Part shown: piece by piece, positions 1 through 64,000 of the stretch
Numbering within the stretch: the first letter of the stretch is position 1
Layout: the number at the start of each line of letters is the position of its first letter
NCBI RefSeq assembly: GCF_024372725.1
Contig: NZ_VOUA01000001.1
Location: 1 to 64,000, forward strand
Length of the DNA: 64,000 nucleotides
Reading direction: 5' to 3'
From: Methanosarcina sp. KYL-1
Lineage (GTDB): Archaea; Halobacteriota; Methanosarcinia; Methanosarcinales; Methanosarcinaceae
The notes under the pieces: generated by a model
The model's input: the letters and a program-made list of their open reading frames with translations, nothing else
Told to the model about the DNA's origin: nothing
Database searches by the model: none
Program-made: the position numbers and the translations under genes

Positions 1-140
1 AGGGTACATAAAACAGGGTACATAAAACAGGGTACATAAAACAGGGTACATAAAACAGGGTACATAAAACAGGGTACATAAAACAGGGTACATAAAACAG
101 GGTACATAAAACAGGGTACATAAAACAGGGTACATAAAAC
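1..140. repeat. 14-bp tandem repeat, 10 copies
   Basis: Ten perfect head-to-tail copies of AGGGTACATAAAAC start at the first base, so the array may extend beyond the window. Each copy contains GTAC. The next 150 bp up to the DRG stop codon hold no gene that I can see. Confidence 0.95.
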
Positions 141-293
141 AAGGGGAAATAGTTCAGGACCGGTAAAAATTAGGATAAGATGACTGTCCTGTCAGCAAGA
201 TAATTGTCAGGATCTGACTAAAAATCGGGATGCGGAAATTTCAGGTCTTCCCTTTTCTTTTTTCCTTCCCCTTTTCCGCTTCCTTTTCTTATT

Positions 294-1388
294 TTATTTC
301 TGGATGATAATGGTAAGGATGTCTTCGTCCTGCATCACGTGTTCGAGCCCTACTCTCTGCCCGGGGTGCTTTGCGGACGTGCCCCAGACCTGAGCATAGC
401 GGAATTTCCTGCGGAAATCGCGGTGCAGGCGGTCACAGATCTGGCCGATGTTGGTCCTGCTCATGACTATCAGGGGTTCTTCCATGTCTGCGGGCTGGCC
501 CTGGGGTTTTAAGTAGACCCGGATAAAGCCCAGGCAGTCATAGATCTCGTCTTTGAGGGTCTCGATATTGATCCCCTGGTGGGCTGAGATGAAGATCGAG
601 TCCGGGTAAATCTCTTTGCATTCCTTGATCAGCTGGGGGTAGGCCAGGTCAACCTTGTTGACTGCGATAAGGGAGCGGACGTAGCTCCGGTTGCCCAGGA
701 CGACGTCGATCAGCTGGTCTACGGAGATGTTTTCCCTTATCAGGACGTGGGCGTTGTGGATCTTATACTCGTCAAGCACGGCCTTGATGGTTTCTTCGTC
801 CAGGTCGAGCTCGATTGTTGTGTTGATCTCTACCCCTCCCCTGTCCTTTCTTTTGATCACGACATCAGGGGGAACTTCATCCACGCGGATTCCTGCCTGG
901 TAAAGTTCGTCCATAAGCACATCGTAGTGCTTGGGCTGGAAAACATCAAGCAAAAAGATGACCATGTCGGAGTTCCGGATAACCGAAATGACTTCTTTCC
1001 CTCTGCCTCGCCCGGAAGACGCACCCTTGACGAGCCCGGGAACATCCAGGAACTGGATCGTTGCACCCTTGTGTTCCAGCACTCCGGGGACAACGGTAAG
1101 GGTGGTGAATTCGTATGCTCCGACTTCAGATTTGGCGTCTGTGAGTTTGTTCAGGAGAGTGGATTTTCCGACTGAAGGGAAGCCTACGAGGGTTACGGTC
1201 CCGTCTCCGGACTTCCTGACCGAGTACCCTTCTCCTCCACCTTTCGAGGACGCCTTCTTCTCTACTTCGTCCCGCAGGCGTGCGATTTTGGCTTTAAGCC
1301 TGCCGATGTGGTGGGAAGTTGCCTTGTTATACTGGGTCTTTCGGATTTCGTCTTCTATTTCCTGTATTTGCTCCTGTATGCTGCTCAT
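294..1388 (-). CDS. DRG-family GTP-binding protein (Obg/DRG superfamily)
   Basis: A 364-residue GTPase of the archaeal/eukaryotic DRG family, thought to act with ribosomes or translation. A charged N-terminal helical region (about 1-60) leads into a G domain with the G1 loop GFPSVGKST (about 69-77), the G3 motif DVPGL and the G4 motif NKVD. A C-terminal TGS-type beta domain (about 290-364) ends in DILTIIIQK. Length and domain order match full-length archaeal DRG. The ATG start gives MSSIQEQ, and the stop is TAA. It stands alone downstream of moeA on the same strand, with a 350-bp spacer that probably holds its own promoter. The exact cellular role is not known from sequence. Confidence 0.95.
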   Translation of the reverse strand: MSSIQEQIQEIEDEIRKTQYNKATSHHIGRLKAKIARLRDEVEKKASSKGGGEGYSVRKSGDGTVTLVGFPSVGKSTLLNKLTDAKSEVGAYEFTTLTVVPGVLEHKGATIQFLDVPGLVKGASSGRGRGKEVISVIRNSDMVIFLLDVFQPKHYDVLMDELYQAGIRVDEVPPDVVIKRKDRGGVEINTTIELDLDEETIKAVLDEYKIHNAHVLIRENISVDQLIDVVLGNRSYVRSLIAVNKVDLAYPQLIKECKEIYPDSIFISAHQGINIETLKDEIYDCLGFIRVYLKPQGQPADMEEPLIVMSRTNIGQICDRLHRDFRRKFRYAQVWGTSAKHPGQRVGLEHVMQDEDILTIIIQK

Positions 1389-1743
1389 CTGGAACCTGCC
1401 GACTTCGAGACTGAAGAAATGATAATAATAGTTGAAAAACGAAACCGCCTATAAGCGGTCTCTACAAACCCTTTTTGATCCAAAACAGATCCTTAATCCG
1501 GATTTTTTATCCTGAATAGTTGGATGAAATATATATAGCTATGGAATAATCCCGCGTTTCTATTTCAATTTATATTACTTAATAAATATAATAGTATTTA
1601 AACATTATTGGTGCCCTGCAGGTTCTGCCGGAAATTTACTCTTTCCAGGCTTCCTGTCGGGCCCCGGGCCGCGAAAAATGTCTGCTCGGGGGCTGTAAAA
1701 CCCCCTTTTGCATTAAAAAATTAAAATATGCGGGAAACCCGGT
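1389..1743. other. Spacer with DRG promoter region and G5/C5 hairpin
   Basis: No gene seen. AT-rich sequence at about 1525-1605 includes TATATATA-like and TTTAAA stretches suited to a minus-strand promoter for the DRG gene. A short hairpin at 1688-1705 (GGGGG stem, 8-nt loop, CCCCC), next to TTTT on one side and an A/T-rich run on the other, lies just after moeA and could help end transcription. Both assignments are inference. Confidence 0.4.
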
Positions 1744-3654
1744 TTAATCGGCCTCAATAATTTCCCCGGTCTTCTCATACACCCGCGTCCCTGTCGGCAG
1801 TTTCGATGCGAACTCTTCGGAAACCAGGGCCTCAAGGAACTTCCTTATCTCTGGGATGTCCAGCAGTTCTTTTCGGACCAGGAAATCATATTCTTCTTCT
1901 GCGATTTTTATGAACTTCAGGCCGTTTCTTTCGGCACAGGTCCGGGCACCTACGCCTGCTTCTGCCTTTCCTGATAAGACCGCCTCGCAGACCGCAAGCT
2001 CCGATTTTGCTCCCGAGTCATAACCCGGGATTGAGCCCGCAAGTTCTTTCTTGCTTATTCCCCGGGTTCCAGCCAGTTCCGTGAGCTTGAGGTCAAGAAG
2101 TGCCCTCATGCCCGAGCCCAGGTTCCGGTTGATGAGGCGTTTTCCAGGAAGGGCTTCCAGTCCGGAAACCGGGCTGTCATGAGGGACAAGCAGCCCCACT
2201 TCCCGGAGGTAGCCTTTGACGAGCACTGCGCCGGAAAGCCCCATACTCTCGATTACCGGAAGGTTGTATTCACCTTCGGAAGAAGGCATGTTCACTCCGG
2301 CAATATCGGCGGTGCCTGCGGCAATTGCACTGAAGCCTCCGCTTGAGCCCGTGTTCAGGACCCTGAACCGAAGCCCGCTCAGGTCTTCCAGCAGGTCAAG
2401 GCAGGGGCAGGGGTCTCCGGCTATCAAAAGGTCCGGCTTTTCAACGTCCCCGAAAAGGGTAACTTCCACCGGAGTCCCGGCTTCGATGAACTCGGTTTCG
2501 GGTGGGATTTCGATAAAGCCGTCTGCTCCTGCAAGGGAGGTAATGGCCCCCGAACCCCTGTCTGCCGGGTACGCCCTGCCTCTTACGAGGCCTACGGGAA
2601 GGAGCTGCTGGCGTCCTTCCGAGCGGAAGTCCGTGCCAATTATTCCGTTTTCGGTCTTTTTGAGCCCGGTTTCGGCCCCCAGGGCTTTTCGGAGAAGGGG
2701 GGCAACGAATTCGTCAAAGATCATAAGGGCTGAAGTCGGGTTTCCCGGAAGCCCGATTATTGGGACCCCCCGGATGATGCCTATAATCACGGGTTTCCCT
2801 GGCTTGATGTTTATCCCGTGGGCAAGGGTTTCCCCCATTTCATCAATCAGCCTGTACATTACATCCCCGGCTCCGGATGACGTGCTGCCCGAGGTAAGGA
2901 CCAGGGCGCATTCTGAGACAGCGGTTTCGAGTACCTTTCTCATGGAGGTTTCATCGTCTTTTACGATGCCGTAAAGCACGGGTGAGGCCCCGCATTCCTG
3001 CACCCCTGCATATAATGTGTACGAGTTTGCGTCATAGATCTGCCCGAATGCCAGTTTCTCTCCGGGATTCACTAGCTCGTCCCCAGTCGAGAGGATCCCT
3101 GCGGGCAGCTTAAGGACAGGGACTTCTTTTTTCCCTATGGAAGCCAGGACTCCGATTTCCCGGGTCCCCAGTTTTCTCCCCCTCCTGAGCACCCTTTCCC
3201 CTTTAAGGATGTCTGACCCGGCTTTCATGATATTTTCGCCCACTGTCACAGGCCTGGTGATAAATACCTCCCCGCCTTCTTCCGAGCTGTACTCTACCAT
3301 CACCACAGCATCAGCTCCTTCGGGGACCGGGGCACCGGTTGCGATTTCCACGGCTTCTCCTGCCTGTACGGCGTATTTTGCGCCCGAGCCAGCGGGGATG
3401 TTCCCGAGCAGCCTGAGCCTTATAGGTTCGGTCTCGCTGCAGGCATAGGTGTCGCTGGCCTTTACGGCATAGCCGTCCATCACTGCTCTTGAGAAGGAAG
3501 GGACGGAAATCCCGGCAACGATGTCTTCTGAAAGGGTTTTTCCCCGGGCGTCTTCAAGGGGTGCAATTTCGGTTCCGGGATTGACCTGAAGGCCGCCTAT
3601 TATTCTCCGCGCCTCCTCAACAGAGACAAGTTTCCGAAATTCTTTGCGTTTCAT
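1744..3654 (-). CDS. moeA: Molybdopterin molybdenumtransferase MoeA fused to a C-terminal binding-protein-like domain
   Basis: MoeA inserts molybdate or tungstate into adenylated molybdopterin in the cytoplasm. The first ~400 residues are MoeA, with AVMDGYAVKA, the TGAPVPEGADAVVMVE block and the MPT-binding region ending in GLPGNPTSAL. The last ~220 residues (from about DLLIAGDPCPCLDLL) resemble the periplasmic-binding-protein/LysR-substrate fold found on some archaeal MoeA proteins, and may sense oxyanion. At 636 residues it is well over the ~400 of plain MoeA. I chose the ATG at 3654; the only codon further up is a TTG three codons earlier. No other Mo-cofactor gene is adjacent. Confidence 0.92.
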   Translation of the reverse strand: MKRKEFRKLVSVEEARRIIGGLQVNPGTEIAPLEDARGKTLSEDIVAGISVPSFSRAVMDGYAVKASDTYACSETEPIRLRLLGNIPAGSGAKYAVQAGEAVEIATGAPVPEGADAVVMVEYSSEEGGEVFITRPVTVGENIMKAGSDILKGERVLRRGRKLGTREIGVLASIGKKEVPVLKLPAGILSTGDELVNPGEKLAFGQIYDANSYTLYAGVQECGASPVLYGIVKDDETSMRKVLETAVSECALVLTSGSTSSGAGDVMYRLIDEMGETLAHGINIKPGKPVIIGIIRGVPIIGLPGNPTSALMIFDEFVAPLLRKALGAETGLKKTENGIIGTDFRSEGRQQLLPVGLVRGRAYPADRGSGAITSLAGADGFIEIPPETEFIEAGTPVEVTLFGDVEKPDLLIAGDPCPCLDLLEDLSGLRFRVLNTGSSGGFSAIAAGTADIAGVNMPSSEGEYNLPVIESMGLSGAVLVKGYLREVGLLVPHDSPVSGLEALPGKRLINRNLGSGMRALLDLKLTELAGTRGISKKELAGSIPGYDSGAKSELAVCEAVLSGKAEAGVGARTCAERNGLKFIKIAEEEYDFLVRKELLDIPEIRKFLEALVSEEFASKLPTGTRVYEKTGEIIEAD

Positions 3655-3808
3655 GTGACTCAAATCCTACTTTATCCGTTTTTCAGATGAATGTTTTACT
3701 TTAATATCGTTTCCCGGCCCATTTCATGTTTTTCACGGCCTGCTTCTGAACCGGCCTGCCTCTGGACAAGTTAACAATGGTGAAATAAATAGCTCAAAAA
3801 TGAACATA

Positions 3809-3952
3809 GAAATGAGCAGGGAAATGAGCAGGGAAATGAGCAGGGAAATGAACAGGGAAATGAGCAGGGAAATAAGCAGGGAAATAGGCAGGGAAATAAG
3901 CAGGGAAATAAGCAGGGAAATAAGCAGGGAAATAAGCAGGGAAATGAACCGG
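3809..3952. repeat. 12-bp tandem repeat, 12 copies
   Basis: Twelve copies of GAAATGAGCAGG with single-base variants (GAAATAAGCAGG, GAAATGAACAGG) between moeA and ilvE. A 75-codon minus-strand frame of Ile-Ser-Leu-Leu repeats is just the array translated; I do not call it a gene. Confidence 0.95.
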
Positions 3953-4065
3953 GATCTCATATAAACAAGTTAAAAAAGTTCAATAATGGCTAAAAAGAGA
4001 GTGCAGCGGGAAAAATCCCGCCATCTATTTGTTTTTTTCTTTTACCCTGTTTGGGGCCTGCCCGT

Positions 4066-4944
4066 TTATTTGTAGATGGGGGTCCCGGAGTTCTGGGTGA
4101 TTTTCTCGAAAGCCTCAACCATTTTTCCGGTGAGAGGTCCGGGCTTGCCTGTGCCGATGAGCCTTCCGTCGAGCTTGGTCAGGGGAGCGGATTCGGCTGC
4201 TGTCCCTGTGACGAAGATTTCGTCGGCGGTGTAGAGGTCAAAGAGGCCGAGGTTTGCTTCGATTGTCCTGTAACCCATCTCGTCCAGGAGTTCGATTGCA
4301 GTTGCCCTGGTGATGCCTTTTAAGTTGCTGATGGTATAGGGAGTCAGGACCTGGTTGTTCTTGACGATGAAGATGTTGTCTCCCGAGCCTTCGCAGACAA
4401 AGCCGTTCTGGTCCAGGAAGATGGCTTCGTCGCCTCCCTTCTCATTGGCCTCGATCTTTGCCAGGATGTTGTTGAGGTAGTTTAAGGACTTGATGTTCGG
4501 GGACAGGGCATCGGGAGCATTTCTCCGGACGCAGACGCTGACTCCGGTGAGCCCGACTTCGTAGAGGTCGCCGTACATGGCGCCCCAGCCCTGGGCGATA
4601 ACAACCACGCTGGGCTTTTCACACTTGCGTGGGTCAAGCCCGAGGTCTCCGACCCCTCTTGAGACGATGGGGCGGATATAGGCGTCCCTGAGGTTGTTTT
4701 TCCTGAGGGTCTCAAGGATTACCTCGCTCATCTCTTCTTTTGAGAGAGGGATCTCCATTGCAATTGCCTTTGCCGAATCATAAAGCCTGTCAACGTGTTC
4801 CTTTAACTTGAAGACACGCCCGTTGTAGGCCCTTATACCCTCGAAAACGCCGTCGCCGTAGAGGAAGCCGTGGTCATAAACCGAAACTTTGGCTTCAGTC
4901 TTGGGGACAAATTCCCCATTTAAGTAAATCAGTAACTCACTCAT
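4066..4944 (-). CDS. ilvE: Branched-chain amino acid aminotransferase (class IV)
   Basis: A PLP-dependent fold-type IV aminotransferase interconverting Leu/Ile/Val and their 2-oxoacids with glutamate/2-oxoglutarate, in the cytoplasm. Its 292 residues are the usual length. The pattern YLNGEFVP, then [20 protein letters not shown], then the catalytic-lysine region [13 protein letters not shown] and the cofactor phosphate-binding segments near [13 protein letters not shown] and GTAAE all fit IlvE. The start [10 protein letters not shown] is standard. It is monocistronic by spacing. The 420-bp upstream region carries a pair of near-identical 20-bp direct repeats (separate entry). D-amino-acid transaminase is a related alternative, but the sequence reads as typical archaeal IlvE. 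Confidence 0.95.
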
Positions 4945-4985
4945 TTGCGAACCATCCTCTTGAAGTTTTACTACCTTTGGGGGTT

Positions 4986-5045
4986 AATTTACAGCGCACT
5001 TCTGTCTGCCGCCCGGTGGGGCGACAATTTACAGTGTACCTCTGT
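4986..5045. promoter_or_regulatory. Two 20-bp direct repeats, 40-bp period, upstream of ilvE
   Basis: The blocks at 4986-5005 and 5026-5045 both read AATTTACAG-N-G-N-AC-N-TCTGT (17 of 20 identical) and start exactly 40 bp apart, 42 to 101 bp before the ilvE start. Equal phasing over about four helical turns suggests tandem binding sites for a regulator. The regulator is unknown and the function is inference. Confidence 0.4.
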
Positions 5046-5366
5046 ATAGTGTATTTTCCTTGATGTTTTCAATCCAATATAATCTTTGATGTATAACCTC
5101 AATAGCCCATTTCCGTTTTTCACGCATTAGCAGTCTGTAGAGCTCTATACGGAACTCTAAGGAAACTCTAAGCCTTTGGGAAGATCCCATACTGATAAAT
5201 TATTGAGGAAGATCCCGGATAATATCGGGAAGATACTGAATATATATTACAATTCCGCTTCTACATAAATATTTTAAGATTTTTTACAACTCTCCTGAAC
5301 ATTTTCATACAAAAAGCTTTTATCTTAAAAGGCTCATTTCGTATTCCGCAGTAGGATAATCAAAGT

Positions 5367-5441
5367 GGGCTCGTGGCTTAGCCAGGATATAGCGCTGGGC
5401 TTCTAACCCAGACGTCGGGGGTTCAAATCCCTTCGAGCCCG
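5367..5441 (+). tRNA. tRNA-Arg (anticodon TCT)
   Basis: The acceptor stem GGGCTCG pairs with CGAGCCC, followed by discriminator G. The anticodon stem is CTGGG/CCCAG with loop CTTCTAA, giving anticodon TCT. The T-loop is TTCAAAT. CCA is not encoded and no intron is seen. It reads AGA codons. The AT-rich stretch ahead supplies a likely TATA box. Confidence 0.95.
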
Positions 5442-5799
5442 CTTTATTCCTTTTCAGCTTATTTCTCTCTACTTTTACCCGATTCTTTTACCCAATTCTT
5501 ATCCTGTTCAATGTTCAGTATTTTCTTATCATTTTTGACATCTTTTCTTTCAAGTTCTTTTTTTCGTTACCTGACCCTCTCATAATGCCGTTTTTTTCCG
5601 TTTTTACTTTGAAAATACGGATTAAACCGGGAAAGGAGGCAGAAAAATAAGCAAGTACAAGAGAACTAAAATAAGTACAAGGTAATTAAAATATAAGGTA
5701 ATTAAAATACCAGAGAATTAAAATAAAAAAGAAGGTTTGGGACTCAGGAAAACCCTGATAATTCCCTTTATTTTTAAATTGCAGTTGAATTAATCCGTT
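5442..5799. other. Spacer with degenerate tandem repeats
   Basis: No gene seen. Degenerate direct repeats of the type AGTACAAG-GTAATTAAAATA occupy about 5650-5735, between the tRNA and the convergent PspC gene. Confidence 0.5.
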
Positions 5800-6453
5800 T
5801 CAGTTATCCCTGTTCTTAAGCAGCAGCCAGGCCCCGCCAAGGATCAGGATTACAGGCAGGAACAATTCATCAAGCCACCTGAACCTCCAGAATATGCCTG
5901 TCCTGTCAAGCAGCAGGTAAGCGCCCACGATAAGTAAAATCGAACCCAGGAGACGGTTGCGGTCTGACTTTTCCCTTATGCCGCCGCCGGCCTGCTTGAG
6001 TTCCTCATGCAGTCCGTTAAGGTTGCTGGTAACGGTTTCTTTTGGAGTCATCTCCACGCTGTCTTCCGTGGGCATGATTACGGCCAGGATTATGTAAATG
6101 ACCAGCCCTACCCCGTCTATGAGAGTAAGGGCCACGAAGGCAAGCCTCACCAGTGTCGGGTCTATCCCTAAGTATTCCCCAAGTCCGCCGCAGACCCCAA
6201 AGAGCATGCGGTTGCTTTTGCTTTTTGTCAGGCGCTTCTTCATGGTGTAGGCGGTGCGCCTCTCTCCTTCGTTTTTCTCTTCTGTCCTTTTTTCTTCGGT
6301 TCCTTCTTCAGCCTCTTCTTCTGTTCCTTTCCTGCTTTCTCTTTCGTTTTCTTTCCAGGGCTCTTTTCCGGTTTCTGCCTCAGGTCTCCCCGGGGCTTCG
6401 GAGATGTCTTCTTCTACTCCCTTTCTGTCCTGGGAGTCGGGATTTTCCTGCAT
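5800..6453 (-). CDS. PspC-domain membrane protein with acidic N-terminal extension
   Basis: A 217-residue membrane protein. Residues 1-70 are charged and low in complexity (Glu/Lys/Arg-rich). A PspC domain follows at about 71-130, with the hallmark LFGVCGGLGEYLGIDPTLVR and one hydrophobic helix. A 35-residue linker leads to two further hydrophobic helices at the C-terminus (LLGSILLIVGAYLLL and FLPVILILGGAWLLL). In bacteria PspC belongs to envelope-stress systems; the archaeal role is unknown. It is paralogous to the interrupted gene at 7064-7849 and is the intact template for reading that one. It starts at ATG (MQENPD), as does the paralogue, and ends at TGA. Confidence 0.85.
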   Translation of the reverse strand: MQENPDSQDRKGVEEDISEAPGRPEAETGKEPWKENERESRKGTEEEAEEGTEEKRTEEKNEGERRTAYTMKKRLTKSKSNRMLFGVCGGLGEYLGIDPTLVRLAFVALTLIDGVGLVIYIILAVIMPTEDSVEMTPKETVTSNLNGLHEELKQAGGGIREKSDRNRLLGSILLIVGAYLLLDRTGIFWRFRWLDELFLPVILILGGAWLLLKNRDN

Positions 6454-6802
6454 ACTGAGAATTCCTTTCCTGCGGATTTATATTATTTGGTTTCCTTTCC
6501 ACATTTTTCATTATTTTATACTATTTTTTCCACAGTCTTTTTCAATCTTTTTGAAGTTCTGGGGTATATATAATAAACCATTTTTGGATTTCTTTTTACA
6601 TTTCTCTTCACTTTTTGAGTTCCTTCATTATGGCCGGGAAGCTTTTCGGGAATCTTAACGGTGCAGGTTGGGGTTGGATTAGAGTTGGAAGGGTAGCTTG
6701 CAGAGGCTAACTGCCGTATCAAAAAGAAGTTAGGCTGAATTGTCAGTTGGCTGAATGGTCGGAATTGAAAGGATGGGAAATAAAATGTTGCAAAAAAAGT
6801 AT
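6454..6802. other. Upstream region of the first PspC gene
   Basis: No convincing gene. AT-rich sequence just above 6454 is the likely PspC promoter region. Short frames on both strands have no coding features. Confidence 0.4.
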
Positions 6803-6991
6803 CTATTCAGCGTACCAAAAATCAGTCGATTGATGCTGATTTTGAGGTTTCAAAAACATAGAATTACCAACTTACGTAAAACCGAAAAACACAATCAATA
6901 GCCGACAATTATATAAAATAAGGCAAGATGATTTTGCCCGTTTTACATTTAGGAGGATGTCTATTGATGTTGTTTTTCATACGCTGAATAG
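6803..6991. mobile_element. 189-bp element with 12-bp perfect terminal inverted repeats (MITE-like)
   Basis: CTATTCAGCGTA (6803-6814) is the exact reverse complement of TACGCTGAATAG (6980-6991), and similarity continues inward for roughly 15 more bases on each side. The interior codes for nothing recognisable but has more self-complementarity, such as GGCAAGATGATTTTGCC and an ATCAATAG/CTATTGAT pair. This is the form of a non-autonomous miniature transposable element. No clear target-site duplication is visible and no transposase is nearby. Confidence 0.45.
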
Positions 6992-7063
6992 TTCCCAAAA
7001 AACAATGAAATAAATTTTTCGAGATATGAAGGGTTCGGGAATCTCCGAAAACCTCCTCTCTTT

Positions 7064-7279
7064 TCACTTCCGGTTTTTGTAGAGTAGCCAGGCTCCTCCG
7101 AGGATGAAGATTACGGGAAAGAAGAATTGTTTGAGCCACCAGAATACTGTGTAATCGCTCAGTTCGTTCAGCACGAGGTAAATGCCGGTGATAATTATGA
7201 TCATACCAAGAATCTTTTCGCGCTCCACCCGGTCTATTTTTTCTTCCCCTCCGGGCTTCTCTGCCTGTTCGGACCCCAT
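7064..7279 (-). CDS. C-terminal membrane segment of the second PspC protein, in frame after UAG
   Basis: Seventy-one codons starting with ATG directly after the UAG that ends the PspC frame, in the same reading frame. It encodes a charged linker and two hydrophobic helices (ILGMIIIITGIYLVLNEL and FFPVIFILGGAWLLYKNR) that line up with the C-terminus of the intact 217-residue paralogue. No Shine-Dalgarno sequence precedes its ATG; the preceding bases encode MSKE and are purine-rich but lack GGAGG or GGTG. It may be translated only as a continuation (UAG read-through or pyrrolysine) or by reinitiation. It ends at TGA. Confidence 0.6.
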   Translation of the reverse strand: MGSEQAEKPGGEEKIDRVEREKILGMIIIITGIYLVLNELSDYTVFWWLKQFFFPVIFILGGAWLLYKNRK

Positions 7280-7282
7280 CTA
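7280..7282 (-). other. In-frame UAG between PspC and its C-terminal segment
   Basis: The complement of CTA at 7280-7282 is TAG. It separates two same-frame open stretches that together match a full-length PspC paralogue. In Methanosarcina UAG can encode pyrrolysine. Only one other gene in this window (DUF99) ends in UAG; the other genes I checked end in TAA or TGA. Confidence 0.7.
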
Positions 7283-7849
7283 TTCTTTGCTCATCTCAAT
7301 GCCGCTTTCCGAAGGCATGATGACGGCAAGTATGATGTAGATGACAATCCCTATCCCGTTTAGAAGAGCAAGGAGCACGAAAGCAAGCCTGACAAGTGTC
7401 GGGTCTATCCCGAAGTACTCTCCGAGCCCCCCGCAGACGCCAAAGAGTATTTTGTTGCTTTTGCTCTTTGTCAGGCGGCGTTTCATGGTGTAGGTGGTAC
7501 GTTCTTCTTTAGCCTCTTCGGCTCCCCACACTCTTTCTTTAGCTCCTTCAGCCCCCTCTTTTGCTTCTTCAGCTGCTTCTTTTACTTCTTCGGCCGCCAC
7601 TTTTGCTTCTTCAGCCGCCTCCTTTGCCGCAACTATCTCTTCTTCGGGCAGCCTTCCTCCTATAACTTTTTCTTCCCCTGCAGCCTTTTCCATTGCTTCT
7701 TCTGCAGCTTCTTTTGCAGTTTCCACCTCAGCTTTTACCTCTACTTCTTTCTCCACCTTTTTTCCGACTCCTTCTTCAGGCTCCGGGGCGGTTTTGGAGG
7801 TACCTGCTTCCACGTCCTTTTTTTCAATTGGATCGGGATTTTCCTGCAT
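7280..7849 (-). CDS. PspC-domain membrane protein with long Ala/Glu-rich N-terminus (ends at UAG)
   Basis: A 189-codon frame. Residues 1-115 are an Ala/Glu/Lys-rich region with heptad-like EAAEEAK repeats, probably a long helix or coiled coil. The PspC domain follows (LFGVCGGLGEYFGIDPTLVR) with one hydrophobic helix, then a short tail ending EMSKE and UAG. The paralogue continues at this point (EMTPKE) into a linker and two more helices, so the full product is plausibly 261 residues through the UAG. The start MQENPD is shared with the paralogue. Alternatively, the UAG is a nonsense mutation that truncated the gene. Confidence 0.8.
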   Translation of the reverse strand: MQENPDPIEKKDVEAGTSKTAPEPEEGVGKKVEKEVEVKAEVETAKEAAEEAMEKAAGEEKVIGGRLPEEEIVAAKEAAEEAKVAAEEVKEAAEEAKEGAEGAKERVWGAEEAKEERTTYTMKRRLTKSKSNKILFGVCGGLGEYFGIDPTLVRLAFVLLALLNGIGIVIYIILAVIMPSESGIEMSKE

Positions 7850-7896
7850 ACAGGTAATTCAATTTCAGCGAATTTATATTATTCGTATATATTTTT

Positions 7897-9315
7897 TCAA
7901 TGGCAACCACATTCTTTTTTTTGCCGGAATATCCCGTAAAGCATCAGGGGGAGGAGGAGGACTGCAAATCCGAGCTTTACGGTTTCGGGAAGCATTTCGC
8001 CTGCGCTTCCCAGGGTTGCTGTTGCGCTTATTCCCAGTTTCAGGTAAAGGAAGTCCAGAAGGATTCCCGCTCCCAGGGCGCAGAGGGAAATCACTCCCAG
8101 GTAAAGGGCTGCAGAGCGTTTGCCCAGGAAGCGGGCGACCATTGTAATAGTAGCCGCGTTGGTCGCAGGGCCTGCCAGGAGAAAGACGAAAGCTGTGCCC
8201 GGGCTCATTCCTTTTGCCATCAGGCTTGCTGCAAGGGGGGTCGAAGCTGTTGCGCAGATGTAGAGGGGAATTCCAACCACAAGCATGACCATCATTGAAC
8301 GGAGGCCGCCTCCCAGGTATTCCTGGATCAGGGTGTCAGGGACAGCATAGGATATGGTGCCTGCAAGGAGGATTCCTATGAACATCCATTTCGAAATGTC
8401 TCCCGGAAGTTCGATGTAAGCGTACCGGAGTCCTTCGAGGACTTTTTCTTTTGCGGATTTCCCGGCTTTGCTGCTTTCCTTTTCCCCTTCGATTTCGTGC
8501 CCGCAGCTCCCGCAGCCACAGGAAGAGCTTTCTTTTATCGGGGAGGGAATGGAAAGGGGTATGGTGAAGGGGGAGAGTTTTTCACCGGTTTTGTTGCCGA
8601 TTCCTGCAGGCTTTATTTCTAAAGTTCTAACTCCTGCAGGTTTTGCTACGTTTTTCAAAGCCGCCCCTTTCCCGTCTCCGGAGTTCGCAGCCGTGCTGCA
8701 GCCGCAGGATGATATGTTGCATGAGCTGTCGCTGCATGAGCTGTCACTGCATGAGCTGTCACTGCATGAGCTGCCGGTTTTCGGAGCCCCGATCAGGGTG
8801 GCAACTGCAAGCATCCCTGTCCTGTTTCCCGGCTTTTCCTGTGCTTTTGTCTCCTTCTTTTTTTGCTCATCTCCTATCAGCAGGTTGTCCGCAAGCCCTG
8901 CAAGGAGGGCGGTTGCAAGGGTTGCCAGGGGGCGAAAGACCGTCATCAGGGGGTCCAGGAGGGCGTAGGTGATTGCAATGGAGTCCACGCCGGTCTGGGG
9001 GGTCGAGATAAGGAAAGAGAGGGTTGCTCCCCGGTTTGCCCCTCTTTTCCGTATGGACATGGCGGCAGGGATCACTCCGCAGGAACAGAGGGGAAGGGGC
9101 AGGCCTGCAATGGATGCGTTGACCACGGAGCGGACTTTTCCTGCGGAGGTCCCCAGGTAATCAATGATTTTCTGGTCGGGGACCAGGACGTTCAGGAGGC
9201 CTGCAACCCCGAACCCGAACAGGAGGTAGGGGGCAGCCTCCGTGAATATGTCCCAGGAAGCCAGGAGGACGCCTGATATGACGGCCGTCAGGGTGGACAG
9301 GATCTCAGTGCTCAT
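7897..9315 (-). CDS. Cys-rich permease, SO_0444/ArsP-like heavy-metal efflux family (DUF318)
   Basis: A 472-residue polytopic membrane protein. Two permease halves (about 10-160 and 300-465) each carry hydrophobic helices; the first has PLPLCSCGVIPAA and the second GIPLYICATASTPLAASL, as in two-domain DUF318 permeases. The central cytosolic loop (about 160-290) holds four successive Cys-containing 5-residue repeats (CSDSS type), a CGC motif and then SSCGCGSCGHE. The C-terminus ends ECGCH. These look like soft-metal ligands. It starts 11 bp inside arsR, so the two are co-transcribed. Cu/Zn or arsenical efflux fits; the substrate is unproven. Confidence 0.85.
   Translation of the reverse strand: MSTEILSTLTAVISGVLLASWDIFTEAAPYLLFGFGVAGLLNVLVPDQKIIDYLGTSAGKVRSVVNASIAGLPLPLCSCGVIPAAMSIRKRGANRGATLSFLISTPQTGVDSIAITYALLDPLMTVFRPLATLATALLAGLADNLLIGDEQKKKETKAQEKPGNRTGMLAVATLIGAPKTGSSCSDSSCSDSSCSDSSCNISSCGCSTAANSGDGKGAALKNVAKPAGVRTLEIKPAGIGNKTGEKLSPFTIPLSIPSPIKESSSCGCGSCGHEIEGEKESSKAGKSAKEKVLEGLRYAYIELPGDISKWMFIGILLAGTISYAVPDTLIQEYLGGGLRSMMVMLVVGIPLYICATASTPLAASLMAKGMSPGTAFVFLLAGPATNAATITMVARFLGKRSAALYLGVISLCALGAGILLDFLYLKLGISATATLGSAGEMLPETVKLGFAVLLLPLMLYGIFRQKKECGCH
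8709..8771 (-). repeat. 15-bp in-frame repeat encoding Cys-Ser-Asp-Ser-Ser units
   Basis: GCTGTCACTGCATGA-type units repeat about four times inside the permease gene, each adding five residues and one cysteine. Unit length is a multiple of three, so copy number can vary without a frameshift. Confidence 0.85.
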
Positions 9316-9658
9316 GTTTTTCCTCCACGTGTTCCAGGCACATCTCTATTAACATTCGCACGTGGGCGTCGGCAATATAGTAAATTGTAAATTTCCCCTC
9401 CCTCCTGACCCGCACAAGGTCAAGCTGCCTGAGGGTGCGGAGGCTGTGCGAGATCGCTGACTGGGTGACGTCCAGGGCCTGTTCGAGTTCGCAGACGCAC
9501 ATCTCCTTCTGCCTGAGCAAAAAGAGGATTTTCAGGCGGGTGTCCGACTGGAGGGCCTGGAAGACCGCAGCCATCCTTGTGATGCTTTCGGTTTCCGGGA
9601 CTTTCTTCAGCATGCCTCCTATCTGCCCGGCATTCACTCTTTCGCATTTTTCTTTCAT
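9305..9658 (-). CDS. ArsR/SmtB-family metal-responsive repressor
   Basis: A 117-residue winged-helix regulator: VFQALQSDTRLKILFLLRQ, the metal-binding-type MCVCELEQAL (CxC), recognition helix TQSAISHSLRTLRQLDLV and the wing VRREGKFTIYYI. The family represses metal-efflux genes and releases DNA when metal binds. It overlaps the following permease by 11 bp. A near-perfect palindrome touches the annotated ATG, leaving no room for a Shine-Dalgarno, so the mRNA may be leaderless; an internal ATG (MLKKVPE) has AGGAGG only 1 nt upstream. It very probably represses its own operon. Confidence 0.93.
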   Translation of the reverse strand: MKEKCERVNAGQIGGMLKKVPETESITRMAAVFQALQSDTRLKILFLLRQKEMCVCELEQALDVTQSAISHSLRTLRQLDLVRVRREGKFTIYYIADAHVRMLIEMCLEHVEEKHEH

Positions 9659-9659
9659 G

Positions 9660-9685
9660 AATATATGAACAACTGTTCATATATT
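9660..9685. promoter_or_regulatory. ArsR operator: 11-bp inverted repeat with 4-bp centre
   Basis: ATATATGAAC and GTTCATATAT flank AACT, plus one more A/T pair outside. The GAACA/TGTTC core with AT flanks is typical of ArsR/SmtB sites. It lies 1-27 bp before the arsR start and would block the basal transcription complex. The assignment is inferred from position and symmetry. Confidence 0.75.
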
Positions 9686-9738
9686 AATATCTTATTAAAA
9701 ACTGCAGCAGTTAACGGTAATTGGCCGGCTCCCGGCTT

Positions 9739-10512
9739 TCAGAGCCCCAGGACCAGTATGGAAAACAGCAGGAGGACCAGCAGGGCTGCCCAATCCCTTC
9801 CCTTCATGGAAAGTTCGTGCATCGAAGTCCTGGCCCTCCCCTGGTAGCCCCTGCTCTCCATTGCAAGGGCAAGTTCCCCTGCGTCCCGGACAAGCCCCCT
9901 GAGCAGGGGGACGGCAAGGGCGGGAATCGACCTGAAGGGACTTTTCCCAAAGTCCATACCCCGGGCAGCCTGGGCGGCTTTTGTCCGTTCCACCCTTTCG
10001 AAGAGGAGGGGGAGGAAAGCGATGGAGAGGTTCATCATCGTGGCAAGTTCAAAGGATGTCACTCCCAGCCAGCGCAGGGGGAGGGGGCGGAGCATCCTTT
10101 CGATCCCTGCGGTAATTGCGGAAGGGTTGGTGCTTGCGGTCAGGACGGCGGCAAAGAGCAGGAGGAGCACGAAGCGGGATGCAATCCTGGTCCCGTTTTC
10201 AAGCCCTTCGAGGCTCGGCTGCAGGGCCCCAAAAGAGGCCAGTGCCTCTCCCTCCGTGAAAAAAAGCTGGGCAAGGAAGATAAAGGTAATAAACAGCACC
10301 ATTGGCCTGACTGCCCGGGCAAAGACCTTCAAAGGGACTCCCGAGAGCAGGGCAAGGGTGAAGAAGAGTACGAAAAGAGCCCCTATCCCTGTGAAACTCT
10401 CAGCCCTGAAGGTCAGGACCCCTAGCAGCATCACGGCTGCAAGCTTTGTCCTGGGATCAAGCCTGTGGAGAAGGGATGTCCCGGGCACGTAGCTGAATAC
10501 AGGCTCTTTCAT
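9739..10512 (-). CDS. ecfT: ECF transporter transmembrane subunit EcfT
   Basis: The 257-residue T subunit (CbiQ family) of an energy-coupling-factor importer. It has several hydrophobic helices and the coupling-helix signature near the C-terminus with two Ala-Arg-Gly-type motifs: AAQAARGMDFGK and AMESRGYQGRARTS, which contact the ATPases. N-terminal LHRLDPRTKLAAVMLLG is typical. The start overlaps the stop of the preceding ATPase by 4 bp (ATGA), showing translational coupling. It is the last gene of bioY-ecfA-ecfA-ecfT, so biotin is the likely substrate. Confidence 0.95.
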   Translation of the reverse strand: MKEPVFSYVPGTSLLHRLDPRTKLAAVMLLGVLTFRAESFTGIGALFVLFFTLALLSGVPLKVFARAVRPMVLFITFIFLAQLFFTEGEALASFGALQPSLEGLENGTRIASRFVLLLLFAAVLTASTNPSAITAGIERMLRPLPLRWLGVTSFELATMMNLSIAFLPLLFERVERTKAAQAARGMDFGKSPFRSIPALAVPLLRGLVRDAGELALAMESRGYQGRARTSMHELSMKGRDWAALLVLLLFSILVLGL

Positions 10513-11336
10513 GTTTTTTCCTCAAATGCTGATTTTGCTTTCAGGATCTCCTCAAGGGCAGCTTTTACTGTGAATGCGGCAGGGTTTACGGGCAGCCCCC
10601 GGTTTTTAAGTTCCCGCATCAGGGATGCAACAGGAGGGAGGGGGCCGCATCCGGCTTCAAGGTACTCTTCCCGGCTGCCCTGGAACACTATCCTTCCTTC
10701 CTGCATAAGCACGACCCTTTCCAGCAGGGGGAAAAACCCTTTAAGGTTGTGGGTAACCGTCACGACTGTAGTGCCCTGTTCACGGATTCTCTTCAGGGCC
10801 TCAAGGGTTTCGGTCTTTCCGCCAGGGTCCAGGCCTGTTATGGGCTCGTCCAGCACCAGGTAGTCCGGCCTGAGGGCAAGGGCGCTTGCAAGGGCAACCC
10901 GCTGCATCTCCCCTCCGCTCAGGCTGAACGGGGACCTTAAAAGCACTTCCCGGTCAAGGGAAACGGCTTTTAAGGCTTCCAGGACCCTTTCTTCGGTTTC
11001 TTCCTTTGAAAACCCGAAGTTTGTGGGGCCAAAGGCTATCTCCTCATGCACGGTCCTGCAAAATAGCTGGTCTGCAGCCTGCTGGAAGAGCATGCCCACC
11101 TTTCTTTTTACCTCTCTCGAGGAAGGGTCAAGCCCGTCCACGCTCACGCTTCCCGAGTCCTGGCGGAGAAGCCCGTTAAAGAGTTTCATCAGGGTGGATT
11201 TTCCTGCTCCCTTCTCCCCGAAAATTCCTACAAATTCCCCTTTTTCGATCCGCAGGTTTATGTCCCTGAGGGCGGGAGTTTCAAGGGGGGTCTTTTTTGC
11301 GTAGGCAAAGTTTACGTTTTTGAGAATAATCGGCAT
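10509..11336 (-). CDS. ecfA2: ECF transporter ATP-binding subunit
   Basis: A 275-residue ABC ATPase. Walker A reads GEKGAGKSTL, the Q-loop is in MLFQQAADQLF, the signature is LSGGEMQRVALA, Walker B is YLVLDEP and the switch His is in VTHNL. The C-terminal tail after residue 220 is the EcfA-type extension. It overlaps its upstream partner by 25 bp and ecfT by 4 bp. It forms a heterodimer with the other EcfA that powers biotin uptake through EcfT and BioY. Confidence 0.94.
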   Translation of the reverse strand: MPIILKNVNFAYAKKTPLETPALRDINLRIEKGEFVGIFGEKGAGKSTLMKLFNGLLRQDSGSVSVDGLDPSSREVKRKVGMLFQQAADQLFCRTVHEEIAFGPTNFGFSKEETEERVLEALKAVSLDREVLLRSPFSLSGGEMQRVALASALALRPDYLVLDEPITGLDPGGKTETLEALKRIREQGTTVVTVTHNLKGFFPLLERVVLMQEGRIVFQGSREEYLEAGCGPLPPVASLMRELKNRGLPVNPAAFTVKAALEEILKAKSAFEEKT

Positions 11337-12133
11337 ATCTCCTCCGCAAATGTTTCCGGGGAACGGGTCTTTTCCCAGGGCACGTGTATCCCGTGGGCCC
11401 TGAGCTGCGCTGCAAGTTCGATCAGGGAGGGAAGGGCAAGGCCCGGGTCTCCCGGGAGGTCTGAAAACAGCTTCTCAGGCTGTCCTTCCCGCACGATTTT
11501 TCCCTGCTCCATAACTATGACCCTGTCTGCGGCATGGAGCTCTTCGAGGTTGTGAGTGACATATACTATGGTTTTTCCTTTTTCCCGGAGCCCTTCTATG
11601 CGTTTGAGGACTGCAGTCCCCGAACCGGGGTCGAGCATTGAAGTTACTTCATCAAATACCAGGCATTCGGGCTCCATTGTAAGGACGCCAGCCAGGGCCG
11701 TGCACTGCCCCTGGCCTCCGCTCAGGGTTTTCGGGGAACGGTGCCTGTATTTCTCAAGCCCTGTTTCGGCAAGGACCCTGTCCACCCGTACCCGGATCTC
11801 TGCGGGGGAAAGGCAGAGGTTTTCAGGGCCGAAAGCCAGGTCCTCTTCCACGGTCCTGCCCACAAACTGGGTTTCAGGGTTCTGGAACACGATGCCCACA
11901 AGTTTTCTTATCTCCGGGAGCCTTGCAAAGTCCCGGGTATCCAGTCCCCTGACCGTGACCTTTCCTTTTTCGGGCCTGAGGAGACCGTTAAGGTGGAGGG
12001 CGAGAGTGGATTTCCCACTTCCGTTTCGGCCTATTATCCCCAGGAATTCTCCCTCTTCAATCTCCAGGTTTATGTTTCTGAGGGCAGGAGTCCCGCCAGG
12101 GTAGCTGTAACTTACATTTTCGAGCCTGATCAT
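11312..12133 (-). CDS. ecfA1: ECF transporter ATP-binding subunit
   Basis: A 273-residue ABC ATPase. Walker A is GRNGSGKSTL, the Q-loop GIVFQNPETQFVGRTVEEDLAFG is characteristic of EcfA, the signature is LSGGQGQCTALAG (Cys-Thr where Arg-Val is usual), Walker B is CLVFDE and the H-loop VTHNLEEL. After Walker B the segment reads DEVTSMLDP. The helix following the signature is unusual (GQCTALAGVLTMEP) but spaced normally. It is the first ATPase of the operon, 221 bp after bioY. A1/A2 labels follow order only. Confidence 0.93.
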   Translation of the reverse strand: MIRLENVSYSYPGGTPALRNINLEIEEGEFLGIIGRNGSGKSTLALHLNGLLRPEKGKVTVRGLDTRDFARLPEIRKLVGIVFQNPETQFVGRTVEEDLAFGPENLCLSPAEIRVRVDRVLAETGLEKYRHRSPKTLSGGQGQCTALAGVLTMEPECLVFDEVTSMLDPGSGTAVLKRIEGLREKGKTIVYVTHNLEELHAADRVIVMEQGKIVREGQPEKLFSDLPGDPGLALPSLIELAAQLRAHGIHVPWEKTRSPETFAEEICRLFSKT

Positions 12134-12156
12134 GCTGAATCGGATTTCTTCTTTTT

Positions 12157-12186
12157 TTCTTCTTCTTCTTCTTCTTCTTCTTCTTT
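12157..12186. repeat. CTT/TTC microsatellite in the bioY-ecfA spacer
   Basis: About nine consecutive TTC triplets (GAA on the transcribed strand) lie just before the ecfA start, within the 221-bp bioY-ecfA spacer. On the mRNA this is a purine-rich GAA tract immediately upstream of the ATG. I see no separate promoter. Confidence 0.85.
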
Positions 12187-12354
12187 TAATTCTCTTAAAT
12201 ATGCCAGAGCAAATTTCTTTTCCTCTTTTTTAAATCTCCGGAATATCCGGAATATGCTAAACCGGATTCCTTATACTCTTTTTAAATTCTCCGGAAAAAT
12301 TCGGGAAATGCCCTGTTTCTTTTTGCAGGAAAAGGTGAGAGCCGGGGGTGGCCT

Positions 12355-12918
12355 TTACAGTTCATGTGTTGCAGCAATGTATGCGGCAACTGCAGTCTTT
12401 AAGGCTTCTCCCGGAAGGAAGGGTAGGACTCCGAGGGCAAGGGCGGTTTTGAGCCCGAGCTCGGCTACGAACATCAGCTGGGCAACTCCGCAGGCGTAGA
12501 TTACCAGGATTCCGGCTCCCATGTTCAGGGCATTTGTCAGAAATCCCGGTTTACCTTTCTTTTCAGCGATTTCGGAAAGCCGGCCTATCAGGTAGGCTGC
12601 CAGGATAAAACCGAAGATGTACCCTCCCGTGGGGCCGAGGACAACGCCCAGTCCGGAACTTCCTCCGGAAAAGACCGGGAGCCCTGCAATTCCAAGGAGC
12701 ATATATACAAGCATACTCAGGCTCCCCCATTTGCTTTTCAGCATACTTCCAGCAAGCAGGACAAAAAAGACCTGCAGGGTTATGGGCACAGGCGAAAAGG
12801 GCATGGGAATCTCAATATATGCTCCTGCGGCAGTCAGGGCTGCAAAAAGAGATGCAAAGACCATCTTCCTGAGTTCGGGAGCTTGGGTTGTTTGCAGGTT
12901 ACTGTTTTTCATTTTCAT
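12355..12918 (-). CDS. bioY: Biotin transporter substrate-binding subunit BioY
   Basis: A 187-residue integral membrane S-component with about six helices. Family signatures are visible: MPFSPVPITLQVFFVLLAG, the SKWGSLSMLVYMLLGIAGLPVFSGG block and GPTGGYIFGF. It binds biotin with high affinity and docks on EcfT/EcfA. It is the first gene of the operon, followed by two EcfA and EcfT. About 190 bp upstream lies a BirA-type operator with a TATA-like box beside it. The start MKMKNSN is preceded by AAGG. Confidence 0.96.
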   Translation of the reverse strand: MKMKNSNLQTTQAPELRKMVFASLFAALTAAGAYIEIPMPFSPVPITLQVFFVLLAGSMLKSKWGSLSMLVYMLLGIAGLPVFSGGSSGLGVVLGPTGGYIFGFILAAYLIGRLSEIAEKKGKPGFLTNALNMGAGILVIYACGVAQLMFVAELGLKTALALGVLPFLPGEALKTAVAAYIAATHEL

Positions 12919-13092
12919 GGTTTTGCCTTTTTATGGTGGCTTTTGCTTTTTGTTTAAGGGATTTTTGCCCTCTTTCGGGCCTTCTGGAATGAGAAGATTT
13001 CTGATAATGCAATAAATTGGCAACGGGCCAGTTCTGCCGGGTATTGTTAACTGCTGTATTGTTTCCCTTTGCCGGCTAACTCGTCCACTGCG

Positions 13093-13136
13093 AATTTAAA
13101 AGTATTGTTAACCTCATTTTCACCTTTGGTTTACAT
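13093..13136 (-). promoter_or_regulatory. BirA-type biotin operator and TATA-like box of bioY
   Basis: 13105-13136 reads TTGTTAACC-N14-GGTTTACAT, one base off the symmetric biotin-repressor box (TTGTNAACC-N14-16-GGTTNACAA). On the transcribed strand a TTTAAATT box (13093-13100) follows 4 bp later, so the operator overlaps the TFB-recognition position. A second half site TTGTTAAC lies at 13044-13051. A BirA protein with a DNA-binding domain is predicted elsewhere in the genome. The implied 5' leader is about 150 nt. Confidence 0.7.
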
Positions 13137-13302
13137 TGGATTTAAAACTTTCCCGGTATCCATGGCTTAATCTTTCCGGAGGATTTTTCTCCGGTTCGGA
13201 GCGATAATTAGATATATATCTTCTGCCGGTATTATGGATACTTCACCTGAGATGCAGTCCTTGCAGAATAATCACGGGCATGTATTTCGGGAATATCATT
13301 GT

Positions 13303-13377
13303 GGGCGCGTGGCCTAGCCCGGATATGGCGGCAGCCTCCTAAGCTGTAAATCGGGGGTTCAAATCCCTTCGCGCCCG
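13303..13377 (+). tRNA. tRNA-Arg (anticodon CCT)
   Basis: The acceptor stem GGGCGCG pairs with CGCGCCC, discriminator G. The anticodon stem GCAGC/GCTGT (one G-U pair) has loop CTCCTAA, giving CCT. The T-loop is TTCAAAT. CCA is not encoded. It reads AGG codons. With tRNA-Arg(TCT) at 5.4 kb the window holds two AGR-decoding tRNAs with similar T-arms. Confidence 0.95.
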
Positions 13378-13592
13378 CTAATTTCCTTTCATCTGTTTTG
13401 CCTGTTTTGTTCTGGCATAGGGATTCAGTGTCAGGTTTCTGATCATGATTCTATGGTTTTTATCCAGGTGTCAGAGCCGGCAGCATGAACAAATTTTAAC
13501 AAGCACGAAATTAAAATAGAGTACAGAATTAACATAGCAGTACTGAATTAGCATAACAAGTACGGAATCAGCACTTCAGAGGAAACAGGACC

Positions 13593-14048
13593 GTGATCAG
13601 GAAAGCCAGGGTCAGTGACGTTGTTGCGATGAAGCAGATCATCAGCACCTATTCCAGGGAGGAGCTTATGCTCGCCCGCTCCCTGAGTGAGATGTATGAA
13701 AATATCAGGGACTATTACGTCTGCGAGATGGACGGGGAAGTCGTGGGTTGTTGTGCCCTGCACGTGGTCTGGGAAGACCTTGCAGAGGTCCTTGCCCTTG
13801 CAGTAAAGCCTGAATGCGCAAGAAAAGGCGTGGGCACAAAACTGGTCTCGGCCTGTCTTGAGGATGCTGAGGACCTGGGCATGAAGGAAGTCTTTGCCCT
13901 TACCTACGTGCCTGAATTTTTTGAAACGCTCGGCTTCGATATAGTGGACAAAAACAGCCTCCCCCGGAAAATCTGGTCCGGGTGCCTCAGGTGCCCCAAA
14001 TTCCCCGACTGCAATGAAATTGCTGTCCTGAAGTCGATCAATGCCTGA
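13593..14048 (+). CDS. GNAT-family N-acetyltransferase (ArgA-like short form)
   Basis: A 151-residue GNAT protein. The acetyl-CoA pyrophosphate loop is visible as VKPECARKGVGTKLV, after the beta strands VGCCALHVV and AEVLALAV. C-terminal SGCLRCPKFPDCNEIAVLK contains a Cys cluster. Short GNAT proteins of this pattern include stand-alone N-acetylglutamate synthases, so a role in arginine biosynthesis is possible but unproven. It starts with GTG, preceded by AGAGGAAACAGGA. It is a single gene just after a tRNA-Arg, with no arginine genes beside it. Confidence 0.85.
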   Translation: MIRKARVSDVVAMKQIISTYSREELMLARSLSEMYENIRDYYVCEMDGEVVGCCALHVVWEDLAEVLALAVKPECARKGVGTKLVSACLEDAEDLGMKEVFALTYVPEFFETLGFDIVDKNSLPRKIWSGCLRCPKFPDCNEIAVLKSINA

Positions 14049-14208
14049 ATCTTTTCGGGGCTTTTCCCGGAATCCCTGCTTTTTTCGTTCCCTGTTTCCA
14101 TGTTTTAGTCCGGATGTGCGGGGTTTTCGGCTGCAAAAGCTTCTCCTCTTAATTAACTTTTTATTATAGATCAAAAACCACAAGTTATTTATTTGGGCAG
14201 TTTAGTTT

Positions 14209-14222
14209 TTAGGTTGTCCTAA
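14209..14222. promoter_or_regulatory. DtxR-type iron box upstream of the iron operon
   Basis: TTAGG-TTGT-CCTAA is a perfect 5-bp inverted repeat and matches the TTAGG half of known DtxR/IdeR sites. It lies 46-60 bp before the regulator start. Autoregulation of the dtxR-feoB operon is inferred. Confidence 0.55.
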
Positions 14223-14268
14223 TTATCCGGCCCGGTGCTTTCAGGCCGGTGCTGGTGGGATGGTGTTG

Positions 14269-14934
14269 ATGCATACGGATCGATTAGAAGAATATCTTGA
14301 GACGATTCTTTACCTTATCATGAAAAACCAGGGCCCTGCAAAAACCAAACAGATAGCAGACGAGCTTAACGTGTCTCCGCCCAGCGTGACGGAAATGATC
14401 AAGAAGCTGTCTTCTATGGGGCTGGTGGAATACACTCCCTACCAGGGAGTAGAATTAACTGAAAAAGGAACTGACCAGGCTGTCAGGATTAAACGGAAGC
14501 ATCAGGTGCTGGAAACTTTCCTGGCAGATGTCCTTGATTTTGACCGGAAGGAAGCCCACAAGGAAGCCTGCGAACTGGAGCATGCAGTCTCGGACTCCGT
14601 GCTTGAGAAGCTCTACGAGTTCCTGGGGAGTCCCGAATACTGTCCTGACGGGCATCCCATAAACATTGACATGAGCAATATGAAGCGTGAGGACCATTTC
14701 CTCCCCCTTGACGAAATGAAAGAAGGGACTTCCGGCACCATTGCAAGGGTTACTCTCCCCAGGGAAACAAGAGAGCGCCTGAACTCCCTCGGTATCCTTG
14801 CAGGGGAAGAGATCGAAGTGAAGCGCAAGCAAAAACAGGGCTGTATTTCGGTAATAGCCGTGGGCTCGGAAATTGCCCTGGGCAGGGATGTTGCAAAGAA
14901 GATTTTCATCACCCCCAGGGCTAATGGCCTGTAA
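14269..14934 (+). CDS. DtxR-family iron-dependent repressor
   Basis: A metalloregulator with an N-terminal winged helix (AKTKQIADELNVSPPSVTEMIKKL), a dimerisation/metal-binding domain (CELEHAVSDSVLEKL, CPDGHPI) and a C-terminal FeoA/SH3-like domain from about residue 145 (GTSGTIARVTLP to ISVIAVGSEIALGRDVAKKIFI). It senses Fe(II) or Mn(II) and represses uptake genes. I chose the ATG at 14269 (MHTDRLEEYLETI) because GGTGG lies at proper distance; an ATG three codons earlier has no usable site. FeoB begins 47 bp downstream, so the two form an operon. No separate FeoA gene is present. Confidence 0.93.
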   Translation: MHTDRLEEYLETILYLIMKNQGPAKTKQIADELNVSPPSVTEMIKKLSSMGLVEYTPYQGVELTEKGTDQAVRIKRKHQVLETFLADVLDFDRKEAHKEACELEHAVSDSVLEKLYEFLGSPEYCPDGHPINIDMSNMKREDHFLPLDEMKEGTSGTIARVTLPRETRERLNSLGILAGEEIEVKRKQKQGCISVIAVGSEIALGRDVAKKIFITPRANGL

Positions 14935-14981
14935 GGGCGGGGGACAGGCCCTGCCCGGCACGGAACATAAACAATGGAGGC

Positions 14982-16961
14982 GTGATAAGAATTCCCGGCT
15001 CATGCTGTACTTCCCGCAACAAAAAAAAGAAAAATTCTCCTTATGATATGACCTTTGCCTTCGTGGGCAACCCCAGCGTCGGGAAAAGCGTCTTTTTCAG
15101 CAGGCTTACCGGGGTTGGCGTGGAGGTTTCTAATTATCCCGGCACAACTGTCACCCTTACCCGGGGGGTTGTCAAAGCCAGGGGCAAAACCATCGAAGTT
15201 GTGGACCTGCCCGGGATTTATTCCCTCGGGGCTTCGACTGAAGATGAAAAGGTCACCAAGAAATTCCTGATCCAGGATGAACCTGACGTGATAATCAATG
15301 TCCTGGACGCAAGCAGGCTTGAAAGAAACCTTTTCCTTACCCTGCAGCTGCTGGAACTTAACATCCCCATGGTTATTGCCTTAAACCAGATAGACCTGGC
15401 CGAAGAGCTGGGGATCCGGGTTGACGTCGACAAGCTCTCCGAACTCCTCGGGCTTCCGGTTGTGCCCACGGTTGCTATCCGGGGGGAAGGGCTTGACGAG
15501 GTGGTGCTTGTGGCCCTCGGGGAGCAGGGCAAAGCCCAGGACCATTACAGGGTCATGTACAGCCAGTTGATCCGCCAGGCCCTTGCAGGACTTGACTTTT
15601 CTTTTCCCGATTCTTCCCCCAGTGTGAAGATTGCGGCGCTTCTGAACGACGCAGAGTTTGTGGAACTCTGCTGCATGCCTCCCGAAGCCAATGCCCTGCT
15701 TACTTATGCCCGGAGGTTCAGGCAGAACCTCGAACTTGAGCACAGGCTCTCGGTCCATGATACCGTATCCAGGGACCTTTACGGGGAATCAGGGCACATT
15801 GTAGACAGCGTGGTCATCCGGGTAGAGCCCGGAAAAAGCATGAAAGACAGGATTGACGGGGTCCTTACTTCCCCCAATTTCGGGATTGCCGTGCTTATCG
15901 GAGCCCTGCTCCTGACTTTCCTCCTGGTCTTCCGGGTCGGGGGGTTCCTTGAGTCCTGGATCGTGGACGGTATTTTCGAGCCCCATATCCTGGGGCCAGT
16001 GGAGGCTATGACCGAGGGAATGCCGCCTATAATCCGGAACCTGATCGTATATTCCCTCCGCGGGGTGGAGGCAGGGGTCGCAATTGCCATTCCCTATATA
16101 GCAGTCTTTTACGCCATCCTTTCGGTTTTCGAGGACTCCGGCTATCTTACCCGGGCAGCGTTTCTCCTGGACAACCTGACCCACAGGCTGGGGCTGCACG
16201 GAAGGGCTGTAATCCCCCTGGTCCTGGGTTTCGGGTGCAACGTGCCTGCCATCATGGCAGTGCATGCGCTTGGGACCCGGAGGGAAAAGAGGATAGCGTC
16301 CCTTTTGATCTCCCTTATCCCCTGTTCAGCCAGGACGGTTATTATCCTGGGGCTGGTAGGGACTTTTGTGGGCTTCTGGGCCGCGGTTTCGATCTACGTG
16401 ATGGAGGTATTCATTATCGCCGCCATGGGTTGGGTCCTCGGAAAAACCCTGCCCGGCCAGCGCAGCGGTTTTATCATGGAGATGACCCCCCTCAGGAAAC
16501 CCGAGCTGAACTCCACCCTCAAGAAAACCTGGATGAAAAGCCGGGAATTCCTTTATATCGCTTTCCCGCTGCTGCTTGTGGGAAGTGCCTTCCTGGGAAT
16601 TGCCGACGCCCTCGGGCTGCTTTCGGTCTTCCAGGACTTTGTTGAGCCCCTCTCCGTGGGCCTCCTGGGCCTTCCTGCGTTTGCGGCAACGGCCCTTGTC
16701 TTCGGGATCCTCAGGAAGGAGATGGCTCTCCAGATCCTTGCCGTGCTTGCAGGCACCGCAAACTTTGCAGCCGTGATGACCCCCTTGCAGATGTACCAGT
16801 TTGCAGTTATCACAACCATCTATGTGCCTTGCGTGGCAACCATTGCAGTCCTGAAACACGAACTCGGGTGGAAGGACACGAGCATGATCGTTCTTTTTAC
16901 GGTGTTTCTTGCCCTGGGAGTCGGGGTCCTGATCCGGTATTTCGGGCCTTACTTCCTCTGA
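14982..16961 (+). CDS. feoB: Ferrous iron transport protein B
   Basis: A 659-residue Fe(II) importer. The N-terminal G domain has G1 GNPSVGKSVFF, G3 DLPGIYSL and G4 NQID. A helical spacer follows, then a membrane domain with two Gate regions, including the GFGCNVPAIMA motif (Cys in the pore) and SLIPCSARTVIIL. A GTG start preceded by GGAGG gives a short N-terminus with Cys-Cys (GSCCTSRN) before the G domain; the next in-frame ATG is at the G domain itself. It is second in the DtxR operon and presumably repressed when iron is plentiful. Confidence 0.96.
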   Translation: MIRIPGSCCTSRNKKKKNSPYDMTFAFVGNPSVGKSVFFSRLTGVGVEVSNYPGTTVTLTRGVVKARGKTIEVVDLPGIYSLGASTEDEKVTKKFLIQDEPDVIINVLDASRLERNLFLTLQLLELNIPMVIALNQIDLAEELGIRVDVDKLSELLGLPVVPTVAIRGEGLDEVVLVALGEQGKAQDHYRVMYSQLIRQALAGLDFSFPDSSPSVKIAALLNDAEFVELCCMPPEANALLTYARRFRQNLELEHRLSVHDTVSRDLYGESGHIVDSVVIRVEPGKSMKDRIDGVLTSPNFGIAVLIGALLLTFLLVFRVGGFLESWIVDGIFEPHILGPVEAMTEGMPPIIRNLIVYSLRGVEAGVAIAIPYIAVFYAILSVFEDSGYLTRAAFLLDNLTHRLGLHGRAVIPLVLGFGCNVPAIMAVHALGTRREKRIASLLISLIPCSARTVIILGLVGTFVGFWAAVSIYVMEVFIIAAMGWVLGKTLPGQRSGFIMEMTPLRKPELNSTLKKTWMKSREFLYIAFPLLLVGSAFLGIADALGLLSVFQDFVEPLSVGLLGLPAFAATALVFGILRKEMALQILAVLAGTANFAAVMTPLQMYQFAVITTIYVPCVATIAVLKHELGWKDTSMIVLFTVFLALGVGVLIRYFGPYFL

Positions 16962-17412
16962 TCTTTTTGCCTTTTTCCTGCCTTCTGGAATACCTCGTGG
17001 CCTGGAATGTTCCAGGGGCCTGGAATCGGGTATCTGTTAGTTTTTCCAGCTGTTTTTCCGGCTGTTTTTCCGGAGGGTCCAGGCTCCGGCCTCAATGAAC
17101 TATCAGGGTTCGTGGAAAAAGTGTCAGTGTCCTGAATAAAACAGATTTATCTGAAAGACTTCTCTAAAAGACTTCTCTAAAAGACTTCTCTAAAAGACTT
17201 ATTTATAAATAACTTTGAAAACGGATCTCAATTCTTTTTTCATTAATTGGAAATAACCTTTTTATATATTGTATGTGTTTTCATCTACAGAAATGTATGG
17301 GGCATGGTCTGTGGCATAATATTTATATATTAATATGTTCATGTGTTACTGTTCTAATTGTTTTGCCCATAACCAAAAATTATTAATACTAAGCAAATCG
17401 TGTTTATTTCCG
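16962..17412. other. Spacer with 13-bp tandem repeat
   Basis: No gene seen. Three perfect copies and one degenerate copy of TCTCTAAAAGACT occupy 17148-17199. AT-rich promoter-like sequence with several TTATATA blocks follows at about 17255-17335. Confidence 0.6.
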
Positions 17413-17652
17413 ATGACCCGAATTACCAGTCAGTCACACAAAAACGTGTTTAGTGTTATTATGGATATCTTTGAAATGGATCATTTCCGTGAGCCTGAAA
17501 TGGAGGAGGTGCAGTTTTTCCTGGAAAGCACGGGAACCCACGGTTCCATTGTGAATGAAAATGCCCTGGAACTGGACTGCAGCTCACCTAAAATCCAGTC
17601 TCGTGCAAGTGTATTATTCGATTTCGATGATTCCATTCCGTCCATCAAATAA
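17413..17652 (+). CDS. Small acidic protein of unknown function
   Basis: A 79-residue frame (MTRITSQ to DDSIPSIK, TAA). The last 63 residues, from an internal ATG at 17461 (MDIFEMDHFREPEMEEVQ), have good codon composition and an acidic character. Upstream frame sequence is poorer, and no clear Shine-Dalgarno supports any start, so the true start could be 17461. It has no membrane segment and no recognised domain. A strong TATA-like block lies about 80 bp upstream. It could be real or fortuitous. Confidence 0.45.
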   Translation: MTRITSQSHKNVFSVIMDIFEMDHFREPEMEEVQFFLESTGTHGSIVNENALELDCSSPKIQSRASVLFDFDDSIPSIK

Positions 17653-18407
17653 CACCTGCTTTTAATATTCCCCCCGTTCTGGAATCCAACCCCCCATACC
17701 GGTAGTTTTTCGGGTTAGTATTGGATTTCATTTCTTCTATTTTCAATTTTCTTTAGCTTTGCCTGCCCTGAGGCCCTTCCTTTAATCGTCCTTAAGCCGT
17801 CCTTCTATTTCCTTTATCTTTTTCTGCCTTAAGGCCGTCTTTGAAGGTGTCTTTGAAGGGTGTCTTTGAAGCCAACCTGACCTCTCCGGTATATTTAAAT
17901 TTATTTATACAGATTTCATCGAAATATATTTATATGAGTTTCTTTTTGATCTCCTTCTCAACAATATAACTTCTTTTACTTGATTCCTGTTTTAGGCCAG
18001 GTTTTTTCAGATTCCTTCAGGTTTTTTCTTAGTTAATATATTTTTTGAGATTTCTTTTTAAAGTCCCTGTGAAATTTTCCCTGCAGGAGTTATCAAATTC
18101 CCTTCCCTCAGGTTTCCCCACAAAATTTTGTTCCCTTCCTGCAAAAAATGGCAGATAGCTATCCATTTTTTCAGAAAGGTTAATAAAGTTCCTCTTATTA
18201 TATTTTAATCAAAAGTTCTTGCTTTTCCGGGAAAAAGCCATCGATTACCATATATATATAAAGTAAGATTACATGTACTTTGTACACATTATTTAAATTT
18301 GTCTGAGCAATACAATAAAATTATAGTTATGTTGATCTTGCCTGCTATCTAAAGTGTTACAGGTTTTCAGGAAATCGGGGACCCGAATTCATTTAATGAG
18401 GTATTTT
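17653..18407. other. 750-bp AT- and pyrimidine-rich spacer
   Basis: No gene seen. Direct repeats of GTGTCTTTGAAGG occur at about 17845-17878. A TATATATATAAAG block at about 18250 is a good candidate promoter element for the condensin operon, about 100 bp before its first gene. Confidence 0.5.
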
Positions 18408-19277
18408 ATGAGAACTGGACAGAGGGATCTGAATAATACACCGCTCAGAAGGCGCCTGTCAATTACCTATGAGGAGCTCGAGACTCTCAAGAAATCAATC
18501 AAGGTTTCGGTTCTCAACGAACTGCGGGCCGAAATGGAAAACAGTTCCGATGTGGAATCAATGAAGGACCTTATCATTTCCGAGATCAGGTCCGAGTTGA
18601 TGGGGATACCTAATCCCGCATCCCTTAAGGCTTCAATAGCCAATGAGTTGCGCCTGGAATTAAACCAGGCTCAAGGGCATGATGGGGGGGCAGTTGAAAG
18701 GAAAGTCAAGGAACTGGCCGGGCTTCAGGACGGGCTTGTCCGGGAACTTCTCGACCAGAAAACAGTTATAAAAAAGCTGGAGTCAGAAGTCGAAAAACTC
18801 TCAAAGGTAATTGAAGAATTGAAAACTGCAGCTCCCGCAGCCCCTCCTTCTGTTTCCCTCTCCCTCCTCGAAGACCCTCTTGACCTTCCTCCTCTTTCGC
18901 GGAAGCCAAGACAAAAGCCAGAATTCCGGAAAGAAGGGCCTTCTTCACACGGAATGATTGAAGTCAGGGAAGTCCCTGCCCCTCTTCCGGGTACAGGTAC
19001 CAGAGTCCAGCTGAAGGTTAAGGAAGTGGAACCCCGGGAACTGGATGAAGAGGAACCCCACGAAGTAAAGTGCGAGTATATTATTGCCGAGAGTGGGGAA
19101 TTGAAGCGGCAGAAGTCTCCCAGAAGAGTCCAGCGGCGCGATGATAATTATAAGTGTGAGTACATCATCGCAGAAAAAGGTGAGACACTGGTCCTGCATG
19201 ACGAATCCGTGGTCGAGCGGGAAGACGAAGACGCCGAAATCATCACCTGCAGCAGGAAAATTCCAAACGCGCAGTGA
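18408..19277 (+). CDS. Coiled-coil protein of unknown function, first gene of the SMC operon
   Basis: A 289-residue soluble protein, not recognised. Residues 20-150 are strongly helical and charged with coiled-coil character (ERKVKELAGLQDGLVRELL, KKLESEVEKLSKVIEELK). A Pro/Ala-rich link leads to a C-terminal region with the octapeptide KCEYIIAE twice, 28 codons apart, coded by mostly different codons. I chose ATG at 18408 with GAGG 6 nt upstream; a GTG at 18354 and an ATG at 18396 are alternatives. It ends 52 bp before smc, so a link to chromosome organisation is possible by context only. Confidence 0.75.
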   Translation: MRTGQRDLNNTPLRRRLSITYEELETLKKSIKVSVLNELRAEMENSSDVESMKDLIISEIRSELMGIPNPASLKASIANELRLELNQAQGHDGGAVERKVKELAGLQDGLVRELLDQKTVIKKLESEVEKLSKVIEELKTAAPAAPPSVSLSLLEDPLDLPPLSRKPRQKPEFRKEGPSSHGMIEVREVPAPLPGTGTRVQLKVKEVEPRELDEEEPHEVKCEYIIAESGELKRQKSPRRVQRRDDNYKCEYIIAEKGETLVLHDESVVEREDEDAEIITCSRKIPNAQ

Positions 19278-19329
19278 GGACTGAAAAAACAGAAATCTCC
19301 TCAAAAACGCAAAATTACAGAGGCATTCT

Positions 19330-22300
19330 GTGTACATAAAAGAAATTGAGTTTGTTAATTTCAAGTCCTTCGGAAAAAAAGTAAAGATTTCCTTTTTCAA
19401 TGACTTCACCACCATTTCCGGGCCGAACGGGAGCGGGAAGTCAAACATAATAGACGGGATTCTCTTTGCGCTCGGGCTTACCAGTTCCAGGACCCTCCGG
19501 GCCGAAAAACTCACGGACCTGATCTATAACGGAGACGAGGCCAAAAAACCCGACTTTGCCCTTGTTACGATCCGGTTTGACAACACCGACCGCAAACTGC
19601 CGGTGGACATGGACGAGGTTGAGGTTTCCAGGAAGATCAGGCGGACAAAAAGCGGGTATTACAGCTATTTTTATTTCAACGGCAAATCCGTAAGCCTGGG
19701 GGAAGTCCATTCCCATCTCGCAAAAGCAGGAGTTACTCCCGAAGGGTACAACGTGGTCATGCAGGGAGATGTCACCCAGATCATCTCCATGACGTCGGTG
19801 GAACGGCGCAAGATCATCGACGAGATTGCAGGGGTCGCGGAATTTGACGAACGCAAGCAAAAGGCGCTGGGTGAACTTGAAGTTGTAAGGCAGCAGGTCG
19901 AACGAGTGGACATCATCCTCGAAGAGGTGCGGGCCCAGCTGGGAAAACTCGCAGGGGAACGCGACCAGGCCCTGAAGTACCAGGCCCTCAAAGCCGAGAA
20001 AGTCAAATTCGAGGGCTATGTTCTCCTTTCCAAGCTGAAGGATGCCAGGACCGAACTTGGAAATGTGGAAAAAGAGCTTTCCGGAAAAGAAGAGCACCTT
20101 GAAAAGGTCCAGGCCCTCCTTGACGAAAGGGTGCAGGAACTCGACGCCCTCGAAGATGCCCTGGAAAAGCTTTCCCTTGAAATCCGGAAGAAAGGGGAAG
20201 ACGAGCAGCTCAGGGTCAAGAGGGAAATCGAGGAGACTAAAGGGGAAATTTCCCGCTGTGTAGACAGCGTCGAGCTTGCCGAAAATGAAATAGAGGAATC
20301 CGATTCCAGGCGCAGGAAGGCCTTTGTTGAGATCGATTCCACCAAGGGGAAAATCCGGGAGCTTGACGAGAAAATCGAAGGCGAAAATCTCCGGAAAGCC
20401 AGCCTTGAAGTTGAGCTATCGGAGAGGAAAACCGAACGCATGCTGCTCCAGAGCAGGATTGCCGACGTGGACGCGAAGTTTGCCGCAACCAGGGACGAAC
20501 TCATGGCTGTGCGGCGCAGGCTTGAGGACGTCAAGAACGAAAAGAACGAACTCATCCGAAACGAAGACCGGCTTTTAGATGCCCTCCGGCGGAAGTCCTC
20601 AGAACTCCGGGACATTGAAAACCAGATCAAAGAGGCAGAAGCGGCTGTTGCGACTTCGGATAGCGACACCCTTTCGGTGCGCTACGAGCTTGATAAGCTT
20701 TCGGAAAACCTGGAGTCCCTGATAAAGGACAGGGATGATATCGAAAGCAGCCATTTCAGGATCAAGGAAGATATAAGAAAAGTTGAAAGCAAACTTCATA
20801 CCCTCCAGCAGGAATATGCCCTTACCGAAGCCAGGGTCCGGGCAGCAGAACACGGTGGAGGGTACTCAAAAGCTGTGGATATGGTGCTCTCCGCATCCCG
20901 GCAGAACGAACTCTTCGGGATCCGGGGGACCATTGCCCAGCTCGGGAAAGTGGACCGGCGTTACGCAAAAGCCCTGGAGGTTGCTGCAGGGAACCGGATG
21001 CAGGCAATCGTTGTGGACACGGACGCGGATGCGGCGGAAGCCATCGAGTACCTCAAACGGAGAAAAGGGGGGAGAGCCACCTTCCTGCCCTTAAACAAGA
21101 TGAGGGAGTCCAGAAGGCTTGAAAAGCTCAGGTATGAGGACGGAGTAATCGGGTATGCCATTGACCTTATCGAGTATGACCCGGATTTCGAGGCTGCGTT
21201 CTGGTACGTTTTTCGGGACACCCTCGTCATGGACACCCTGAGCAACGCCCGCCGCCTGATGGGAAATTTCCGGATGGTCACCCTGGAAGGGGAAATTCTG
21301 GAAACGAGCGGGGCGATGGTCGGAGGGTCCCTCTCCTCAAATACCGGGCTTTCCTTTGCGGCGGCAGAAAAGGACAAGCTTATCAAGCTCGCTGACGAAA
21401 TAAAGGCCCTGGATGCTAGCCGGAATGCGGCGATCGGCAAACAGGACAATATCGAAAGCCACCTTTTCGAGCTGAGCCGGAAAATCAGGGACTGTGAGGC
21501 AAACATTTCCCGAAAGGAACAGCAGCTTGAGGAAATCGAAGGCCGGGAAACCAAACTTGCAGAACTCCTGGAAGCCAGGCAGGCGGACCTCAGGGCCATC
21601 GAAGTGGCCAGGACCCAGCTCCGGAACGAAATGGACAGGGTCATTGCGGAAAAGGCCGAAAAGGACGAGGCAGCAGCCGGGCTTGAGGGCCAGATTGCCG
21701 GGCTTGAAGAAAAGCTTGCCGACTCCCCGCTTCCCGAGATCAACCGGAAAGCGGAGTTCGTGGACGAAGAAATCCGGAGGCTTGAAGGCAGGGTCCGGGA
21801 TACGGAAGCCGGCCTGAACGCCCTGCAGCTTGAAAAGGAGTATGCAGAGCAGAAAATTGCCGGAGCCAAGGAACTGATCGGGGAACTTGATGCAAAGAAA
21901 GCCGTCCTGCGGGAAAAGACTGCTTCCCTGGGAGCAAAAATCGGGGAACTCGAAGCAAAGCTGGAAGATAAGCAGAAGCGGGAACTTGAGCTTTCCGACG
22001 AGCTTGTGGAGCTCCAGCAGGAGCGCGAAAGGGTGCAGGCCGAACACGGCGCTGTGAAGCGCAGGGTCAGTACGGCTGCAACAACCCTTGAAAAAGCAAA
22101 ACAGCAGGTACTTACGCTTACCGCGACCAGAAACGCGCTTATGGACCAGGAAACGCAGTTCGTGCAGGAAATCGAAAGGAGGGGCATCGAAGAGACGGAC
22201 GAGGTCCCGAGTTACGAAACTGTCTACGTGCGGATCCAGGCAATCGAAGAAGCCCTCCGCAGGCTTGAGCCTGTTAACATGCGGGCAATTGACGAGTACA

Positions 22301-22857
22301 ATGAGGTAGAACTCCGGCTTTCGGACCTTCAGGGAAAGCGCGACACCCTCTTTACCGAGCGGGAACAGCTGCTGGGACGTATTGACCAGTACGAGCAGCT
22401 CAAAAGGGACGCCTTTATGGAAGCCTATACCAGCATCAACGAGAATTTCAGGGAGATCTTCCACGAACTCTCCGACGGGCTGGGCGAGCTGGTGCTGGAA
22501 GACCCGAACGACCCCTTTGCAGGGGGCATGACGCTCCGGGCCCAGCCGAAGGAAAAGACCCTCCAGCGGATCGAAGCCATGTCCGGAGGAGAAAAGAGCC
22601 TTACTGCACTTGCTTTCATCTTTGCGATCCAGCAGTACCGTCCGGCTCCCTTCTATGCTTTTGACGAAATCGACATGTTCCTGGACGGGTGGAACGTGGA
22701 ACGGGTCTCGAGGAGAGTCAAGGAGTCCGGGTCAAAGGTCCAGTTTATCGTGGTCTCCCTCAGGAAACCCATGATCCAGGCTGCAAACCGGACCATCGGG
22801 GTCACGATGCAGGAAAATAATTTCACAAGCATTACAGGAGTGAAGCTGAATGGGTGA
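19330..22857 (+). CDS. smc: Chromosome segregation ATPase SMC
   Basis: A 1175-residue SMC protein. The N-terminal head has Walker A GPNGSGKSNIIDG. Long coiled coils flank a hinge at about 510-660 (GIRGTIAQLGKVDRRYAKALEVAAGN, then GGRATFLPL and LEGEILETSGAMVGG). The C-terminal head carries the signature AMSGGEKSLTALAFIFA and Walker B FYAFDEIDMFLDG. It forms the ring ATPase of archaeal condensin. The start is GTG (MYIKEIEFVNFKSFG), matching the conserved beginning of the family. It overlaps scpA by 8 bp. Long antisense frames within it are codon-composition artefacts. Confidence 0.98.
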   Translation: MYIKEIEFVNFKSFGKKVKISFFNDFTTISGPNGSGKSNIIDGILFALGLTSSRTLRAEKLTDLIYNGDEAKKPDFALVTIRFDNTDRKLPVDMDEVEVSRKIRRTKSGYYSYFYFNGKSVSLGEVHSHLAKAGVTPEGYNVVMQGDVTQIISMTSVERRKIIDEIAGVAEFDERKQKALGELEVVRQQVERVDIILEEVRAQLGKLAGERDQALKYQALKAEKVKFEGYVLLSKLKDARTELGNVEKELSGKEEHLEKVQALLDERVQELDALEDALEKLSLEIRKKGEDEQLRVKREIEETKGEISRCVDSVELAENEIEESDSRRRKAFVEIDSTKGKIRELDEKIEGENLRKASLEVELSERKTERMLLQSRIADVDAKFAATRDELMAVRRRLEDVKNEKNELIRNEDRLLDALRRKSSELRDIENQIKEAEAAVATSDSDTLSVRYELDKLSENLESLIKDRDDIESSHFRIKEDIRKVESKLHTLQQEYALTEARVRAAEHGGGYSKAVDMVLSASRQNELFGIRGTIAQLGKVDRRYAKALEVAAGNRMQAIVVDTDADAAEAIEYLKRRKGGRATFLPLNKMRESRRLEKLRYEDGVIGYAIDLIEYDPDFEAAFWYVFRDTLVMDTLSNARRLMGNFRMVTLEGEILETSGAMVGGSLSSNTGLSFAAAEKDKLIKLADEIKALDASRNAAIGKQDNIESHLFELSRKIRDCEANISRKEQQLEEIEGRETKLAELLEARQADLRAIEVARTQLRNEMDRVIAEKAEKDEAAAGLEGQIAGLEEKLADSPLPEINRKAEFVDEEIRRLEGRVRDTEAGLNALQLEKEYAEQKIAGAKELIGELDAKKAVLREKTASLGAKIGELEAKLEDKQKRELELSDELVELQQERERVQAEHGAVKRRVSTAATTLEKAKQQVLTLTATRNALMDQETQFVQEIERRGIEETDEVPSYETVYVRIQAIEEALRRLEPVNMRAIDEYNEVELRLSDLQGKRDTLFTEREQLLGRIDQYEQLKRDAFMEAYTSINENFREIFHELSDGLGELVLEDPNDPFAGGMTLRAQPKEKTLQRIEAMSGGEKSLTALAFIFAIQQYRPAPFYAFDEIDMFLDGWNVERVSRRVKESGSKVQFIVVSLRKPMIQAANRTIGVTMQENNFTSITGVKLNG

Positions 22858-23947
22858 GCTTGCGGAAAACGCCGGGACTGCACTGGAAGTTCCTGGGCTT
22901 CCTGCTCCGGAGGTTTCGGAGGTTGGGGACGGCGATTCCTTGTTTCCGGACCCTGAATCATACGGGCTTCCTGCTACCCTTTCCAGCCTGGGGGTCGAGT
23001 GGGGCCTGCTTGAACTCTCGGAGTTTGAGACTTATGAGCCCCTGGGCATCCTGGTCGAGCTTGCAAAGGACGGGAGAATCGACCCCTGGGACATTGACAT
23101 CGTGGAACTTACGGACGGTTTCCTGCGAAGGGTGGAGGAATTAAAGAAAATGGACCTCCGGATTTCTTCCCGGACGCTCCTTTATTCTGCGATTCTCCTG
23201 CGCATGAAATCCTCCTGCATCCTTGAGGAGGACGGAGAAGAAGAACTTGAGGACGACTCCGGCTTTTTTGATGATGAGAACTTTCCGGAACCCGACGAAT
23301 TCCCTATCCCTAAACTGCCTGTCCGCCGCGTGTCCACCCGCCCCGTCACTCTCAACGAACTGATTTTAGAACTCAAGAAAGCTGAAAAGGCTCTTTCCAG
23401 AAAGAATGATAAGAAAGCAAGGCAGGCTTCGGATGAAGCTCCTGCCCCGAAAGGCCCGGTACTTAACACCGGGGATGTCCTGGGCATTGCCCATGAGGAA
23501 GCCATCGGGTCAAGGCTGTCCCTGATCTGGGCCCGGCTTGCCGAAATGTTTGAGAAATACCCCCACGTGGTCTTTTCCGACTTCCTTGAAGGTAGTGAAG
23601 ACCGGATCATGGATTACCTCTCCCTTCTTTTCCTTGCCTCCAGCAAGAAGATCTGGCTCTGGCAGAAAGAACTCTTCGGTGAACTGTACATCTACCCCGG
23701 GGAAGAATCAGGCTTTTCCACCGAGGGCAACCCCTCTCTTTTCCATGAGCTGAGATTACGCCCTGAAGAGGAAGTTTCGGAACATGGGGTTTCGGAACAT
23801 GGGGTTTCGGAGCATGAAGTTACGGGTTCCGCAGATGCAAAGTTTGCCGGTAAAGGGCTTCTGGATGAGGCTCCGGAAGGATCCGGGCCCGCTGAGGCTG
23901 TCTCCATTGAACTGAAGTCGGTAGAAGCAAACCCTTTTGAAGAATAA
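22850..23947 (+). CDS. scpA: Segregation and condensation protein A (kleisin)
   Basis: A 365-residue kleisin bridging the SMC heads. The N-terminal domain has PLGILVELAKDGRIDPWDIDIVELTDGFL, typical of ScpA, followed by an acidic linker (EEDGEEELEDD), a basic stretch and the C-terminal winged helix (HVVFSDFLEGSEDRIMDYLSLLFLAS). About 100 residues after this domain are low-complexity, including a VSEHG repeat (15-bp DNA units, about 23776-23823). It overlaps smc by 8 bp and precedes scpB by 93 bp. The extra N-terminal ~40 residues and C-terminal tail make it longer than typical ScpA of about 250. Confidence 0.94.
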   Translation: MGELAENAGTALEVPGLPAPEVSEVGDGDSLFPDPESYGLPATLSSLGVEWGLLELSEFETYEPLGILVELAKDGRIDPWDIDIVELTDGFLRRVEELKKMDLRISSRTLLYSAILLRMKSSCILEEDGEEELEDDSGFFDDENFPEPDEFPIPKLPVRRVSTRPVTLNELILELKKAEKALSRKNDKKARQASDEAPAPKGPVLNTGDVLGIAHEEAIGSRLSLIWARLAEMFEKYPHVVFSDFLEGSEDRIMDYLSLLFLASSKKIWLWQKELFGELYIYPGEESGFSTEGNPSLFHELRLRPEEEVSEHGVSEHGVSEHEVTGSADAKFAGKGLLDEAPEGSGPAEAVSIELKSVEANPFEE

Positions 23948-24040
23948 TGTTGATCTGCCTGAAGAATTATGTTTGCTATTTAAAAAATACTGTTCAAAAT
24001 TTAAAAATAATATTACTATTTTTTCCGGAAGTGAAACCTT

Positions 24041-25156
24041 ATGAGTGAGCTTGAAGTCATCGAGGCGGCTCTTTTTGCTGCGGGCAGGGCGGTAAGCCTT
24101 GAAAAACTTGTAAAAATCACCGGAAAACCCAAAAAAACCGTCCTTTTGGGAGTGCAGGAGCTGATGGAGGCTTACTCTTCCCGGGAATCGGGTGTTGAGA
24201 TCCTGGACCTTGGAGAGCGCTATGTCATGCAGGTCAAACCCGAGTATTCCGAACTTATGCGCGAGGTTGCTCCAAAAGAACTCTCCGCCCCGAAACTCCG
24301 GACCCTTTCCATGATCGCCTATCACCAGCCCCTCCTCCAGTCCGACCTGATCGAGATGAGGGGGAGCGGGGCTTATGACCATATCAAGGACCTGATCGAG
24401 CGGGGTTTTGTGGAGTCCGTGCCCTGCGGGAGGAGCAGGCAGCTTTCAACAACTTCCCTTTTTGCGGATTATTTCGGGCTTAAGAGAAACGACCCGAAAG
24501 CGATAAAGGAAAAAATCCTGGACCTTTTGAAGGCAGAAGGCGGGCAGAGCGAGATCAACAGGTGGATAGGCAAAAAGACCGTTGCCGTAACTCCCATGTA
24601 CGAGTCCCTTATGGGCATGTGCGGGATTAAGGACTACTTTGTGGCCAATGCCTATTCACCTTCAAAAGAGGAACTTTCCCGCCTGCTTGAGGTGGACGTG
24701 CTGGTGGTAACGGCCGGCTACCTGGAAACCGTGAGGCAGCACTGTGACGGGGAAATTCTTGAGGTGCGCTCAACGACCTTTGAGGATGTGGTTGAGGCGG
24801 TCTCTACAATTGCTGAAGAACTTTCGGATGAAATCGACCCGAAATGTGTGGAAGACACAATCCGGAAAATCAGGGAGACCCGGGAAAGGTACGTCTCTTC
24901 TGCCCTTCTAATTGAACGGAGGGTGAAGCCTGCAACGGAGATGGTCTCCAAAATCGTAAACGACCTGAACCTGAGAGTTTCGGCTGACGGTGTCCTGGTT
25001 GCTCCGGACTACGGGACTTCGAAAAGCGGCGTAAAAATCGGGAACGGGGCGGAAATCCTGGTGCCTACTCATCGCAGTGTGGAGGGCGACCTCCTCCGGA
25101 GGGTCTGCATGAAGTATGATGCTGTGCTTGAAGGCTTGAAAAATCTTGAAGACTGA
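24041..25156 (+). CDS. scpB: Segregation and condensation protein B with a ~190-residue C-terminal extension
   Basis: The first ~180 residues are ScpB, a tandem winged-helix partner of ScpA, with ELEVIEAALFAAGRAVSLEKL and MIAYHQPLLQSDLIEMRGSGAYDHI. ScpB is normally about 180-200 residues, but this one has 371. The extension (from about DYFVANAYSPSKEELSRLL) is mixed alpha/beta, acidic, with no Cys cluster or membrane segment, and I do not recognise it. Codon use does not change at the junction. It closes the operon of coiled-coil protein, smc, scpA and scpB. Confidence 0.9.
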   Translation: MSELEVIEAALFAAGRAVSLEKLVKITGKPKKTVLLGVQELMEAYSSRESGVEILDLGERYVMQVKPEYSELMREVAPKELSAPKLRTLSMIAYHQPLLQSDLIEMRGSGAYDHIKDLIERGFVESVPCGRSRQLSTTSLFADYFGLKRNDPKAIKEKILDLLKAEGGQSEINRWIGKKTVAVTPMYESLMGMCGIKDYFVANAYSPSKEELSRLLEVDVLVVTAGYLETVRQHCDGEILEVRSTTFEDVVEAVSTIAEELSDEIDPKCVEDTIRKIRETRERYVSSALLIERRVKPATEMVSKIVNDLNLRVSADGVLVAPDYGTSKSGVKIGNGAEILVPTHRSVEGDLLRRVCMKYDAVLEGLKNLED

Positions 25157-25240
25157 GGCGCCTTAAATCGGGTTCGGCTGTCACATTCTTTCTTAATTTT
25201 TTTCTTTTTAGGTGCGCCTTTAATTTAAGCTTTTCCGTAC

Positions 25241-25336
25241 TATATATACTGTATTTATATAGCATTTATATACTATGCGGTTCATTTAACTATAGCTTTA
25301 TATACTGGTTAGAGGATATTACTTTTGCTTTATATA
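25241..25336 (+). promoter_or_regulatory. Five TATA boxes upstream of tbp, three on a 32-bp period
   Basis: TATATATA at 25241 and TTTATATA at 25254, 25265, 25297 and 25329. The last three start exactly 32 bp apart, and the last two sit in GCTTTATATAC. The box at 25297 would start transcription near 25325, giving a short leader that includes GAGGG before ATG 25351. The box at 25329 is too close to the ATG to make a normal mRNA. TBP binding to its own extra boxes is a plausible feedback device. Confidence 0.65.
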
Positions 25337-25350
25337 CCGAGGGTTGACTA

Positions 25351-25902
25351 ATGAGCGAATCTAGCATCAAGATCGAAAATGTGGTTGCATCCACCAAACT
25401 TGCTGAAGAATTCGATTTAACCGTTATAGAATCCGAGTTCGAAGGGGCCGAGTACAACAAACAGAAATTCCCGGGCCTTGTCTACAGGGTCTCGGATCCG
25501 AAAGCCGCATTCCTTGTCTTCACTTCGGGAAAGGTGGTCTGTACCGGGGCAAAGAACGTCGCCGACGTGCACACAGTAATTGGCAATATGGCAAAGAAAC
25601 TGAACAGCATCGGGATCAAGACCATGGAAGATCCCCAGATCACGGTGCAGAACATTGTGGCCTCTGCAGACCTGCACACCATCCTGAACCTCAATGCGAT
25701 TGCAATCGGGCTCGGACTTGAAAACATCGAATACGAACCCGAACAGTTCCCCGGCCTTGTCTACAGGATCGATGAGCCCAAGGTAGTTGTCCTGATTTTC
25801 AGTTCCGGAAAACTCGTGGTCACAGGCGGCAAGTCCCCCGAAGACTGCGAGAGGGGAGTAGAAGTAGTCCGCCAGCAGCTGGACAACATGGGGCTTTTAT
25901 AA
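25351..25902 (+). CDS. tbp: TATA-box-binding protein
   Basis: A 183-residue general transcription factor made of two direct repeats of about 90 residues; [20 protein letters not shown] in repeat 1 is echoed by [20 protein letters not shown] in repeat 2, and [11 protein letters not shown] by [11 protein letters not shown]. It lacks a long N-terminal extension, as usual in archaea. It has its own promoter region with multiple TATA boxes and a GAGGG ribosome site. Methanosarcina can carry several TBPs; whether this is the major one cannot be seen here. Confidence 0.98.
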
Positions 25903-26018
25903 GACCCCTTCCCTTCATCTTTTACATCTATCTCTCCGCTACATCTACTCTCCGCTATTACAATAAAAACGGATTCTGCGACATATATAGAGGGTCCGGC
26001 AAAGGATACGTGTGAAAC

Positions 26019-26927
26019 TTGAAATATACAAATGTTTGCGTCCTTATCCCTACCCTGAACGAAGCTGCCACGATAGGACAGCTTATCAAAGATTTTAAAA
26101 GTGAAGGGTTTACCGACATTCTTGTTATTGACGGGAACAGCAGGGATAAAACAAGGGAAGTTGCAGAGGCCGAAGGCGCAAAAGTGGTCCTGCAGACCGG
26201 AAAAGGCAAGGGGCAGGCGATGATCCAGGCCTTCAAGCTTATCGAAAGCCCCTACGTCGTACTGGTCGATGGGGACGGGACCTATCTTGCCTGGGAAGCC
26301 AGTTCCCTGCTTGAGCCCATCCTGGAAGGCCGGGCAGACCATGTGGTAGGCAACCGGCTAGAAAAATATTCCTCCGGAGCCTTTACAAGGCTCAACCTTG
26401 TGGGCAACCGTATGATAAATATGCTTTTTGACCTTGCATACGGGGCGCACTTAAGAGACATCCTCTCAGGCTACCGGGCCTTTACCCTGGAAAGCATCAG
26501 GGAACTTGAACTGAACAAGACCGGTTTTGAAATCGAAACCGAAATCTCAGTTGAGTGTATCCTGAAAAACCAGAGGGTCCTTGAAGTTCCCATAAGCTAT
26601 CTCCCGAGAAGTGAAAAAGGGGCAACCAAGTTAAACCCCATAAAAGACGGGTTAAGGATCGGGTCAACGATCTACAGGCTTGCAAAAGTGCATAACCCCA
26701 TGTTTTATTTCGGGATCATAGGCTCCTTCTTTATTCTGGCTGGCATCTTTACGGGGACCTTTGTAGTTGCCCAGTGGCTCCAGGGAATCACCCGAATACC
26801 CCTGACAGTCCTCACCGCCCTGCTGATAATCTTCGGCCTCCAGATGTTTATCTTCGGGATGCTCAGCGACCTGATAGTGTCCCTGCACAGGCAGACAATC
26901 CGCCTCCTTCAGGAAAAGAACAAGTAA
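26019..26927 (+). CDS. Family 2 glycosyltransferase (dolichyl-phosphate hexose synthase type) with two C-terminal helices
   Basis: A 302-residue GT-A glycosyltransferase: N-terminal VCVLIPTLNEAATIG, the donor-binding acidic residue in VIDGNSRDKT, and the metal motif DGDGTY. LRDILSGYRAFT and the acceptor-side GFEIETEISVECIL resemble archaeal dolichyl-phosphate glucose/mannose synthases. Two hydrophobic helices near the C-terminus (FYFGIIGSFFILAGIFTG and LTVLTALLIIFGLQMFIFG) anchor it. It probably makes lipid-linked sugar for N-glycosylation or polysaccharide. The only start in frame is TTG, directly after an upstream stop. Confidence 0.9.
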   Translation: MKYTNVCVLIPTLNEAATIGQLIKDFKSEGFTDILVIDGNSRDKTREVAEAEGAKVVLQTGKGKGQAMIQAFKLIESPYVVLVDGDGTYLAWEASSLLEPILEGRADHVVGNRLEKYSSGAFTRLNLVGNRMINMLFDLAYGAHLRDILSGYRAFTLESIRELELNKTGFEIETEISVECILKNQRVLEVPISYLPRSEKGATKLNPIKDGLRIGSTIYRLAKVHNPMFYFGIIGSFFILAGIFTGTFVVAQWLQGITRIPLTVLTALLIIFGLQMFIFGMLSDLIVSLHRQTIRLLQEKNK

Positions 26928-27491
26928 GTGTTTAGTGAAGGTCCTCTTCATTTCGTAGTATAAATTCTCTCTTTTTTATTTCTCTCTTTTTTATTTCTCT
27001 CTTTTTTATTTCTCTTTTTTATTTCTTCCTTTTTAGCTCTCTATTTTTTAATTCTCTCTATGTTTCTATTTTTTGAATTGTATCTCCTCATGATGACGTT
27101 TATGTCTATTATAAGGCAGGTTTTTCAGGCTTTGATATTTCGTTTCTTTTTTATCGGTTTTTTTCTTTCTTTTCTTCAAATTCCTTCTTTTTGATTTCTT
27201 TTTTTCTCCATTTTTCTTCACAAAATCAATATTACTTTATTTGATCTCAAAGAGATCTTTGTTTTTCTTTATAAAAAAGGTTATTTTATTCTCATGTCTC
27301 CTATTATCGATATTAGTAATGCAATAAGTCAAGTTAAGTTGATTAAGGTTAAAGTTAATTTTTTAAATAGTGTTATATATAATTACGCGCCTTTATTGAT
27401 CAAACAGGTCCTAAGTGTATTTACGGACAAATCTTGCTGATGAATCTTACAGACGAATCTTACAGATGAACGAAAACTTGAGGTTATTAAG
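26928..27491. other. 560-bp pyrimidine-rich spacer upstream of thiC
   Basis: No gene seen. A 16-17-bp unit TCTCTCTTTTTTATTT repeats about four times at 26966-27028. TTTAAATAGTGTTATATATAA at about 27360 is promoter-like. Two copies of GANGAATCTTACA are at about 27438-27466, in the probable leader. I looked for a TPP riboswitch and did not find its conserved core. Confidence 0.5.
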
Positions 27492-28778
27492 ATGACAATC
27501 GTGGAAGATGCACAAAAAGGGATTATCACTGAAGAGATGAAGATCGTAGCAAAGGACGAAGGGCTTGACCCCGAATTCGTCCGCCGTGGTGTTGCAGCCG
27601 GAAGGATCGTTATCCCAACCTCCCCCTACAGACAGGTAAAGATCTGCGGGATCGGAGAAGGGCTCAGGACCAAGGTCAATGCCTCCATCGGTGTATCCTC
27701 AGACATTGTTGATGCAGACATGGAAGTCCAAAAGGCAATCGCTGCCGAAAAAGCAGGTGCTGACACCCTCATGGAGCTCGGGACCGGCGGAGACTTCCTT
27801 GGGATCAGGAAAAAAGTCATTGACAGCATTTCCCTTTCCGTGGGTTCCGTGCCCCTCTACCAGGCCTTCATCGAAGCCGCAAGGAAGTACGGTTCCATCG
27901 TGCACATGACCGAAGACGAGCTCTTCAACGCAACCGAAGCCCAGGCAAAGCTCGGAACCAACTTCATGGCAATCCACACCGGGATCAACAACATCACCCT
28001 CGACAGGCTTAAAGCCCACGGCAGGTACGGCGGTCTCTGCTCCCGCGGCGGCGCCTTCATGAGCTCCTGGATGCTTCACAACGAAAAGGAAAACCCGCTT
28101 TTCGCAAACTTCGACTACCTCGTTGAAATCCTCAAGGAACACGAAGTCGTCCTCTCAACCGGAAACGGGATGCGTGCAGGTGCAGTCCACGACGCAACCG
28201 ACCGCGCCCAGATCCAGGAACTGATCATCAACTCCGAGATGGCTGACAGGGCACACAAGCAGGGCCTGCAGGTCATTGTCGAAGGTCCTGGCCACGTCCC
28301 CCTTGACCAGATTGAAACAAACGTAAAGCTCATGAAGGAAATGAGCGGCCACAAGCCCTTCTACATGCTCGGTCCTCTCGTTACTGACATCGCCCCCGGC
28401 TACGACCACATCGTAACCGCAATCGGTGCATCCGTGTCTGCCTCATGCGGCTGTGACTTCCTCTGCTACGTGACTCCTGCAGAGCACCTCGCCCTCCCGA
28501 ACCTCGAAGACGTCATAACCGGAGTCAAGACCTCCAGAATTGCAGCTCACGTCGGTGACATGATAAAGTACCCCGAAAGAGCAAGACAGTGGGACCTTGA
28601 CATGGGCAGAGCCAGGAGAGAACTCGACTGGGAAAAGATGTACTCCCTTGCAATCGACCCCGAACACGCAAGAGCAGTCAGGAACAGCAGGGCACCCGAA
28701 GACACCGACGCCTGCACAATGTGCGGCAACTTCTGCGCCCTCAAGATCGTCAACCAGAACTACAACCTCGCAAAATAA
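27492..28778 (+). CDS. thiC: Phosphomethylpyrimidine synthase ThiC
   Basis: A 428-residue radical-SAM-like enzyme converting 5-aminoimidazole ribotide to HMP phosphate in thiamine synthesis. The sequence is conserved throughout: TLMELGTGGD, MAIHTGI, SRGGAFMSSWML, EGPGHVPLDQIE, YMLGPLVTDIAPGYDHI, and the C-terminal 4Fe-4S motif CTMCGNFCALK. It has the short archaeal/anaerobe form without the long N-terminal region. Codon use is strongly biased to C-ending codons, which suggests high expression. No other thi gene is adjacent; a hairpin terminator follows. Confidence 0.98.
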   Translation: MTIVEDAQKGIITEEMKIVAKDEGLDPEFVRRGVAAGRIVIPTSPYRQVKICGIGEGLRTKVNASIGVSSDIVDADMEVQKAIAAEKAGADTLMELGTGGDFLGIRKKVIDSISLSVGSVPLYQAFIEAARKYGSIVHMTEDELFNATEAQAKLGTNFMAIHTGINNITLDRLKAHGRYGGLCSRGGAFMSSWMLHNEKENPLFANFDYLVEILKEHEVVLSTGNGMRAGAVHDATDRAQIQELIINSEMADRAHKQGLQVIVEGPGHVPLDQIETNVKLMKEMSGHKPFYMLGPLVTDIAPGYDHIVTAIGASVSASCGCDFLCYVTPAEHLALPNLEDVITGVKTSRIAAHVGDMIKYPERARQWDLDMGRARRELDWEKMYSLAIDPEHARAVRNSRAPEDTDACTMCGNFCALKIVNQNYNLAK

Positions 28779-28790
28779 GTTTTAAAAAAG

Positions 28791-28825
28791 GTAAAGTAAG
28801 GCCTCCGGGCTTTACTTTTTAACCT
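28791..28825 (+). terminator. Hairpin terminator after thiC
   Basis: GTAAAGTAAGGCC pairs with GGGCTTTACTTT across a 3-nt loop with one bulged base, followed by a T run, 13 bp after the thiC stop. Confidence 0.6.
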
Positions 28826-28921
28826 TTTGTTTCATCCTCACTTTTTTTGTATTTATTCTGTTTTTATTCTTTGTTTTTCTGTGTTTTTTCCCGTGAATTT
28901 GCTATCTGGAATGTGCAGGAT

Positions 28922-30097
28922 TTATGCTTCTTCCGAAATTGACTCCGCAATTTTCAGTATCTCTTCTTTATCAAGGGTGCCTCTCAGGTTCAGGTCAACA
29001 TTTCCGAGCTTCCACTTCAACACTTTCATATCCCCCGGGGCAAGGTACTTTCCTTCTTTCCCGTTAATGGCGATGTCTTCGGCAGAATTCATTATTGCTG
29101 CATCCGGGGCCTGGCCTTCAAATGAGGTTTCCGTAAGAATTACGCTGGCTTCCCCTTCTTTATATGTCAGGACGACCGTTTCGGAAGCCTGGCCTTCAGG
29201 GGCTGTTTCGCTGGTGTTGTAGGCTGTAGCATGGCTGAACTCGTAACCTTCAGGCAGGTACTCAGGGATCAGGATTTCAAACCCGACACGCTCCTCAGCT
29301 TCTTCGAGGCTTAATTCTCCAGAAGGATTCAATTCTCCGTATTCCACGGTCTTTATGTTTTCCACGGTCTTTACGGTTGCACCTTCCGGGATTTTGAACT
29401 CAAACTCGGAATCCGGAATCCCGGTGTTTACTTTCAGGTCCCGGACTTCTACTTTTGAAATAAGGGTCCCACTGCTATCGTACATCTCGTACCCGAGGAG
29501 CATCCAGGTCTCTTTGTCTACCCAGATTTTCATGCTGTATGCAGGGGCCTCTTCTCCTGCCACTTTCGGAGTAGCTTCCAGCAGGTAGGCTTCTCTTCCT
29601 TCAATCTCCTCGGTCCCCAGCAGGGATACGTCCATATCGTTAAGGGTTATTCCTATGAGTGAGAGATAATCGTCCCCGGTTAATTCCGGGGTTTCGGGAA
29701 GCTTTGTCTTTATGACCGTGTTTGTCCCCGGGGCATAGGTCCACCTGAACTCCCCATCCGAGAGCACAAGCGTCTCTTCTTCTTTTTCCGGCTCTTGTAG
29801 GAAGTTTTTCATCATATGTGGTTTCTTGTACATTGTCTTAAATTCGCTTTCTACGACCTTTTCCCCCATGTAGGAGGTCATATGCATTGTGTATGAGTAA
29901 TCTTCAATGCTGCCCTGTTTTTCCAGCATCCGGGCCGCAATCTCTTCAGCACTCAGTTCTTTTTCCATGCAGCCCGACGCGAAAAGGGCCAGAACCAGCA
30001 GGGCCAATAATATAAGTTTCGTAGGTTTCGTAGGTTTTGTAAGTTTTGTGAGTTTTGTGATTTTTGTGAGTTTTGTAAGTGCTTTTCTGTTTCTCAT
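28922..30097 (-). CDS. Lipoprotein, LolA-like + DUF4367-like, paralogue 1
   Basis: A secreted lipoprotein of about 391 residues. The signal peptide has an n-region of KLTK/KPTK repeats, a hydrophobic core and the lipobox FASGC. The mature protein has a LolA/RseB-like beta domain (EEIAARMLEKQGSIEDYSYT to FEFKIPEGATVKTVE) and a C-terminal DUF4367-like domain (GFEILIPEYLPEGYEFSHA to LDKEEILKIAESI). It is anchored outside the cell; the ligand is unknown. I prefer the ATG at 30097 with GGTGA upstream over the GTG at 30106. It is one of four tandem paralogues (28.9-33.5 kb). Confidence 0.85.
   Translation of the reverse strand: MRNRKALTKLTKITKLTKLTKPTKPTKLILLALLVLALFASGCMEKELSAEEIAARMLEKQGSIEDYSYTMHMTSYMGEKVVESEFKTMYKKPHMMKNFLQEPEKEEETLVLSDGEFRWTYAPGTNTVIKTKLPETPELTGDDYLSLIGITLNDMDVSLLGTEEIEGREAYLLEATPKVAGEEAPAYSMKIWVDKETWMLLGYEMYDSSGTLISKVEVRDLKVNTGIPDSEFEFKIPEGATVKTVENIKTVEYGELNPSGELSLEEAEERVGFEILIPEYLPEGYEFSHATAYNTSETAPEGQASETVVLTYKEGEASVILTETSFEGQAPDAAIMNSAEDIAINGKEGKYLAPGDMKVLKWKLGNVDLNLRGTLDKEEILKIAESISEEA
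30020..30085 (-). repeat. Short repeats encoding Lys-Leu-Thr units in a signal peptide
   Basis: GTTTTGTGA/GTTTCGTAG-type 9-bp units repeat about seven times and encode the positively charged n-region of the signal peptide of paralogue 1. Codon periodicity is preserved. Confidence 0.75.
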
Positions 30098-30166
30098 TTT
30101 CTTCACCTTTTAATTCCGGCCCTTTCCGAATTCTTCTTTCTAAAGGGTTGAATCCTGCCCCTTTAT

Positions 30167-31069
30167 TCAGGGACAAAAACCGATGATTAACCCTGCGGCA
30201 ATCGGGTTGGCTCCATCAGGGCCTGTCATGTTTTCCGGAGGATAGTGTTTCCCGAACTCCCTGGTTTCCATGTTTGCTCCTTCCGGGAGCTCGAATTCAA
30301 ATTCTGAATCCGGGATGCCCGTGTTGATTTTCAGGTTGCTTATTTCGAATTTCGCTGTCAGGTTTCCGCTGCTGTCATATGCCTCATACCGGAGAAGCAT
30401 CCCTGTCTCTTTGTCTATCCAGGACTTCTCACTATATCCTGTAAAGGCTCCCTCTTCTTTTTCCTCCCCTTCTTCCTTTTCTTCTTCCCCATTTTCTTCG
30501 AGCCCTTTTCCAAGCAGGTATGCGGGCCTGCCGTCGATTTCCTCAGTCCCGAGCACGGATACTCCGCCCTCATTCAAGAGCCCTTCAATATAGCCGGTGC
30601 CGCTGTTTTCTGCTGATTCATTTCCTTTAGACTCCTTTCCTGCGGGTTCTTTATCTTCGGATTCCATTTCCCCGGATTCTTTATCTTCAGGCTCGGACGT
30701 TTCGGGCAGTTTTACTTCTATGGCGGTATTTTTCCAGGGGTAGTAGGTCCACATGTACTCCCCGTTTGAGACCTCTACTTTCTCCGGTTCTTTTCCCGGC
30801 GTTTTTGTAAGAATCCTGTACATGTCCGGTTTCTTGCCCATAACCTCAAATTCCTTTTCCAGGGCTTCCCCTTCTAAATCCAAATTCAGGCTAAAAGTGA
30901 AAGAATAATCATTGACATTGTACTCTTTCTGCTGCATCTGGGCTGCTATCTCTTCTAAAGTAAGTTCCTTTTCTGCGGGGAGTCCCTTATCTTCGCAGCC
31001 CGATGCGAAAAGGGCCAGAGTTACGAGGGCCAGCAGGAACAGCATTTTCTTTGTTGCCATATTTCTCAT
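30167..31069 (-). CDS. Lipoprotein, LolA-like, paralogue 2 (lacks the DUF4367-like domain)
   Basis: A 300-residue lipoprotein with lipobox FASGC and the same LolA-like domain as its neighbours (LTLEEIAAQMQQKEYNVNDY to FEFELPEGANMETRE). It carries an acidic low-complexity insert (about 130-160) and a second Glu-rich insert. It stops soon after the first domain (TREFGKHYPPENMTGPDG) where paralogues continue into DUF4367. The relic at 33.7-33.9 kb ends with the same tail, so this is a subfamily and not a recent truncation. Function unknown. Confidence 0.8.
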   Translation of the reverse strand: MRNMATKKMLFLLALVTLALFASGCEDKGLPAEKELTLEEIAAQMQQKEYNVNDYSFTFSLNLDLEGEALEKEFEVMGKKPDMYRILTKTPGKEPEKVEVSNGEYMWTYYPWKNTAIEVKLPETSEPEDKESGEMESEDKEPAGKESKGNESAENSGTGYIEGLLNEGGVSVLGTEEIDGRPAYLLGKGLEENGEEEKEEGEEKEEGAFTGYSEKSWIDKETGMLLRYEAYDSSGNLTAKFEISNLKINTGIPDSEFEFELPEGANMETREFGKHYPPENMTGPDGANPIAAGLIIGFCP

Positions 31070-31106
31070 CTTTTTCCCGGTTTTAATTGCCTATTAAAAG
31101 AGCTTT

Positions 31107-32213
31107 TCAGGCATTTTCCCGTATGGACTCCGCAATTTTCAGCAATTCTTCTTTATCAAGGGTGCAGGCCAGGCTCAGCTCAATATCTCCGATTTTCCAT
31201 GTCAGGATCTTCATGTTCCCCAGGGTAAGGTACTTCCCCTCCGCCCCGTTGATAGAAACGTCTTCGGCAGAATTCATGATTGGAGCTTCCGGGGCCTCGG
31301 TCTCGTATACGGTTTCCGAAAGGGAAATGACATCATCCTCTTCGTTTTCGTATGTCAGGGAGACGGTCTCGAAGGTCTGCCCTTCAGGGGCGATCCAGCT
31401 GTTATTGAAAATCCTTGAATAGTTGAAGACATAACCTTCCGGCAGGTACTCCGGGACCAGGATTTCAAATCTTGCGGCTTCTCTGGCTTTTTCGAGGGTC
31501 GTTTGTTCGGGAATTTCAAATGAGTCCATATCCACGGTCCTTACGGTTGCCCCTTCCGGAACCTCAAATACAAACTCGGAATCCGGGATTCCCTGATTGA
31601 CTTCCAGGTCGCTGATCTCGAGTTCTATCACCGGGTCTCCGTTGATGTCATACGTCTCATACCTGAGAGGCATCCAGGTCTCTTTGTCCACCCAGAGTCT
31701 CATCCCCTCGATGAGCCGCATTCCTTTTTCCTCCTCTTTCGGGTTTGCTTCCAGCAGGTATGCAGACCTTCCGTCTATTTCCTCTACCCCAAGCAAAGAG
31801 ACATTCGTTTCGTTCAGGAAATCTTCAATGATACCTGCGTAATCCATCTCCCCTAAAACAGGAGTATCCGGCATTTCTATTTTCGTGACCGTATTTGTCT
31901 TCGGGTCGTAGGTCCACATGACTTCCCCGTCCGAAACCGCAAAAGACCCTGCATCTTCTTCAGGTTCGATTGAAATGGTTTTCACCTTGTTTGGCTTCTT
32001 CTGCAGGATCCGAAGCTCGCTTTCCTGTGTCAGTTCCCCCAGGTGTAAAGTCATGTGCATCGTGTACGAATAATCCTGGATACTCGCTTCTTTTTCCTGC
32101 ATCTGTTCTGCGATCTCTTCCGTGCTGAGTTCCCCGGTGCATCCCGATACAAAAAGGGCCGATACCAGCAGGATCAGTACGGCCAGGGCTTTTCTTACTG
32201 TCATTCTTTTCAT
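31107..32213 (-). CDS. Lipoprotein, LolA-like + DUF4367-like, paralogue 3
   Basis: A 368-residue lipoprotein. The signal peptide ends at the lipobox FVSGC. The LolA-like domain runs from ELSTEEIAEQMQEKEASIQDYSYT to FVFEVPEGATVRTVD; the DUF4367-like domain from ARFEILVPEYLPEGYVFNYS to the end (LDKEELLKIAESI). It is closest in architecture to paralogue 1, including the IMNSAEDVSINGAEGKYL segment. GGAGG stands immediately before the first ATG; a second ATG three codons later is an alternative start. It sits 38 bp upstream of paralogue 2 on the same strand, so they are probably co-transcribed. Confidence 0.85.
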   Translation of the reverse strand: MKRMTVRKALAVLILLVSALFVSGCTGELSTEEIAEQMQEKEASIQDYSYTMHMTLHLGELTQESELRILQKKPNKVKTISIEPEEDAGSFAVSDGEVMWTYDPKTNTVTKIEMPDTPVLGEMDYAGIIEDFLNETNVSLLGVEEIDGRSAYLLEANPKEEEKGMRLIEGMRLWVDKETWMPLRYETYDINGDPVIELEISDLEVNQGIPDSEFVFEVPEGATVRTVDMDSFEIPEQTTLEKAREAARFEILVPEYLPEGYVFNYSRIFNNSWIAPEGQTFETVSLTYENEEDDVISLSETVYETEAPEAPIMNSAEDVSINGAEGKYLTLGNMKILTWKIGDIELSLACTLDKEELLKIAESIRENA

Positions 32214-32313
32214 TCCTCCGCTTGTGTGTTCTATCTTCCAATAAAAGTTACATTTTTAATCACGGTGCCATGTCTGGACTTTAATGGTTATACTTCTCCG
32301 TTCATTTTTTTCG

Positions 32314-33513
32314 TTATTCTTTCGCTGAGATTGACTCTGCAATTTTCAGCAGTTCAGCTTCATCAAGAGCAGCCGTTATGCTAATTTCAAGTTCCCCGTT
32401 TGTCCACTCAAGTTCTTTCATGTTCTCCCCAAATACCGGATAGAGCACCCACTCCCTGCCGTTTACCGTAATGTTTTCTCCGTCTTTTTCAAAAGGCCGG
32501 TATGCGGATTTGCCTTCTTCATACAGGGTTTCGGAGATTATGATCCGGTCGTTTTCTCCGATATATTCCAGGGTAACTCTCCTGTAACAGGGCATTGCCG
32601 CAAATGTGCTAAGATCGCTATTAATCACCGTCATATATGCCCGATCCCTGCTGTTAAAAATCGTTGAGTGATTGAATACGTAGCCTTCGGGAAGGTATGC
32701 CGGGGTAAGCACCTCAAACCCTGCCCGCTGCTCGGCTTCTTCAAGTGCCAGTTTTTCCAGGTCGATTTTATAATCTTCCAGACTCAGGGTTTTTACCCGG
32801 GCTCCTTTCGGTACCTCGAATTCAAACTCGGAATCCAGGATGGCCGAATTTGTTTTCAGGTCCAAAATATCAATTTCAACCGCAAGCATGCCCCTGTTAT
32901 CGTACAGTTCGTATCTGGCGGGCAGCCAGGTCTTTTTGTCAATCCAGATTTTTGTTCTCAGGAGGTACAATTCATGTTCTTCTTCAGGAATAAACTCAAG
33001 CAGATACGCGTCCTTCCCTTTGATTTTCTCTGCTCCCGAAAGGAATACCTTGCTATTGTTCCTGTCCAGGTTTTCGCCAAAGAAGAGGGGGCAGGTCTCA
33101 GTGTCGATCGTATCCTGTTCTTCAAAAAGCTCTGTCTTTAGGACGGTATTTGATTCAGAGTTGTATATCCACTGGAACTTCCCGTCCGAAATCATCACTG
33201 ACTCCGTACCTTTCTCAGGTATCCGAATCGTATTTTTCATAAGGGCCGGTTTTTTCCACAGGATCTCGTACGTTTCCTCTTTTTGTTCAAGGAAAGAGGA
33301 TTTCATATGTGCTGTATATGAGCAGTCTTCTATACTCGCCTGTTTTTCCCGCATCTTTGTTACAATTTCCTCTGCGGTCGGTTTCTTTTCATAACCAGGA
33401 ATTAACTCCTGCTTTTCCCACATCTTTACCTTCTCTCTTTCTGCGTTGATTATTTCCCCACAACCGGATGTGAGGAGAGCCAGTGCCACCAGCAGTATGA
33501 CTATGGCTTTCAT
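32314..33513 (-). CDS. Lipoprotein, LolA-like + DUF4367-like, paralogue 4
   Basis: About 399 residues, starting at ATG 33513 (MKAIVILLVALALLTSGCGE), with GGAGAAATCGAAGGA upstream; an in-frame TTG eight codons earlier is less likely. Lipobox TSGC. The LolA-like domain runs from PTAEEIVTKMREKQASIEDCSYT to FEFEVPKGARVKTLS, the DUF4367-like domain from AGFEVLTPAYLPEGYVFNHS to AELLKIAESI. It is the most divergent intact copy and the first of the tandem group. External anchoring is predicted; function unknown. Confidence 0.85.
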   Translation of the reverse strand: MKAIVILLVALALLTSGCGEIINAEREKVKMWEKQELIPGYEKKPTAEEIVTKMREKQASIEDCSYTAHMKSSFLEQKEETYEILWKKPALMKNTIRIPEKGTESVMISDGKFQWIYNSESNTVLKTELFEEQDTIDTETCPLFFGENLDRNNSKVFLSGAEKIKGKDAYLLEFIPEEEHELYLLRTKIWIDKKTWLPARYELYDNRGMLAVEIDILDLKTNSAILDSEFEFEVPKGARVKTLSLEDYKIDLEKLALEEAEQRAGFEVLTPAYLPEGYVFNHSTIFNSRDRAYMTVINSDLSTFAAMPCYRRVTLEYIGENDRIIISETLYEEGKSAYRPFEKDGENITVNGREWVLYPVFGENMKELEWTNGELEISITAALDEAELLKIAESISAKE

Positions 33514-33686
33514 TCCTTCGATTTCTCCGATTTCCAATTTAATTCACAATAAATTAAACTTTGTCATTTTATGTGATCTGTATTTGACAGCTGTTGGGTA
33601 TTTCGAGATTTTTTACCTCTCTTCCGAAGGGCATTATAAAAGTGGATTAAAGTGGATTAAAGCGAATTAAAGAGGATTATTCAGGA

Positions 33687-33930
33687 TCAGAAGCCGAAGA
33701 TAATTGCGGCGGATGCCACACTTTCCTCCCCGTCAGGAGGTGTTAGATTTTCAGGGGAATAGTACTTCCCGAATTCCCTTGTTTTTACTTCCATCCCGTC
33801 CGGGACCTCTACCTTCTCAGGGGCCTTTCACTGTTTTTTTGTAATGATCCTGTATTTTTTCCGTGCAGCCTGAAGCTGAGGCCAAAATTGCCAGCAATAA
33901 AAAGGACAGGATGCCCAGCACTTTTTCTTT
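33687..33930 (-). pseudogene. Relic of a fifth LolA-like lipoprotein
   Basis: Minus-strand translation gives a signal-peptide remnant with a lipobox (LLLAILASASGCTEK), then in another frame YRIITKKQ, a stop codon, and KAPEKVEVPDG joined to MEVKTREFGKYYSPENLT and a stop. These match pieces of paralogue 2 (YRILTKTPGKEPEKVEV; ETREFGKHYPPENMTGPDG). The whole central domain is gone, there is a frameshift and an internal stop, and no start codon remains. The two deletions are direct evidence of gene decay. Confidence 0.8.
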
Positions 33931-34251
33931 TGGTATTTTTCCTTTATCCAGCCAAGTTTCTCTATTTTTAGATATGTTTATCTCTAAATTTTATTCATAT
34001 ATACCTCTTCTGGCCAGATCATCAAACTATTCGGCAGAGTCTACGGATTTTCACTTTGCGTTTTGAACGGTTGAATCTCTTTAGCCCGGCTTTCGGAAAC
34101 ATCCGGAAAAGCAATAAGAACAAATCGGCAGTTTTTTATTCGGTTTCTTAAATTCCTATCTATCTTTTACTATATTTCTTGGAAAGTTATGATGTGCTCC
34201 CTCCGGAAATGGGGAAGAGCCCGTTCAAATACAAATCGAGGTAGAAGTTTT
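33931..34251. other. Spacer upstream of pepF
   Basis: No gene seen. AT-rich; candidate promoter elements for pepF near 34130-34190. Confidence 0.4.
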
Positions 34252-36300
34252 ATGAAAAGGGAAGTTTTTACAGGGGTTACGGTTCTCGGGATATTCCTTT
34301 TATTTTTTGTTTTTCCAGGATGCGGGGCTTCGGTTGAGGCTGAAGCCGGGTCACCCTCCGGAATTACGGTAGGGGAATATGAATTTGAAGAAATCAATCC
34401 CGACGAGGTTACGACAGCATGGGACGACACATATCTCTTCGGCAGCAGGGGAGATGCTCAGGAAGAGCTTGAGAGGCTGAAACAGAGGTCTGTGGAGATC
34501 AGCGAAACCTTCCGTCCGGAATTCGAGGAGCTTTCGGGGCCTGTCTTGCTGGACTACATCGAAACCAAAAAAGAGTTTTCAAGGTCCTTTGAGGTCCTGT
34601 ATATTTATGCATACACAGGGCTCAGCAAAAACGTAAATGACCAATTTTTTTCATCTCTTCTTGCGAACACCCAGGACCTGGCTACAGAACATGGGAAAGC
34701 CGTTGCATTTGCCACTGTAAAGCTGACTTCGCTCTCAACGGAGGAATGGGAGCAGCTCTTTTCCGAAGAGCCCGGGCTTGAAGAATACCGCTCTTATCTT
34801 GAAGCTGCCTATGTCAGGTTTGCAGAGCACAGGCCGGAGGACGAGGCCCAGGCGGCATACCTTGCAGATCTGGAGAACCAGCGCATGAAACTCCGGACCG
34901 AGGCATTTTCAAAGATTACGAACAACGTCACAAGGGCAGGGAACATAACCCTCGAGAACGGGGACGAATATGCGGTCAACTCCCAGTCCTATTACACCCT
35001 GCTTTCAACGGACCCCAGCAGGGCCAACAGGGAAAAATGCTATGGTCAGAGGTTTTACCACCTGATTGACGAATCGGATTCAATGGCTGTTCTCTATTCC
35101 GAAAAAGCCCGGCTTGACGACCTTGCTGCAAGGGAGCTGGACTATAAGGACTCTTACGAAGCCTGCCTTTACCGCCTCTACCTTAAAGGCTCGCAGGTTG
35201 AAGAGATGAATACGGTCTTCAAGGAACGAAAAGGCGTATTTGAAGGCTGTAACGATTTCAGGAAAACAAAGCTCGGGCTCGAAACCCTTAAACCCTTCGA
35301 CATCAACCTGCAGTTGACCGAGGTACCGGGAGGAGAATATGCTTATGCGGATGCTCTGAAAAGCGTCCAGAAGTCCTATGCAGGGATGGACCCCCGTTTT
35401 AATGGCATCTTTCTGGAGATAGTGACAGGGAATTTCATAGACGTGTACCCTGATCCCGAGAATGGAAAACAGCCGGGCGGCTACTGCTACGGACTCTCCG
35501 CCCTGCAGGCCCCGGCCCTGATCTTCATGAACTATAACGGCCTGATCTCAGACCAGAAGGCCCTCACCCACGAACTGGGGCACGGGATCCATTTCTACCT
35601 GATGGGCCAGTCCGTTGATTACCTCTACTGCAGCGCCCCGATCTACGAAATGGAGGTCCCTTCCACTTTCAATGAAGAGCTCTTTGTCGATTACGTGGTT
35701 GAAAACTCTGATCGGGATACTGCTGTTGCAGTGCTCTCCCAGCATATAGGGGAATACCAGAACTACTTCTCCTTCCAGCCCATGATAACGGAATTCGAAT
35801 GGAAAGCCCACCAGCTCTGCGCCGAAAAAGATGCTGAAAACGGGACTGTCAGCGGAGCAGAACTCAATGCCCTCTGGACCGAACTGTATAAAGAATACAG
35901 GAGCGACTCCATCGAATACTATGCCGGAGACTCTGCGGAATGGACCTACATCAACCACATATACCTGACAAATAACTACTACACATTCAACTACGCAGTT
36001 TCTAAATCAATAACCCTTGCCCTCTTCAAGCAGTATAGGGAAGACCCGGAAACCTTCAATGAAAACTACATTGCCTACCTCTCTGCAGGCACGACGATGA
36101 CTCCCGAAGAAAAACTGAAAAAATACTTCGGCATCGAAATCAACAAGCAGCTCTTTGAAGACGCCATGGATGTCGTGGAGCTAAGGATCCTGCAGCTTGA
36201 GGAGCTGGAAAGAGAGAGGAACGGCCCGAAATTCGAGTCTGCCGCAGAAAGCCTGAACGTCTATTCCGGTTCTTTCTGGGAGGTTCCGGTGGGAGAATGA
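34252..36300 (+). CDS. pepF: Oligoendopeptidase F (M3 family), predicted lipoprotein
   Basis: A 682-residue M3 zinc metallopeptidase that cleaves oligopeptides. The catalytic motif HELGHGIHF (zinc His residues and catalytic Glu) is at about two-thirds of the length in [14 protein letters not shown], with the downstream Glu ligand in [14 protein letters not shown]. The N-terminus has a signal peptide with a lipobox ([10 protein letters not shown]), so it should be anchored outside the membrane; most PepF enzymes are cytosolic. I chose the ATG at 34252 (MKREVFTG) since the longer frame lacks a signal-like start. Its stop codon lies in the first unit of a repeat array. Confidence 0.93.
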
Positions 36301-36507
36301 TCGATTGAAAGCTGATCGATTGGAAGCTGATCGATTGGAAGTTGATCGATTGGAAGCTGATCGATTGGAAGCTGATCGATTGGAAGTTGATCGATTGGAA
36401 GTTGATCGATTGGAAGTTGATCGATTGGAAGTTGATCGATTGGAAGTTGATCGATTGGAAGTTGATCGATTGGAAGTTGATCGATTGGAAGTTGATCGAT
36501 TGGAAGA
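36298..36507. repeat. 15-bp tandem repeat, 14 copies
   Basis: Fourteen units of TGATCGATTGGAAG(C/T), each containing ATCGAT. The first TGA is the pepF stop codon, and because the unit is 15 bp, TGA recurs in the pepF frame every five codons. Frames encoding FQSIN or EVDRL repeats on either strand are products of the array and are not called as genes. Confidence 0.97.
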
Positions 36508-36636
36508 CTAAAATGAATTGAAAACTTTGGGGCTCCGAGGACATTTAAGTGCCCTCCCCTCCAACTTCTTTTCTTTTTGCTTACTTTTGCCCCGCGAAAG
36601 GTATTTTTCTGCTTTTTGCAGTACCTTGCACTCTCA

Positions 36637-36658
36637 CCGGTCGTGCCTGCACGACCGG
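36637..36658 (+). terminator. Perfect 10-bp stem hairpin followed by CTTTT
   Basis: CCGGTCGTGC and GCACGACCGG flank CT, followed by CTTTTCC. It lies 337 bp after pepF and 170 bp before ogt. It could be a terminator or a palindromic protein site. Confidence 0.45.
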
Positions 36659-36826
36659 CTTTTCCTGAATATGAACAAGAATAAGCATAGAAAATAGCTA
36701 TAGTCCCTTGTTCAGTCCCTGGAGGTCAAGTTAGTTTCCCGTTGTTATCCCGGATGGGCTGGGCATTGAACAAACATTTCTACCATAAACGATAGAATTA
36801 CCTGTAACCGGCAGGAGAAAACAGAA

Positions 36827-37300
36827 ATGTACTATCACATCGTTGAATCCCCGATCGGCCCCATACTCCTTGCAGGAGACGAAGAGGGGCTGAAATACGT
36901 AAACATCCGGAAAGGCAAAAAGAAAGTCGAGGTTCCGGACAGCTGGGAGGAAAACAAAGAGTTTTTCAGGGATGTTTCAAGGCAGCTTGGAGCTTATTTT
37001 GCAGGGAAACTCGAATCTTTTAATGTAAAGCTGGCTTCCGAAGGCACGGAATTCCAGAAATCCGTCTGGAAGGCCCTGAGAGAAATTCCTTACGGGGAGA
37101 CCCGGACTTACGGCCAGGTTGCAAAAAGCGTCGGAAACCCAAAGGCTTCCCGGGCTGTGGGGCTTGCAAATAACCGGAACCCTGTTGCGATAATCGTGCC
37201 CTGCCACAGGGTCATCGGGGCAAACGGGAAGCTAACAGGTTATGCAAGCGGACTGGACGTAAAAGAGTTTTTATTAAGGCTTGAAGGAAATAAACTGTAA
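36827..37300 (+). CDS. ogt: Methylated-DNA-protein-cysteine methyltransferase
   Basis: A 157-residue suicide DNA repair protein that moves the methyl group of O6-methylguanine to its own Cys. Active-site motif IIVPCHRVIG; the helix-turn-helix with the Arg finger is SVGNPKASRAVGLANNRNP. The short N-terminal domain (MYYHIVESPIGPILLAGDEEGL) is typical of Ogt. AGGAG lies upstream of the ATG. It is followed after 91 bp by the QueG-like gene. Confidence 0.97.
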   Translation: MYYHIVESPIGPILLAGDEEGLKYVNIRKGKKKVEVPDSWEENKEFFRDVSRQLGAYFAGKLESFNVKLASEGTEFQKSVWKALREIPYGETRTYGQVAKSVGNPKASRAVGLANNRNPVAIIVPCHRVIGANGKLTGYASGLDVKEFLLRLEGNKL

Positions 37301-37391
37301 TCATAAAAGTAAAATTCCCCATGTTTTTTACGAGCTCTTCGCAATCTCTTCATTATCCCTTCAATATCGGAAATGTCCCGGAGAAGATAAG

Positions 37392-38147
37392 ATGGACTTT
37401 AACACGGAACTCAAAAACAAGATTGAGCATCTCATAAAAACTGAAGCCTCGAATCCAGGCACGCAAACCCATTACAGGGAACCCCTGGTCGGCTTTGCCT
37501 CTGCAGAAGACCCGATCTTTGATGAAATGAAGAATATCATCGGTCCCCACCACCTGCACCCGAAAGAGATCTTTCCCGAGGCAAAAACCGTGGTGTCCTT
37601 TTTCCTGCCCTTTGAAGAAAAACTGGTGGAATTGAACCGGAAGTCTTCAGGTCCGCTGAAGGAATGGATTCAGGCCAAGAGTGAGACCGACCGCCTGATC
37701 GGGGAAATCAACGAAAAGCTCAGGGCCGAGCTTGCAAAAGAGGGGATAAGTTCCGCGGTTCCTGCGGGGGTTTTTGATCATGATAAATCCGGTTTCGACA
37801 TTTCCTGGTCCCATAAGAGTGCCGCTTACGCTGCGGGCCTCGGCACTTTTGGCGTTCACCACATGCTGATCACGAAAGCCGGGTGTGCAGGCCGCTTCGG
37901 GACCCTTTTGATTTCTGCCGAAATCCCTCCGACTTCCCGGGCCTCCGAAGAGTTCTGTCGTCACAAGAAAGGGGGAATCTGCCTTGTCTGCGTGGACAGG
38001 TGCCCTTCAGGGGCACTCCGGGCTGGCGGGCTTGATAAGGAAAAATGCTACAGGCAGCTTAAGGAATATGAAAAGGCTTTTCCCGAACTTCATCAGATGG
38101 CCTGCGGGAAGTGCGCTACCGGGCCCTGTGCGCTCCGATCCCGCTGA
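37392..38147 (+). CDS. QueG-like 4Fe-4S protein (epoxyqueuosine reductase family)
   Basis: A 251-residue protein related to the B12/Fe-S reductase family of epoxyqueuosine reductase. Motifs: FPEAKTVVSFFLPF near the N-terminus, SHKSAAYAAGLGTFGVHHMLIT, GRFGTLLISAEIP and the cluster CLVCVDRCPSGAL with further Cys (CYRQ, CGKCATGPC). True QueG is longer and has two ferredoxin clusters; archaea usually make archaeosine and not queuosine, so the substrate is open. The start is ATG 37392, after GGAGAAGATAAG. Confidence 0.8.
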   Translation: MDFNTELKNKIEHLIKTEASNPGTQTHYREPLVGFASAEDPIFDEMKNIIGPHHLHPKEIFPEAKTVVSFFLPFEEKLVELNRKSSGPLKEWIQAKSETDRLIGEINEKLRAELAKEGISSAVPAGVFDHDKSGFDISWSHKSAAYAAGLGTFGVHHMLITKAGCAGRFGTLLISAEIPPTSRASEEFCRHKKGGICLVCVDRCPSGALRAGGLDKEKCYRQLKEYEKAFPELHQMACGKCATGPCALRSR

Positions 38148-38249
38148 AGCAGGGGAAATTTTCCATTTTTTGGATATCGATTTCGCGATTTAATTACTTC
38201 ATCTTTTTTGAGAACGGCAGGGTCCGGTGCTGAATCTCAGTTCAGTTAT

Positions 38250-38774
38250 TTATATTGCCGTTAATTGAATTGAAACGTTTTCCGAGAGATTCTGCGATAC
38301 ATTTATCCATATATTAAGGTCTCTATAAGGCAGGCAGATAATATCCCCTTCAAGTACTTCTTTCTCGCCCTCATTGTAGAGAGAAAATCCGAGCATCATA
38401 TGCGTTCCCTCAAAGGGAGGGGTTATGGTAACTGCTTTTTCCCAGGTCTCGTTGTCCCCGAGACTTATATACTTCTGATCAGGGGGTAAAGGCAGAGACT
38501 TATCTTCGAGCTTAACTTCCATTGTATAATTGACATGCTTCTGCTCATGGTTCACGACTCCTACTATTACTGTCCCACTTTCCCCTAGCACATAATCTGT
38601 TGGATAGTTCTCAGCAGTTCCTTCAGGCCCGAGGATATAGAATTCGGTAAAAGGTTCCGTTAAAGACTCCGTCATCTGTTCGGCGTTCCTTTTTTCCTCG
38701 CACCCGGATGCAAGAAGAGCCAGGCTTATGAGAATCAGTATGAATAATATTTTTGTATGTTTCATTTTCTCCAT
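38250..38774 (-). CDS. Lipoprotein with DUF1616-like ectodomain
   Basis: A 174-residue lipoprotein: signal peptide ILFILILISLALLASGC, then one beta-rich domain with FYILGPEGTAENYPTDYVLGES and GVVNHEQKHVNYTMEV, a pattern seen in the soluble part of DUF1616 proteins, which are common in methanogens. The usual membrane helices of DUF1616 are missing; the lipid anchor replaces them. Its lipobox resembles those of the 28-33 kb lipoproteins, but the ectodomain is unrelated. Divergent from the SAM hydrolase with a 111-bp promoter region between. Confidence 0.75.
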   Translation of the reverse strand: MEKMKHTKILFILILISLALLASGCEEKRNAEQMTESLTEPFTEFYILGPEGTAENYPTDYVLGESGTVIVGVVNHEQKHVNYTMEVKLEDKSLPLPPDQKYISLGDNETWEKAVTITPPFEGTHMMLGFSLYNEGEKEVLEGDIICLPYRDLNIWINVSQNLSENVSIQLTAI

Positions 38775-38885
38775 GCTTCTTCTATTTTTTTCTCTATATT
38801 TCCAATGTTAACATGTACTTTCTAACATCTTAATATAATTTCCCCGACCTCCATATTATAAAATAGAAAAAAACCGAGTGATATT

Positions 38886-39674
38886 ATGCCCTTAATTTCC
38901 CTTACCACTGATTTCGGAGACCTCTATCCCGCAGCCATGAAAGCTGTGATCCTGGGTATCAATCCCAGGGCTCAGATCGTTGACATTACTCACGGTATCT
39001 CCCAGGCCGGCATTCGGGAAGGGGCTTTTGCCCTCTACTCCCTTGTCCCTTATTTTCCGGAAAAGACCGTGCATGTGGCAGTTGTCGACCCCGGGGTCGG
39101 GACTTCCCGCCGTGCCCTTGCCGTAAAAGCCGGAGCTGCCGGAAACGAGCAGTTTTTCGTGGGCCCGGATAACGGGCTCCTGGTCCCTGCCGCCCGCCGC
39201 CTGGGGAATATGGAAGTTTACGAAATTACAAACAGGGACCTGATGCTCAAATCCGGGATTTCCGCCACATTCCACGGGAGGGACATCTTTGCGCCTGTGG
39301 GAGCCCACCTCTCAAAAGGCTTCCCGGTTGAAGATGTCGGGCCGGAGGTTTCGGATTTCGTGGACCTTGATTTCGGAACATACGGGATTGACGGGCCTTT
39401 TCTTTTTGGGGAAGTGGTCTTTTCCGACAGTTTCGGGAACGTGATTACGAACATCCCTGAAGAAGTGGTCCTGAAGTTCTTCAACTTCGGCTCCAAAGTG
39501 GAAGTAAACGGCAGGAATGTTCCCTTCGTACAGACCTACGGTCTGGCCGGGAAGGGAGAGCCGCTCATTCTCATAGGCAGCCACGGTTTCCTTGAAATTG
39601 CAATTAACGGGGGGAATGCTGCGCTGCAGTTCGGGCTTGAAAGCGGCGGACAGGTGGTGATAAAGGTTTTGTGA
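38886..39674 (+). CDS. S-adenosyl-L-methionine hydrolase (adenosine-forming), DUF62
   Basis: 262 residues. The family uses water/hydroxide to split SAM into adenosine and methionine. Conserved features are LTTDFGDLYPAAMKAVI, the Asp-Arg-His set in VAVVDPGVGTSRRALAV and FHGRDIFAPVGAHLS, and GPDNGLL. The C-terminal beta domain includes FGNVITNIP. Length is as expected. GAGTGATATT precedes the ATG. It is monocistronic with the HEAT-repeat gene 78 bp downstream, possibly co-transcribed. Confidence 0.94.
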   Translation: MPLISLTTDFGDLYPAAMKAVILGINPRAQIVDITHGISQAGIREGAFALYSLVPYFPEKTVHVAVVDPGVGTSRRALAVKAGAAGNEQFFVGPDNGLLVPAARRLGNMEVYEITNRDLMLKSGISATFHGRDIFAPVGAHLSKGFPVEDVGPEVSDFVDLDFGTYGIDGPFLFGEVVFSDSFGNVITNIPEEVVLKFFNFGSKVEVNGRNVPFVQTYGLAGKGEPLILIGSHGFLEIAINGGNAALQFGLESGGQVVIKVL

Positions 39675-39752
39675 GTGAAGCTTTCTATGAATTGGGCTTC
39701 TCAAACAAAACAATTTTTATATAATATCTGAAATACAAGTTCCCAGTTAAAA

Positions 39753-41333
39753 ATGAAATTTTCTGACATAAAAACGTACAAACTGGAAGTTTTTTTCTTT
39801 TTGATTTTAATTGTTTTAAGCTATGCTGCTCTTTCCGGAAATGATTCCGGGACAGGGGCAGGAACCGGGGCCGAAACCGGGGCCGGGACCACGAACAACT
39901 ACTTCTGGGTACCCTCTGCGGTGATGCAGTCGATAGCTGCGGTATATGCCGTGTTTATTGCAATTTTTGCACTGTCCCTGCAGAAGAATCAGGACAGCAT
40001 CCATTCGATTGCAAACAGGTTAAAGCCCCCCCTTAAGATCGTATCCTACACCGCAGCCGGGAGCATATACTTAAACGGGCTCGTGCTCATCATTTTCAGC
40101 GTATATTCCCCTCCGGAAACAAAGGCAAAGCTCCTGCTTTTCGCTTCCCTGCTCTCGTTAATAGCCTCATTGATCGCGATTGTTTACCTGTCCCTGGAGA
40201 TGTTGAGCGACGTCTCCGGGTTGAAAACCTCGTCGGAAAAATTTGCCCACATCTCCTCCCTTCTCCGGGGCCTGAAAGAAGGAAACCTCCCGGAGGATGC
40301 GGAACTCAGTGCCGGGGATACGGAGCTGTGCATCCAGGCCCTTTACGATGAAAAACCCGAGGTCCGCCTGGCTGCAGCCGAACTGCTGGGCCGCATAGGG
40401 GACGAAAGGGCAGCAGATGCCCTGCTCTCCAGGCTGAAAGACAAAAATTCCCGGGTCCGGGAAGCCGCAGTTGAGGCCCTTGGCAGGATAGGGGACGAAG
40501 ATACGGTAGGAGAACTCCTCGGGTGCCTGGAGGACAAAGACAGAGGGCTCAGGCTGCAGGCGGTCCGGGCCCTTTCCCGGCTCGGGGACGAAAGGGCAGT
40601 TGACCCCATTATCCGGAAGCTTGACGACAAATCTCCCGAAGTCCAGGCCGCTGCCGCCGAAGCTCTCGGAAACCTGGGCAGCCGGGATGCGGTAGATGCC
40701 CTTCTCAAAAAGCTGGAAGCTTTTCAGGCAGGCACACAGGCAGGCACACAGGCAGGCACACAGGCAGGCACACAGGCAGATACCCGGGCAGCCACACGGA
40801 CGGCAGCCCCTTCCCCGGAACTCCTGAAGCAAACCCTTGCCGCTCTCGGGAAAATCGGAGACCCGAAAGCCCTTGATGCCCTCCTTTCCAGCCTTGACTC
40901 CCCCTACCCGGAAATCAGGACGCAGGCTGCCGAAGCCCTCGGGAACCTGGGGGACGGGAGGGCAGTATCTCCCCTGGTCAAGAAGCTCTCAGATCCCAGC
41001 CCCGAAGTAAGGAACGCTTCCGCATACGCCCTCGGAAACCTGGGGGACAAACGGGCGCTTGTCCCTCTCATGGGGATGCTTGAAGACCCCGACCCCGAAC
41101 TCAGGATCACTGCCGTATACGCCCTTGGAAACCTAAAATCCCCGCAGGCGATAAGCCCGCTCGTCAAAATGCTGGACGACAGCAACCACTGGGTAAGAAA
41201 GTACGCCGCCGAAGCCCTGGAAAAAAGCGGGGATAAAAAAGCAATCGAAGTCCTGGTCAATAAACTGAATGACATGGACCCCGAGGTCAGGAGAGTTGCG
41301 GCCGGAGCCCTGGGAATAATAAAAAGCGATTAA
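39753..41333 (+). CDS. Membrane-anchored HEAT-repeat protein
   Basis: 526 residues. Three or four hydrophobic helices lie in the first ~150 residues (FFFLILIVLSYAAL, SIAAVYAVFIAIFALSL, GLVLIIFSVYS, LLLFASLLSLIASLIAIVYLS). About ten HEAT/PBS-lyase-type repeats follow (for example EVRLAAAELLGRIGDERA, EIRTQAAEALGNLGDGRA) up to the C-terminus. An insert of GTQA repeats (12-bp DNA units) splits the repeat region near residue 330. Such proteins are scaffolds for protein interactions; the partner is unknown. Confidence 0.85.
   Translation: MKFSDIKTYKLEVFFFLILIVLSYAALSGNDSGTGAGTGAETGAGTTNNYFWVPSAVMQSIAAVYAVFIAIFALSLQKNQDSIHSIANRLKPPLKIVSYTAAGSIYLNGLVLIIFSVYSPPETKAKLLLFASLLSLIASLIAIVYLSLEMLSDVSGLKTSSEKFAHISSLLRGLKEGNLPEDAELSAGDTELCIQALYDEKPEVRLAAAELLGRIGDERAADALLSRLKDKNSRVREAAVEALGRIGDEDTVGELLGCLEDKDRGLRLQAVRALSRLGDERAVDPIIRKLDDKSPEVQAAAAEALGNLGSRDAVDALLKKLEAFQAGTQAGTQAGTQAGTQADTRAATRTAAPSPELLKQTLAALGKIGDPKALDALLSSLDSPYPEIRTQAAEALGNLGDGRAVSPLVKKLSDPSPEVRNASAYALGNLGDKRALVPLMGMLEDPDPELRITAVYALGNLKSPQAISPLVKMLDDSNHWVRKYAAEALEKSGDKKAIEVLVNKLNDMDPEVRRVAAGALGIIKSD
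40725..40781 (+). repeat. 12-bp in-frame repeat encoding Ala-Gly-Thr-Gln
   Basis: CAGGCAGGCACA repeats about four to five times inside the HEAT-repeat gene, inserting AGTQ units between two HEAT repeats. Confidence 0.9.
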
Positions 41334-41432
41334 GGTCTCGGATAAATATCGGATAAGACCTGTGAGTGTCTTCAGGGCAATAACTGCAAAGCTTCCCGGG
41401 CACTCATGAACCTTACTCTCAAGATATTCCCT

Positions 41433-41666
41433 TCAGGACAGGCGCTTTTTTATTTCTTCTAATTCTTCTTCAGTAATTTCGCCCTTCTCATACCTTGAAT
41501 TTGCAAGCTCAAGTTCGGACTTTTCTTCTTCCGGGGGCTTGTCTTTCTGTAAACTCAACTTGACCACTGCAATGGTACACACAATTATGATAAGCCAGAC
41601 CAGAACTAAGAGAAAATAATTTCCTCCTCCGATCCCGGAGCTTCCTATTGCACTTATCCTGCTCAC
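41433..41666 (-). CDS. Small SHOCT-domain membrane protein
   Basis: 77 residues: one N-terminal transmembrane helix (YFLLVLVWLIIIVCTIAVV), a charged linker and a C-terminal SHOCT motif (ANSRYEKGEITEEELEEIKKRL). SHOCT domains are short oligomerisation elements. It starts with GTG, preceded by AAAGGAA. It converges with the HEAT-repeat gene. Function unknown. Confidence 0.75.
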   Translation of the reverse strand: MSRISAIGSSGIGGGNYFLLVLVWLIIIVCTIAVVKLSLQKDKPPEEEKSELELANSRYEKGEITEEELEEIKKRLS

Positions 41667-41749
41667 TTCCTTTATTTTACTCTAAAATTGAAATATACTA
41701 AACTATCTTTCTTCAGGTATATTAGGTATCTTTTTTGACTCAGGAATTG

Positions 41750-41798
41750 CGGATACTGCACTTGTGCCCCGGCGGTGGCCAGCTAGCAGTTATTTTGC
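41750..41798. repeat. Fragment similar to the element downstream of the ATPase gene
   Basis: About 48 bp around GTGCCCCGGCGGTGGCCAG resemble 43345-43392 (GTGCCCCGGTGGTGACCAG), with matching flanking blocks (GGAA at one end, GCAGT at the other). The ATPase gene lies between the two copies in direct orientation. Confidence 0.5.
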
Positions 41799-41834
41799 TG
41801 CAGGTTCTTTAGTTAAAATCAACTTCTAAATTAG

Positions 41835-41866
41835 TAGTTAAATTTAAATATAGTCAAATTTAACTA
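41835..41866. promoter_or_regulatory. 11-bp perfect inverted repeat around the ATPase TATA region
   Basis: TAGTTAAATTT (41835-41845) and AAATTTAACTA (41856-41866) are perfect reverse complements with a 10-bp centre, ending 6 bp before the ATPase ATG. TATA-like TTTAAATATA runs through the left arm into the centre. A dimeric DNA-binding protein here would block transcription. Confidence 0.6.
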
Positions 41867-41872
41867 CATTCT

Positions 41873-43051
41873 ATGGCCGAAAAGGTGTTTGTGGTCGGAG
41901 GGGACGTTGAGCCTCCGTACTTTATCGGAAGGGAGCGGGAGATTCAAAAGTTGACACTGGACATCCTGGAACAGGCCCAGAACAATGTGATCATAGGCCC
42001 GCGAAGGATCGGGAAAACTTCCCTGCTCGGAAACCTCAAGGCTGCAGTGGAAAAAGAGGTACTTTTTGTCCCGGTCAACTGCCGGGAAATGACCGGCCTT
42101 GCCGATTTTTTCGGGGTAACGGCCCGGGCCCTGGTCGAAGCCTATGCAGAAAAACACAGGATCAGGGGCCTTGCCCTGAAGTTTTCCGGAATTTTCAGGG
42201 AAAAAATTACGGCAGCTTACGGGGCCCTTGCAGAAATAGGGGGCAGTATCGAGCATGTGGGAAAGGTCTACCTCAGGTTCCGGGACAATGAACTGAAAGT
42301 AGAGGAGCTGATAGCGGAAACTTTTGAGTTTATCGAAAGCTTCTCTCACGAAAAAAAAGAGCCCGTACTGGTAGCTTTTGACGAGTTCCAGGAACTCAGC
42401 AGGTTTAACGGCAGCATCTTCAATACGCTGAAAAGCCGGATGGACAGGCACCTGGAAGTCAGGTACATTTTCTCAGGTTCTTCCATATCCCTTTTGCATG
42501 AGGTTTTCTTAAAACCTGATTCCCCCCTCTACCTCATGGCCGCCAGGACCGAACTCAAACCGATACAGGAAGCCGATGTGAAAATATACATACGGAGCCG
42601 GCTCGCAACAAGGCAGATTGAAATCTCGGACCAGGCCCTTGAAAAAATCCACGAGCTAACCGGAGGCTTCCCCTTTTACTTCCAGAAACTCGGCTTCCTG
42701 CTCTACCAGGACGCTTCCCTCGAAGAAAAGACCCTGATCGGCTCCGAAGACGTGGAAAAGGCTTTCTCCGCAATGCTTGACGAATTCGACAGCGAATACG
42801 AAGCCCGCTACATGGACAAATTCAGCGAACAGCAAAAAAAGGTCCTTAAATACCTCTCAGCCGAAAAGCAAATGCGCCTTAGCCAGGTCGCCCGGGATAT
42901 GGACGCGCCTGCCTCCTCCCTCACCACCTCCATGCGGGACCTCTACAGCACAATGACGGTCAACAAACCGGAAGAGGGCCTGTACGGGATTGCGGATAAC
43001 GTGTTCCGGCTCTGGATAAAAAGGAATATACTGGGACAGGGCCAGGAATGA
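41873..43051 (+). CDS. Archaeal AAA-type ATPase with C-terminal winged helix
   Basis: 392 residues of the archaeal ATPase family (STAND-related). FIGREREIQKL leads into the Walker A IGPRRIGKTSLL (about 41-52), Walker B VLVAFDEFQEL and sensor-like YIFSGSSISLL. Then come a helical lid and a C-terminal winged helix (LRLSQVARDMDAPASSLTTSMRDL pattern). Family members are numerous and often mobile in archaea; targets are generally unknown. The C-terminal helix-turn-helix could bind the inverted repeat at its own promoter. Similar repeat fragments bracket the gene. Confidence 0.85.
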   Translation: MAEKVFVVGGDVEPPYFIGREREIQKLTLDILEQAQNNVIIGPRRIGKTSLLGNLKAAVEKEVLFVPVNCREMTGLADFFGVTARALVEAYAEKHRIRGLALKFSGIFREKITAAYGALAEIGGSIEHVGKVYLRFRDNELKVEELIAETFEFIESFSHEKKEPVLVAFDEFQELSRFNGSIFNTLKSRMDRHLEVRYIFSGSSISLLHEVFLKPDSPLYLMAARTELKPIQEADVKIYIRSRLATRQIEISDQALEKIHELTGGFPFYFQKLGFLLYQDASLEEKTLIGSEDVEKAFSAMLDEFDSEYEARYMDKFSEQQKKVLKYLSAEKQMRLSQVARDMDAPASSLTTSMRDLYSTMTVNKPEEGLYGIADNVFRLWIKRNILGQGQE

Positions 43052-43192
43052 GTGAATTCTATTGAGAGTATCGAAAAATTGAAGTTTATATATATTAACA
43101 TAGTATTAAGGAATCCAATCAAAAGTAAGGATCATGCAAACTTTTGAGATTTATTGCAAAATATCAAATGTGCCAAAATTTTTTATTAAGAC

Positions 43193-43350
43193 TGGAAAAA
43201 GGCCGCTTGCAAGCAAGCGGACAAGACACGTTTGATACGGTATTACGTTTGCTCCGGTGTTTTCATAATGCGTATCTATCCACCTGTTTTTCGTCCGCTT
43301 GAGTGAGCGCAGCGAGCGAAACGGACACCGTGCTGCCGAAGCGGAACTCG
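43193..43350 (+). repeat. Structured intergenic element, copy A
   Basis: Begins GGAAAAAGGCC, then a hairpin CCGCTTGC-AA-GCAAGCGG (43203-43220), the shared stretch ACACGTTTGATA-GGTATTAC, a variable middle, and a shared 3' block with AGCGAGCGAAACGGACACCGTGCT and CCGAAGCGG. Copy B is 360 bp downstream with the same order. It is non-coding and possibly a mobile repeat or an RNA. Confidence 0.75.
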
Positions 43351-43553
43351 GCTGCTGTGCCAGTGCCCCGGTGGTGACCAGACCGCAGTCCTGCGCCGGT
43401 GTCTGCCGGACAAAGAGAATTCGAGCCGCTGCCTCTGGTAGGACCGGATGCCAATAATGCTGAGGTTTCGAAGGCGGTAGCGGTTTCTACAAAGTTTTTA
43501 TCCAGTTTTTGCTTCGTGTTTTTTCATGCGCTTCGTATTTTCATTCTGGATTC
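43351..43553. other. Sequence between repeat copies
   Basis: GC-rich segment (to about 43450) continuing copy A and similar to the fragment at 41750, then AT-rich sequence. Short frames on both strands look like chance or a worn remnant; no product recognised. Confidence 0.4.
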
Positions 43554-43738
43554 AGGAAAAGGCCATTTGCTTCGCAAATGGGACATAACACGTTTGATAA
43601 GGTATTACAGTTGCCTTGGTTTTTCATTCCCTCAGCTTATCCCCACACCGGTTTTTAGATATATTAAACGGTTTTTTCGTCCTCTTGAGCGAGCGTAGCG
43701 AGCGAAACGGACACCGTGCTCCCGAAGCGGGATTCGGG
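43554..43738 (+). repeat. Structured intergenic element, copy B
   Basis: Same layout as copy A: GGAAAAGGCC, hairpin CCATTTGC-TTC-GCAAATGG (43563-43581), ACACGTTTGATA-GGTATTAC, a variable middle with an AT-rich insert, and AGCGAGCGAAACGGACACCGTGCT then CCCGAAGCGG. Two base pairs of the hairpin differ from copy A and both are compensated. It ends next to the radical SAM stop codon. Confidence 0.75.
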
Positions 43739-43740
43739 TG

Positions 43741-44733
43741 TTACATCCACTCATAACACATCAATACTTCCGGATTGAACCCCTGCATCAAACTGTTTTC
43801 CGTATACCCGAAAAAGAGGCACCCCTCACAGTTCCTCACGATCTCCTCCCGCCGGGCTTTCGAATCCTCCCACACTTTCTCAAACCCGTCCCTCATTACA
43901 TTCCCGAGCGGCTCGTGCTGCACCCGGCAGGTTTCTGCCGTTCCGTCGTGGGTGACGTTGATGATTACGCTGCTCGCCCGGCATGTGTAGTCCATGTTCC
44001 CGTCCCTGACCATGCGGAGGTATGTTTTGGAGTTGATGATGGGGTAGCCCTGTTTTTTCAGTTCGATTATGCGGTCGACGGTGCGGCGGAACTTTTCTTT
44101 ATCGCGGATTCCGATTTCGTTCCAGGTCTCTTTGTCGATTCCGGGGAACTCGTGGACCGGCTCAAAGGAGATTTTTGTGCCCAGGTCTTTTGCAAGCAAA
44201 ATCAGGGGTTCGATGTCGTCCAGGTTTTTCCCGCTGAGCACGCAGTTCAGGAGGATGGGGTTTTTCTGGCGCTGGAGTTTTCTTACTTCAATGGCTTTTT
44301 TGATGCCTTTTAACAGGAAGTCGAAGTCCATTTTCCGGATTTCTCTATAGCTTTTTATCCCGTCAACGGAAACCGAAAGGAAGTCTACGTCCTCAAGCTC
44401 TTCGGCTTTTTCGTAGAGCAGCTTACCGTTTGTGACCATGGACGTTACCATCCCTAACTTTTTGGCATGGGCCATGATAAGGTGCAGGTCGTTTCGGAGA
44501 AGAGGTTCCGTGGTCCAGGCGTTGTAGACTCCTATACCGAAGGCTTTTGCATCTTCGAGCAGCCTGAAGATCTCTTCGCGGCCCGGCTCCTCGCCTGTCT
44601 CTTTCCAGTATTCGCAGAACTTGCAGCGCATATTGCAGCGGGCGTTTACGCCGTGGGAGATAACAAAGGGGCGTTTTTTTACTCTTATCTGCCAGAGGGC
44701 TTTTGCGGCGAAAAAGGGGTCAAACCGGGACAT
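43741..44733 (-). CDS. Radical SAM protein with SPASM-like C-terminus
   Basis: 330 residues. The radical SAM cluster motif CNMRCKFC has Cys 33, 37 and 40. AWTTEPLLRNDL and MVTNGKLL follow the usual barrel pattern. The C-terminal region has extra Cys (DYTCRASS, AETCRVQHEPLGNV, NCEGCLFFGY) as in SPASM/twitch proteins or HpnH-like enzymes. The substrate cannot be told; no peptide or lipid gene is adjacent. The ATG start MSRFDPFFAAKAL resembles many methanogen homologues. Confidence 0.88.
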   Translation of the reverse strand: MSRFDPFFAAKALWQIRVKKRPFVISHGVNARCNMRCKFCEYWKETGEEPGREEIFRLLEDAKAFGIGVYNAWTTEPLLRNDLHLIMAHAKKLGMVTSMVTNGKLLYEKAEELEDVDFLSVSVDGIKSYREIRKMDFDFLLKGIKKAIEVRKLQRQKNPILLNCVLSGKNLDDIEPLILLAKDLGTKISFEPVHEFPGIDKETWNEIGIRDKEKFRRTVDRIIELKKQGYPIINSKTYLRMVRDGNMDYTCRASSVIINVTHDGTAETCRVQHEPLGNVMRDGFEKVWEDSKARREEIVRNCEGCLFFGYTENSLMQGFNPEVLMCYEWM

Positions 44734-45084
44734 GGGGATCGCTTTTTGTTTTTAATAACAGAATTCTGTTCAAAAGGAATATGTTCTATTGATGAGCTTT
44801 TCTGTTATAGCTTTTTTGTAAATAGTAATTTGAGTTCCTCATGTTGAGTTTCTCAGGTGGAAGGTTTGAAAAGCCTTGGAGAAAGAATCGCATAAAATTG
44901 AGTGTGGACATGAACCGGATATTATAGAGAGTTGAAATTAACCGGATAAAATAGGGAGTTTAAATGAACCGGATAAAATAAAAACGAAAATTATTATTCC
45001 AACCCAATTATAAAAATTATTATAAAGTGGGCAAAGCCAAAAAAAAGAGATTGCCCGCCCTGAGGCGAGCTGTAGGTATTGAAA
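44734..45084. other. Spacer with imperfect repeats
   Basis: No gene seen. AACCGGATAAAATAG-like units recur three times at about 44912-44985, between the radical SAM start and the L12 stop. Confidence 0.5.
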
Positions 45085-45396
45085 TCACCCGAAGAGGGCG
45101 CCGAGGCCGGCCATCCCGTCTTCTTCGGAGGTGTCTTCTTCTTCTTCAACCTCTTCTTCAACAACGGCTTCTGCTGCTGCAGGGGCTGCTGCTGCGGGGG
45201 CTGCTGCGGGGGCTGCGAATGCTGCCTTTGCGATTGCTTCTTCGATGTCTACGCCTTCGAGGGCTGCGACAAGGGCCTTTACTCTGGCTTCGTTCACTTC
45301 GATACCGGCTGCCTGGAGAACGGCAGAGACTGCTTCTTCGGTAATGTCCTTACCTGCGTTGTGCAATAAGAGAGCTGCGTATATGTATTCCATCAT
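45085..45396 (-). CDS. rpl12: 50S ribosomal protein L12 (P1-type stalk protein)
   Basis: 103 residues. N-terminal helical dimer domain [22 protein letters not shown], an Ala-rich hinge, and the acidic tail ending [12 protein letters not shown] that recruits translation factors. The last residues are the same as those of L10. It follows L10 by 35 bp and is the last gene of the L1-L10-L12 group. Confidence 0.98.
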
Positions 45397-45431
45397 TGAT
45401 CACCTTTAATTTCAGTTATCGTAAAATTTGT

Positions 45432-46475
45432 TTATCCGAAAAGGGCTCCGAGTCCTGCCATTCCGTCTTCTTCGGAGGTGTCCTCTTCTTCCTCTTCTGG
45501 TTCTTCCTCTTTAGCTTCTTCCGCTTTAGCAGCGGGTGCGGCTGCTGCGGCTGCGGCTGCGCTTGCGGCGGCCCCGAGAACTTCTCTCAGGTCATCGTCT
45601 ACGGCGTTTGCATCTTTGTCAGCGGCTTCGGATGCGACCGAGGTCATCTGGGCATGGGCTTTTGCCATAAGGGCGTCCATGACTCCTGGCTCAAGGACAA
45701 CTGCATTGACACCCAGGTTCTTTGCCTCTGAGAAGGCCTTTGCCAGCAGGGTGGTGACGGTTGCGCTTGTCGGATATGCCGTGTTGACCGAGAGGTTGAA
45801 AGCGTTCTGGGCTGCTCTGATGATGTCAGAGAAGTACTGGCTTTCATCGATTGCAAGAAGTTCCGGCTCGTAAATTGTCCCGGCATCGTAGACTGACCTT
45901 AAGTCCATCCCGACGATGAGGGGATAAATTTCCAGCTTTGTAAGCATGGTTGCAAGCTTCTGCGGAACTGCCTCGCCTGCCTTACAGACTACTTTAGTTT
46001 CCTTTACGGCCACTTTCCCAGCTTCGATTGCTGCTGGAATCCCTGCGCTCTGCAGTTCTCCAAGGATAGGGCCCGGAGGGAAACTGGTTGGTCCCTTCTG
46101 GACAATAATGTCCACAGGTGCAATTGCACCTCCCCTGATCGGGGACGGGGTCTTAGTCTGTTCGAGAAGTTTGTAAAGCTTAAAGGGGCTTTCGTTTGTA
46201 AAGACCAGTGCGGTCTGCTTGTCAAGGTACTTGTTCATCCCGGGAATGCTTTCCCCGAGTTCGTCTAAAGCCCGCTCAATGAGGGTGTTTCTGGAGACTT
46301 TGAGCACCGCAACGTCTTTGAGGTCCCTGCGTATTTTCTGCATTTTGGTTGCAAGAATTCCTTCGATTCCTGCCATACCGAAAATACTGTGGGACTGGAT
46401 GAGTTCCTTTATGTTTTCGATTTCATCCTTTTTCCACTGCGGGATGTGCTCGGTGTGATGCCTATCTTCTGCCAT
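45432..46475 (-). CDS. rpl10: 50S ribosomal protein L10 (P0-type)
   Basis: 347 residues: the rRNA-binding N-terminal domain (WKKDEIENIKELIQSHSIFGM to RGGAIAPVDI), an insertion domain, spine helices that bind L12 dimers, and the acidic C-terminus with the [12 protein letters not shown] tail. It forms the stalk base with L11. Its ATG follows the L1 stop codon directly (TAA then ATG), so translation is probably coupled. Confidence 0.98.
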   Translation of the reverse strand: MAEDRHHTEHIPQWKKDEIENIKELIQSHSIFGMAGIEGILATKMQKIRRDLKDVAVLKVSRNTLIERALDELGESIPGMNKYLDKQTALVFTNESPFKLYKLLEQTKTPSPIRGGAIAPVDIIVQKGPTSFPPGPILGELQSAGIPAAIEAGKVAVKETKVVCKAGEAVPQKLATMLTKLEIYPLIVGMDLRSVYDAGTIYEPELLAIDESQYFSDIIRAAQNAFNLSVNTAYPTSATVTTLLAKAFSEAKNLGVNAVVLEPGVMDALMAKAHAQMTSVASEAADKDANAVDDDLREVLGAAASAAAAAAAAPAAKAEEAKEEEPEEEEEDTSEEDGMAGLGALFG

Positions 46476-47117
46476 TTACATCACCCTCTCGGATTTTCCC
46501 ATGGTTGTCGTTACATAGACCGACCTTACATTGTGCTTCCCCTTATCGAGGGCACGTTCCAGCCTGGCAACAACTGTTTCGATGTTCTCTGCCAGTATTT
46601 CGGGGTCCATGTTTCTTCTGCCGACAGCCACATGGAAGGTGAGTCTGTCTTTTGACCTGAGCTTGACCGCGCTTTGCTTGCTCTGGATCAGTTCGCCAAT
46701 GTCCTTGTTTGCCAGGAGCGGAATCGGCATCTTTCCCCTTGGTCCTAATACGACACCGAGGTTCTTACCGATTATAGGCATGAACTGGGTTTCTGCGATG
46801 AAAATGTCGCACTCGTTTGCAAGAGTTCTGGCTTTGTTCTTGTCAGCTACCAGCTCTTCGAGCTCAACGTCAGAAATAACATACGCGGCACCGGCGGCTT
46901 TTGCCCTGAGGCCCACATCACCTTTTGCAAAAACGCCGATCTTCAGTTCTTTTCCGAGCCCGTGCGGAAGAATTACTTCTTCGTCGACTCTGTTCTTCGG
47001 TTGGTTCATGTCAAGGTTCTTTAAGTTAATCGCCAGGTCAACGCTTTCTGAGAATTTGCGTTCTGGGGATTCCTCAAGAACTTTTTTGACAGCTTCCAGT
47101 ATTTGCTTTTCTACCAT
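46476..47117 (-). CDS. rpl1: 50S ribosomal protein L1
   Basis: 213 residues with the two-domain L1 fold: FSESVDLAINLKNLDMNQPKNR, KNLGVVLGPRGKMP and the C-terminal RSVYVTTTMGKS. It binds 23S rRNA at the mobile stalk, and in some archaea also binds its own mRNA as a repressor. GGGGAGGAACAAG precedes the ATG. A 258-bp gap separates it from L11, with promoter-like boxes and a 10-bp inverted repeat, so L1-L10-L12 probably has its own promoter. Confidence 0.98.
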   Translation of the reverse strand: MVEKQILEAVKKVLEESPERKFSESVDLAINLKNLDMNQPKNRVDEEVILPHGLGKELKIGVFAKGDVGLRAKAAGAAYVISDVELEELVADKNKARTLANECDIFIAETQFMPIIGKNLGVVLGPRGKMPIPLLANKDIGELIQSKQSAVKLRSKDRLTFHVAVGRRNMDPEILAENIETVVARLERALDKGKHNVRSVYVTTTMGKSERVM

Positions 47118-47213
47118 CTTGTTCCTCCCCGTAGTGTTGAACTCCTTTGTCCAAGCAGCCGTTCCGGCTTACTACGGCGGTCTAAAGTTGGCTCCCCGTA
47201 AATCCGGGTTCCT

Positions 47214-47240
47214 TTACTGTTATAAAGTAAATAACAGTAA
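47214..47240 (-). promoter_or_regulatory. 10-bp perfect inverted repeat in the L1 leader region
   Basis: TTACTGTTAT and ATAACAGTAA flank a 7-nt centre (AAAGTAA). On the transcribed strand it lies 97-123 nt before the L1 ATG. TTTAAATA (about 47283-47290) and a GATATAAG box (about 47258) lie upstream. It could be an mRNA stem-loop or an operator; the choice depends on where transcription starts. Confidence 0.5.
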
Positions 47241-47375
47241 GCCGTTCATAGCTCTCTTATATCCCTGGGCTATCCCAGCGTGCTATTTAAAGCTGTTGAG
47301 CTATAAGTGGTATCCCATTTAAAACTATTGGTGCGGATAGGACATCCCGGATAAAAAGGAAATAGCCGGGAAGGC

Positions 47376-47861
47376 TTACCACTCCTCGCCGGCAAGCACT
47401 TCATCGAACTTGCCTTCATCGAGGGCCTTCTGGCATTCCCTGGGTTTCATTCCCTCTACGGTCACGCCCATGGGGACACAGGTGCCTACTACCTCTTTCA
47501 TTGTTGACTTAAGGTCGTAGGAAAGGACATCTTCCTTCTTCATCCGTGCGATCTTTACAACCTGCTGGATGCTGAGGTTGCCAACAACTTCGCCTCCGGG
47601 GTTGCCGGATCCTTTTCCGATTCCGGCTTCCTGCATGACCAGGGCAGAGGTAGGCGGCGTGCCCACTTCAATTTCGACGTTTTTCTTGTCGTCAACAATT
47701 ATCTTTACAGGGACCTGCATCCCGTTGTAGTCCCTGGTTTTTGCATTTATCTTCTCGACTACTTCCTTTATATTGATCCCGAGGGGACCAAGTGCCGGCC
47801 CTAAAGGCGGTCCTGGATTAGCTTTCCCTCCCGGGACAAGTGCTTCAACAATACTTGTCAT
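47376..47861 (-). CDS. rpl11: 50S ribosomal protein L11
   Basis: 161 residues. The N-terminal domain has VPGGKANPGPPLGPALGPLGINI (family hallmark), and the C-terminal domain binds the GTPase-centre rRNA. GGTGAGACTCAG precedes the ATG. It follows spt5 by about 117 bp, in the usual archaeal order secE-spt5-L11-L1-L10-L12. Confidence 0.98.
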   Translation of the reverse strand: MTSIVEALVPGGKANPGPPLGPALGPLGINIKEVVEKINAKTRDYNGMQVPVKIIVDDKKNVEIEVGTPPTSALVMQEAGIGKGSGNPGGEVVGNLSIQQVVKIARMKKEDVLSYDLKSTMKEVVGTCVPMGVTVEGMKPRECQKALDEGKFDEVLAGEEW

Positions 47862-47978
47862 CTGAGTCTCACCGGTTTTAATAAGTATAAAGATTTGTTT
47901 GAATTATTGAGTACTGGTGATTAATTAATAAGCGGAATTTTTGTTGTGGTTCCGTTCGCCGAGCTTTTATTTTCGGCC

Positions 47979-48440
47979 TTAAACTTCATCTTCTTTTTTC
48001 AGTACCCTTACGGTATCCCCGCGGATTGTGATGGGGATCGGAACTACTGCATCGAAGAGCTCTACTGTAATCTCTTCGTGCCCTTCGTCAACCCGTTTAA
48101 CCCGGGCTTTTTCTCCTTTGAAAGGTCCTGAAGTGACTTCTATTATGGCCCCTTCCTTGATTCCTGTCACTATCGGCTTGGGCTTCAGGAAGTGTTCGAT
48201 TTCAGCAATCGTGGAACTCCCTTTCACAAGAGCTCTTGCATGAGGGATGGTCTGAATTGCCAGTTCCACAGTCCCGGATTTCGGAGCCTCTACAAGGACA
48301 TATCCCTTCAACTCATCGGGAGCCAGAATCGCCCTTATGTCAAGCCTCTCTTTTTTCGAAACCCTGGCAAGGGCAGTCGCAACCGACCTTTCCTGGTTTG
48401 CCGTTGTCTTGATGACGAATATCAGGGATTCCTCACTCAT
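47979..48440 (-). CDS. spt5: Transcription elongation factor Spt5 (NusG)
   Basis: 153 residues. NGN domain (SLIFVIKTTANQERSVATAL, GYVLVEAPKSG) and a KOW domain (EGAIIEVTSGPFKGEKARVKRV). It binds the RNA polymerase clamp with Spt4. I chose ATG 48440, which overlaps the secE stop by 4 bp (ATGA); a frame start four codons further up lies inside secE. Confidence 0.96.
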   Translation of the reverse strand: MSEESLIFVIKTTANQERSVATALARVSKKERLDIRAILAPDELKGYVLVEAPKSGTVELAIQTIPHARALVKGSSTIAEIEHFLKPKPIVTGIKEGAIIEVTSGPFKGEKARVKRVDEGHEEITVELFDAVVPIPITIRGDTVRVLKKEDEV

Positions 48441-48652
48441 TGGGCCACCCACTGGGGCAACATTGTCAGCAATACGTAGATAATGAAGCCGATTGCTCCC
48501 ACCGCCAGGATGCCGGCACCTGCAACTTTGGCAATGGTCAAGAACTCTTCCCTGGACGGTTTTTTCGTAAGTTTCAGGACCCTCAGGTGTGACCGGATTG
48601 CCTGACCGACGCTTTCTACAGTTATTTTCGGTTCAAACGTTGATTCTGCCAA
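48437..48652 (-). CDS. secE: Preprotein translocase subunit SecE (Sec61 gamma)
   Basis: 71 residues: an amphipathic N-terminal helix (SHLRVLKLTKKPSREEFLTIAKV) and one transmembrane helix (GAGILAVGAIGFIIYVLLTML). It clamps SecY. The frame starts with TTG (MAESTF) directly after an in-frame TGA and contains no internal ATG in the conserved part, so TTG is the start. Coupled to spt5 by a 4-bp overlap. Confidence 0.93.
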   Translation of the reverse strand: MAESTFEPKITVESVGQAIRSHLRVLKLTKKPSREEFLTIAKVAGAGILAVGAIGFIIYVLLTMLPQWVAQ

Positions 48653-49083
48653 TCAATTCACATCCAGGTTTTATTACTCTTTGTTAGCTGGAATTTCTTT
48701 ATTAATTCGCTTCCGGTTCTTTCCCCTTGTGCTCCTTTTCCGGATTCTGCTTTTTAATTTGCATTATCCGAATTCGATCTTACAGGAAAGCCCGGGCGGA
48801 TTATATTATTAATTCCTATTATATGAAGATATCACTGGCACGGTTTTTAATGCATCAAAATCTTCCGATGCCGGGTTTTTTCTTCAATTTGACCCGCTCG
48901 TGTCAGTGTCTCTAAATATTTTGCTTTTGATGCCGAGTCGTATCGGCATCATACTGCATTTACCATAAAAATAGTTTTCGATTGGATCGCTATTCTTTAT
49001 TTTTTCCCTTTAAGGAGAGGAAAACAGTAAATGTTTACCCAATCGAAGTTTTTATCCCTCTAAATGTAACGTTTTTCCTCTGA
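48653..49083. other. Spacer between ftsZ and secE
   Basis: No gene seen. Because of the 430-bp gap, secE probably has its own promoter here; AT-rich blocks at about 48800-48830 are candidates. Confidence 0.4.
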
Positions 49084-50208
49084 TCACTCTACGAAATCGA
49101 TTCCGTACTTAAGGGTGATATTCTTTTCGTTCCCGTGTCCGTATATCTGGGCGGATGTGACCCCCGTGACCACAATCATGGTGCGCACGGTCTGCTCCAG
49201 TTCTGGGTCGATCTGGGCTCCCCAGATAAGGCGGGCATTGCTGTCTATGCGGTTGTAGACTTCCTGGACCACGCTCTCAGCTTCCGAGATGGTCATGTCC
49301 GGGCCGCCCACCACGTTCACAAGGGCAGAGGTTGCGCCGGATATGTCAACGTCCAGAAGCGGGCTCCTTAAAGCTTTTTGCACGGACTCCACGGCTTTGT
49401 TCTCACCGTCGGATTCTCCCAGGCCAATCATTGCAACGCCTCCGTTCTGCATGACCGTCCGGATATCCGCAAAGTCAAGGTTAACAAGCCCTGGCTTTGT
49501 GATCAGCTCGGTTATGCCCTTGACTGCTCTCATCAGGATCTCGTCTGAGACCTTAAAGGCAGCCTGCAGCGGAAGCCTCGGGACTACCTCGATAAGCTTG
49601 TCGTTGGGGACCACGATTACCGTGTCAGCAACATCTCTTAAGCGTTCCAGGCCTGCTTCGGCGTTTGTCCGGCGGATGTGCCCTTCCACACTGAACGGAA
49701 GGGTGACGACTGCAATTGTAAGGGCTCCTGCTTCCCTGGCGGCTTCAGCCACAATAGGCGCCGAACCGGTTCCGGTCCCTCCTCCCATCCCTGCAGTGAT
49801 GAAGACCATGTCCGAGCCTTCCACAATCCGGTTGATTTCATCGATACTCTCGATTGCTGCATCTTCTCCTATCTGGGGAAGGCTGCCTGCTCCAAGTCCT
49901 CGGGTTTTCTTTCTTCCGATAAGGATTTTCTTTCCTGCACGCACATGAAGGAGGTGCTGGGCATCAGTGTTCACAGCAACCAGGTCTGCTCCCTGAATCC
50001 CTTCGCCCATCATGCGCTGGATGCTGTTTGAACCGCCGCCCCCGCAGCCGACTACCTTAATGGTTGTTTTAAGGCTTTTCAGAATTTCTTCAAGTTCGGC
50101 ATTTACGTTCTCGTTTTCGTCAGAGTAATTGGGGGGTAAATAATCTCCCTGCCCGCCCCTGCCCTCCAGGGCAGATCGAGCAAGAGCTTCTTCCACAATG
50201 GATCTCAT
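49084..50208 (-). CDS. ftsZ: Cell division protein FtsZ
   Basis: A 374-residue tubulin-like GTPase. Nucleotide loop [13 protein letters not shown], the tubulin signature [16 protein letters not shown], and the T7-loop region [15 protein letters not shown] with catalytic Asp. About 45 N-terminal residues precede the GTPase fold. The C-terminus ends [11 protein letters not shown] without an FtsA-binding tail, as usual in archaea. Polymerises at midcell. GAGGAAAACAG lies before the ATG. This genome may contain a second FtsZ elsewhere. Confidence 0.98.
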
Positions 50209-50654
50209 GCTACTGTTTTCCTCCAGTCCGATAGGGTAATGGCTTAATAGATAATATTGAGGAGTATATGTATTTTAACCATCAAATACACAGTTTCCAA
50301 TTTAATAGTTTTCCTTTTCCAATTTTTAAATTTACACTGTATTTGTTTAATTATTTTATTAATGTTACGGGGTTTCCTGTTCAACTTCCAGTTTTTTACT
50401 CTTACAGGAATCTCCAGGTCGGGTTTTTCTTGTCCCCTTTCTTCCGCCACACCCATCATTTTTTTATTAAAGGCGTATATTTTTTAATATTTTATATTTT
50501 TTTGAAGCCTTTTCTTGTATTTTTATTTTTCTCTTTTTCCCTGAACCTGGTTTTCTCCGCTTCCCCATTTCCAGGATAACCTGGCTGCAGGTTTATTCGT
50601 GAAGGCTTTTTTTCCAGGGTACACTTTTCCCGTACAGGGCTTTTGCTTCCTTAA
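50209..50654. other. ftsZ upstream region
   Basis: No confident gene. AT-rich promoter-type sequence near 50250-50360. The minus strand remains open for 43 codons after the DUF99 UAG, to a TAA at 50523-50525 (see DUF99). Confidence 0.4.
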
Positions 50655-51251
50655 CTATGCTTTTCCCCGGGACTCCCCTAGGATTATGCCTGTCGCGATC
50701 AGGTGGGCCACTCGCAGGGGTTCAGGGATATTGCTTCTTGTTGAGGTGAGGCTCACTATCTTTTTTGCGCTCATGAGCCCGATTCCTGCTCTCTGGATAT
50801 ACACGGGGTTTTTGTCTTTCTTTGTCCTCACCTGTTCTATGTTTCCGGCTTTCTCTATTATCTTCCACCGCTCTTCCCCGTCCGGGAAATGCTTTAGAGC
50901 AGCTTTGATTTTTTCAAAATCCGGGTATGAACGCATGACCACTATGACCGGAAGCCCCGTCTCCCTGTAAAGCTGCTCAATGTCCACTACGTTGAACCCT
51001 CCGTAAGTGACCCCGTCGAGCATGATCACCCTGAGCTGCCCGTAGTGCCTGCTCTCCTTTACCATCCTGGCAATGACTCCTGTGGCATCAACCCCGTCCC
51101 GGGTGATTTCCGCCCTGAGGAGCCCGTCCATCCAGTCCCCTCCCCGGAAGACAGTCCCGACTATCATTATTTTCTCGTTAAGGAGGGCCGAGTCATCGAT
51201 TCCAAGGATGCGAATTTCGGGCTTTATATGAAAATCCGGGTCCACATTCAT
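50655..51251 (-). CDS. DUF99 family protein (endonuclease V-like fold)
   Basis: A 198-residue archaeal protein with a conserved N-terminal segment (IRILGIDDSALL), MLDGVTYGGFNVVDI and a C-terminal AHLIATGIILGES. The fold is related to endonuclease V; no activity is established. It ends with UAG, after which 43 more sense codons follow before TAA; the extension is basic and has no recognised domain, so termination at UAG is the default reading. It lies 143 bp downstream of PAN on the same strand. Confidence 0.88.
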   Translation of the reverse strand: MNVDPDFHIKPEIRILGIDDSALLNEKIMIVGTVFRGGDWMDGLLRAEITRDGVDATGVIARMVKESRHYGQLRVIMLDGVTYGGFNVVDIEQLYRETGLPVIVVMRSYPDFEKIKAALKHFPDGEERWKIIEKAGNIEQVRTKKDKNPVYIQRAGIGLMSAKKIVSLTSTRSNIPEPLRVAHLIATGIILGESRGKA

Positions 51252-51394
51252 CCCTGTATTAAAATTGTAAAAATAGCCTGGCCGTTTTCACTAAAGGCCG
51301 CATCCTGCAGGAAGCCCGGCTTAAAAAAGCAGAAATTTTTCCCGGGAATAAGTAGGCCCACACAGGGTTTTTTTCCCGGTTTGTACAAACGTTT

Positions 51395-52687
51395 TTATAC
51401 AAACATTGTTTCCGGCAGGCTCTGGGTCATCTTCTGGGCATCCGCAGCCATTGATACCTTATCGACCGCTTCGAGGAAGTCTTCCATTCCCACTGACTCT
51501 TTGTCCTTCCTTACCGCAAACATTCCTGCTTCCGTAGCAATTGCCTTAAGGTCCGCTCCGCTCATGTTCTCCGTAAGTTTTGCGAGCCTCTTGAAATCAA
51601 TGTTTCCTTCAAGTGTCATCTTCTCACAGTGGATCTCAAGGATCTTTTCCCTTGCTTCCGGAGTCGGCATGGGGACATGGACCAGCCTGTCAAAACGGCC
51701 TGGCCTGAGGATTGCAGGGTCAAGGACATCAGGGCGGTTTGTTGCTGCAATGATCCTGATGTTTTTCCTCTTGTCAAACCCGTCCATCTCGGCAAGGAGC
51801 TGCATAAGCGTCCTCTGGACTTCCCTGTCCGCGCCGGTGGTTTCGTTCAGGCGCCGGGCTGCTATCGAGTCCAGCTCGTCGATGAAAATGATACTCGGGG
51901 CTTTTTTCCGGGCCATTTCGAAGATTTCCCTGACAAGTTTGGAACCATCCCCAATATATTTCTGTACGAGTTCGGAGCCTACGACCCTGATGAAGGTCGC
52001 ATTGGTCCTGTGGGCCACAGCCTTTGCAAGCAGGGTTTTGCCCGTGCCCGGGAGCCCGTAGAGAAGGACTCCTTTCGGAGGCTCGATCCCTATCCGGGAG
52101 AAGCGTTCAGGCTCAATTAGCGGAAGTTCGACTGCTTCTTGAAGTTCCTGGATCTGGTCATCGAGGCCGCCGATCTGGCCGTAATCCACCTCCACGCTTT
52201 CGAGGACTTCCATTGCAGCCACAAAAGGCTCTTCACTGGAAGGAATTACCTCGGCAATGGCGAGAGTATGCTGGTTTAAGGCGACCTTTGCTCCAGGCAG
52301 CAGTTTTTTCTCGTCGATGTACTGTGAGACATTTACCAGAAACTGGGGCCCGTTGCTGCTCCGGACAATTATCCGATCATTTTTGATCACATCAATAACT
52401 GTACCAATGATCAGTGGAGACGTTTTCATGCGATCAAGTTCGGACTGCAGCTTTCGGATCTCTCTTTCATATTTGATTTTCTGATTTTCCAGATAGCGCT
52501 TTTCGGATTCGATCTGGCTACACTGCTCTTCAAGAAATGTATTGCGGCTCTCGAGTTGCCGCACGCGGTCATGGATGCTTTCAGCTGAGTCATCCAGTTC
52601 CTCAGAATCGATTCCGTCATACACAGGCCCGGACTTCACAATGTGACTGCGCATGCTTTCATCCTTACTTTTGGTACTTTCCGTCAT
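51395..52687 (-). CDS. pan: Proteasome-activating nucleotidase PAN
   Basis: A 430-residue AAA ATPase that unfolds substrates for the 20S proteasome. N-terminal coiled coil ([21 protein letters not shown]), OB domain ([19 protein letters not shown]), Walker [14 protein letters not shown], Walker [15 protein letters not shown], pore loop region [10 protein letters not shown], arginine fingers in [11 protein letters not shown]. The last three residues are Met-Phe-Val, a Phe variant of the HbYX docking motif. I chose the ATG at 52687 ([10 protein letters not shown]), since the longer frame overlaps the divergent promoter. Confidence 0.96.
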
Positions 52688-52744
52688 GGAGCTCCGAATA
52701 ATATTTAAGTTCATACCGTATATAGCGTTTTCGAAGTGATCAAT

Positions 52745-53230
52745 ATGCAATGCGAAATATGTGGTGCAGAGATTCACGGAAAGCCGATAAGCATTACAAT
52801 TGACAACAGTGAACTCCAGGTCTGTCCCAAATGTGCCCCGTATGGCAAACCCGTTGACAAGCGGTCCCCCGTTTCAAGGAAAATCTCGCCTGTAGCTCGT
52901 GTGGCACCACGAACCTTAAAGAGGCCACAAAAAGACTTTTTCGACATCTTGAAAGATGAACTCTTAGACAACTACGAACAGATTATCCGGGATGCCCGGG
53001 AAGCCCGGGGCTGGTCTCAGGAAGACCTGGCTGAAAAGATCAAGGAAAAAGCGTCCCTTATAAAAAAGATCGAACGCCGCGAAATCGTGCCCGAAGATTC
53101 CGTCCGAAAGAAGCTTGAACATACCCTCAACATCAGACTCACGGAACGGGTAGATGTTCTGGACCAGGAAGTTTCACACTTAAAGAAAGACACAACCCTG
53201 GGAGATATCGTTACAATCAAAAGAAAATAA
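52745..53230 (+). CDS. mbf1: Multiprotein bridging factor 1 homologue (aMBF1)
   Basis: 161 residues: an N-terminal zinc ribbon ([14 protein letters not shown], then [10 protein letters not shown], four Cys), a basic linker, and a Cro-type helix-turn-helix ([30 protein letters not shown]). It is a conserved archaeal transcription or translation factor. I chose ATG 52745 where the zinc ribbon begins; a GTG three codons upstream is possible. Divergent from PAN with 57 bp between the two starts. Confidence 0.95.
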
Positions 53231-53512
53231 GTTCCGATGCAGGGATTTGCCCTATGCAGGTTTTTTCAAGGCCTGGGTTTTGTCCCTCGATGGCCTGAAA
53301 GCCGTCAAAGGTCCTGTTCCGGAAGCAGCAGGGTGCTGAGTGCTGAGAGCGGAGTAGCTTTCCTTTTCTGCTTCTCCTGCTCTATATTGCCTTTTTTCCT
53401 GCTCTTTCGGGAAGCCCTTTAGATTTTACTTTTCTTTCTGGTCCAGTTTTCTTGACCCAGTTTTCTTGACCCAGTTTTCTTGATCCATTCTTCTGAGTTT
53501 ACTTTCCTGTAT
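53231..53512. other. Spacer with 14-bp repeat
   Basis: No gene seen. CCAGTTTTCTTGAC occurs three times with slight change at about 53441-53483. Confidence 0.6.
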
Positions 53513-54355
53513 TCAGAGTTCAATCTCTATATCGTATACTTTTTCCGGGTTTTCCTTGTGAATCACCCAGAATGGCTCTTCTCCGTGTGTTTCCATTAGC
53601 TTTATGGTTCTTTTGGGAATTGTCTTCGGACCAAGCACAGCACCGGGGCGGTCGGGGTCATCGATGTAATCCGTTTCCATCATAAAACGTGTCCCTTCCT
53701 CCAGGGCTTGCTCGATTGCCCCCTTGGCGGAGATAACTCCGGGGAAGACCCCAAGTTCTTCACAGACCTTTACCAGGGGAGGAGCATAGTGCTTGACCAC
53801 CCTGTACATTTTGATCCCCGTTTTTCTTGCCCTTTCCGCGATGTCCTTCAGTTCGGGCTCCCCCACGCTTTCGGTATGGAGCTGGACTGCGCAGTCCTGT
53901 TCTTTTCCCAGGGAAAAGGCATGTTCCATAACCCCGTTTGAAGCTTCCCACATCTCCTCCGACACGGGGTAGTGAGGGCGTCCGGACTTTATTCCCACAG
54001 CCAGCCCTTTTTCCACGTATCCCGCGGCAAGCTCGAGGCCGCTTTTCATGGTTTCTGCAGCCTCCCGGAGTTCCATGTACTCCGTAAGTTTTGAGATCTC
54101 GGCGGGGTGTACTCCCAGCACGGGAAAAGCTCCCACGCCCATCTCCCTGATTTTTGTAGCGATTTCCACGGTCTCATCAAAGACTGCGAGGTAATCTTCC
54201 GGCTCTTTAACCCTGACTCCAAGGGACCAGCTGGGTTTGGCGACCAGGATTATATGGGTCCCTCCTGCGTTTTTGAAGTCTTTTACGGCGTCAAGCCCCC
54301 TGGCCCGGGGGTCAATGTGCATGTGGTTATCGGTAATCGGGATTTTTGCAGGCAT
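53513..54355 (-). CDS. TatD-related metal-dependent hydrolase
   Basis: A 280-residue amidohydrolase-superfamily protein. Metal ligands are visible in ITDNHMHID (N-terminal HxH), GVHPAEI, the mid-protein QLHTES, and the late Asp in METDYID. It is related to TatD nucleases, but the archaeal branch has no proven substrate. GAGGTGGAAGA precedes the ATG. It stands alone. Confidence 0.88.
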   Translation of the reverse strand: MPAKIPITDNHMHIDPRARGLDAVKDFKNAGGTHIILVAKPSWSLGVRVKEPEDYLAVFDETVEIATKIREMGVGAFPVLGVHPAEISKLTEYMELREAAETMKSGLELAAGYVEKGLAVGIKSGRPHYPVSEEMWEASNGVMEHAFSLGKEQDCAVQLHTESVGEPELKDIAERARKTGIKMYRVVKHYAPPLVKVCEELGVFPGVISAKGAIEQALEEGTRFMMETDYIDDPDRPGAVLGPKTIPKRTIKLMETHGEEPFWVIHKENPEKVYDIEIEL

Positions 54356-54370
54356 TCTTCCACCTCAAAA

Positions 54371-54447
54371 GTTTCCTGTAGCCTTTTTATGTTTCCTGTA
54401 ACCTTTTAAGTTTCCTTCAGCCTTTTAAGTTTCCTGTAACCTTTTAT
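54371..54447. repeat. 19-bp repeat, 4 copies
   Basis: AAGTTTCCTGTAACCTTTT-type units repeat four times with small changes directly before the hydrolase start (minus strand). Confidence 0.85.
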
Positions 54448-54668
54448 AGCCGGCCTTCCGAATGCTGATCCGGCTTTGAGCTTCCTCTACTTCCCAAGAA
54501 TCATTGTTCTATAATATTATTACCCAAAAGTTGAAATATATAGGCTTACTTTGAGTAGCCGGGAAGATTCGAATATTTTTTCAATAAATTTTTTGAAAAG
54601 TTTTCCCCTTTTCAGCTTATTCAATCGCTACAGTTCTTTGAATGTGGACCTGAACATAAGGTGAGAAT

Positions 54669-55697
54669 ATGAGTAAAACTGCAGCAGTTATCAAAGGTGA
54701 CGGGGTAGGCCCCGAACTTGTGGATGCAATGCTTAAAGTCGCGGAAGCCGCCGGAACCGATGTGGAATTCATTATGTGTGAGGCCGGAGCCGGCTGGTGG
54801 GAAGAGCACGGAGGCAATTCCCTTATCCCGGATGAGACCTGGGACATCCTGGACAGTTCCGATGCCTCCTTTAAGGGCCCGACCACCACCCCCGGAGGGA
54901 TCGGTTCCCCGAGAAGTGTGGCCGTGTCCATCAGGAGAAAGTATGACCTCTATGCAAACGTGAGGCCCATAAAAACTTTCCCGAATTCCAATGCCCCCCT
55001 TGGAGACGTTGAACACATCTGTGTCCGGGAAGGGACGGAAGGCCTCTACATTGGTGAAGAAATCGCACTCACGGATGATGTTTCGATAGCTATTCGCAAA
55101 ATTACCCGCACGGCCTCAAGTAAGATTGCCCGCTATGCCTTTGAAGAAGCAAAGCGGAGAGGTTACGACGCTGTTGTCCCCATCCACAAGAGCAACATCC
55201 TTAAACTGACATGCGGCTCCTTCCTCGAGGAAGTTGAAAAAGTCGGGAAGGAATACCCTGACATTGAGGTCTGGCCTTACCACATCGACAACATCGCCAT
55301 GCAGCTTATCAAGAACCCGCAGATCTTCAACAAGAAAGTCCTCCTGTCCACCAACCTCTTCATGGACGTCATCAGTGAGGAGTGCTCGGCCCTGGTCGGC
55401 AGTATCGGGATGATCTACTCCGCCAATATCGGAGACAACTTTGCCATGTTCGAACCTGCCCACGGCTCCGCCCCCAAGTACGCAGGCCTGGACAAGGTAA
55501 ACCCTGTGGCAACCGTCCTTGCAGGGGCCTGGATGCTCGATTACCTGGGTGAAAAGGAGAAGTCCAAAGCCATCTTCAAAGCCACTGAGCGCGTGATTTC
55601 CGAAGGCAAGTACGTGACCTACGACCTCGGAGGCAGCGCAAAACTCAGCGAAATGGCTGGCGAGATTGCAAAATACACGGCAGAAATCCTGAAGTAA
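54669..55697 (+). CDS. icd: Isocitrate/isopropylmalate dehydrogenase family protein, probably isocitrate dehydrogenase
   Basis: A 342-residue beta-decarboxylating dehydrogenase. KGDGVGPELVDAML at the N-terminus, substrate Arg residues in SPRSVAVSIRRKYDLYANVRP, the catalytic Lys-Asp set in HKSNILKLTCG, and GDNFAMFEPAHGSAPKYAGLDKVNP for cofactor binding. The family also includes LeuB and homoisocitrate dehydrogenase. The convergent Re-citrate-synthase-like neighbour points to isocitrate. Converts isocitrate to 2-oxoglutarate in the oxidative partial TCA route. TATA-like sequence is near 54535; GGTGAGAAT precedes the ATG. Confidence 0.88.
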   Translation: MSKTAAVIKGDGVGPELVDAMLKVAEAAGTDVEFIMCEAGAGWWEEHGGNSLIPDETWDILDSSDASFKGPTTTPGGIGSPRSVAVSIRRKYDLYANVRPIKTFPNSNAPLGDVEHICVREGTEGLYIGEEIALTDDVSIAIRKITRTASSKIARYAFEEAKRRGYDAVVPIHKSNILKLTCGSFLEEVEKVGKEYPDIEVWPYHIDNIAMQLIKNPQIFNKKVLLSTNLFMDVISEECSALVGSIGMIYSANIGDNFAMFEPAHGSAPKYAGLDKVNPVATVLAGAWMLDYLGEKEKSKAIFKATERVISEGKYVTYDLGGSAKLSEMAGEIAKYTAEILK

Positions 55698-55720
55698 ACT
55701 TATAATGTATAGCTATTACG

Positions 55721-55890
55721 TAAAGTTCTGAAATAGTTCTAAAGTAGTTCTGAAGTAGTTCTGAAGTGTAAATTAGTGTGGGTTGATATGAGGTCTCAGG
55801 AGGACCTTATACCACTCCTTACATTCTATTTTTAATCCGATTTTTGAATTCTATTTTTAATCCTATATTTTGAATTCTATTTTTATCCGA
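55721..55890. repeat. Two repeat clusters in a convergent spacer
   Basis: AGTAGTTCTGA-type 11-bp units (about four, 55721-55768) and three copies of GAATTCTATTTTTAATCC-like 22-30-bp units (about 55822-55890) fill the gap between the converging icd and citrate synthase-like genes. Confidence 0.8.
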
Positions 55891-55899
55891 TTTTTTGTT

Positions 55900-57213
55900 T
55901 CATTCTTTAGGTTCAGGGATTTTTCCTTTATTTTTGAGCTTTCCCCTTCCGGTATGGGCCGGGTTGCAGATGGGCTGGTAAAGGAAGTATTTTTCGACGT
56001 AGGTCAGGAGTTCTTCATCCGAGATGCAGGAAACCCTCTCTTCGTTGTCGTAGAGCCTCTGGATATCCTGCTGGATGTTCAGAAGCCTTTCATCGTCTTT
56101 TTCGACTATTGTCTCCACATCAAGGAGTTCGTTTAAGGTTTCCTGGATCCTGTGGCGGATCACTTCCAGTCCCGAGGAGTCTCCTATAAGCAGGAGCCGT
56201 TTTCCACCCACCAGCTCGGGGGGATAGGGTTCGTAGTTGAAGGGGTTTTTCAGGACTCCTGCTGCATGAATCCCGGACTCGTGGGCAAAGATGTTTTTCC
56301 CGACAACCGCCTTGTTCCTGGGGACCCTGAGGCCCAGTTCCTTTTCCATAAATTTTGCAAAGCGGGTGATCGGTTCCAGGTTGTACTTCTCAAAGCCTTC
56401 CACCCTGTCTGCCAGGAAGAGGAGTATTTTTTCCATTTCGCTGTTCCCGGCGCGTTCCCCGATCCCCAGGAAAGTCACGCTGGTCCAGTTTGCTCCGTGC
56501 CAGAAGCCTGCAATGGAACTGGCAGCCCCAAACCCGTAGTCGTCGTGGACGTGGGTCTCTATGTTCTTTACCCCTATCTCTTTTTTGAGGTGCTGGACGA
56601 TTTTCGGGATCCCGTAAGGTTCGTCGATGTTAATGAAGGGCAGCCCGTATCCCACGGTGTCGCAGACCCTGATGATGCATTCCGGATCGATCTCCATGAT
56701 CTTTTCGACCAGGGGGAAGACAAAGCCATAGTTATCCGCCCTTGTCATGTCTTCCAGATGGGCCCGGGTGCGGAGCCCGTGGTCGACTGCGTACTGCAGG
56801 GCGTCCAGATACTTCTCTTCGGCTTCTTCCCTACCGGACAGCCTCATCTTTGAAAATATATGTGTATCGGAAACAGACATCAGGATCCCGGTTTCTTCAA
56901 GTCCGTCCACTTCCAGGATTTTGTCTATGTCGCTCCGGGCAGCCCTTGCCCAGCCTGTAATCTCTGGGCATTCGTAGCCCAGGTCGAACATGAGTTCTAC
57001 GGCGTCCCTGTCCCTTTTGTTGAAAACAAAAGCTTCCAGTTTTTCGATCCCTATCTCGTGCAGGTACTCATAGATCTGAAGTTTGTGTTCTCTGCTCAGG
57101 ACTATCCCTGGCATCTGGGAGCCGTCGCGGATAGTGCTGTCGCTTATGAATATTTCATTTCCATAGGGCAGCTTTAATTTGGGCAGATCATCATATGATT
57201 CGTAAACCTTCAT
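55900..57213 (-). CDS. Re-citrate synthase / homocitrate synthase family protein
   Basis: A 437-residue TIM-barrel acyltransferase of the LeuA/homocitrate synthase superfamily. The catalytic start ISDSTIRDGSQMPGI binds the oxoacid and metal; ETHVHDDYGFGAASSIAG carries the metal His pair; FAHESGIHAAGVLKNP is also conserved. Proteins of this subgroup in some anaerobes are Re-face citrate synthases and not homocitrate synthases. With icd opposite it, it would feed 2-oxoglutarate formation. AGTAAGGAGGAAAAGGG is a strong ribosome site before the ATG. Confidence 0.85.
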   Translation of the reverse strand: MKVYESYDDLPKLKLPYGNEIFISDSTIRDGSQMPGIVLSREHKLQIYEYLHEIGIEKLEAFVFNKRDRDAVELMFDLGYECPEITGWARAARSDIDKILEVDGLEETGILMSVSDTHIFSKMRLSGREEAEEKYLDALQYAVDHGLRTRAHLEDMTRADNYGFVFPLVEKIMEIDPECIIRVCDTVGYGLPFINIDEPYGIPKIVQHLKKEIGVKNIETHVHDDYGFGAASSIAGFWHGANWTSVTFLGIGERAGNSEMEKILLFLADRVEGFEKYNLEPITRFAKFMEKELGLRVPRNKAVVGKNIFAHESGIHAAGVLKNPFNYEPYPPELVGGKRLLLIGDSSGLEVIRHRIQETLNELLDVETIVEKDDERLLNIQQDIQRLYDNEERVSCISDEELLTYVEKYFLYQPICNPAHTGRGKLKNKGKIPEPKE

Positions 57214-58354
57214 CCCTTTTCCTCCTTACTTTCAAATTGCAGTGCCCTTTCTCGGGGGAGCGGGCTTGCACTGCCGGGGGGTCTTTTTCCTGTGTGAAAA
57301 AAATGCTATCATGCATTATAATGTTGGAAAAACCAGGTGCAATAAACGGGAAATTTCTCCTTCTTTCCCCTAAAAATATTTTTTGGAGCCCTACTTATGT
57401 TTCCCTTATGGCAGGTAATCTGCACACATATATGTGGTTATAGTTGAAATCTCTTTCTTTTAAAGGGAAAAATTTATTTTAACTATTATATAATATCTCT
57501 CCCAAATACAATCCAAATCCAATATAAGTCTGGTATATGATGAAGAATAAGTCTGGTATATGATGAAGATTTAAGAATATATGCTTGCAGAAGACCCATT
57601 TTTCCATTATTTTTCGTTTTATCCCTAAATTTCTTTTTCTCCCAATTTTTTTCCTTTTTTCCAATGTTTTTTTCTTTTTTCCCTGCTTTCCTCCCTCTCC
57701 ACTTTTTACTATTTTCTCTAAATACACAATTAAAATTTTGATTATTATGGCATGAAGGTAAACTAATACCTCGATTCCAAAAGAAGCACACATATTTTGG
57801 GAAAAGTTGCCTTTCAGGTTTTGGCTGTATAATCCGAAGTTCAGGTTTTAATTCTTATCTTCAGGGATTTACTTCTGGGAAAAGCCGGCCAATTCGGGGC
57901 CGTTGAGAGCCCCGGTACCCGGAACTCAGATTGAAAACGGTTTTCAGGGACAACAGGGGGAAGGAATTCCGGTGGCAGATATTCTGGAATCATATCGCTA
58001 GCAGGTATTAAATTAGTACGGAGATAACCTTTTCCTGCGGGCGTTTTCTCAATTTCAGTTCCTGCATGAACGGGTATTTTATTTGAACTTCCGGATGTTG
58101 CATGAAAGTTTACTTTCCTGAAGTTCACTACTTCTCGATAATAAGGTATATCTAGAACAAATTATATTTATATTCAAGTTGATCTGAATTAGATAATTTA
58201 TATATTTCCGGGCATATAATTCGTAACTTGCCCGGGTTAATCCAAAGTTAATTTAATAAAATTCAGAATTATAGTTGCATATATTTAATTAAATTCTTAT
58301 CGGCACATATTTAATTTACATTCGGTATATTTGCTTTACTTTACCAGGTGGAAC
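57214..58354. other. 1.1-kb spacer without a supported gene
   Basis: Nothing certain. A 22-bp direct repeat (AAGTCTGGTATATGATGAAG core) occurs at about 57524-57571. Minus-strand frames at about 57480-57790 are Lys/Phe-rich low complexity. A 95-codon minus-strand frame at 57841-58128 (GTG start, Pro-rich) has fair codon use and could be a small gene or fragment, but nothing recognisable supports it. Promoter elements for cbiT are probably at 58190-58330. Confidence 0.4.
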
Positions 58355-58906
58355 ATGTCCGAAATAATAAGTGTTAGCGGCGGTCCGACAAAACCGGAAA
58401 TAATTGCGGTGTCCCTCTTTAAGCTCGGGCTGCAGGATGGGGACCGGTTTGCAGACGTAGGCTGCGGCACGGGATCGGTGTCCATTGCAGCAGCCCGGAT
58501 TGCCCGGGACCTGAAAATCTACGCAATCGATGCCCGTGAGGAAGCCCTTAAAGCTACCGAAACGAACTTCAGGAATTTCAATGTCGGGAATGCCAGGCTT
58601 TTTGCCGGGGAAGCCTCTGAAATCCTGGGCTCGGAAGAACTCATCGATTCAATAGACTGTGCTTTTGTCGGCGGGACGAAAAACATTGAATCCGTGCTTG
58701 AGAATCTGGTCAAAAAGAATGCCCGGAGCATTGTGGTAAACGCCGTCCGCATCGAGACCGTAGTAAGGACGATTGAAGCCATGAAAAAGCTTGGGATTTT
58801 TGATGAAGTCGTCCATGTGGCTGTTTCGAGGAGTGCGCCGATTGCCGGAGAAACCATGTTCAAGCCGGAAAACCCGGTGTACATAGTTGCAGGAAAAAAG
58901 CACTGA
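58355..58906 (+). CDS. cbiT: Cobalt-precorrin-6B C15-methyltransferase (decarboxylating) CbiT
   Basis: A 183-residue SAM methyltransferase: ADVGCGTGSVSIAAA (motif I), YAIDAREEAL (motif II), DCAFVGGTKNIESVL. Methylates C15 and decarboxylates the C12 acetate of the corrin precursor. N-terminal SGGPTKPEIIAVSL is the family start. I chose ATG 58355 with AGGTGG upstream. It is the first gene of the cluster T-L-F-G(N)-G(C)-H-C on the anaerobic cobalamin route. Confidence 0.95.
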   Translation: MSEIISVSGGPTKPEIIAVSLFKLGLQDGDRFADVGCGTGSVSIAAARIARDLKIYAIDAREEALKATETNFRNFNVGNARLFAGEASEILGSEELIDSIDCAFVGGTKNIESVLENLVKKNARSIVVNAVRIETVVRTIEAMKKLGIFDEVVHVAVSRSAPIAGETMFKPENPVYIVAGKKH

Positions 58907-58908
58907 AA

Positions 58909-58968
58909 AAACAATTGCTGAAGAAACAATTGCTGAAGAAACAATTGCTGAAGAAACAATTGCTGAAT
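58909..58968. repeat. 15-bp tandem repeat, 4 copies, directly after cbiT
   Basis: AAACAATTGCTGAAG repeated four times, beginning 3 bp after the cbiT stop, each with palindromic CAATTG. Confidence 0.95.
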
Positions 58969-59052
58969 ATGCAAGTGTAAGAAGATAAGCGCTAAATTCA
59001 TGTCCTGAATTCATGCCTTTACATTTACCTTTGATATCTATGGAGCGATAAG

Positions 59053-59661
59053 ATGTTAATAGGAGTAGGACTTGGTCCCGGAGACCCTGAACTTCTGACC
59101 CTGAAAGCGGTTAATGTTTTGAAAAACAGCGATAAAGTATACGTGCCCGGGCGCATGGCAGAAGAGCTTGTTGCCCCTTATGCGGATGCCGAAATCCTTG
59201 AGTTCCCCATGATAAGGGATATCGAGGTCCTCAATGCCCTCTGGAAAGAAAATGCCGACAGGGTGGCAGAAGAGGCAAGGAATGGAACCGTGGCTTTCGG
59301 GCTTATAGGCGACCCTAACTTTTTCTCCACTTTCACTCACCTTAAAAAAGTTATGCGTAAGCACTACCCGGACGTCGAGGTCGCAACCATCCCCGGCATT
59401 AGTTCCATCACCTCTTTTGCCGCCAGGACTGATGTGGCGGTTGAAAGTTCCTTTGAGGTCAGCGACGGCTCGGAGATCGGGTACAAGATCCACCTGAAAG
59501 CCACGCAGCCGAAAAAGATTGTGGAACAGCTCGAAGCTGAAGGGTATACGGAGTTTGTCTTTGCAGAAAAGCTCTTTTCGGACAGCGAAGTTATAATCAG
59601 CAAAAAAGAAGAGATCCCGGAAAAAGGGAATTATTTCAGCATCATCTACGGCAAAAAATAA
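59053..59661 (+). CDS. cbiL: Cobalt-factor II C20-methyltransferase CbiL
   Basis: 202 residues of the tetrapyrrole methylase fold: GVGLGPGDPELLTLKAV at the N-terminus and FGLIGDPNFFSTFTHL at the SAM site. Methylates C20 of cobalt-factor II. GGAGCGATAAG is a good ribosome site. It is slightly shorter than typical CbiL (220-240). Follows cbiT after 146 bp that include a repeat array. Confidence 0.95.
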   Translation: MLIGVGLGPGDPELLTLKAVNVLKNSDKVYVPGRMAEELVAPYADAEILEFPMIRDIEVLNALWKENADRVAEEARNGTVAFGLIGDPNFFSTFTHLKKVMRKHYPDVEVATIPGISSITSFAARTDVAVESSFEVSDGSEIGYKIHLKATQPKKIVEQLEAEGYTEFVFAEKLFSDSEVIISKKEEIPEKGNYFSIIYGKK

Positions 59662-59739
59662 ATGCGGCCAGATAAGGGTATCCGGAATTTGAGGTATCCT
59701 GGCAGCCAGGTTAAGCAAGAAAGCAAAGGGAATGGTCAG

Positions 59740-60468
59740 ATGGAAAGGAAAGTTTATTTTGTAGGGGCAGGCCCCGGAAACCCCAAACTCATTACCGTGC
59801 TGGGGCGCGAAATGCTTGAAAAAGCGGACCTTGTGATGTATGCGGGTTCCCTTGTAAACCCCGAGGTCCTTAACTACGCAAAAGGAGAAACCGTGGACAG
59901 CTACGGGTTGACCCTTGACGAGACCACGAAAATAATCGCAGAAGCAGTCGATGCAGGGAAATTCGTGGTCAGGCTCCACAGTGGAGACCCCTCCCTCTAC
60001 GGGTCCGTTATTGAGCAGATGGAAGAGCTGAGAAAATACGACATTGAAGTCGAAAGGGTTGCAGGCGTCTCTTCGGTTTTTGCAAGTGCAGCTGCTCTTG
60101 GTACCCAGCTGACCTTAAACGGGGTCTCCGATACCCTCATCATCACCCGCCCTGCGGGAAAGACCCTGGAAAAAGACCTCATCCCCGAGCTTTCTGCCTA
60201 TAACACGACAATGGCGATTTTCCTCGGCACCCAGAAGATCCGGGAAATCATGGAGAAAGTCACCTGCCCGAAAGACACTCCTGTGGCAGTGGTTTTCCAT
60301 GCTTCCTGGGAAGATGAGGAAGTTATCACAGGGACTGTAGAAGACATTGCTGATAAGGTAAAGGATGCCGGGATCACGCGCTCGGCAATGATTATTATCG
60401 GCGGGGTTGTCGACCCCAAAAACTACAGGAGGTCCTACTTATACGGAGTGCCCCAGGAACCGCTGTAA
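59740..60468 (+). CDS. cbiF: Cobalt-precorrin-4 C11-methyltransferase CbiF
   Basis: A 242-residue tetrapyrrole methylase: [38 protein letters not shown] and TRPAGKTLE. Methylates C11. I chose ATG 59740 (MERKVYFVG), where similarity begins. The last 28 bp overlap the conserved N-terminal frame of cbiG, and the cbiG ribosome site AGGAGG lies inside this gene. Confidence 0.96.
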
Positions 60469-61001
60469 TTACATTTGAAAGGAACCGGGAAATTGCTGCC
60501 CGGATAGCGGAGCATCTGGGAGCCGACCTCCTCCTTTACGAAAAGGGAATATTCGAAACGGCTTTTGAAAAGTATGGGGCAATCGTTGCGGTCTTTGCCA
60601 CAGGCATCGTGGTCAGGGACATAGCCCCCCTTCTGAATAATAAGTGGTCGGACCCCGCCGTGGTCGTTGTGGACTCTAACCTGAACTTCGCAATTCCCCT
60701 TCTCGGGGGCCACCACGGGGCAAACGAAATCGCTCGAAAGCTTTCGGAACTCGGGGCAGTCCCTGTGCTCACCACTGCCACGGAAGTGCACGGGAAACCC
60801 TCGGTTGAGGGAATAGCCGACCGCCTGGGCTGTGAGATCTTCAATAAAGCCTCCACGGTAGCCGTAAACTGTGCACTCCTTGACCAGGAGGTTGAGGTCC
60901 TTGAAGTGAAAGGGCCAAGAATTGTCGTCGTGGACGAGGATGTCTCCGTGCTCATCAGGAAGCGGCAGGAGTCGGCCTGGCAGGAAAGCAACACAGATTG
61001 A
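60441..61001 (+). CDS. cbiG: Cobalt-precorrin-5A hydrolase CbiG, N-terminal domain gene (probable AUA start)
   Basis: The domain opens the ring delta-lactone with loss of acetaldehyde. The frame contains CbiG-type sequence before any ordinary start codon: [40 protein letters not shown] and [13 protein letters not shown]. Downstream are [15 protein letters not shown] and [18 protein letters not shown]. The first ATG/GTG/TTG is GTG at 60609, deep in the domain. AGGAGG at 60427-60432 sits 8 nt before ATA 60441, the likely start. Ends TGA 60999-61001; the C-terminal domain is a separate gene. Confidence 0.8.
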
Positions 61002-61009
61002 AATTGATT

Positions 61010-61124
61010 GAAGTTAATTGAAGTTAATTGAAGTTAATTGAAGTTAATTGAAGTTATTGAAGTTAATTGAAGTTAATTGAAGTTATTGAAGTTAATTGAA
61101 GTTAATTGAAGTTAATTGAATTGA
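61010..61124. repeat. 11-bp tandem repeat between the two cbiG genes
   Basis: AAGTTAATTGA is repeated about ten times with two shortened units (AAGTTATTGA), directly after the N-terminal cbiG stop. The unit is not a multiple of three, so the array also shifts frame between the two domains. Confidence 0.93.
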
Positions 61125-61152
61125 TAGCTAACCGAGCCTACAGCTGCATTAA

Positions 61153-61530
61153 ATGGCAGCAGACAGACGATTACGGATGATCATAGGAATCGGAACCCGC
61201 AGGGGCATAACAACAGAAGAAGTCGTTGAGGCTGTGAAGCAGGCGCTCGAGGAGTGCGGGGCGAGCCTTGAAGAAGTCACGGCCTTCGCCTCTGCGAAAC
61301 TCAAGGAAAATGAACAGGGACTGCTGGAAGCAGGAGAACTGCTCGGCATTCCGGTTAATTTTTTGCCGGACGAAGTGCTGAACAGCTACAACCCCCCTTC
61401 CTCGTCCCAGGCTTCGCGCTTCGGGTTAAAAGGGGTTGCAGAGCCTGCGGCCCTGGCCCTCTCGGAAAAAAAAGAATTGATTTGCAGGAAGAAAGTCTAT
61501 GGCAGAGTCACAATCGCAATCGCAAGATAA
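61153..61530 (+). CDS. CbiG C-terminal domain gene
   Basis: 125 residues matching the CbiG C-terminal domain: IIGIGTRRGITTEEVVEAVKQAL, ASAKLKENEQGLLEAG, and NSYNPPSSSQASRFGLKGVAEPAALAL. Normally fused behind the hydrolase domain. It starts at ATG 61153 (MAADRRLR) and overlaps cbiH by 32 bp. Its frame differs from that of the N-terminal gene, so a single chain would need frameshifting. Split but apparently intact. Confidence 0.88.
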   Translation: MAADRRLRMIIGIGTRRGITTEEVVEAVKQALEECGASLEEVTAFASAKLKENEQGLLEAGELLGIPVNFLPDEVLNSYNPPSSSQASRFGLKGVAEPAALALSEKKELICRKKVYGRVTIAIAR

Positions 61531-62299
61531 GGCATCCGGCGGAAAACTCTACGTTGTAGGGATCGGACCGGGCTCCGTGGAACAGCTGACCCTCAAAGCC
61601 CGGGACGTTATCCTCAATGCCGATTATGTCCTCGGGAACAGTACCTACCTTGACCAGATGGAAAGCCTTCTCGGCACCCAGGAAGTAATCCGGAGTTTCA
61701 TGGGAAAAGAGGTCGAAAGGGCCAGAAAAGCCGTGGAACTTGCAAAAACCGCAAACGTGGTCATGGTCAGCGGGGGAGACACCAACGTCTACGGCATGGC
61801 AGGCATTGTGCTGGAGGTAGCTGAACACGAGAACCTTGACGTGGACATCGAAATCCTGCCCGGGGTCACGGCAGTCCTTGCCGGGGCAAGCCTTCTTGGC
61901 GCACCCGTGGTGACGGACTTTGCGGTGATCAGTTTAAGCGACCTCTTGACCCCCTGGGATGTTATTGAAAAGCGGCTTAACATGGCAGCAGACGCTGATT
62001 TTGTGATCGGGCTCTACAACCCTAAGAGCCGCAAGAGAAAATCCAACTTTGCAAGGGCAATCGAAATCATCCGCAAGTATAAGTCCGACTCCGTGCCTGT
62101 AGGGCTTGTCAAGAACGCCATGAGAGGTGAGGGCGAGGACCAGATCGTAACAACCCTCGGGGAAGTCATGGAGTACGAGGACTGGGTCGACATGAGCACC
62201 GCCATTCTCATAGGCAACGGGGAGTCCAGGATCTGGAAGTCTCCGAAAAAGGATATCATCATCACACCCAGGGGGTATCATAAGAAATATGACTACTGA
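61499..62299 (+). CDS. cbiH: Cobalt-precorrin-3B C17-methyltransferase CbiH
   Basis: A 266-residue tetrapyrrole methylase: LYVVGIGPGSVEQLTLKA, VMVSGGDTNVYGMAG, GVTAVLAGASLLGAPVVTDFAVISLSD as typical blocks, and VIGLYNPKSRKRKSNFARAI. Methylates C17 with ring contraction. Overlaps the preceding gene by 32 bp and cbiC by 11 bp, so translation is coupled. Confidence 0.96.
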   Translation: MAESQSQSQDKASGGKLYVVGIGPGSVEQLTLKARDVILNADYVLGNSTYLDQMESLLGTQEVIRSFMGKEVERARKAVELAKTANVVMVSGGDTNVYGMAGIVLEVAEHENLDVDIEILPGVTAVLAGASLLGAPVVTDFAVISLSDLLTPWDVIEKRLNMAADADFVIGLYNPKSRKRKSNFARAIEIIRKYKSDSVPVGLVKNAMRGEGEDQIVTTLGEVMEYEDWVDMSTAILIGNGESRIWKSPKKDIIITPRGYHKKYDY

Positions 62300-63020
62300 A
62301 AAAAGCAGTGAAGGGAAAGCCGTGGCTCTTGAAAACCTTGAGGAGTTTACCGAGCTTACCGTGGATGTTGACCCCGAACTTGTGAGCATCTGCAGGGACT
62401 CCGGCGCAAGGACCGAAGAGGCCAAAGCCATCTACATGAAAAGCCGGACAATGATCCAGGAAATCATCGGGAACAACACCCCCGAAGACCGTTTCCGCCA
62501 GCGCTGCGTTATTGCCACCGGGGACCTCTCCGTAGCAGACATCATGCGCTTTTCTAATGACCCCATCCCTGCAGGCGTGGAAGCGATCAAAAAAGGCGCC
62601 CCTATCTTTGTGGACATCAACATGGTAAAGGCAGGGATCACCCGTGTGGGGCACAAGTCCGAAATCATCTGCGTGCTCGACGAGGACCCTGATTCCGAAA
62701 TCGCTAACAAGTACGGGATTACCCGGACTTCTGCAGGTTACCTGGCTGCCAGGGACAGGCTCGAAGGAAGCATTATAGCAATCGGAAATGCTCCTTCTGC
62801 CCTCATCATGGTCTGCAAAATGATCGAAAAAGGCTTGAGGCCTGCCCTTATCATCGGGCTTCCCGTGGGTTTCGTAAATGCAGCCGAGTCAAAAGAAATG
62901 GTCCGGGACCTTAAAATCCCCATCCCCTCCATAAGCTGTGTCGGGACCAGGGGTGGGACTCCGATGGCTGTTGCCTGCGTAAACGAACTCGTGGCAATCG
63001 CAAGGGAAAGCGAGGAGTAA
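62289..63020 (+). CDS. cbiC: Cobalt-precorrin-8 methylmutase CbiC
   Basis: A 243-residue mutase moving the methyl group from C11 to C12 to give cobyrinate. ATGDLSVADIMRFSNDP, VDINMVKAGITR and GNAPSALIMVCKMI are characteristic; LPVGFVNAAESKE and CVGTRGGTPMAVA close the fold. About 40 additional residues at the N-terminus. Last gene of the cluster; cbiD, cbiE and cbiJ are not in the window. Confidence 0.96.
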   Translation: MTTEKSSEGKAVALENLEEFTELTVDVDPELVSICRDSGARTEEAKAIYMKSRTMIQEIIGNNTPEDRFRQRCVIATGDLSVADIMRFSNDPIPAGVEAIKKGAPIFVDINMVKAGITRVGHKSEIICVLDEDPDSEIANKYGITRTSAGYLAARDRLEGSIIAIGNAPSALIMVCKMIEKGLRPALIIGLPVGFVNAAESKEMVRDLKIPIPSISCVGTRGGTPMAVACVNELVAIARESEE

Positions 63021-63169
63021 AATTCTCTGCTTTTCCGTTTTCTTTTTCCATTCCGTTTTTCTCTTTCTTCTTTCTTTCCGTCCTGTTTTTTTCTCTTTTT
63101 GGTCCCTTTTTCTTTCCCTTTTCCGTCCTTTTTTTTCTTTTTACGTCCGCTTTCACTATTTTAAATGAG
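63021..63169. other. Pyrimidine-rich convergent spacer
   Basis: T/C-rich stretches (CTTTTTCC-like) between the converging cbiC and ccdA. No gene; T-runs may terminate transcription. Confidence 0.4.
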
Positions 63170-63823
63170 TCATCTGAAAAGCCCTCTGAACAGGTTCTGG
63201 TAGACCATCCAGAGCCCTACAAGCACGAGGACTATCCCGGCTCCCTTCTTGAAAGCCGCATCATACCGGGAGATCAGCCTGAGTTTTGTTGAGGACAGGT
63301 GCATGGAGTAAGCCAGCAGGAGCATAGGCACGGCAAAGCCCAGGGAGTAGATGAAGAGCATAAAAGCTCCGTATGCCGCATCCCCTTCCACGGCTACCAT
63401 GGTCAGGATTGAAGCCAGCATCGGGCCCACACAGGGGATCCAGAGCACGCCCAGGGAAAGCCCGAGCAGCAGGCCTGCAGTCGCTCCTTCTGCTTTCAGG
63501 TCCACAGGGAGGGGGAGCCTTGCAAAGGCGTTGAATATGTTGAGTTCAAAAAGCATTGCAAGCCCCATTATGATTATGAGAATCCCTGCAGTCAGCTTTA
63601 AATATTCGATATAGGCCCCGAAAACTGCGCCGAAGGCGGAGCTGATTATTCCCATTAAGGTAAAGGTTATGGAAACCCCGAGTACTACCGTAAGGGGCCT
63701 GAGTTTTCCTTTCCCGGCAGAAGTGGCCAGGACTGCAGGCAAAAGGGGGAGGATGCAGGGGGAAAGGACGCTCAGGACACCTGCGCCAAAGGCAGCCAGG
63801 GGAGTTATCGCTTCGTGAAACAT
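63170..63823 (-). CDS. ccdA: Cytochrome c biogenesis protein CcdA (DsbD-type thiol carrier)
   Basis: A 217-residue membrane protein with six predicted helices. Redox Cys in VLSPCILPLLPAVLA and in LWIPCVGPMLASI are the signature pair. It carries electrons from cytoplasmic thioredoxin across the membrane, for cytochrome c maturation or outer thiol enzymes. The start MFHEAITPLAA is close to the first helix. It probably follows a gene at the right edge; any thioredoxin-like partner lies outside the window. Confidence 0.94.
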   Translation of the reverse strand: MFHEAITPLAAFGAGVLSVLSPCILPLLPAVLATSAGKGKLRPLTVVLGVSITFTLMGIISSAFGAVFGAYIEYLKLTAGILIIIMGLAMLFELNIFNAFARLPLPVDLKAEGATAGLLLGLSLGVLWIPCVGPMLASILTMVAVEGDAAYGAFMLFIYSLGFAVPMLLLAYSMHLSSTKLRLISRYDAAFKKGAGIVLVLVGLWMVYQNLFRGLFR

Positions 63824-63859
63824 GGTTTTCAGGGTCCGGTTTTGTCTAGATCCGCTTTT

Positions 63860-64000
63860 TCATTCTGAAGTCCTGTTTTCATTCCCAGCATCCTGGTTTT
63901 CATTCCTGAATTCCTGGTTTTCATTCAGGATTTCCGTTCCTGGGTTCAGTTTTTCATTCGGCAGTTTCATTTTTTTGTTCAGCTTTGTCCTTTTCAACCT
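63860..64000 (-). CDS. Possible C-terminal tail of a gene cut by the window edge
   Basis: The minus strand is open from the edge to a TGA at 63860-63862 (46 codons), encoding an Asn/Glu-rich tail with repeated NEN (ILNENQEFRNENQDAGNEN). DNA repeats of GGAATGAAAACCA-type underlie it. It may be the end of a protein upstream of ccdA or just a repeat tract without stops; not decidable here. Confidence 0.3.
   Translation of the reverse strand, partial: RLKRTKLNKKMKLPNEKLNPGTEILNENQEFRNENQDAGNENRTSE

Follow-up and report, generated by a model that had tools for sequence, protein, structure and literature searches.

The PspC locus of the window

The analysed stretch of DNA, here called the window, is the 64,000-nucleotide stretch of Methanosarcina sp. 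KYL-1. On its reverse strand lies a gene for a PspC protein that is interrupted by an in-frame UAG, with an intact paralogue and a permease gene close by. In the following list and below, G000 is the genome of the window and G036-G039 are four species of a sister genus (g5).

7064-7849, reverse strand: UAG-interrupted PspC gene, 261 residues if the UAG is counted as a residue; homologues are interrupted likewise
7849-7280, reverse strand: PspC open reading frame up to the UAG, 189 aa, TAG-terminated
7280-7282, reverse strand: in-frame TAG (UAG), candidate pyrrolysine codon, corresponding to residue 190 of the long form; found at this codon also in G036, G037, G038 and G039
7480-7849, reverse strand: N-terminal charged low-complexity region, rich in Ala, Glu and Lys, differing in length among species
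7305-7480, reverse strand: PspC domain (PF04024), residues 124-181, Pfam E = 2.6e-25, omega 0.13
7067-7279, reverse strand: tail behind the UAG, a 17-codon charged linker and two predicted membrane helices
7850-7890, reverse strand: conserved upstream region with the TATA-like ATATAAAT about 25-30 nt 5' of the ATG, without a Shine-Dalgarno sequence
5800-6453, reverse strand: native intact PspC paralogue, 217 aa, without UAG
7897-9315, reverse strand: neighbouring gene for an ArsP-type permease, whose synteny with PspC extends across the family

A previous sequence-only reading had proposed that the PspC frame ends at the TAG and continues in the same frame as a match to the C-terminus of the paralogue. 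This was confirmed. The frame stays open for 71 codons past the TAG, up to the TGA at 7064-7066, and the alignment of the 71-aa tail with the C-terminus of the paralogue scores 153, compared to 25.4 ± 4.9 for 3000 shuffles (z = 26). The paralogue itself is indeed intact, as had been assumed. The PF04024 match upstream of the TAG reaches 88.4 bits and is above the Pfam gathering threshold of 25. The tail matches LiaI-LiaF-like_TM1 (7e-5) and LiaF-TM (1.1e-3) below the Pfam threshold, the values for PF18917 and PF22570 being 23.3 and 20.2 bits with a gathering threshold of 27, so that the tail is only designated "LiaI/LiaF-like". Similar sub-threshold matches to both families are obtained with the intact paralogue. 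The AlphaFold2 model of the long form has a pLDDT of 49, and its helix pattern alone was used. Upstream of the coding region, the DNA is 92% identical to that of G036 across positions 7800-7947, and the lack of a Shine-Dalgarno sequence in the 5' region suggests that the PspC mRNA is leaderless or has a short leader. A search of the 64-kb window with Rfam returned two tRNAs and nothing else. The adjacent ArsP permease gene contains a low-identity stretch (window 8533-8822) with tandem Cys/Ser repeats (SSCSDSSCSDSSC...), which is variable between species.

The same UAG codon in two genera

Relatives of the gene were collected by scanning prokaryotic species, each represented by one genome, and by a family-wide search. 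The G036 assembly is a single 4.21-Mb contig and may be Methanosarcina sp. MTP4. The species scan uncovered the TAG, at an identical codon, in BL5_bin.6, UBA9310 and BM5_bin.6 (G037-G039), and the family-wide search located it in all four species of the sister genus that were examined. Together with G000, five species from two genera have the TAG at this codon. A sequencing error or a strain-specific mutation, which the sequence-only reading had named as a possible source of the UAG, was rejected because the TAG recurs in five species-level genomes. From the PspC domain onwards, the five UAG-containing genes can be aligned without gaps as far as the final TGA, and immediately past this TGA the similarity among them collapses. 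Orthologues with unrelated or absent sequence behind the UAG, which would have spoken against translation, were not encountered in these species, all of which carry the homologous tail.

The UAG-containing genes form a single clade (support 98/99). Outside this clade, a fused protein without UAG is present in G008, G023, G034, G035, G059, G060, G110 and G111, and the UAG site is occupied by a sense codon in relatives, for instance by GGA in G034. Most Methanosarcina possess a short PspC protein, which ends 12-17 residues past the IMP motif and lacks the tail. The presence of the fused protein in relatives outside the UAG clade suggests that the long form is probably ancestral and that the UAG is a later event in the linker.

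Selection on the tail and possible start codons

The dN/dS ratios (omega) were estimated by codon models with F3X4 codon frequencies, which replaced empirical codon frequencies because the test with the latter was uninformative. The PspC part has an omega of 0.13 and the tail one of 0.51; for the latter, neutrality (omega = 1) is rejected (2dlnL = 6.0), based on five sequences and 71 codons. The extension is under purifying selection, moderate, not overwhelming. Moreover, the hydrophobic helices of the tail and the family-invariant residues R, LG, G, F-W, P and G-W are retained in the UAG-containing genes. The pairwise omega values of the tail range from 0.18 to 0.47 and are mostly above those of the intact relatives (0.03-0.27). 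Since the tail is less constrained than the upstream part and than the intact relatives, the long form may be a minor product or may be made in less than full amount. The linker (+1 to +16) is nearly neutral, with an omega of about 0.9-1, as expected of a spacer but equally of untranslated sequence.

The near-neutral linker is relevant for the idea that the UAG is a true stop and that the tail is a separate two-helix protein, which is made by re-initiation or from an internal GTG. An ATG directly follows the UAG in G000 and G036, and the only start codon common to all five species is a GTG at codon +18, just behind the linker. However, the codon directly 3' of the UAG is ATG, ATG, AGG, GTT and ATT across the five species, and because of this variability re-initiation at the ATG of the window is no conserved mechanism. 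No Shine-Dalgarno sequence was found before the ATG that adjoins the TAG in the window, as the sequence-only reading had noted, nor upstream of the GTG at +18; the PspC gene itself is seemingly leaderless. Furthermore, the linker is kept in frame and without indels in the five species, and the outgroups carry a single fused protein. Two separate proteins are quite unlikely in the light of these observations.

Alternatively, the UAG could be a nonsense mutation by which the protein was cut back to the short form, with the tail left behind as a decaying relic. This idea is in line with the fact that most Methanosarcina have no other form than the short one, whose end lies 12-17 residues past the same IMP motif, and with an omega that is higher for the tail than for the PspC domain. 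However, neutral simulations, for which the tree was scaled by synonymous distances (total neutral length about 0.7), left all five tails free of stop codons in only 0.6% of the runs (P = 0.006), and neither a stop codon nor a frameshift is present in the tails of the five species. Omega below 1, the retained helices and family-invariant residues and the collapse of similarity right past the final TGA also argue against decay, and we regard a relic as very unlikely. The retention of the TAG alone is not significant: a neutral codon would be retained with a probability of about 0.12, and of 21 codons in the vicinity 7 are unchanged as well. Thus, the retention of the TAG does not by itself demonstrate that pyrrolysine or a dual product is selected for. 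A conserved RNA stem-loop or PYLIS was not found near the UAG (z-scores +0.5 to -1.2, covariation term unfavourable).

Pyrrolysine machinery and usage of UAG

As the sequence-only reading had suggested, the genome of the window was searched for the pyrrolysine genes, and all of them were found. G000 possesses tRNA-Pyl (CUA), encoded by pylT, together with pylS, pylB, pylC and pylD in one cluster and over the NCBIfam cut-offs. tRNA-Pyl and pylS are present in all four species of the sister genus; pylBCD were checked in G000. It has been described that the insertion of pyrrolysine requires no cis element and competes with the release factor (PMC8211752). Moreover, the pyl cassette is constitutive in Methanosarcina, in which TAG stops are kept at 4-5% (PMC4153887).

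Stop codons were surveyed in 404 kb of G000 and in 320-360 kb of three other genomes, using a simple codon-score gene caller on the sampled DNA. TAG terminates 8 of 283 genes in G000 (404 kb) and 2 of 242 in G036 (360 kb); in samples of two other Methanosarcina, the counts were 9 of 188 and 1 of 188. About 1-3% of the sampled genes end with TAG. Overall, TAG makes up about 17% of the stop triplets, as compared to the few gene ends in the G000 and G036 samples, and the genome of the window strongly avoids UAG at gene ends. According to the G036 sample, the sister genus makes hardly any use of UAG as a stop, and one of the two TAG-ended genes in these 360 kb is that for PspC (sample position 216100, reverse strand). 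Three of the eight TAG-ended reading frames of G000 continue as clear coding sequence, namely those for the known pyrrolysine enzymes MtbB and MttB and that for PspC, and the remaining ones have extensions of 1-43 residues. The genes for MtbB and MttB, both with an in-frame UAG, lie side by side on the contig of the window (L167:6159-9311, i.e. G000:C1:330159-333311). A second UAG candidate in G000 is a repeat-rich, secreted-looking protein (L162:2026-3321, reverse strand), by eye a NosD-like beta-helix, which continues in frame across a UAG at G000:C1:226899-226901 (...TIRGAVS, then ...NDTPRTPAG).

The read-through of the UAG by a near-cognate ordinary tRNA, yielding a little extended protein in which Gln, Lys, Tyr or a similar residue takes the place of the UAG, needs no special machinery at a leaky UAG and would fit the purine that follows the UAG in all five species, but it is hardly credible because the dedicated CUA tRNA and its synthetase, present in all five, would outcompete near-cognate tRNAs and because UAG hardly ever serves as a terminator.

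Origin of the UAG-containing copy

The synonymous distance (dS) between G000 and the sister genus is 0.34-0.46 for the UAG-containing PspC gene, as compared to 0.8-1.4 for the syntenic neighbours. The similarity of G000 to the sister genus peaks in the window at about positions 7050-8100, including non-coding upstream DNA. This region, whose identity to the sister genus is above that of its surroundings, is a probable recombination tract. The native paralogue at 5800-6453 is closest to the single full-length copy in G008 and G023. The low dS and a similarity peak that spans non-coding DNA suggest that the UAG-containing gene of G000 was probably acquired horizontally from a g5-like donor and was placed beside the native intact copy. 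This probable acquisition and the existence of only the short form in most Methanosarcina go beyond what had been deduced from the window.

A model for the translation of the UAG

With a probability of roughly 0.8, the UAG is read as an amino acid, most likely pyrrolysine, and the gene yields the 261-residue protein together with some 189-residue form. The sequence-only reading had favoured pyrrolysine or read-through, and the conserved UAG and the constrained, gap-free tail in five species lend support to it. The same UAG followed by an intact continuation in five pyl-bearing species makes pyrrolysine the most likely meaning of the codon, rather than a stop. Ribosomes would read through the UAG, most likely by means of the genome's own tRNA-Pyl. 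The long product would be a membrane protein consisting of PspC domain, linker and two helices, and residue 190 would most likely be pyrrolysine because the machinery is present and UAG is rare as a stop. Where the release factor wins at the UAG, some short form of 189 residues would be made. We infer both forms and the membrane topology. Partial termination would probably be harmless because the short form ends at the natural end of the short PspC proteins of most Methanosarcina.

The UAG would have arisen in the cytoplasmic linker, where any residue would be tolerated, in the sister genus or its ancestor. Later, the UAG-containing gene would have passed to the Methanosarcina of the window, next to the native intact copy. 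Regulation by the UAG is speculative: partial termination could set the ratio of the short to the long form through the supply of charged tRNA-Pyl. That this supply indeed controls the two forms and that selection for a dual output maintains the UAG is a rather unlikely extension of the model.

Comparison with known systems

Like the PspC gene, the genes for the methyltransferases MtmB, MtbB and MttB contain an in-frame UAG, and in G000 those for MtbB and MttB are equally interrupted by TAG. However, pyrrolysine is catalytic and universally conserved in these enzymes, whereas the UAG of the PspC gene is located in a variable linker. Heinemann et al. (2009), as cited in PMC8211752 and PMC4153887, reportedly described a Methanosarcina Thg1 (tRNA-His guanylyltransferase) with pyrrolysine. 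The UAG appeared in a non-methyltransferase gene also in this case, and in Thg1 as in PspC it would be tolerated because the cell suppresses UAG. Compared with Thg1, PspC differs in being a membrane protein, in having the UAG in two genera and in having seemingly moved horizontally.

Several pyrrolysine-containing proteins, among them Cas1 and MtxX, have been predicted for Ca. M. alvus (PMC4153887 Table 7). Similar to the PspC gene, the genes of these candidates are interrupted by UAG, continue with homologous sequence and belong to a genome in which TAG stops are avoided, but PspC is not among them and conservation across species is mostly lacking (PMC4153887). Fusions of PspC with LiaI-LiaF-TM are common, and LiaI-LiaF-TM has been transferred to Euryarchaeota (PMC11237479). 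The intact fusions share the domain order with the UAG-containing PspC gene but they are uninterrupted, whereas in the gene of the window the UAG separates the two membrane parts.

Implications

PspC was not found among the published pyrrolysine candidates in the open-access papers that were consulted, including older computational surveys. In this literature, conserved candidates outside the methylamine methyltransferases are few and comprise Thg1, transposases, a TetR regulator and single-genome predictions. The candidate PspC protein, a membrane protein from five species of two genera with an apparent transfer between the genera together with its UAG, appears to be better conserved than most of the non-methyltransferase candidates that were found. 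Gene finders will cut UAG-containing proteins at the UAG. A natural experiment is provided by the intact paralogue that G000 also carries and by the short and long forms in the relatives. The gene lends itself to tests of how an organism copes with a stop codon of ambiguous meaning. If true, short and long PspC forms that are controlled by the UAG would link methylamine metabolism to envelope stress.

What the first reader, a model, noticed from the sequence alone, without database searches (positions are those of the whole stretch)
43193..43738. Repeated intergenic element with a covarying hairpin
Copies A and B share start, end and order of blocks. Their hairpins differ in two stem pairs (CCGCTTGC/GCAAGCGG against CCATTTGC/GCAAATGG), and each change is compensated, which means the structure matters as RNA or as a hairpin DNA substrate. 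The shared stretch ACACGTTTGATA-GGTATTAC follows in both. No frame explains it. This could be a small RNA family, or the recognition end of a mobile repeat.
Basis: seen in the sequence. Interest (0 to 1): 0.65.

Follow-up and report, generated by a model that had tools for sequence, protein, structure and literature searches.

The report
Mobile structured repeat in methane-making archaea
The two copies belong to a large family of short mobile DNA repeats scattered through Methanosarcina and related methane-making archaea, whose folded shape is preserved by matching pairs of mutations and some of whose insertions duplicate tens of bases of neighbouring DNA, a pattern that fits no standard small transposon.

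Summary
Copies A and B share H1 hairpin, ACACGTTTGATA box, spacer and a 60-nt core (H2 plus H3). The core has at least 41 matches in this genome, occurs in 24 of 24 Methanosarcina genomes of the first survey, and in 43 of 237 genomes of the class, 42 of them in one family. Among 110 distinct copies 98.7% of paired cells are intact (35-46% when slid), 12 of 19 pairs change on both sides, and a 3-bp pseudoknot shows three Watson-Crick types. Copies show no bias to gene strand or gene end, yet 22 of 28 species keep one near the stop codon of the neighbouring radical-SAM gene. The family is mobile. Eight of 189 isolated copies are flanked by host-type direct repeats of 30-121 nt (one perhaps another repeat family, two at homologous loci); two such insertions, one outside that eight, are verified against empty sites with 85- and 78-nt duplications. 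No standard machinery explains this: Y1 transposase copies do not track the repeat, terminal inverted repeats are absent, and no Rfam family matches. I favour RNA-mediated, SINE-like insertion over hairpin-driven break repair, with modest confidence; transcription was not testable.

The parts
43194..43352 (+). Copy A: long unit H1 + box + spacer + core
   Evidence: H1-to-core spacing 65-69 nt in most other copies
43203..43220 (+).
43226..43246 (+). Box ACACGTTTGATAcGGTATTAC of copy A
43293..43326 (+). H2 hairpin of copy A, with two tandem G.A motifs
43328..43330 (+). 5' strand of the 3-bp pseudoknot (CCG), partner 43342-43344 (CGG)
43335..43352 (+). H3 hairpin of copy A; 3' end of the unit
43360..43550 (+). 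MID block: folded module 5' of copy B, found at five further loci of this genome
43554..43738 (+). Copy B: H1 + box + spacer (24 nt longer) + core
43563..43581 (+). H1 hairpin of copy B
43679..43712 (+). H2 hairpin of copy B
43721..43738 (+). H3 hairpin of copy B, ending 2 nt from the stop codon of the convergent radical-SAM gene
43741..44733 (-). Convergent radical-SAM type gene (named from its sequence); a copy of the element lies near its stop codon in 22 of 28 species
41873..43051 (+). AAA-type ATPase gene upstream of copy A (named from its sequence, not from a family search)

Best explanation
This is a family of short, non-coding, mobile repeats of the Methanosarcina family. Shown: a structured strand (H2 with tandem G.A pairs, H3, and a 3-bp pseudoknot between them); a common 3' end (H3, often followed by extra 13-19-nt units made of its own loop and 3' arm); a variable 5' end (core only, H1 plus core, or MID plus H1 plus core); many copies in intergenic DNA without regard to gene strand; insertions that sometimes duplicate 30-121 nt of the target, with the second target copy starting right after H3 or its tail. 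Inferred: the unit is transcribed, folds, and its RNA 3' end (ending in GG) pairs by a few bases with a nicked target; a reverse transcriptase supplied in trans copies it, and a distant second nick gives the long, variable duplication, as in SINE-like target-primed insertion. The shape is kept because it is what the copying machinery recognises.
For: Covariation on 110 distinct copies: 244 two-sided cells, 0 of 500 shuffles, 98.7% paired against 35-46% slid; the same at one fixed locus, 19 copies: 8 pairs with two-sided change, 1 of 500 shuffles. Strand: pair 12-29 has 27 G-U and 1 unpaired cell; G.A columns nearly invariant. Long flanking duplications: 11 of 189 isolated copies score 20 or more, 0.4 expected; 8 of the 11 are host-type sequence. 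Empty sites: L175 against L165, 85-nt duplication, 107-nt insert; L322 against L334, 78-nt duplication. Presence and absence at other sites. The second target copy begins at or within about 4 nt of GG in the ten cases examined. Reverse-transcriptase number tracks repeat number, Spearman 0.50, p 0.014, n 24.
Against: G008, with 131 matches, has no RVT_1 match, and G020 and G023 have none either; controlled for genome size the reverse-transcriptase correlation is 0.33, permutation p 0.115. Only a minority of copies show the duplication; L063 against L235 shows a 226-nt unit present or absent with none. I could show no tRNA, 7SL or 5S ancestry, and there are no transcript data. Single-sequence folding of the core is not better than shuffles (z -0.46 and -0.16, RNA; -0.45 and 0.57, DNA), and the lowest-energy fold of copy A differs from the covariation structure.
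Confidence: 0.35

Rival explanations
1. DNA-level spread: the folded strand forms on single-stranded DNA at replication forks or breaks; template switching or staggered break repair pastes a copy into a new site and re-copies neighbouring DNA, and slippage makes the tandem half-units.
For: Tandem units are common: whole units of about 67 nt, a 40-nt unit and 13-14-nt tail units; half-units upstream with about 40-nt period; junction microhomology; copies in genomes without a reverse transcriptase match.
Against: Does not by itself explain many dispersed copies with one 3' end, nor the strict pseudoknot pairing, which DNA folding energies do not favour.
Confidence: 0.3
2. REP/PATE-like repeat moved by a Y1 (IS200/IS605 or RAYT) transposase acting in trans on DNA hairpins.
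For: Y1_Tnp is present in 26 of 30 genus genomes; the sequence before the core often ends in TTA (100 of 227 copies).
Against: No correlation of copy numbers; G013, a 99% complete genome without Y1_Tnp match, carries the repeat; 1 of 27 Y1 loci has a significant copy in its flanks; long target duplications are not expected of Y1 transposition (general knowledge).
Confidence: 0.15
3. A functional RNA or DNA element kept by selection for a cell function, for example at the 3' side of rRNA/tRNA transcription units, that later spread in Methanosarcina.
For: In low-copy sister genera copies lie at the tRNA-Pro(ggg) 3' end or in the distal rRNA operon; a copy near the radical-SAM stop codon is present in 22 of 28 species with compensated changes.
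Against: No match in several sister genomes (G126, G134, G136); no strand or gene-end preference in Methanosarcina; copies next to rRNA/tRNA also carry flanking duplications (L390, L388), as insertions would.
Confidence: 0.15

Closest known systems
REP / BIME repeats and RAYT transposases of bacteria
   Same: Short, hairpin-bearing, intergenic, high copy, tandem clusters (PMC3733652 passages; PMC2817692 listing)
   Different: Longer, with pseudoknot and tandem G.A motifs; no GTAG or CGTC tag at the hairpin foot; no linked transposase; reported there in bacterial phyla (passages of PMC3733652)
IS200/IS605-derived hairpin elements (PATE-type; name recalled)
   Same: Hairpins near both ends, no terminal inverted repeats, AT-rich left flank
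   Different: Long variable target duplications; copy number independent of Y1_Tnp
SINEs of eukaryotes (features recalled; PMC3747384 seen in a listing only)
   Same: Non-coding structured unit, common 3' end, repeated tail, variable 5' end, target duplications
   Different: No polymerase III ancestry shown, no partner reverse transcriptase identified, prokaryote host
Methanosarcina satellites (PMC6749651: abstract, passages and one section read)
   Same: Short tandem repeats abundant in Methanosarcina; probably include the tail units seen here
   Different: That paper lists tandem repeats and, in what I read, describes no structured dispersed unit

Membership tests
REP/RAYT system | GT[AG]G or CGTC tag at the foot of the hairpin | tested here: not met
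   5' flank of H2 is mostly AATTA/ATTCA/TTTTA; H1 is preceded by GGAAAAGG-like sequence
REP/RAYT system | Linked or co-varying Y1 transposase gene | tested here: not met
REP/RAYT system | High-copy intergenic palindrome | tested here: met
IS200/IS605-derived element | No target-site duplication | tested here: not met
   for a minority of copies; one comparison without duplication
MITE of a DDE transposon | Terminal inverted repeats and short fixed target duplication | tested here: not met
   the two ends of the unit do not pair, by inspection; duplications long and variable
SINE-like retroposon | Common 3' end with variable 5' extent | tested here: met
SINE-like retroposon | Variable-length target duplication | tested here: met
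   a minority of copies
SINE-like retroposon | Partner reverse transcriptase | tested here: inconclusive
   G008 has no RVT_1 match
SINE-like retroposon | Transcribed from its own promoter | not testable with these tools
   no RNA data
Known RNA family | Rfam match | tested here: not met
   only tRNA in the window; a chance mir-27 hit at E 1.5 over the element

The most novel reading that the evidence does not exclude
An archaeal SINE: a small structured non-coding RNA that spreads through Methanosarcinaceae genomes by reverse transcription in trans, primed at nicked targets through its GG-ending H3 3' end, leaving long target duplications, with a low-copy ancestral stage next to tRNA and 5S rRNA genes in sister genera.
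Probability: 0.25. Interest if true: 0.9.

Novelty: new variant of a known kind. Interest (0 to 1): 0.62.

Why it matters
Short dispersed repeats of prokaryotes are usually explained by Y1 transposases. A family-wide repeat with a pseudoknot, conserved non-canonical pairs and target duplications of up to about 120 nt, and without a matching transposase, points to another route of spread. If RNA-mediated it would be a prokaryotic counterpart of SINEs, and it is testable in tractable laboratory methanogens.

Tried and rejected
Rfam scans at gathering and relaxed thresholds over the window element and 20 own-genome loci gave no family. Y1_Tnp association: rejected. Cis-acting mRNA element or terminator: no orientation or gene-end preference among 140 classified copies, 43/33/32/32; neighbouring 3' ends 140, 5' ends 140 (crude ORF caller; 32 of 198 copies fell inside ORFs of 90 aa or more, most of them under 150 aa). 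Search for short target duplications with contiguous flanks gave tandem copies or diverged spacers; the long duplications appeared when overlaps were allowed. G013/G039 hits are not at matching positions, so they gave no simple empty-site series. Of the 11 copies over the duplication threshold I discount three: L123 (the element's own tail), L186 (an H1 module) and L137 (simple repeat). L093 may be another repeat family, and L174 and L092 are homologous loci, so independent events are about six in that set, plus L322 and L388. Literature: ten searches; none of the listings described this element; two Methanosarcina genome papers are not held, so prior description is not excluded.

Full report
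What is there. Between a + strand ATPase gene ending at 43051 and a - strand radical-SAM gene ending at 43741 lie two copies of one unit. Each copy has, in order, a hairpin H1, the box ACACGTTTGATA-GGTATTAC, a pyrimidine-rich spacer, and a 60-nt core. Copy B is preceded by a further block, MID, that also occurs in L009, L010, L011, L019 and, in part, L013, and has its own predicted stem.

Copy number and range. blastn with the whole stretch gives 41 matches in this genome. A covariance model (R1) was built from 24 of the 35 core anchors; eleven with inserted hairpins, truncated tandem units or an identical neighbour were left out. It gives 41 matches in this genome and matches in 24 of 24 same-genus genomes, own included, with 3 to 131 each, and in 1 of 15 genomes of other families of the order. 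The counts are lower bounds, since at most 136-150 candidates per genome were scored. In the class, 43 of 237 genomes match at 1e-5: 42 in the same family and one outside it (stricter filters, so G010 and G017 drop out there). A DNA pattern in named genomes gave 77 stretches, all labelled Methanosarcina, Methanosarcinaceae or Euryarchaeota MAG.

Structure. RNAalifold on the 24 copies predicts H2 and H3 unaided. I added a pseudoknot between the bases 5' of H3 and the H3 loop. On 124 matches from 100 of the 149 loci held at the time (overlapping duplicates and, for the limit of 100 sources, L141-L149 left out; 110 distinct rows), 98.7% of cells pair, 12 of 19 pairs change on both sides and 244 cells do; no shuffle of 500 reaches the cell count, and the slid structures pair in 35-46% of cells. 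This alignment was fitted to H2 and H3 but not to the pseudoknot. The variable pseudoknot pair is G-C 45, C-G 33, U-A 22, U-G 1, unpaired 5. Columns that would form two tandem G.A/A.G motifs in H2 are almost invariant although the Watson-Crick pairs around them covary. Pair 12-29 has 27 G-U cells and one unpaired cell, so the strand given is the one that folds. Against this, minimum-energy folds of single copies are no better than shuffles and copy A's lowest-energy fold is a different one; H1 alone is stable (z -2.40 and -2.94). H1 in 18 copies pairs in 89.1% of cells; L186 and L232, in which H1 is missing or replaced, were left out of that set. H1 lies 65-69 nt before the core in most copies.

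Position. Of 198 distinct copies in fetched loci, 166 lie outside ORFs of 90 aa or more; the 140 with a neighbour on both sides split 43/33/32/32 over the four orientations. One site is old: of 28 genus loci that hold the 3' end of the radical-SAM gene, 22 have a match (E up to 0.01) within about 100 nt of its stop codon, convergent to it, while the gene on the other side differs between species. In 19 of these 22 (one with inserted hairpins and two weak ones left out) the pairs still covary: 8 pairs with two-sided change, 1 of 500 shuffles. In low-copy sister genera copies abut tRNA-Pro(ggg) (ARAGORN and the script find five; the same flanking sequence is seen in L382 and L402) or lie in the distal rRNA operon near 5S rRNA and tRNA-Cys.

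Mobility. A copy between two genes at the L015 site is present here and absent at the 27 orthologous sites that could be read in the genus survey, but present in L153, L154 and L220, with L210 empty at about 96% flank identity, although its spacer does not align. At that site L154 has the simple core and L153 a version with two extra hairpins. At the L027 site the element is present in some species and absent in others (G042, G008, G002, G007). At the window's own locus G042 keeps only a remnant tail.

Target duplications. In 189 isolated copies the 110 nt before and 150 nt after the core were compared; 11 score 20 or more against 0.4 expected from re-paired flanks. Three of the 11 are the element's own tail, an H1 module or simple repeats. 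The other eight are host-type: L174 84 nt, L158 121, L028 96, L060 86, L175 85, L092 56 or more, L093 42, L390 30; L093 may be another repeat family and L174 and L092 are homologous. L322 (72 nt) and L388 (21 nt) add two. The second copy starts right after H3 or its tail, at or near GG. Two are verified by empty sites. In L165 the 85-nt segment is single and runs straight into the downstream DNA, whereas L175 has segment, 107-nt insert, segment, downstream DNA. In L334 the 78-nt segment of L322 is single, and L345 agrees over the same 78 nt. A complication: G043 (L318) has the element at the L322 site without the second segment. In L063 against L235 a 226-nt unit from H1 to tail is present or absent with no duplication.

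Machinery. Y1_Tnp does not follow copy number. RVT_1 does so weakly (Spearman 0.50, p 0.014), but not clearly once genome size is controlled (0.33, permutation p 0.115), and G008, with the highest count, has no RVT_1 match. The mechanism is therefore not settled. I rank RNA-mediated insertion first because it accounts together for the common 3' end, variable 5' end, tail repeats, 3' microhomology and long variable duplications.

Novelty. Ten literature searches gave no description of this element. PMC6749651 (abstract, passages and one section read) reports many short tandem repeats in Methanosarcina, which likely include the tail units. Two genome papers that I looked for are not held, so an earlier mention as an intergenic repeat is possible.

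Noticed in passing
L226, L186, L235, L236, L239-L241, L246, L251, L254: A second dispersed repeat, core GAAGCCCGAAGGCTCGAAGCGTGCGAAGCCGCCGAGCC...GAGGTGCTGAGC, often next to the element; not analysed.
   Followed up: no
L012, L017, L020, L093, L158: Another short repeat, GGTGAGAGcCCCGGTACC with adjoining GGCCGG palindromes, recurring beside the element.
   Followed up: no
window 43360-43550; L009, L010, L011, L019: The MID block is 72-86% conserved between loci and predicted to fold into a branched stem; it may be a separate RNA or mobile module.
   Followed up: partly
L116-L126 (G008): A composite of two core units joined by AAGTAAAATCTGTGATTTTATAAATTA recurs at many sites of one genome, suggesting recent amplification.
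   Followed up: partly
window 36140-36544: Tandem 15-nt repeats overlap the end of the ORF at 34189-36300 (opposite frame reads QSINF repeatedly).
   Followed up: no
L397, L390, L401 (G122): The element lies between tRNA-Cys and a second 5S rRNA gene in three rRNA operons, flanked by a 30-nt duplication that includes the tRNA 3' end.
   Followed up: partly
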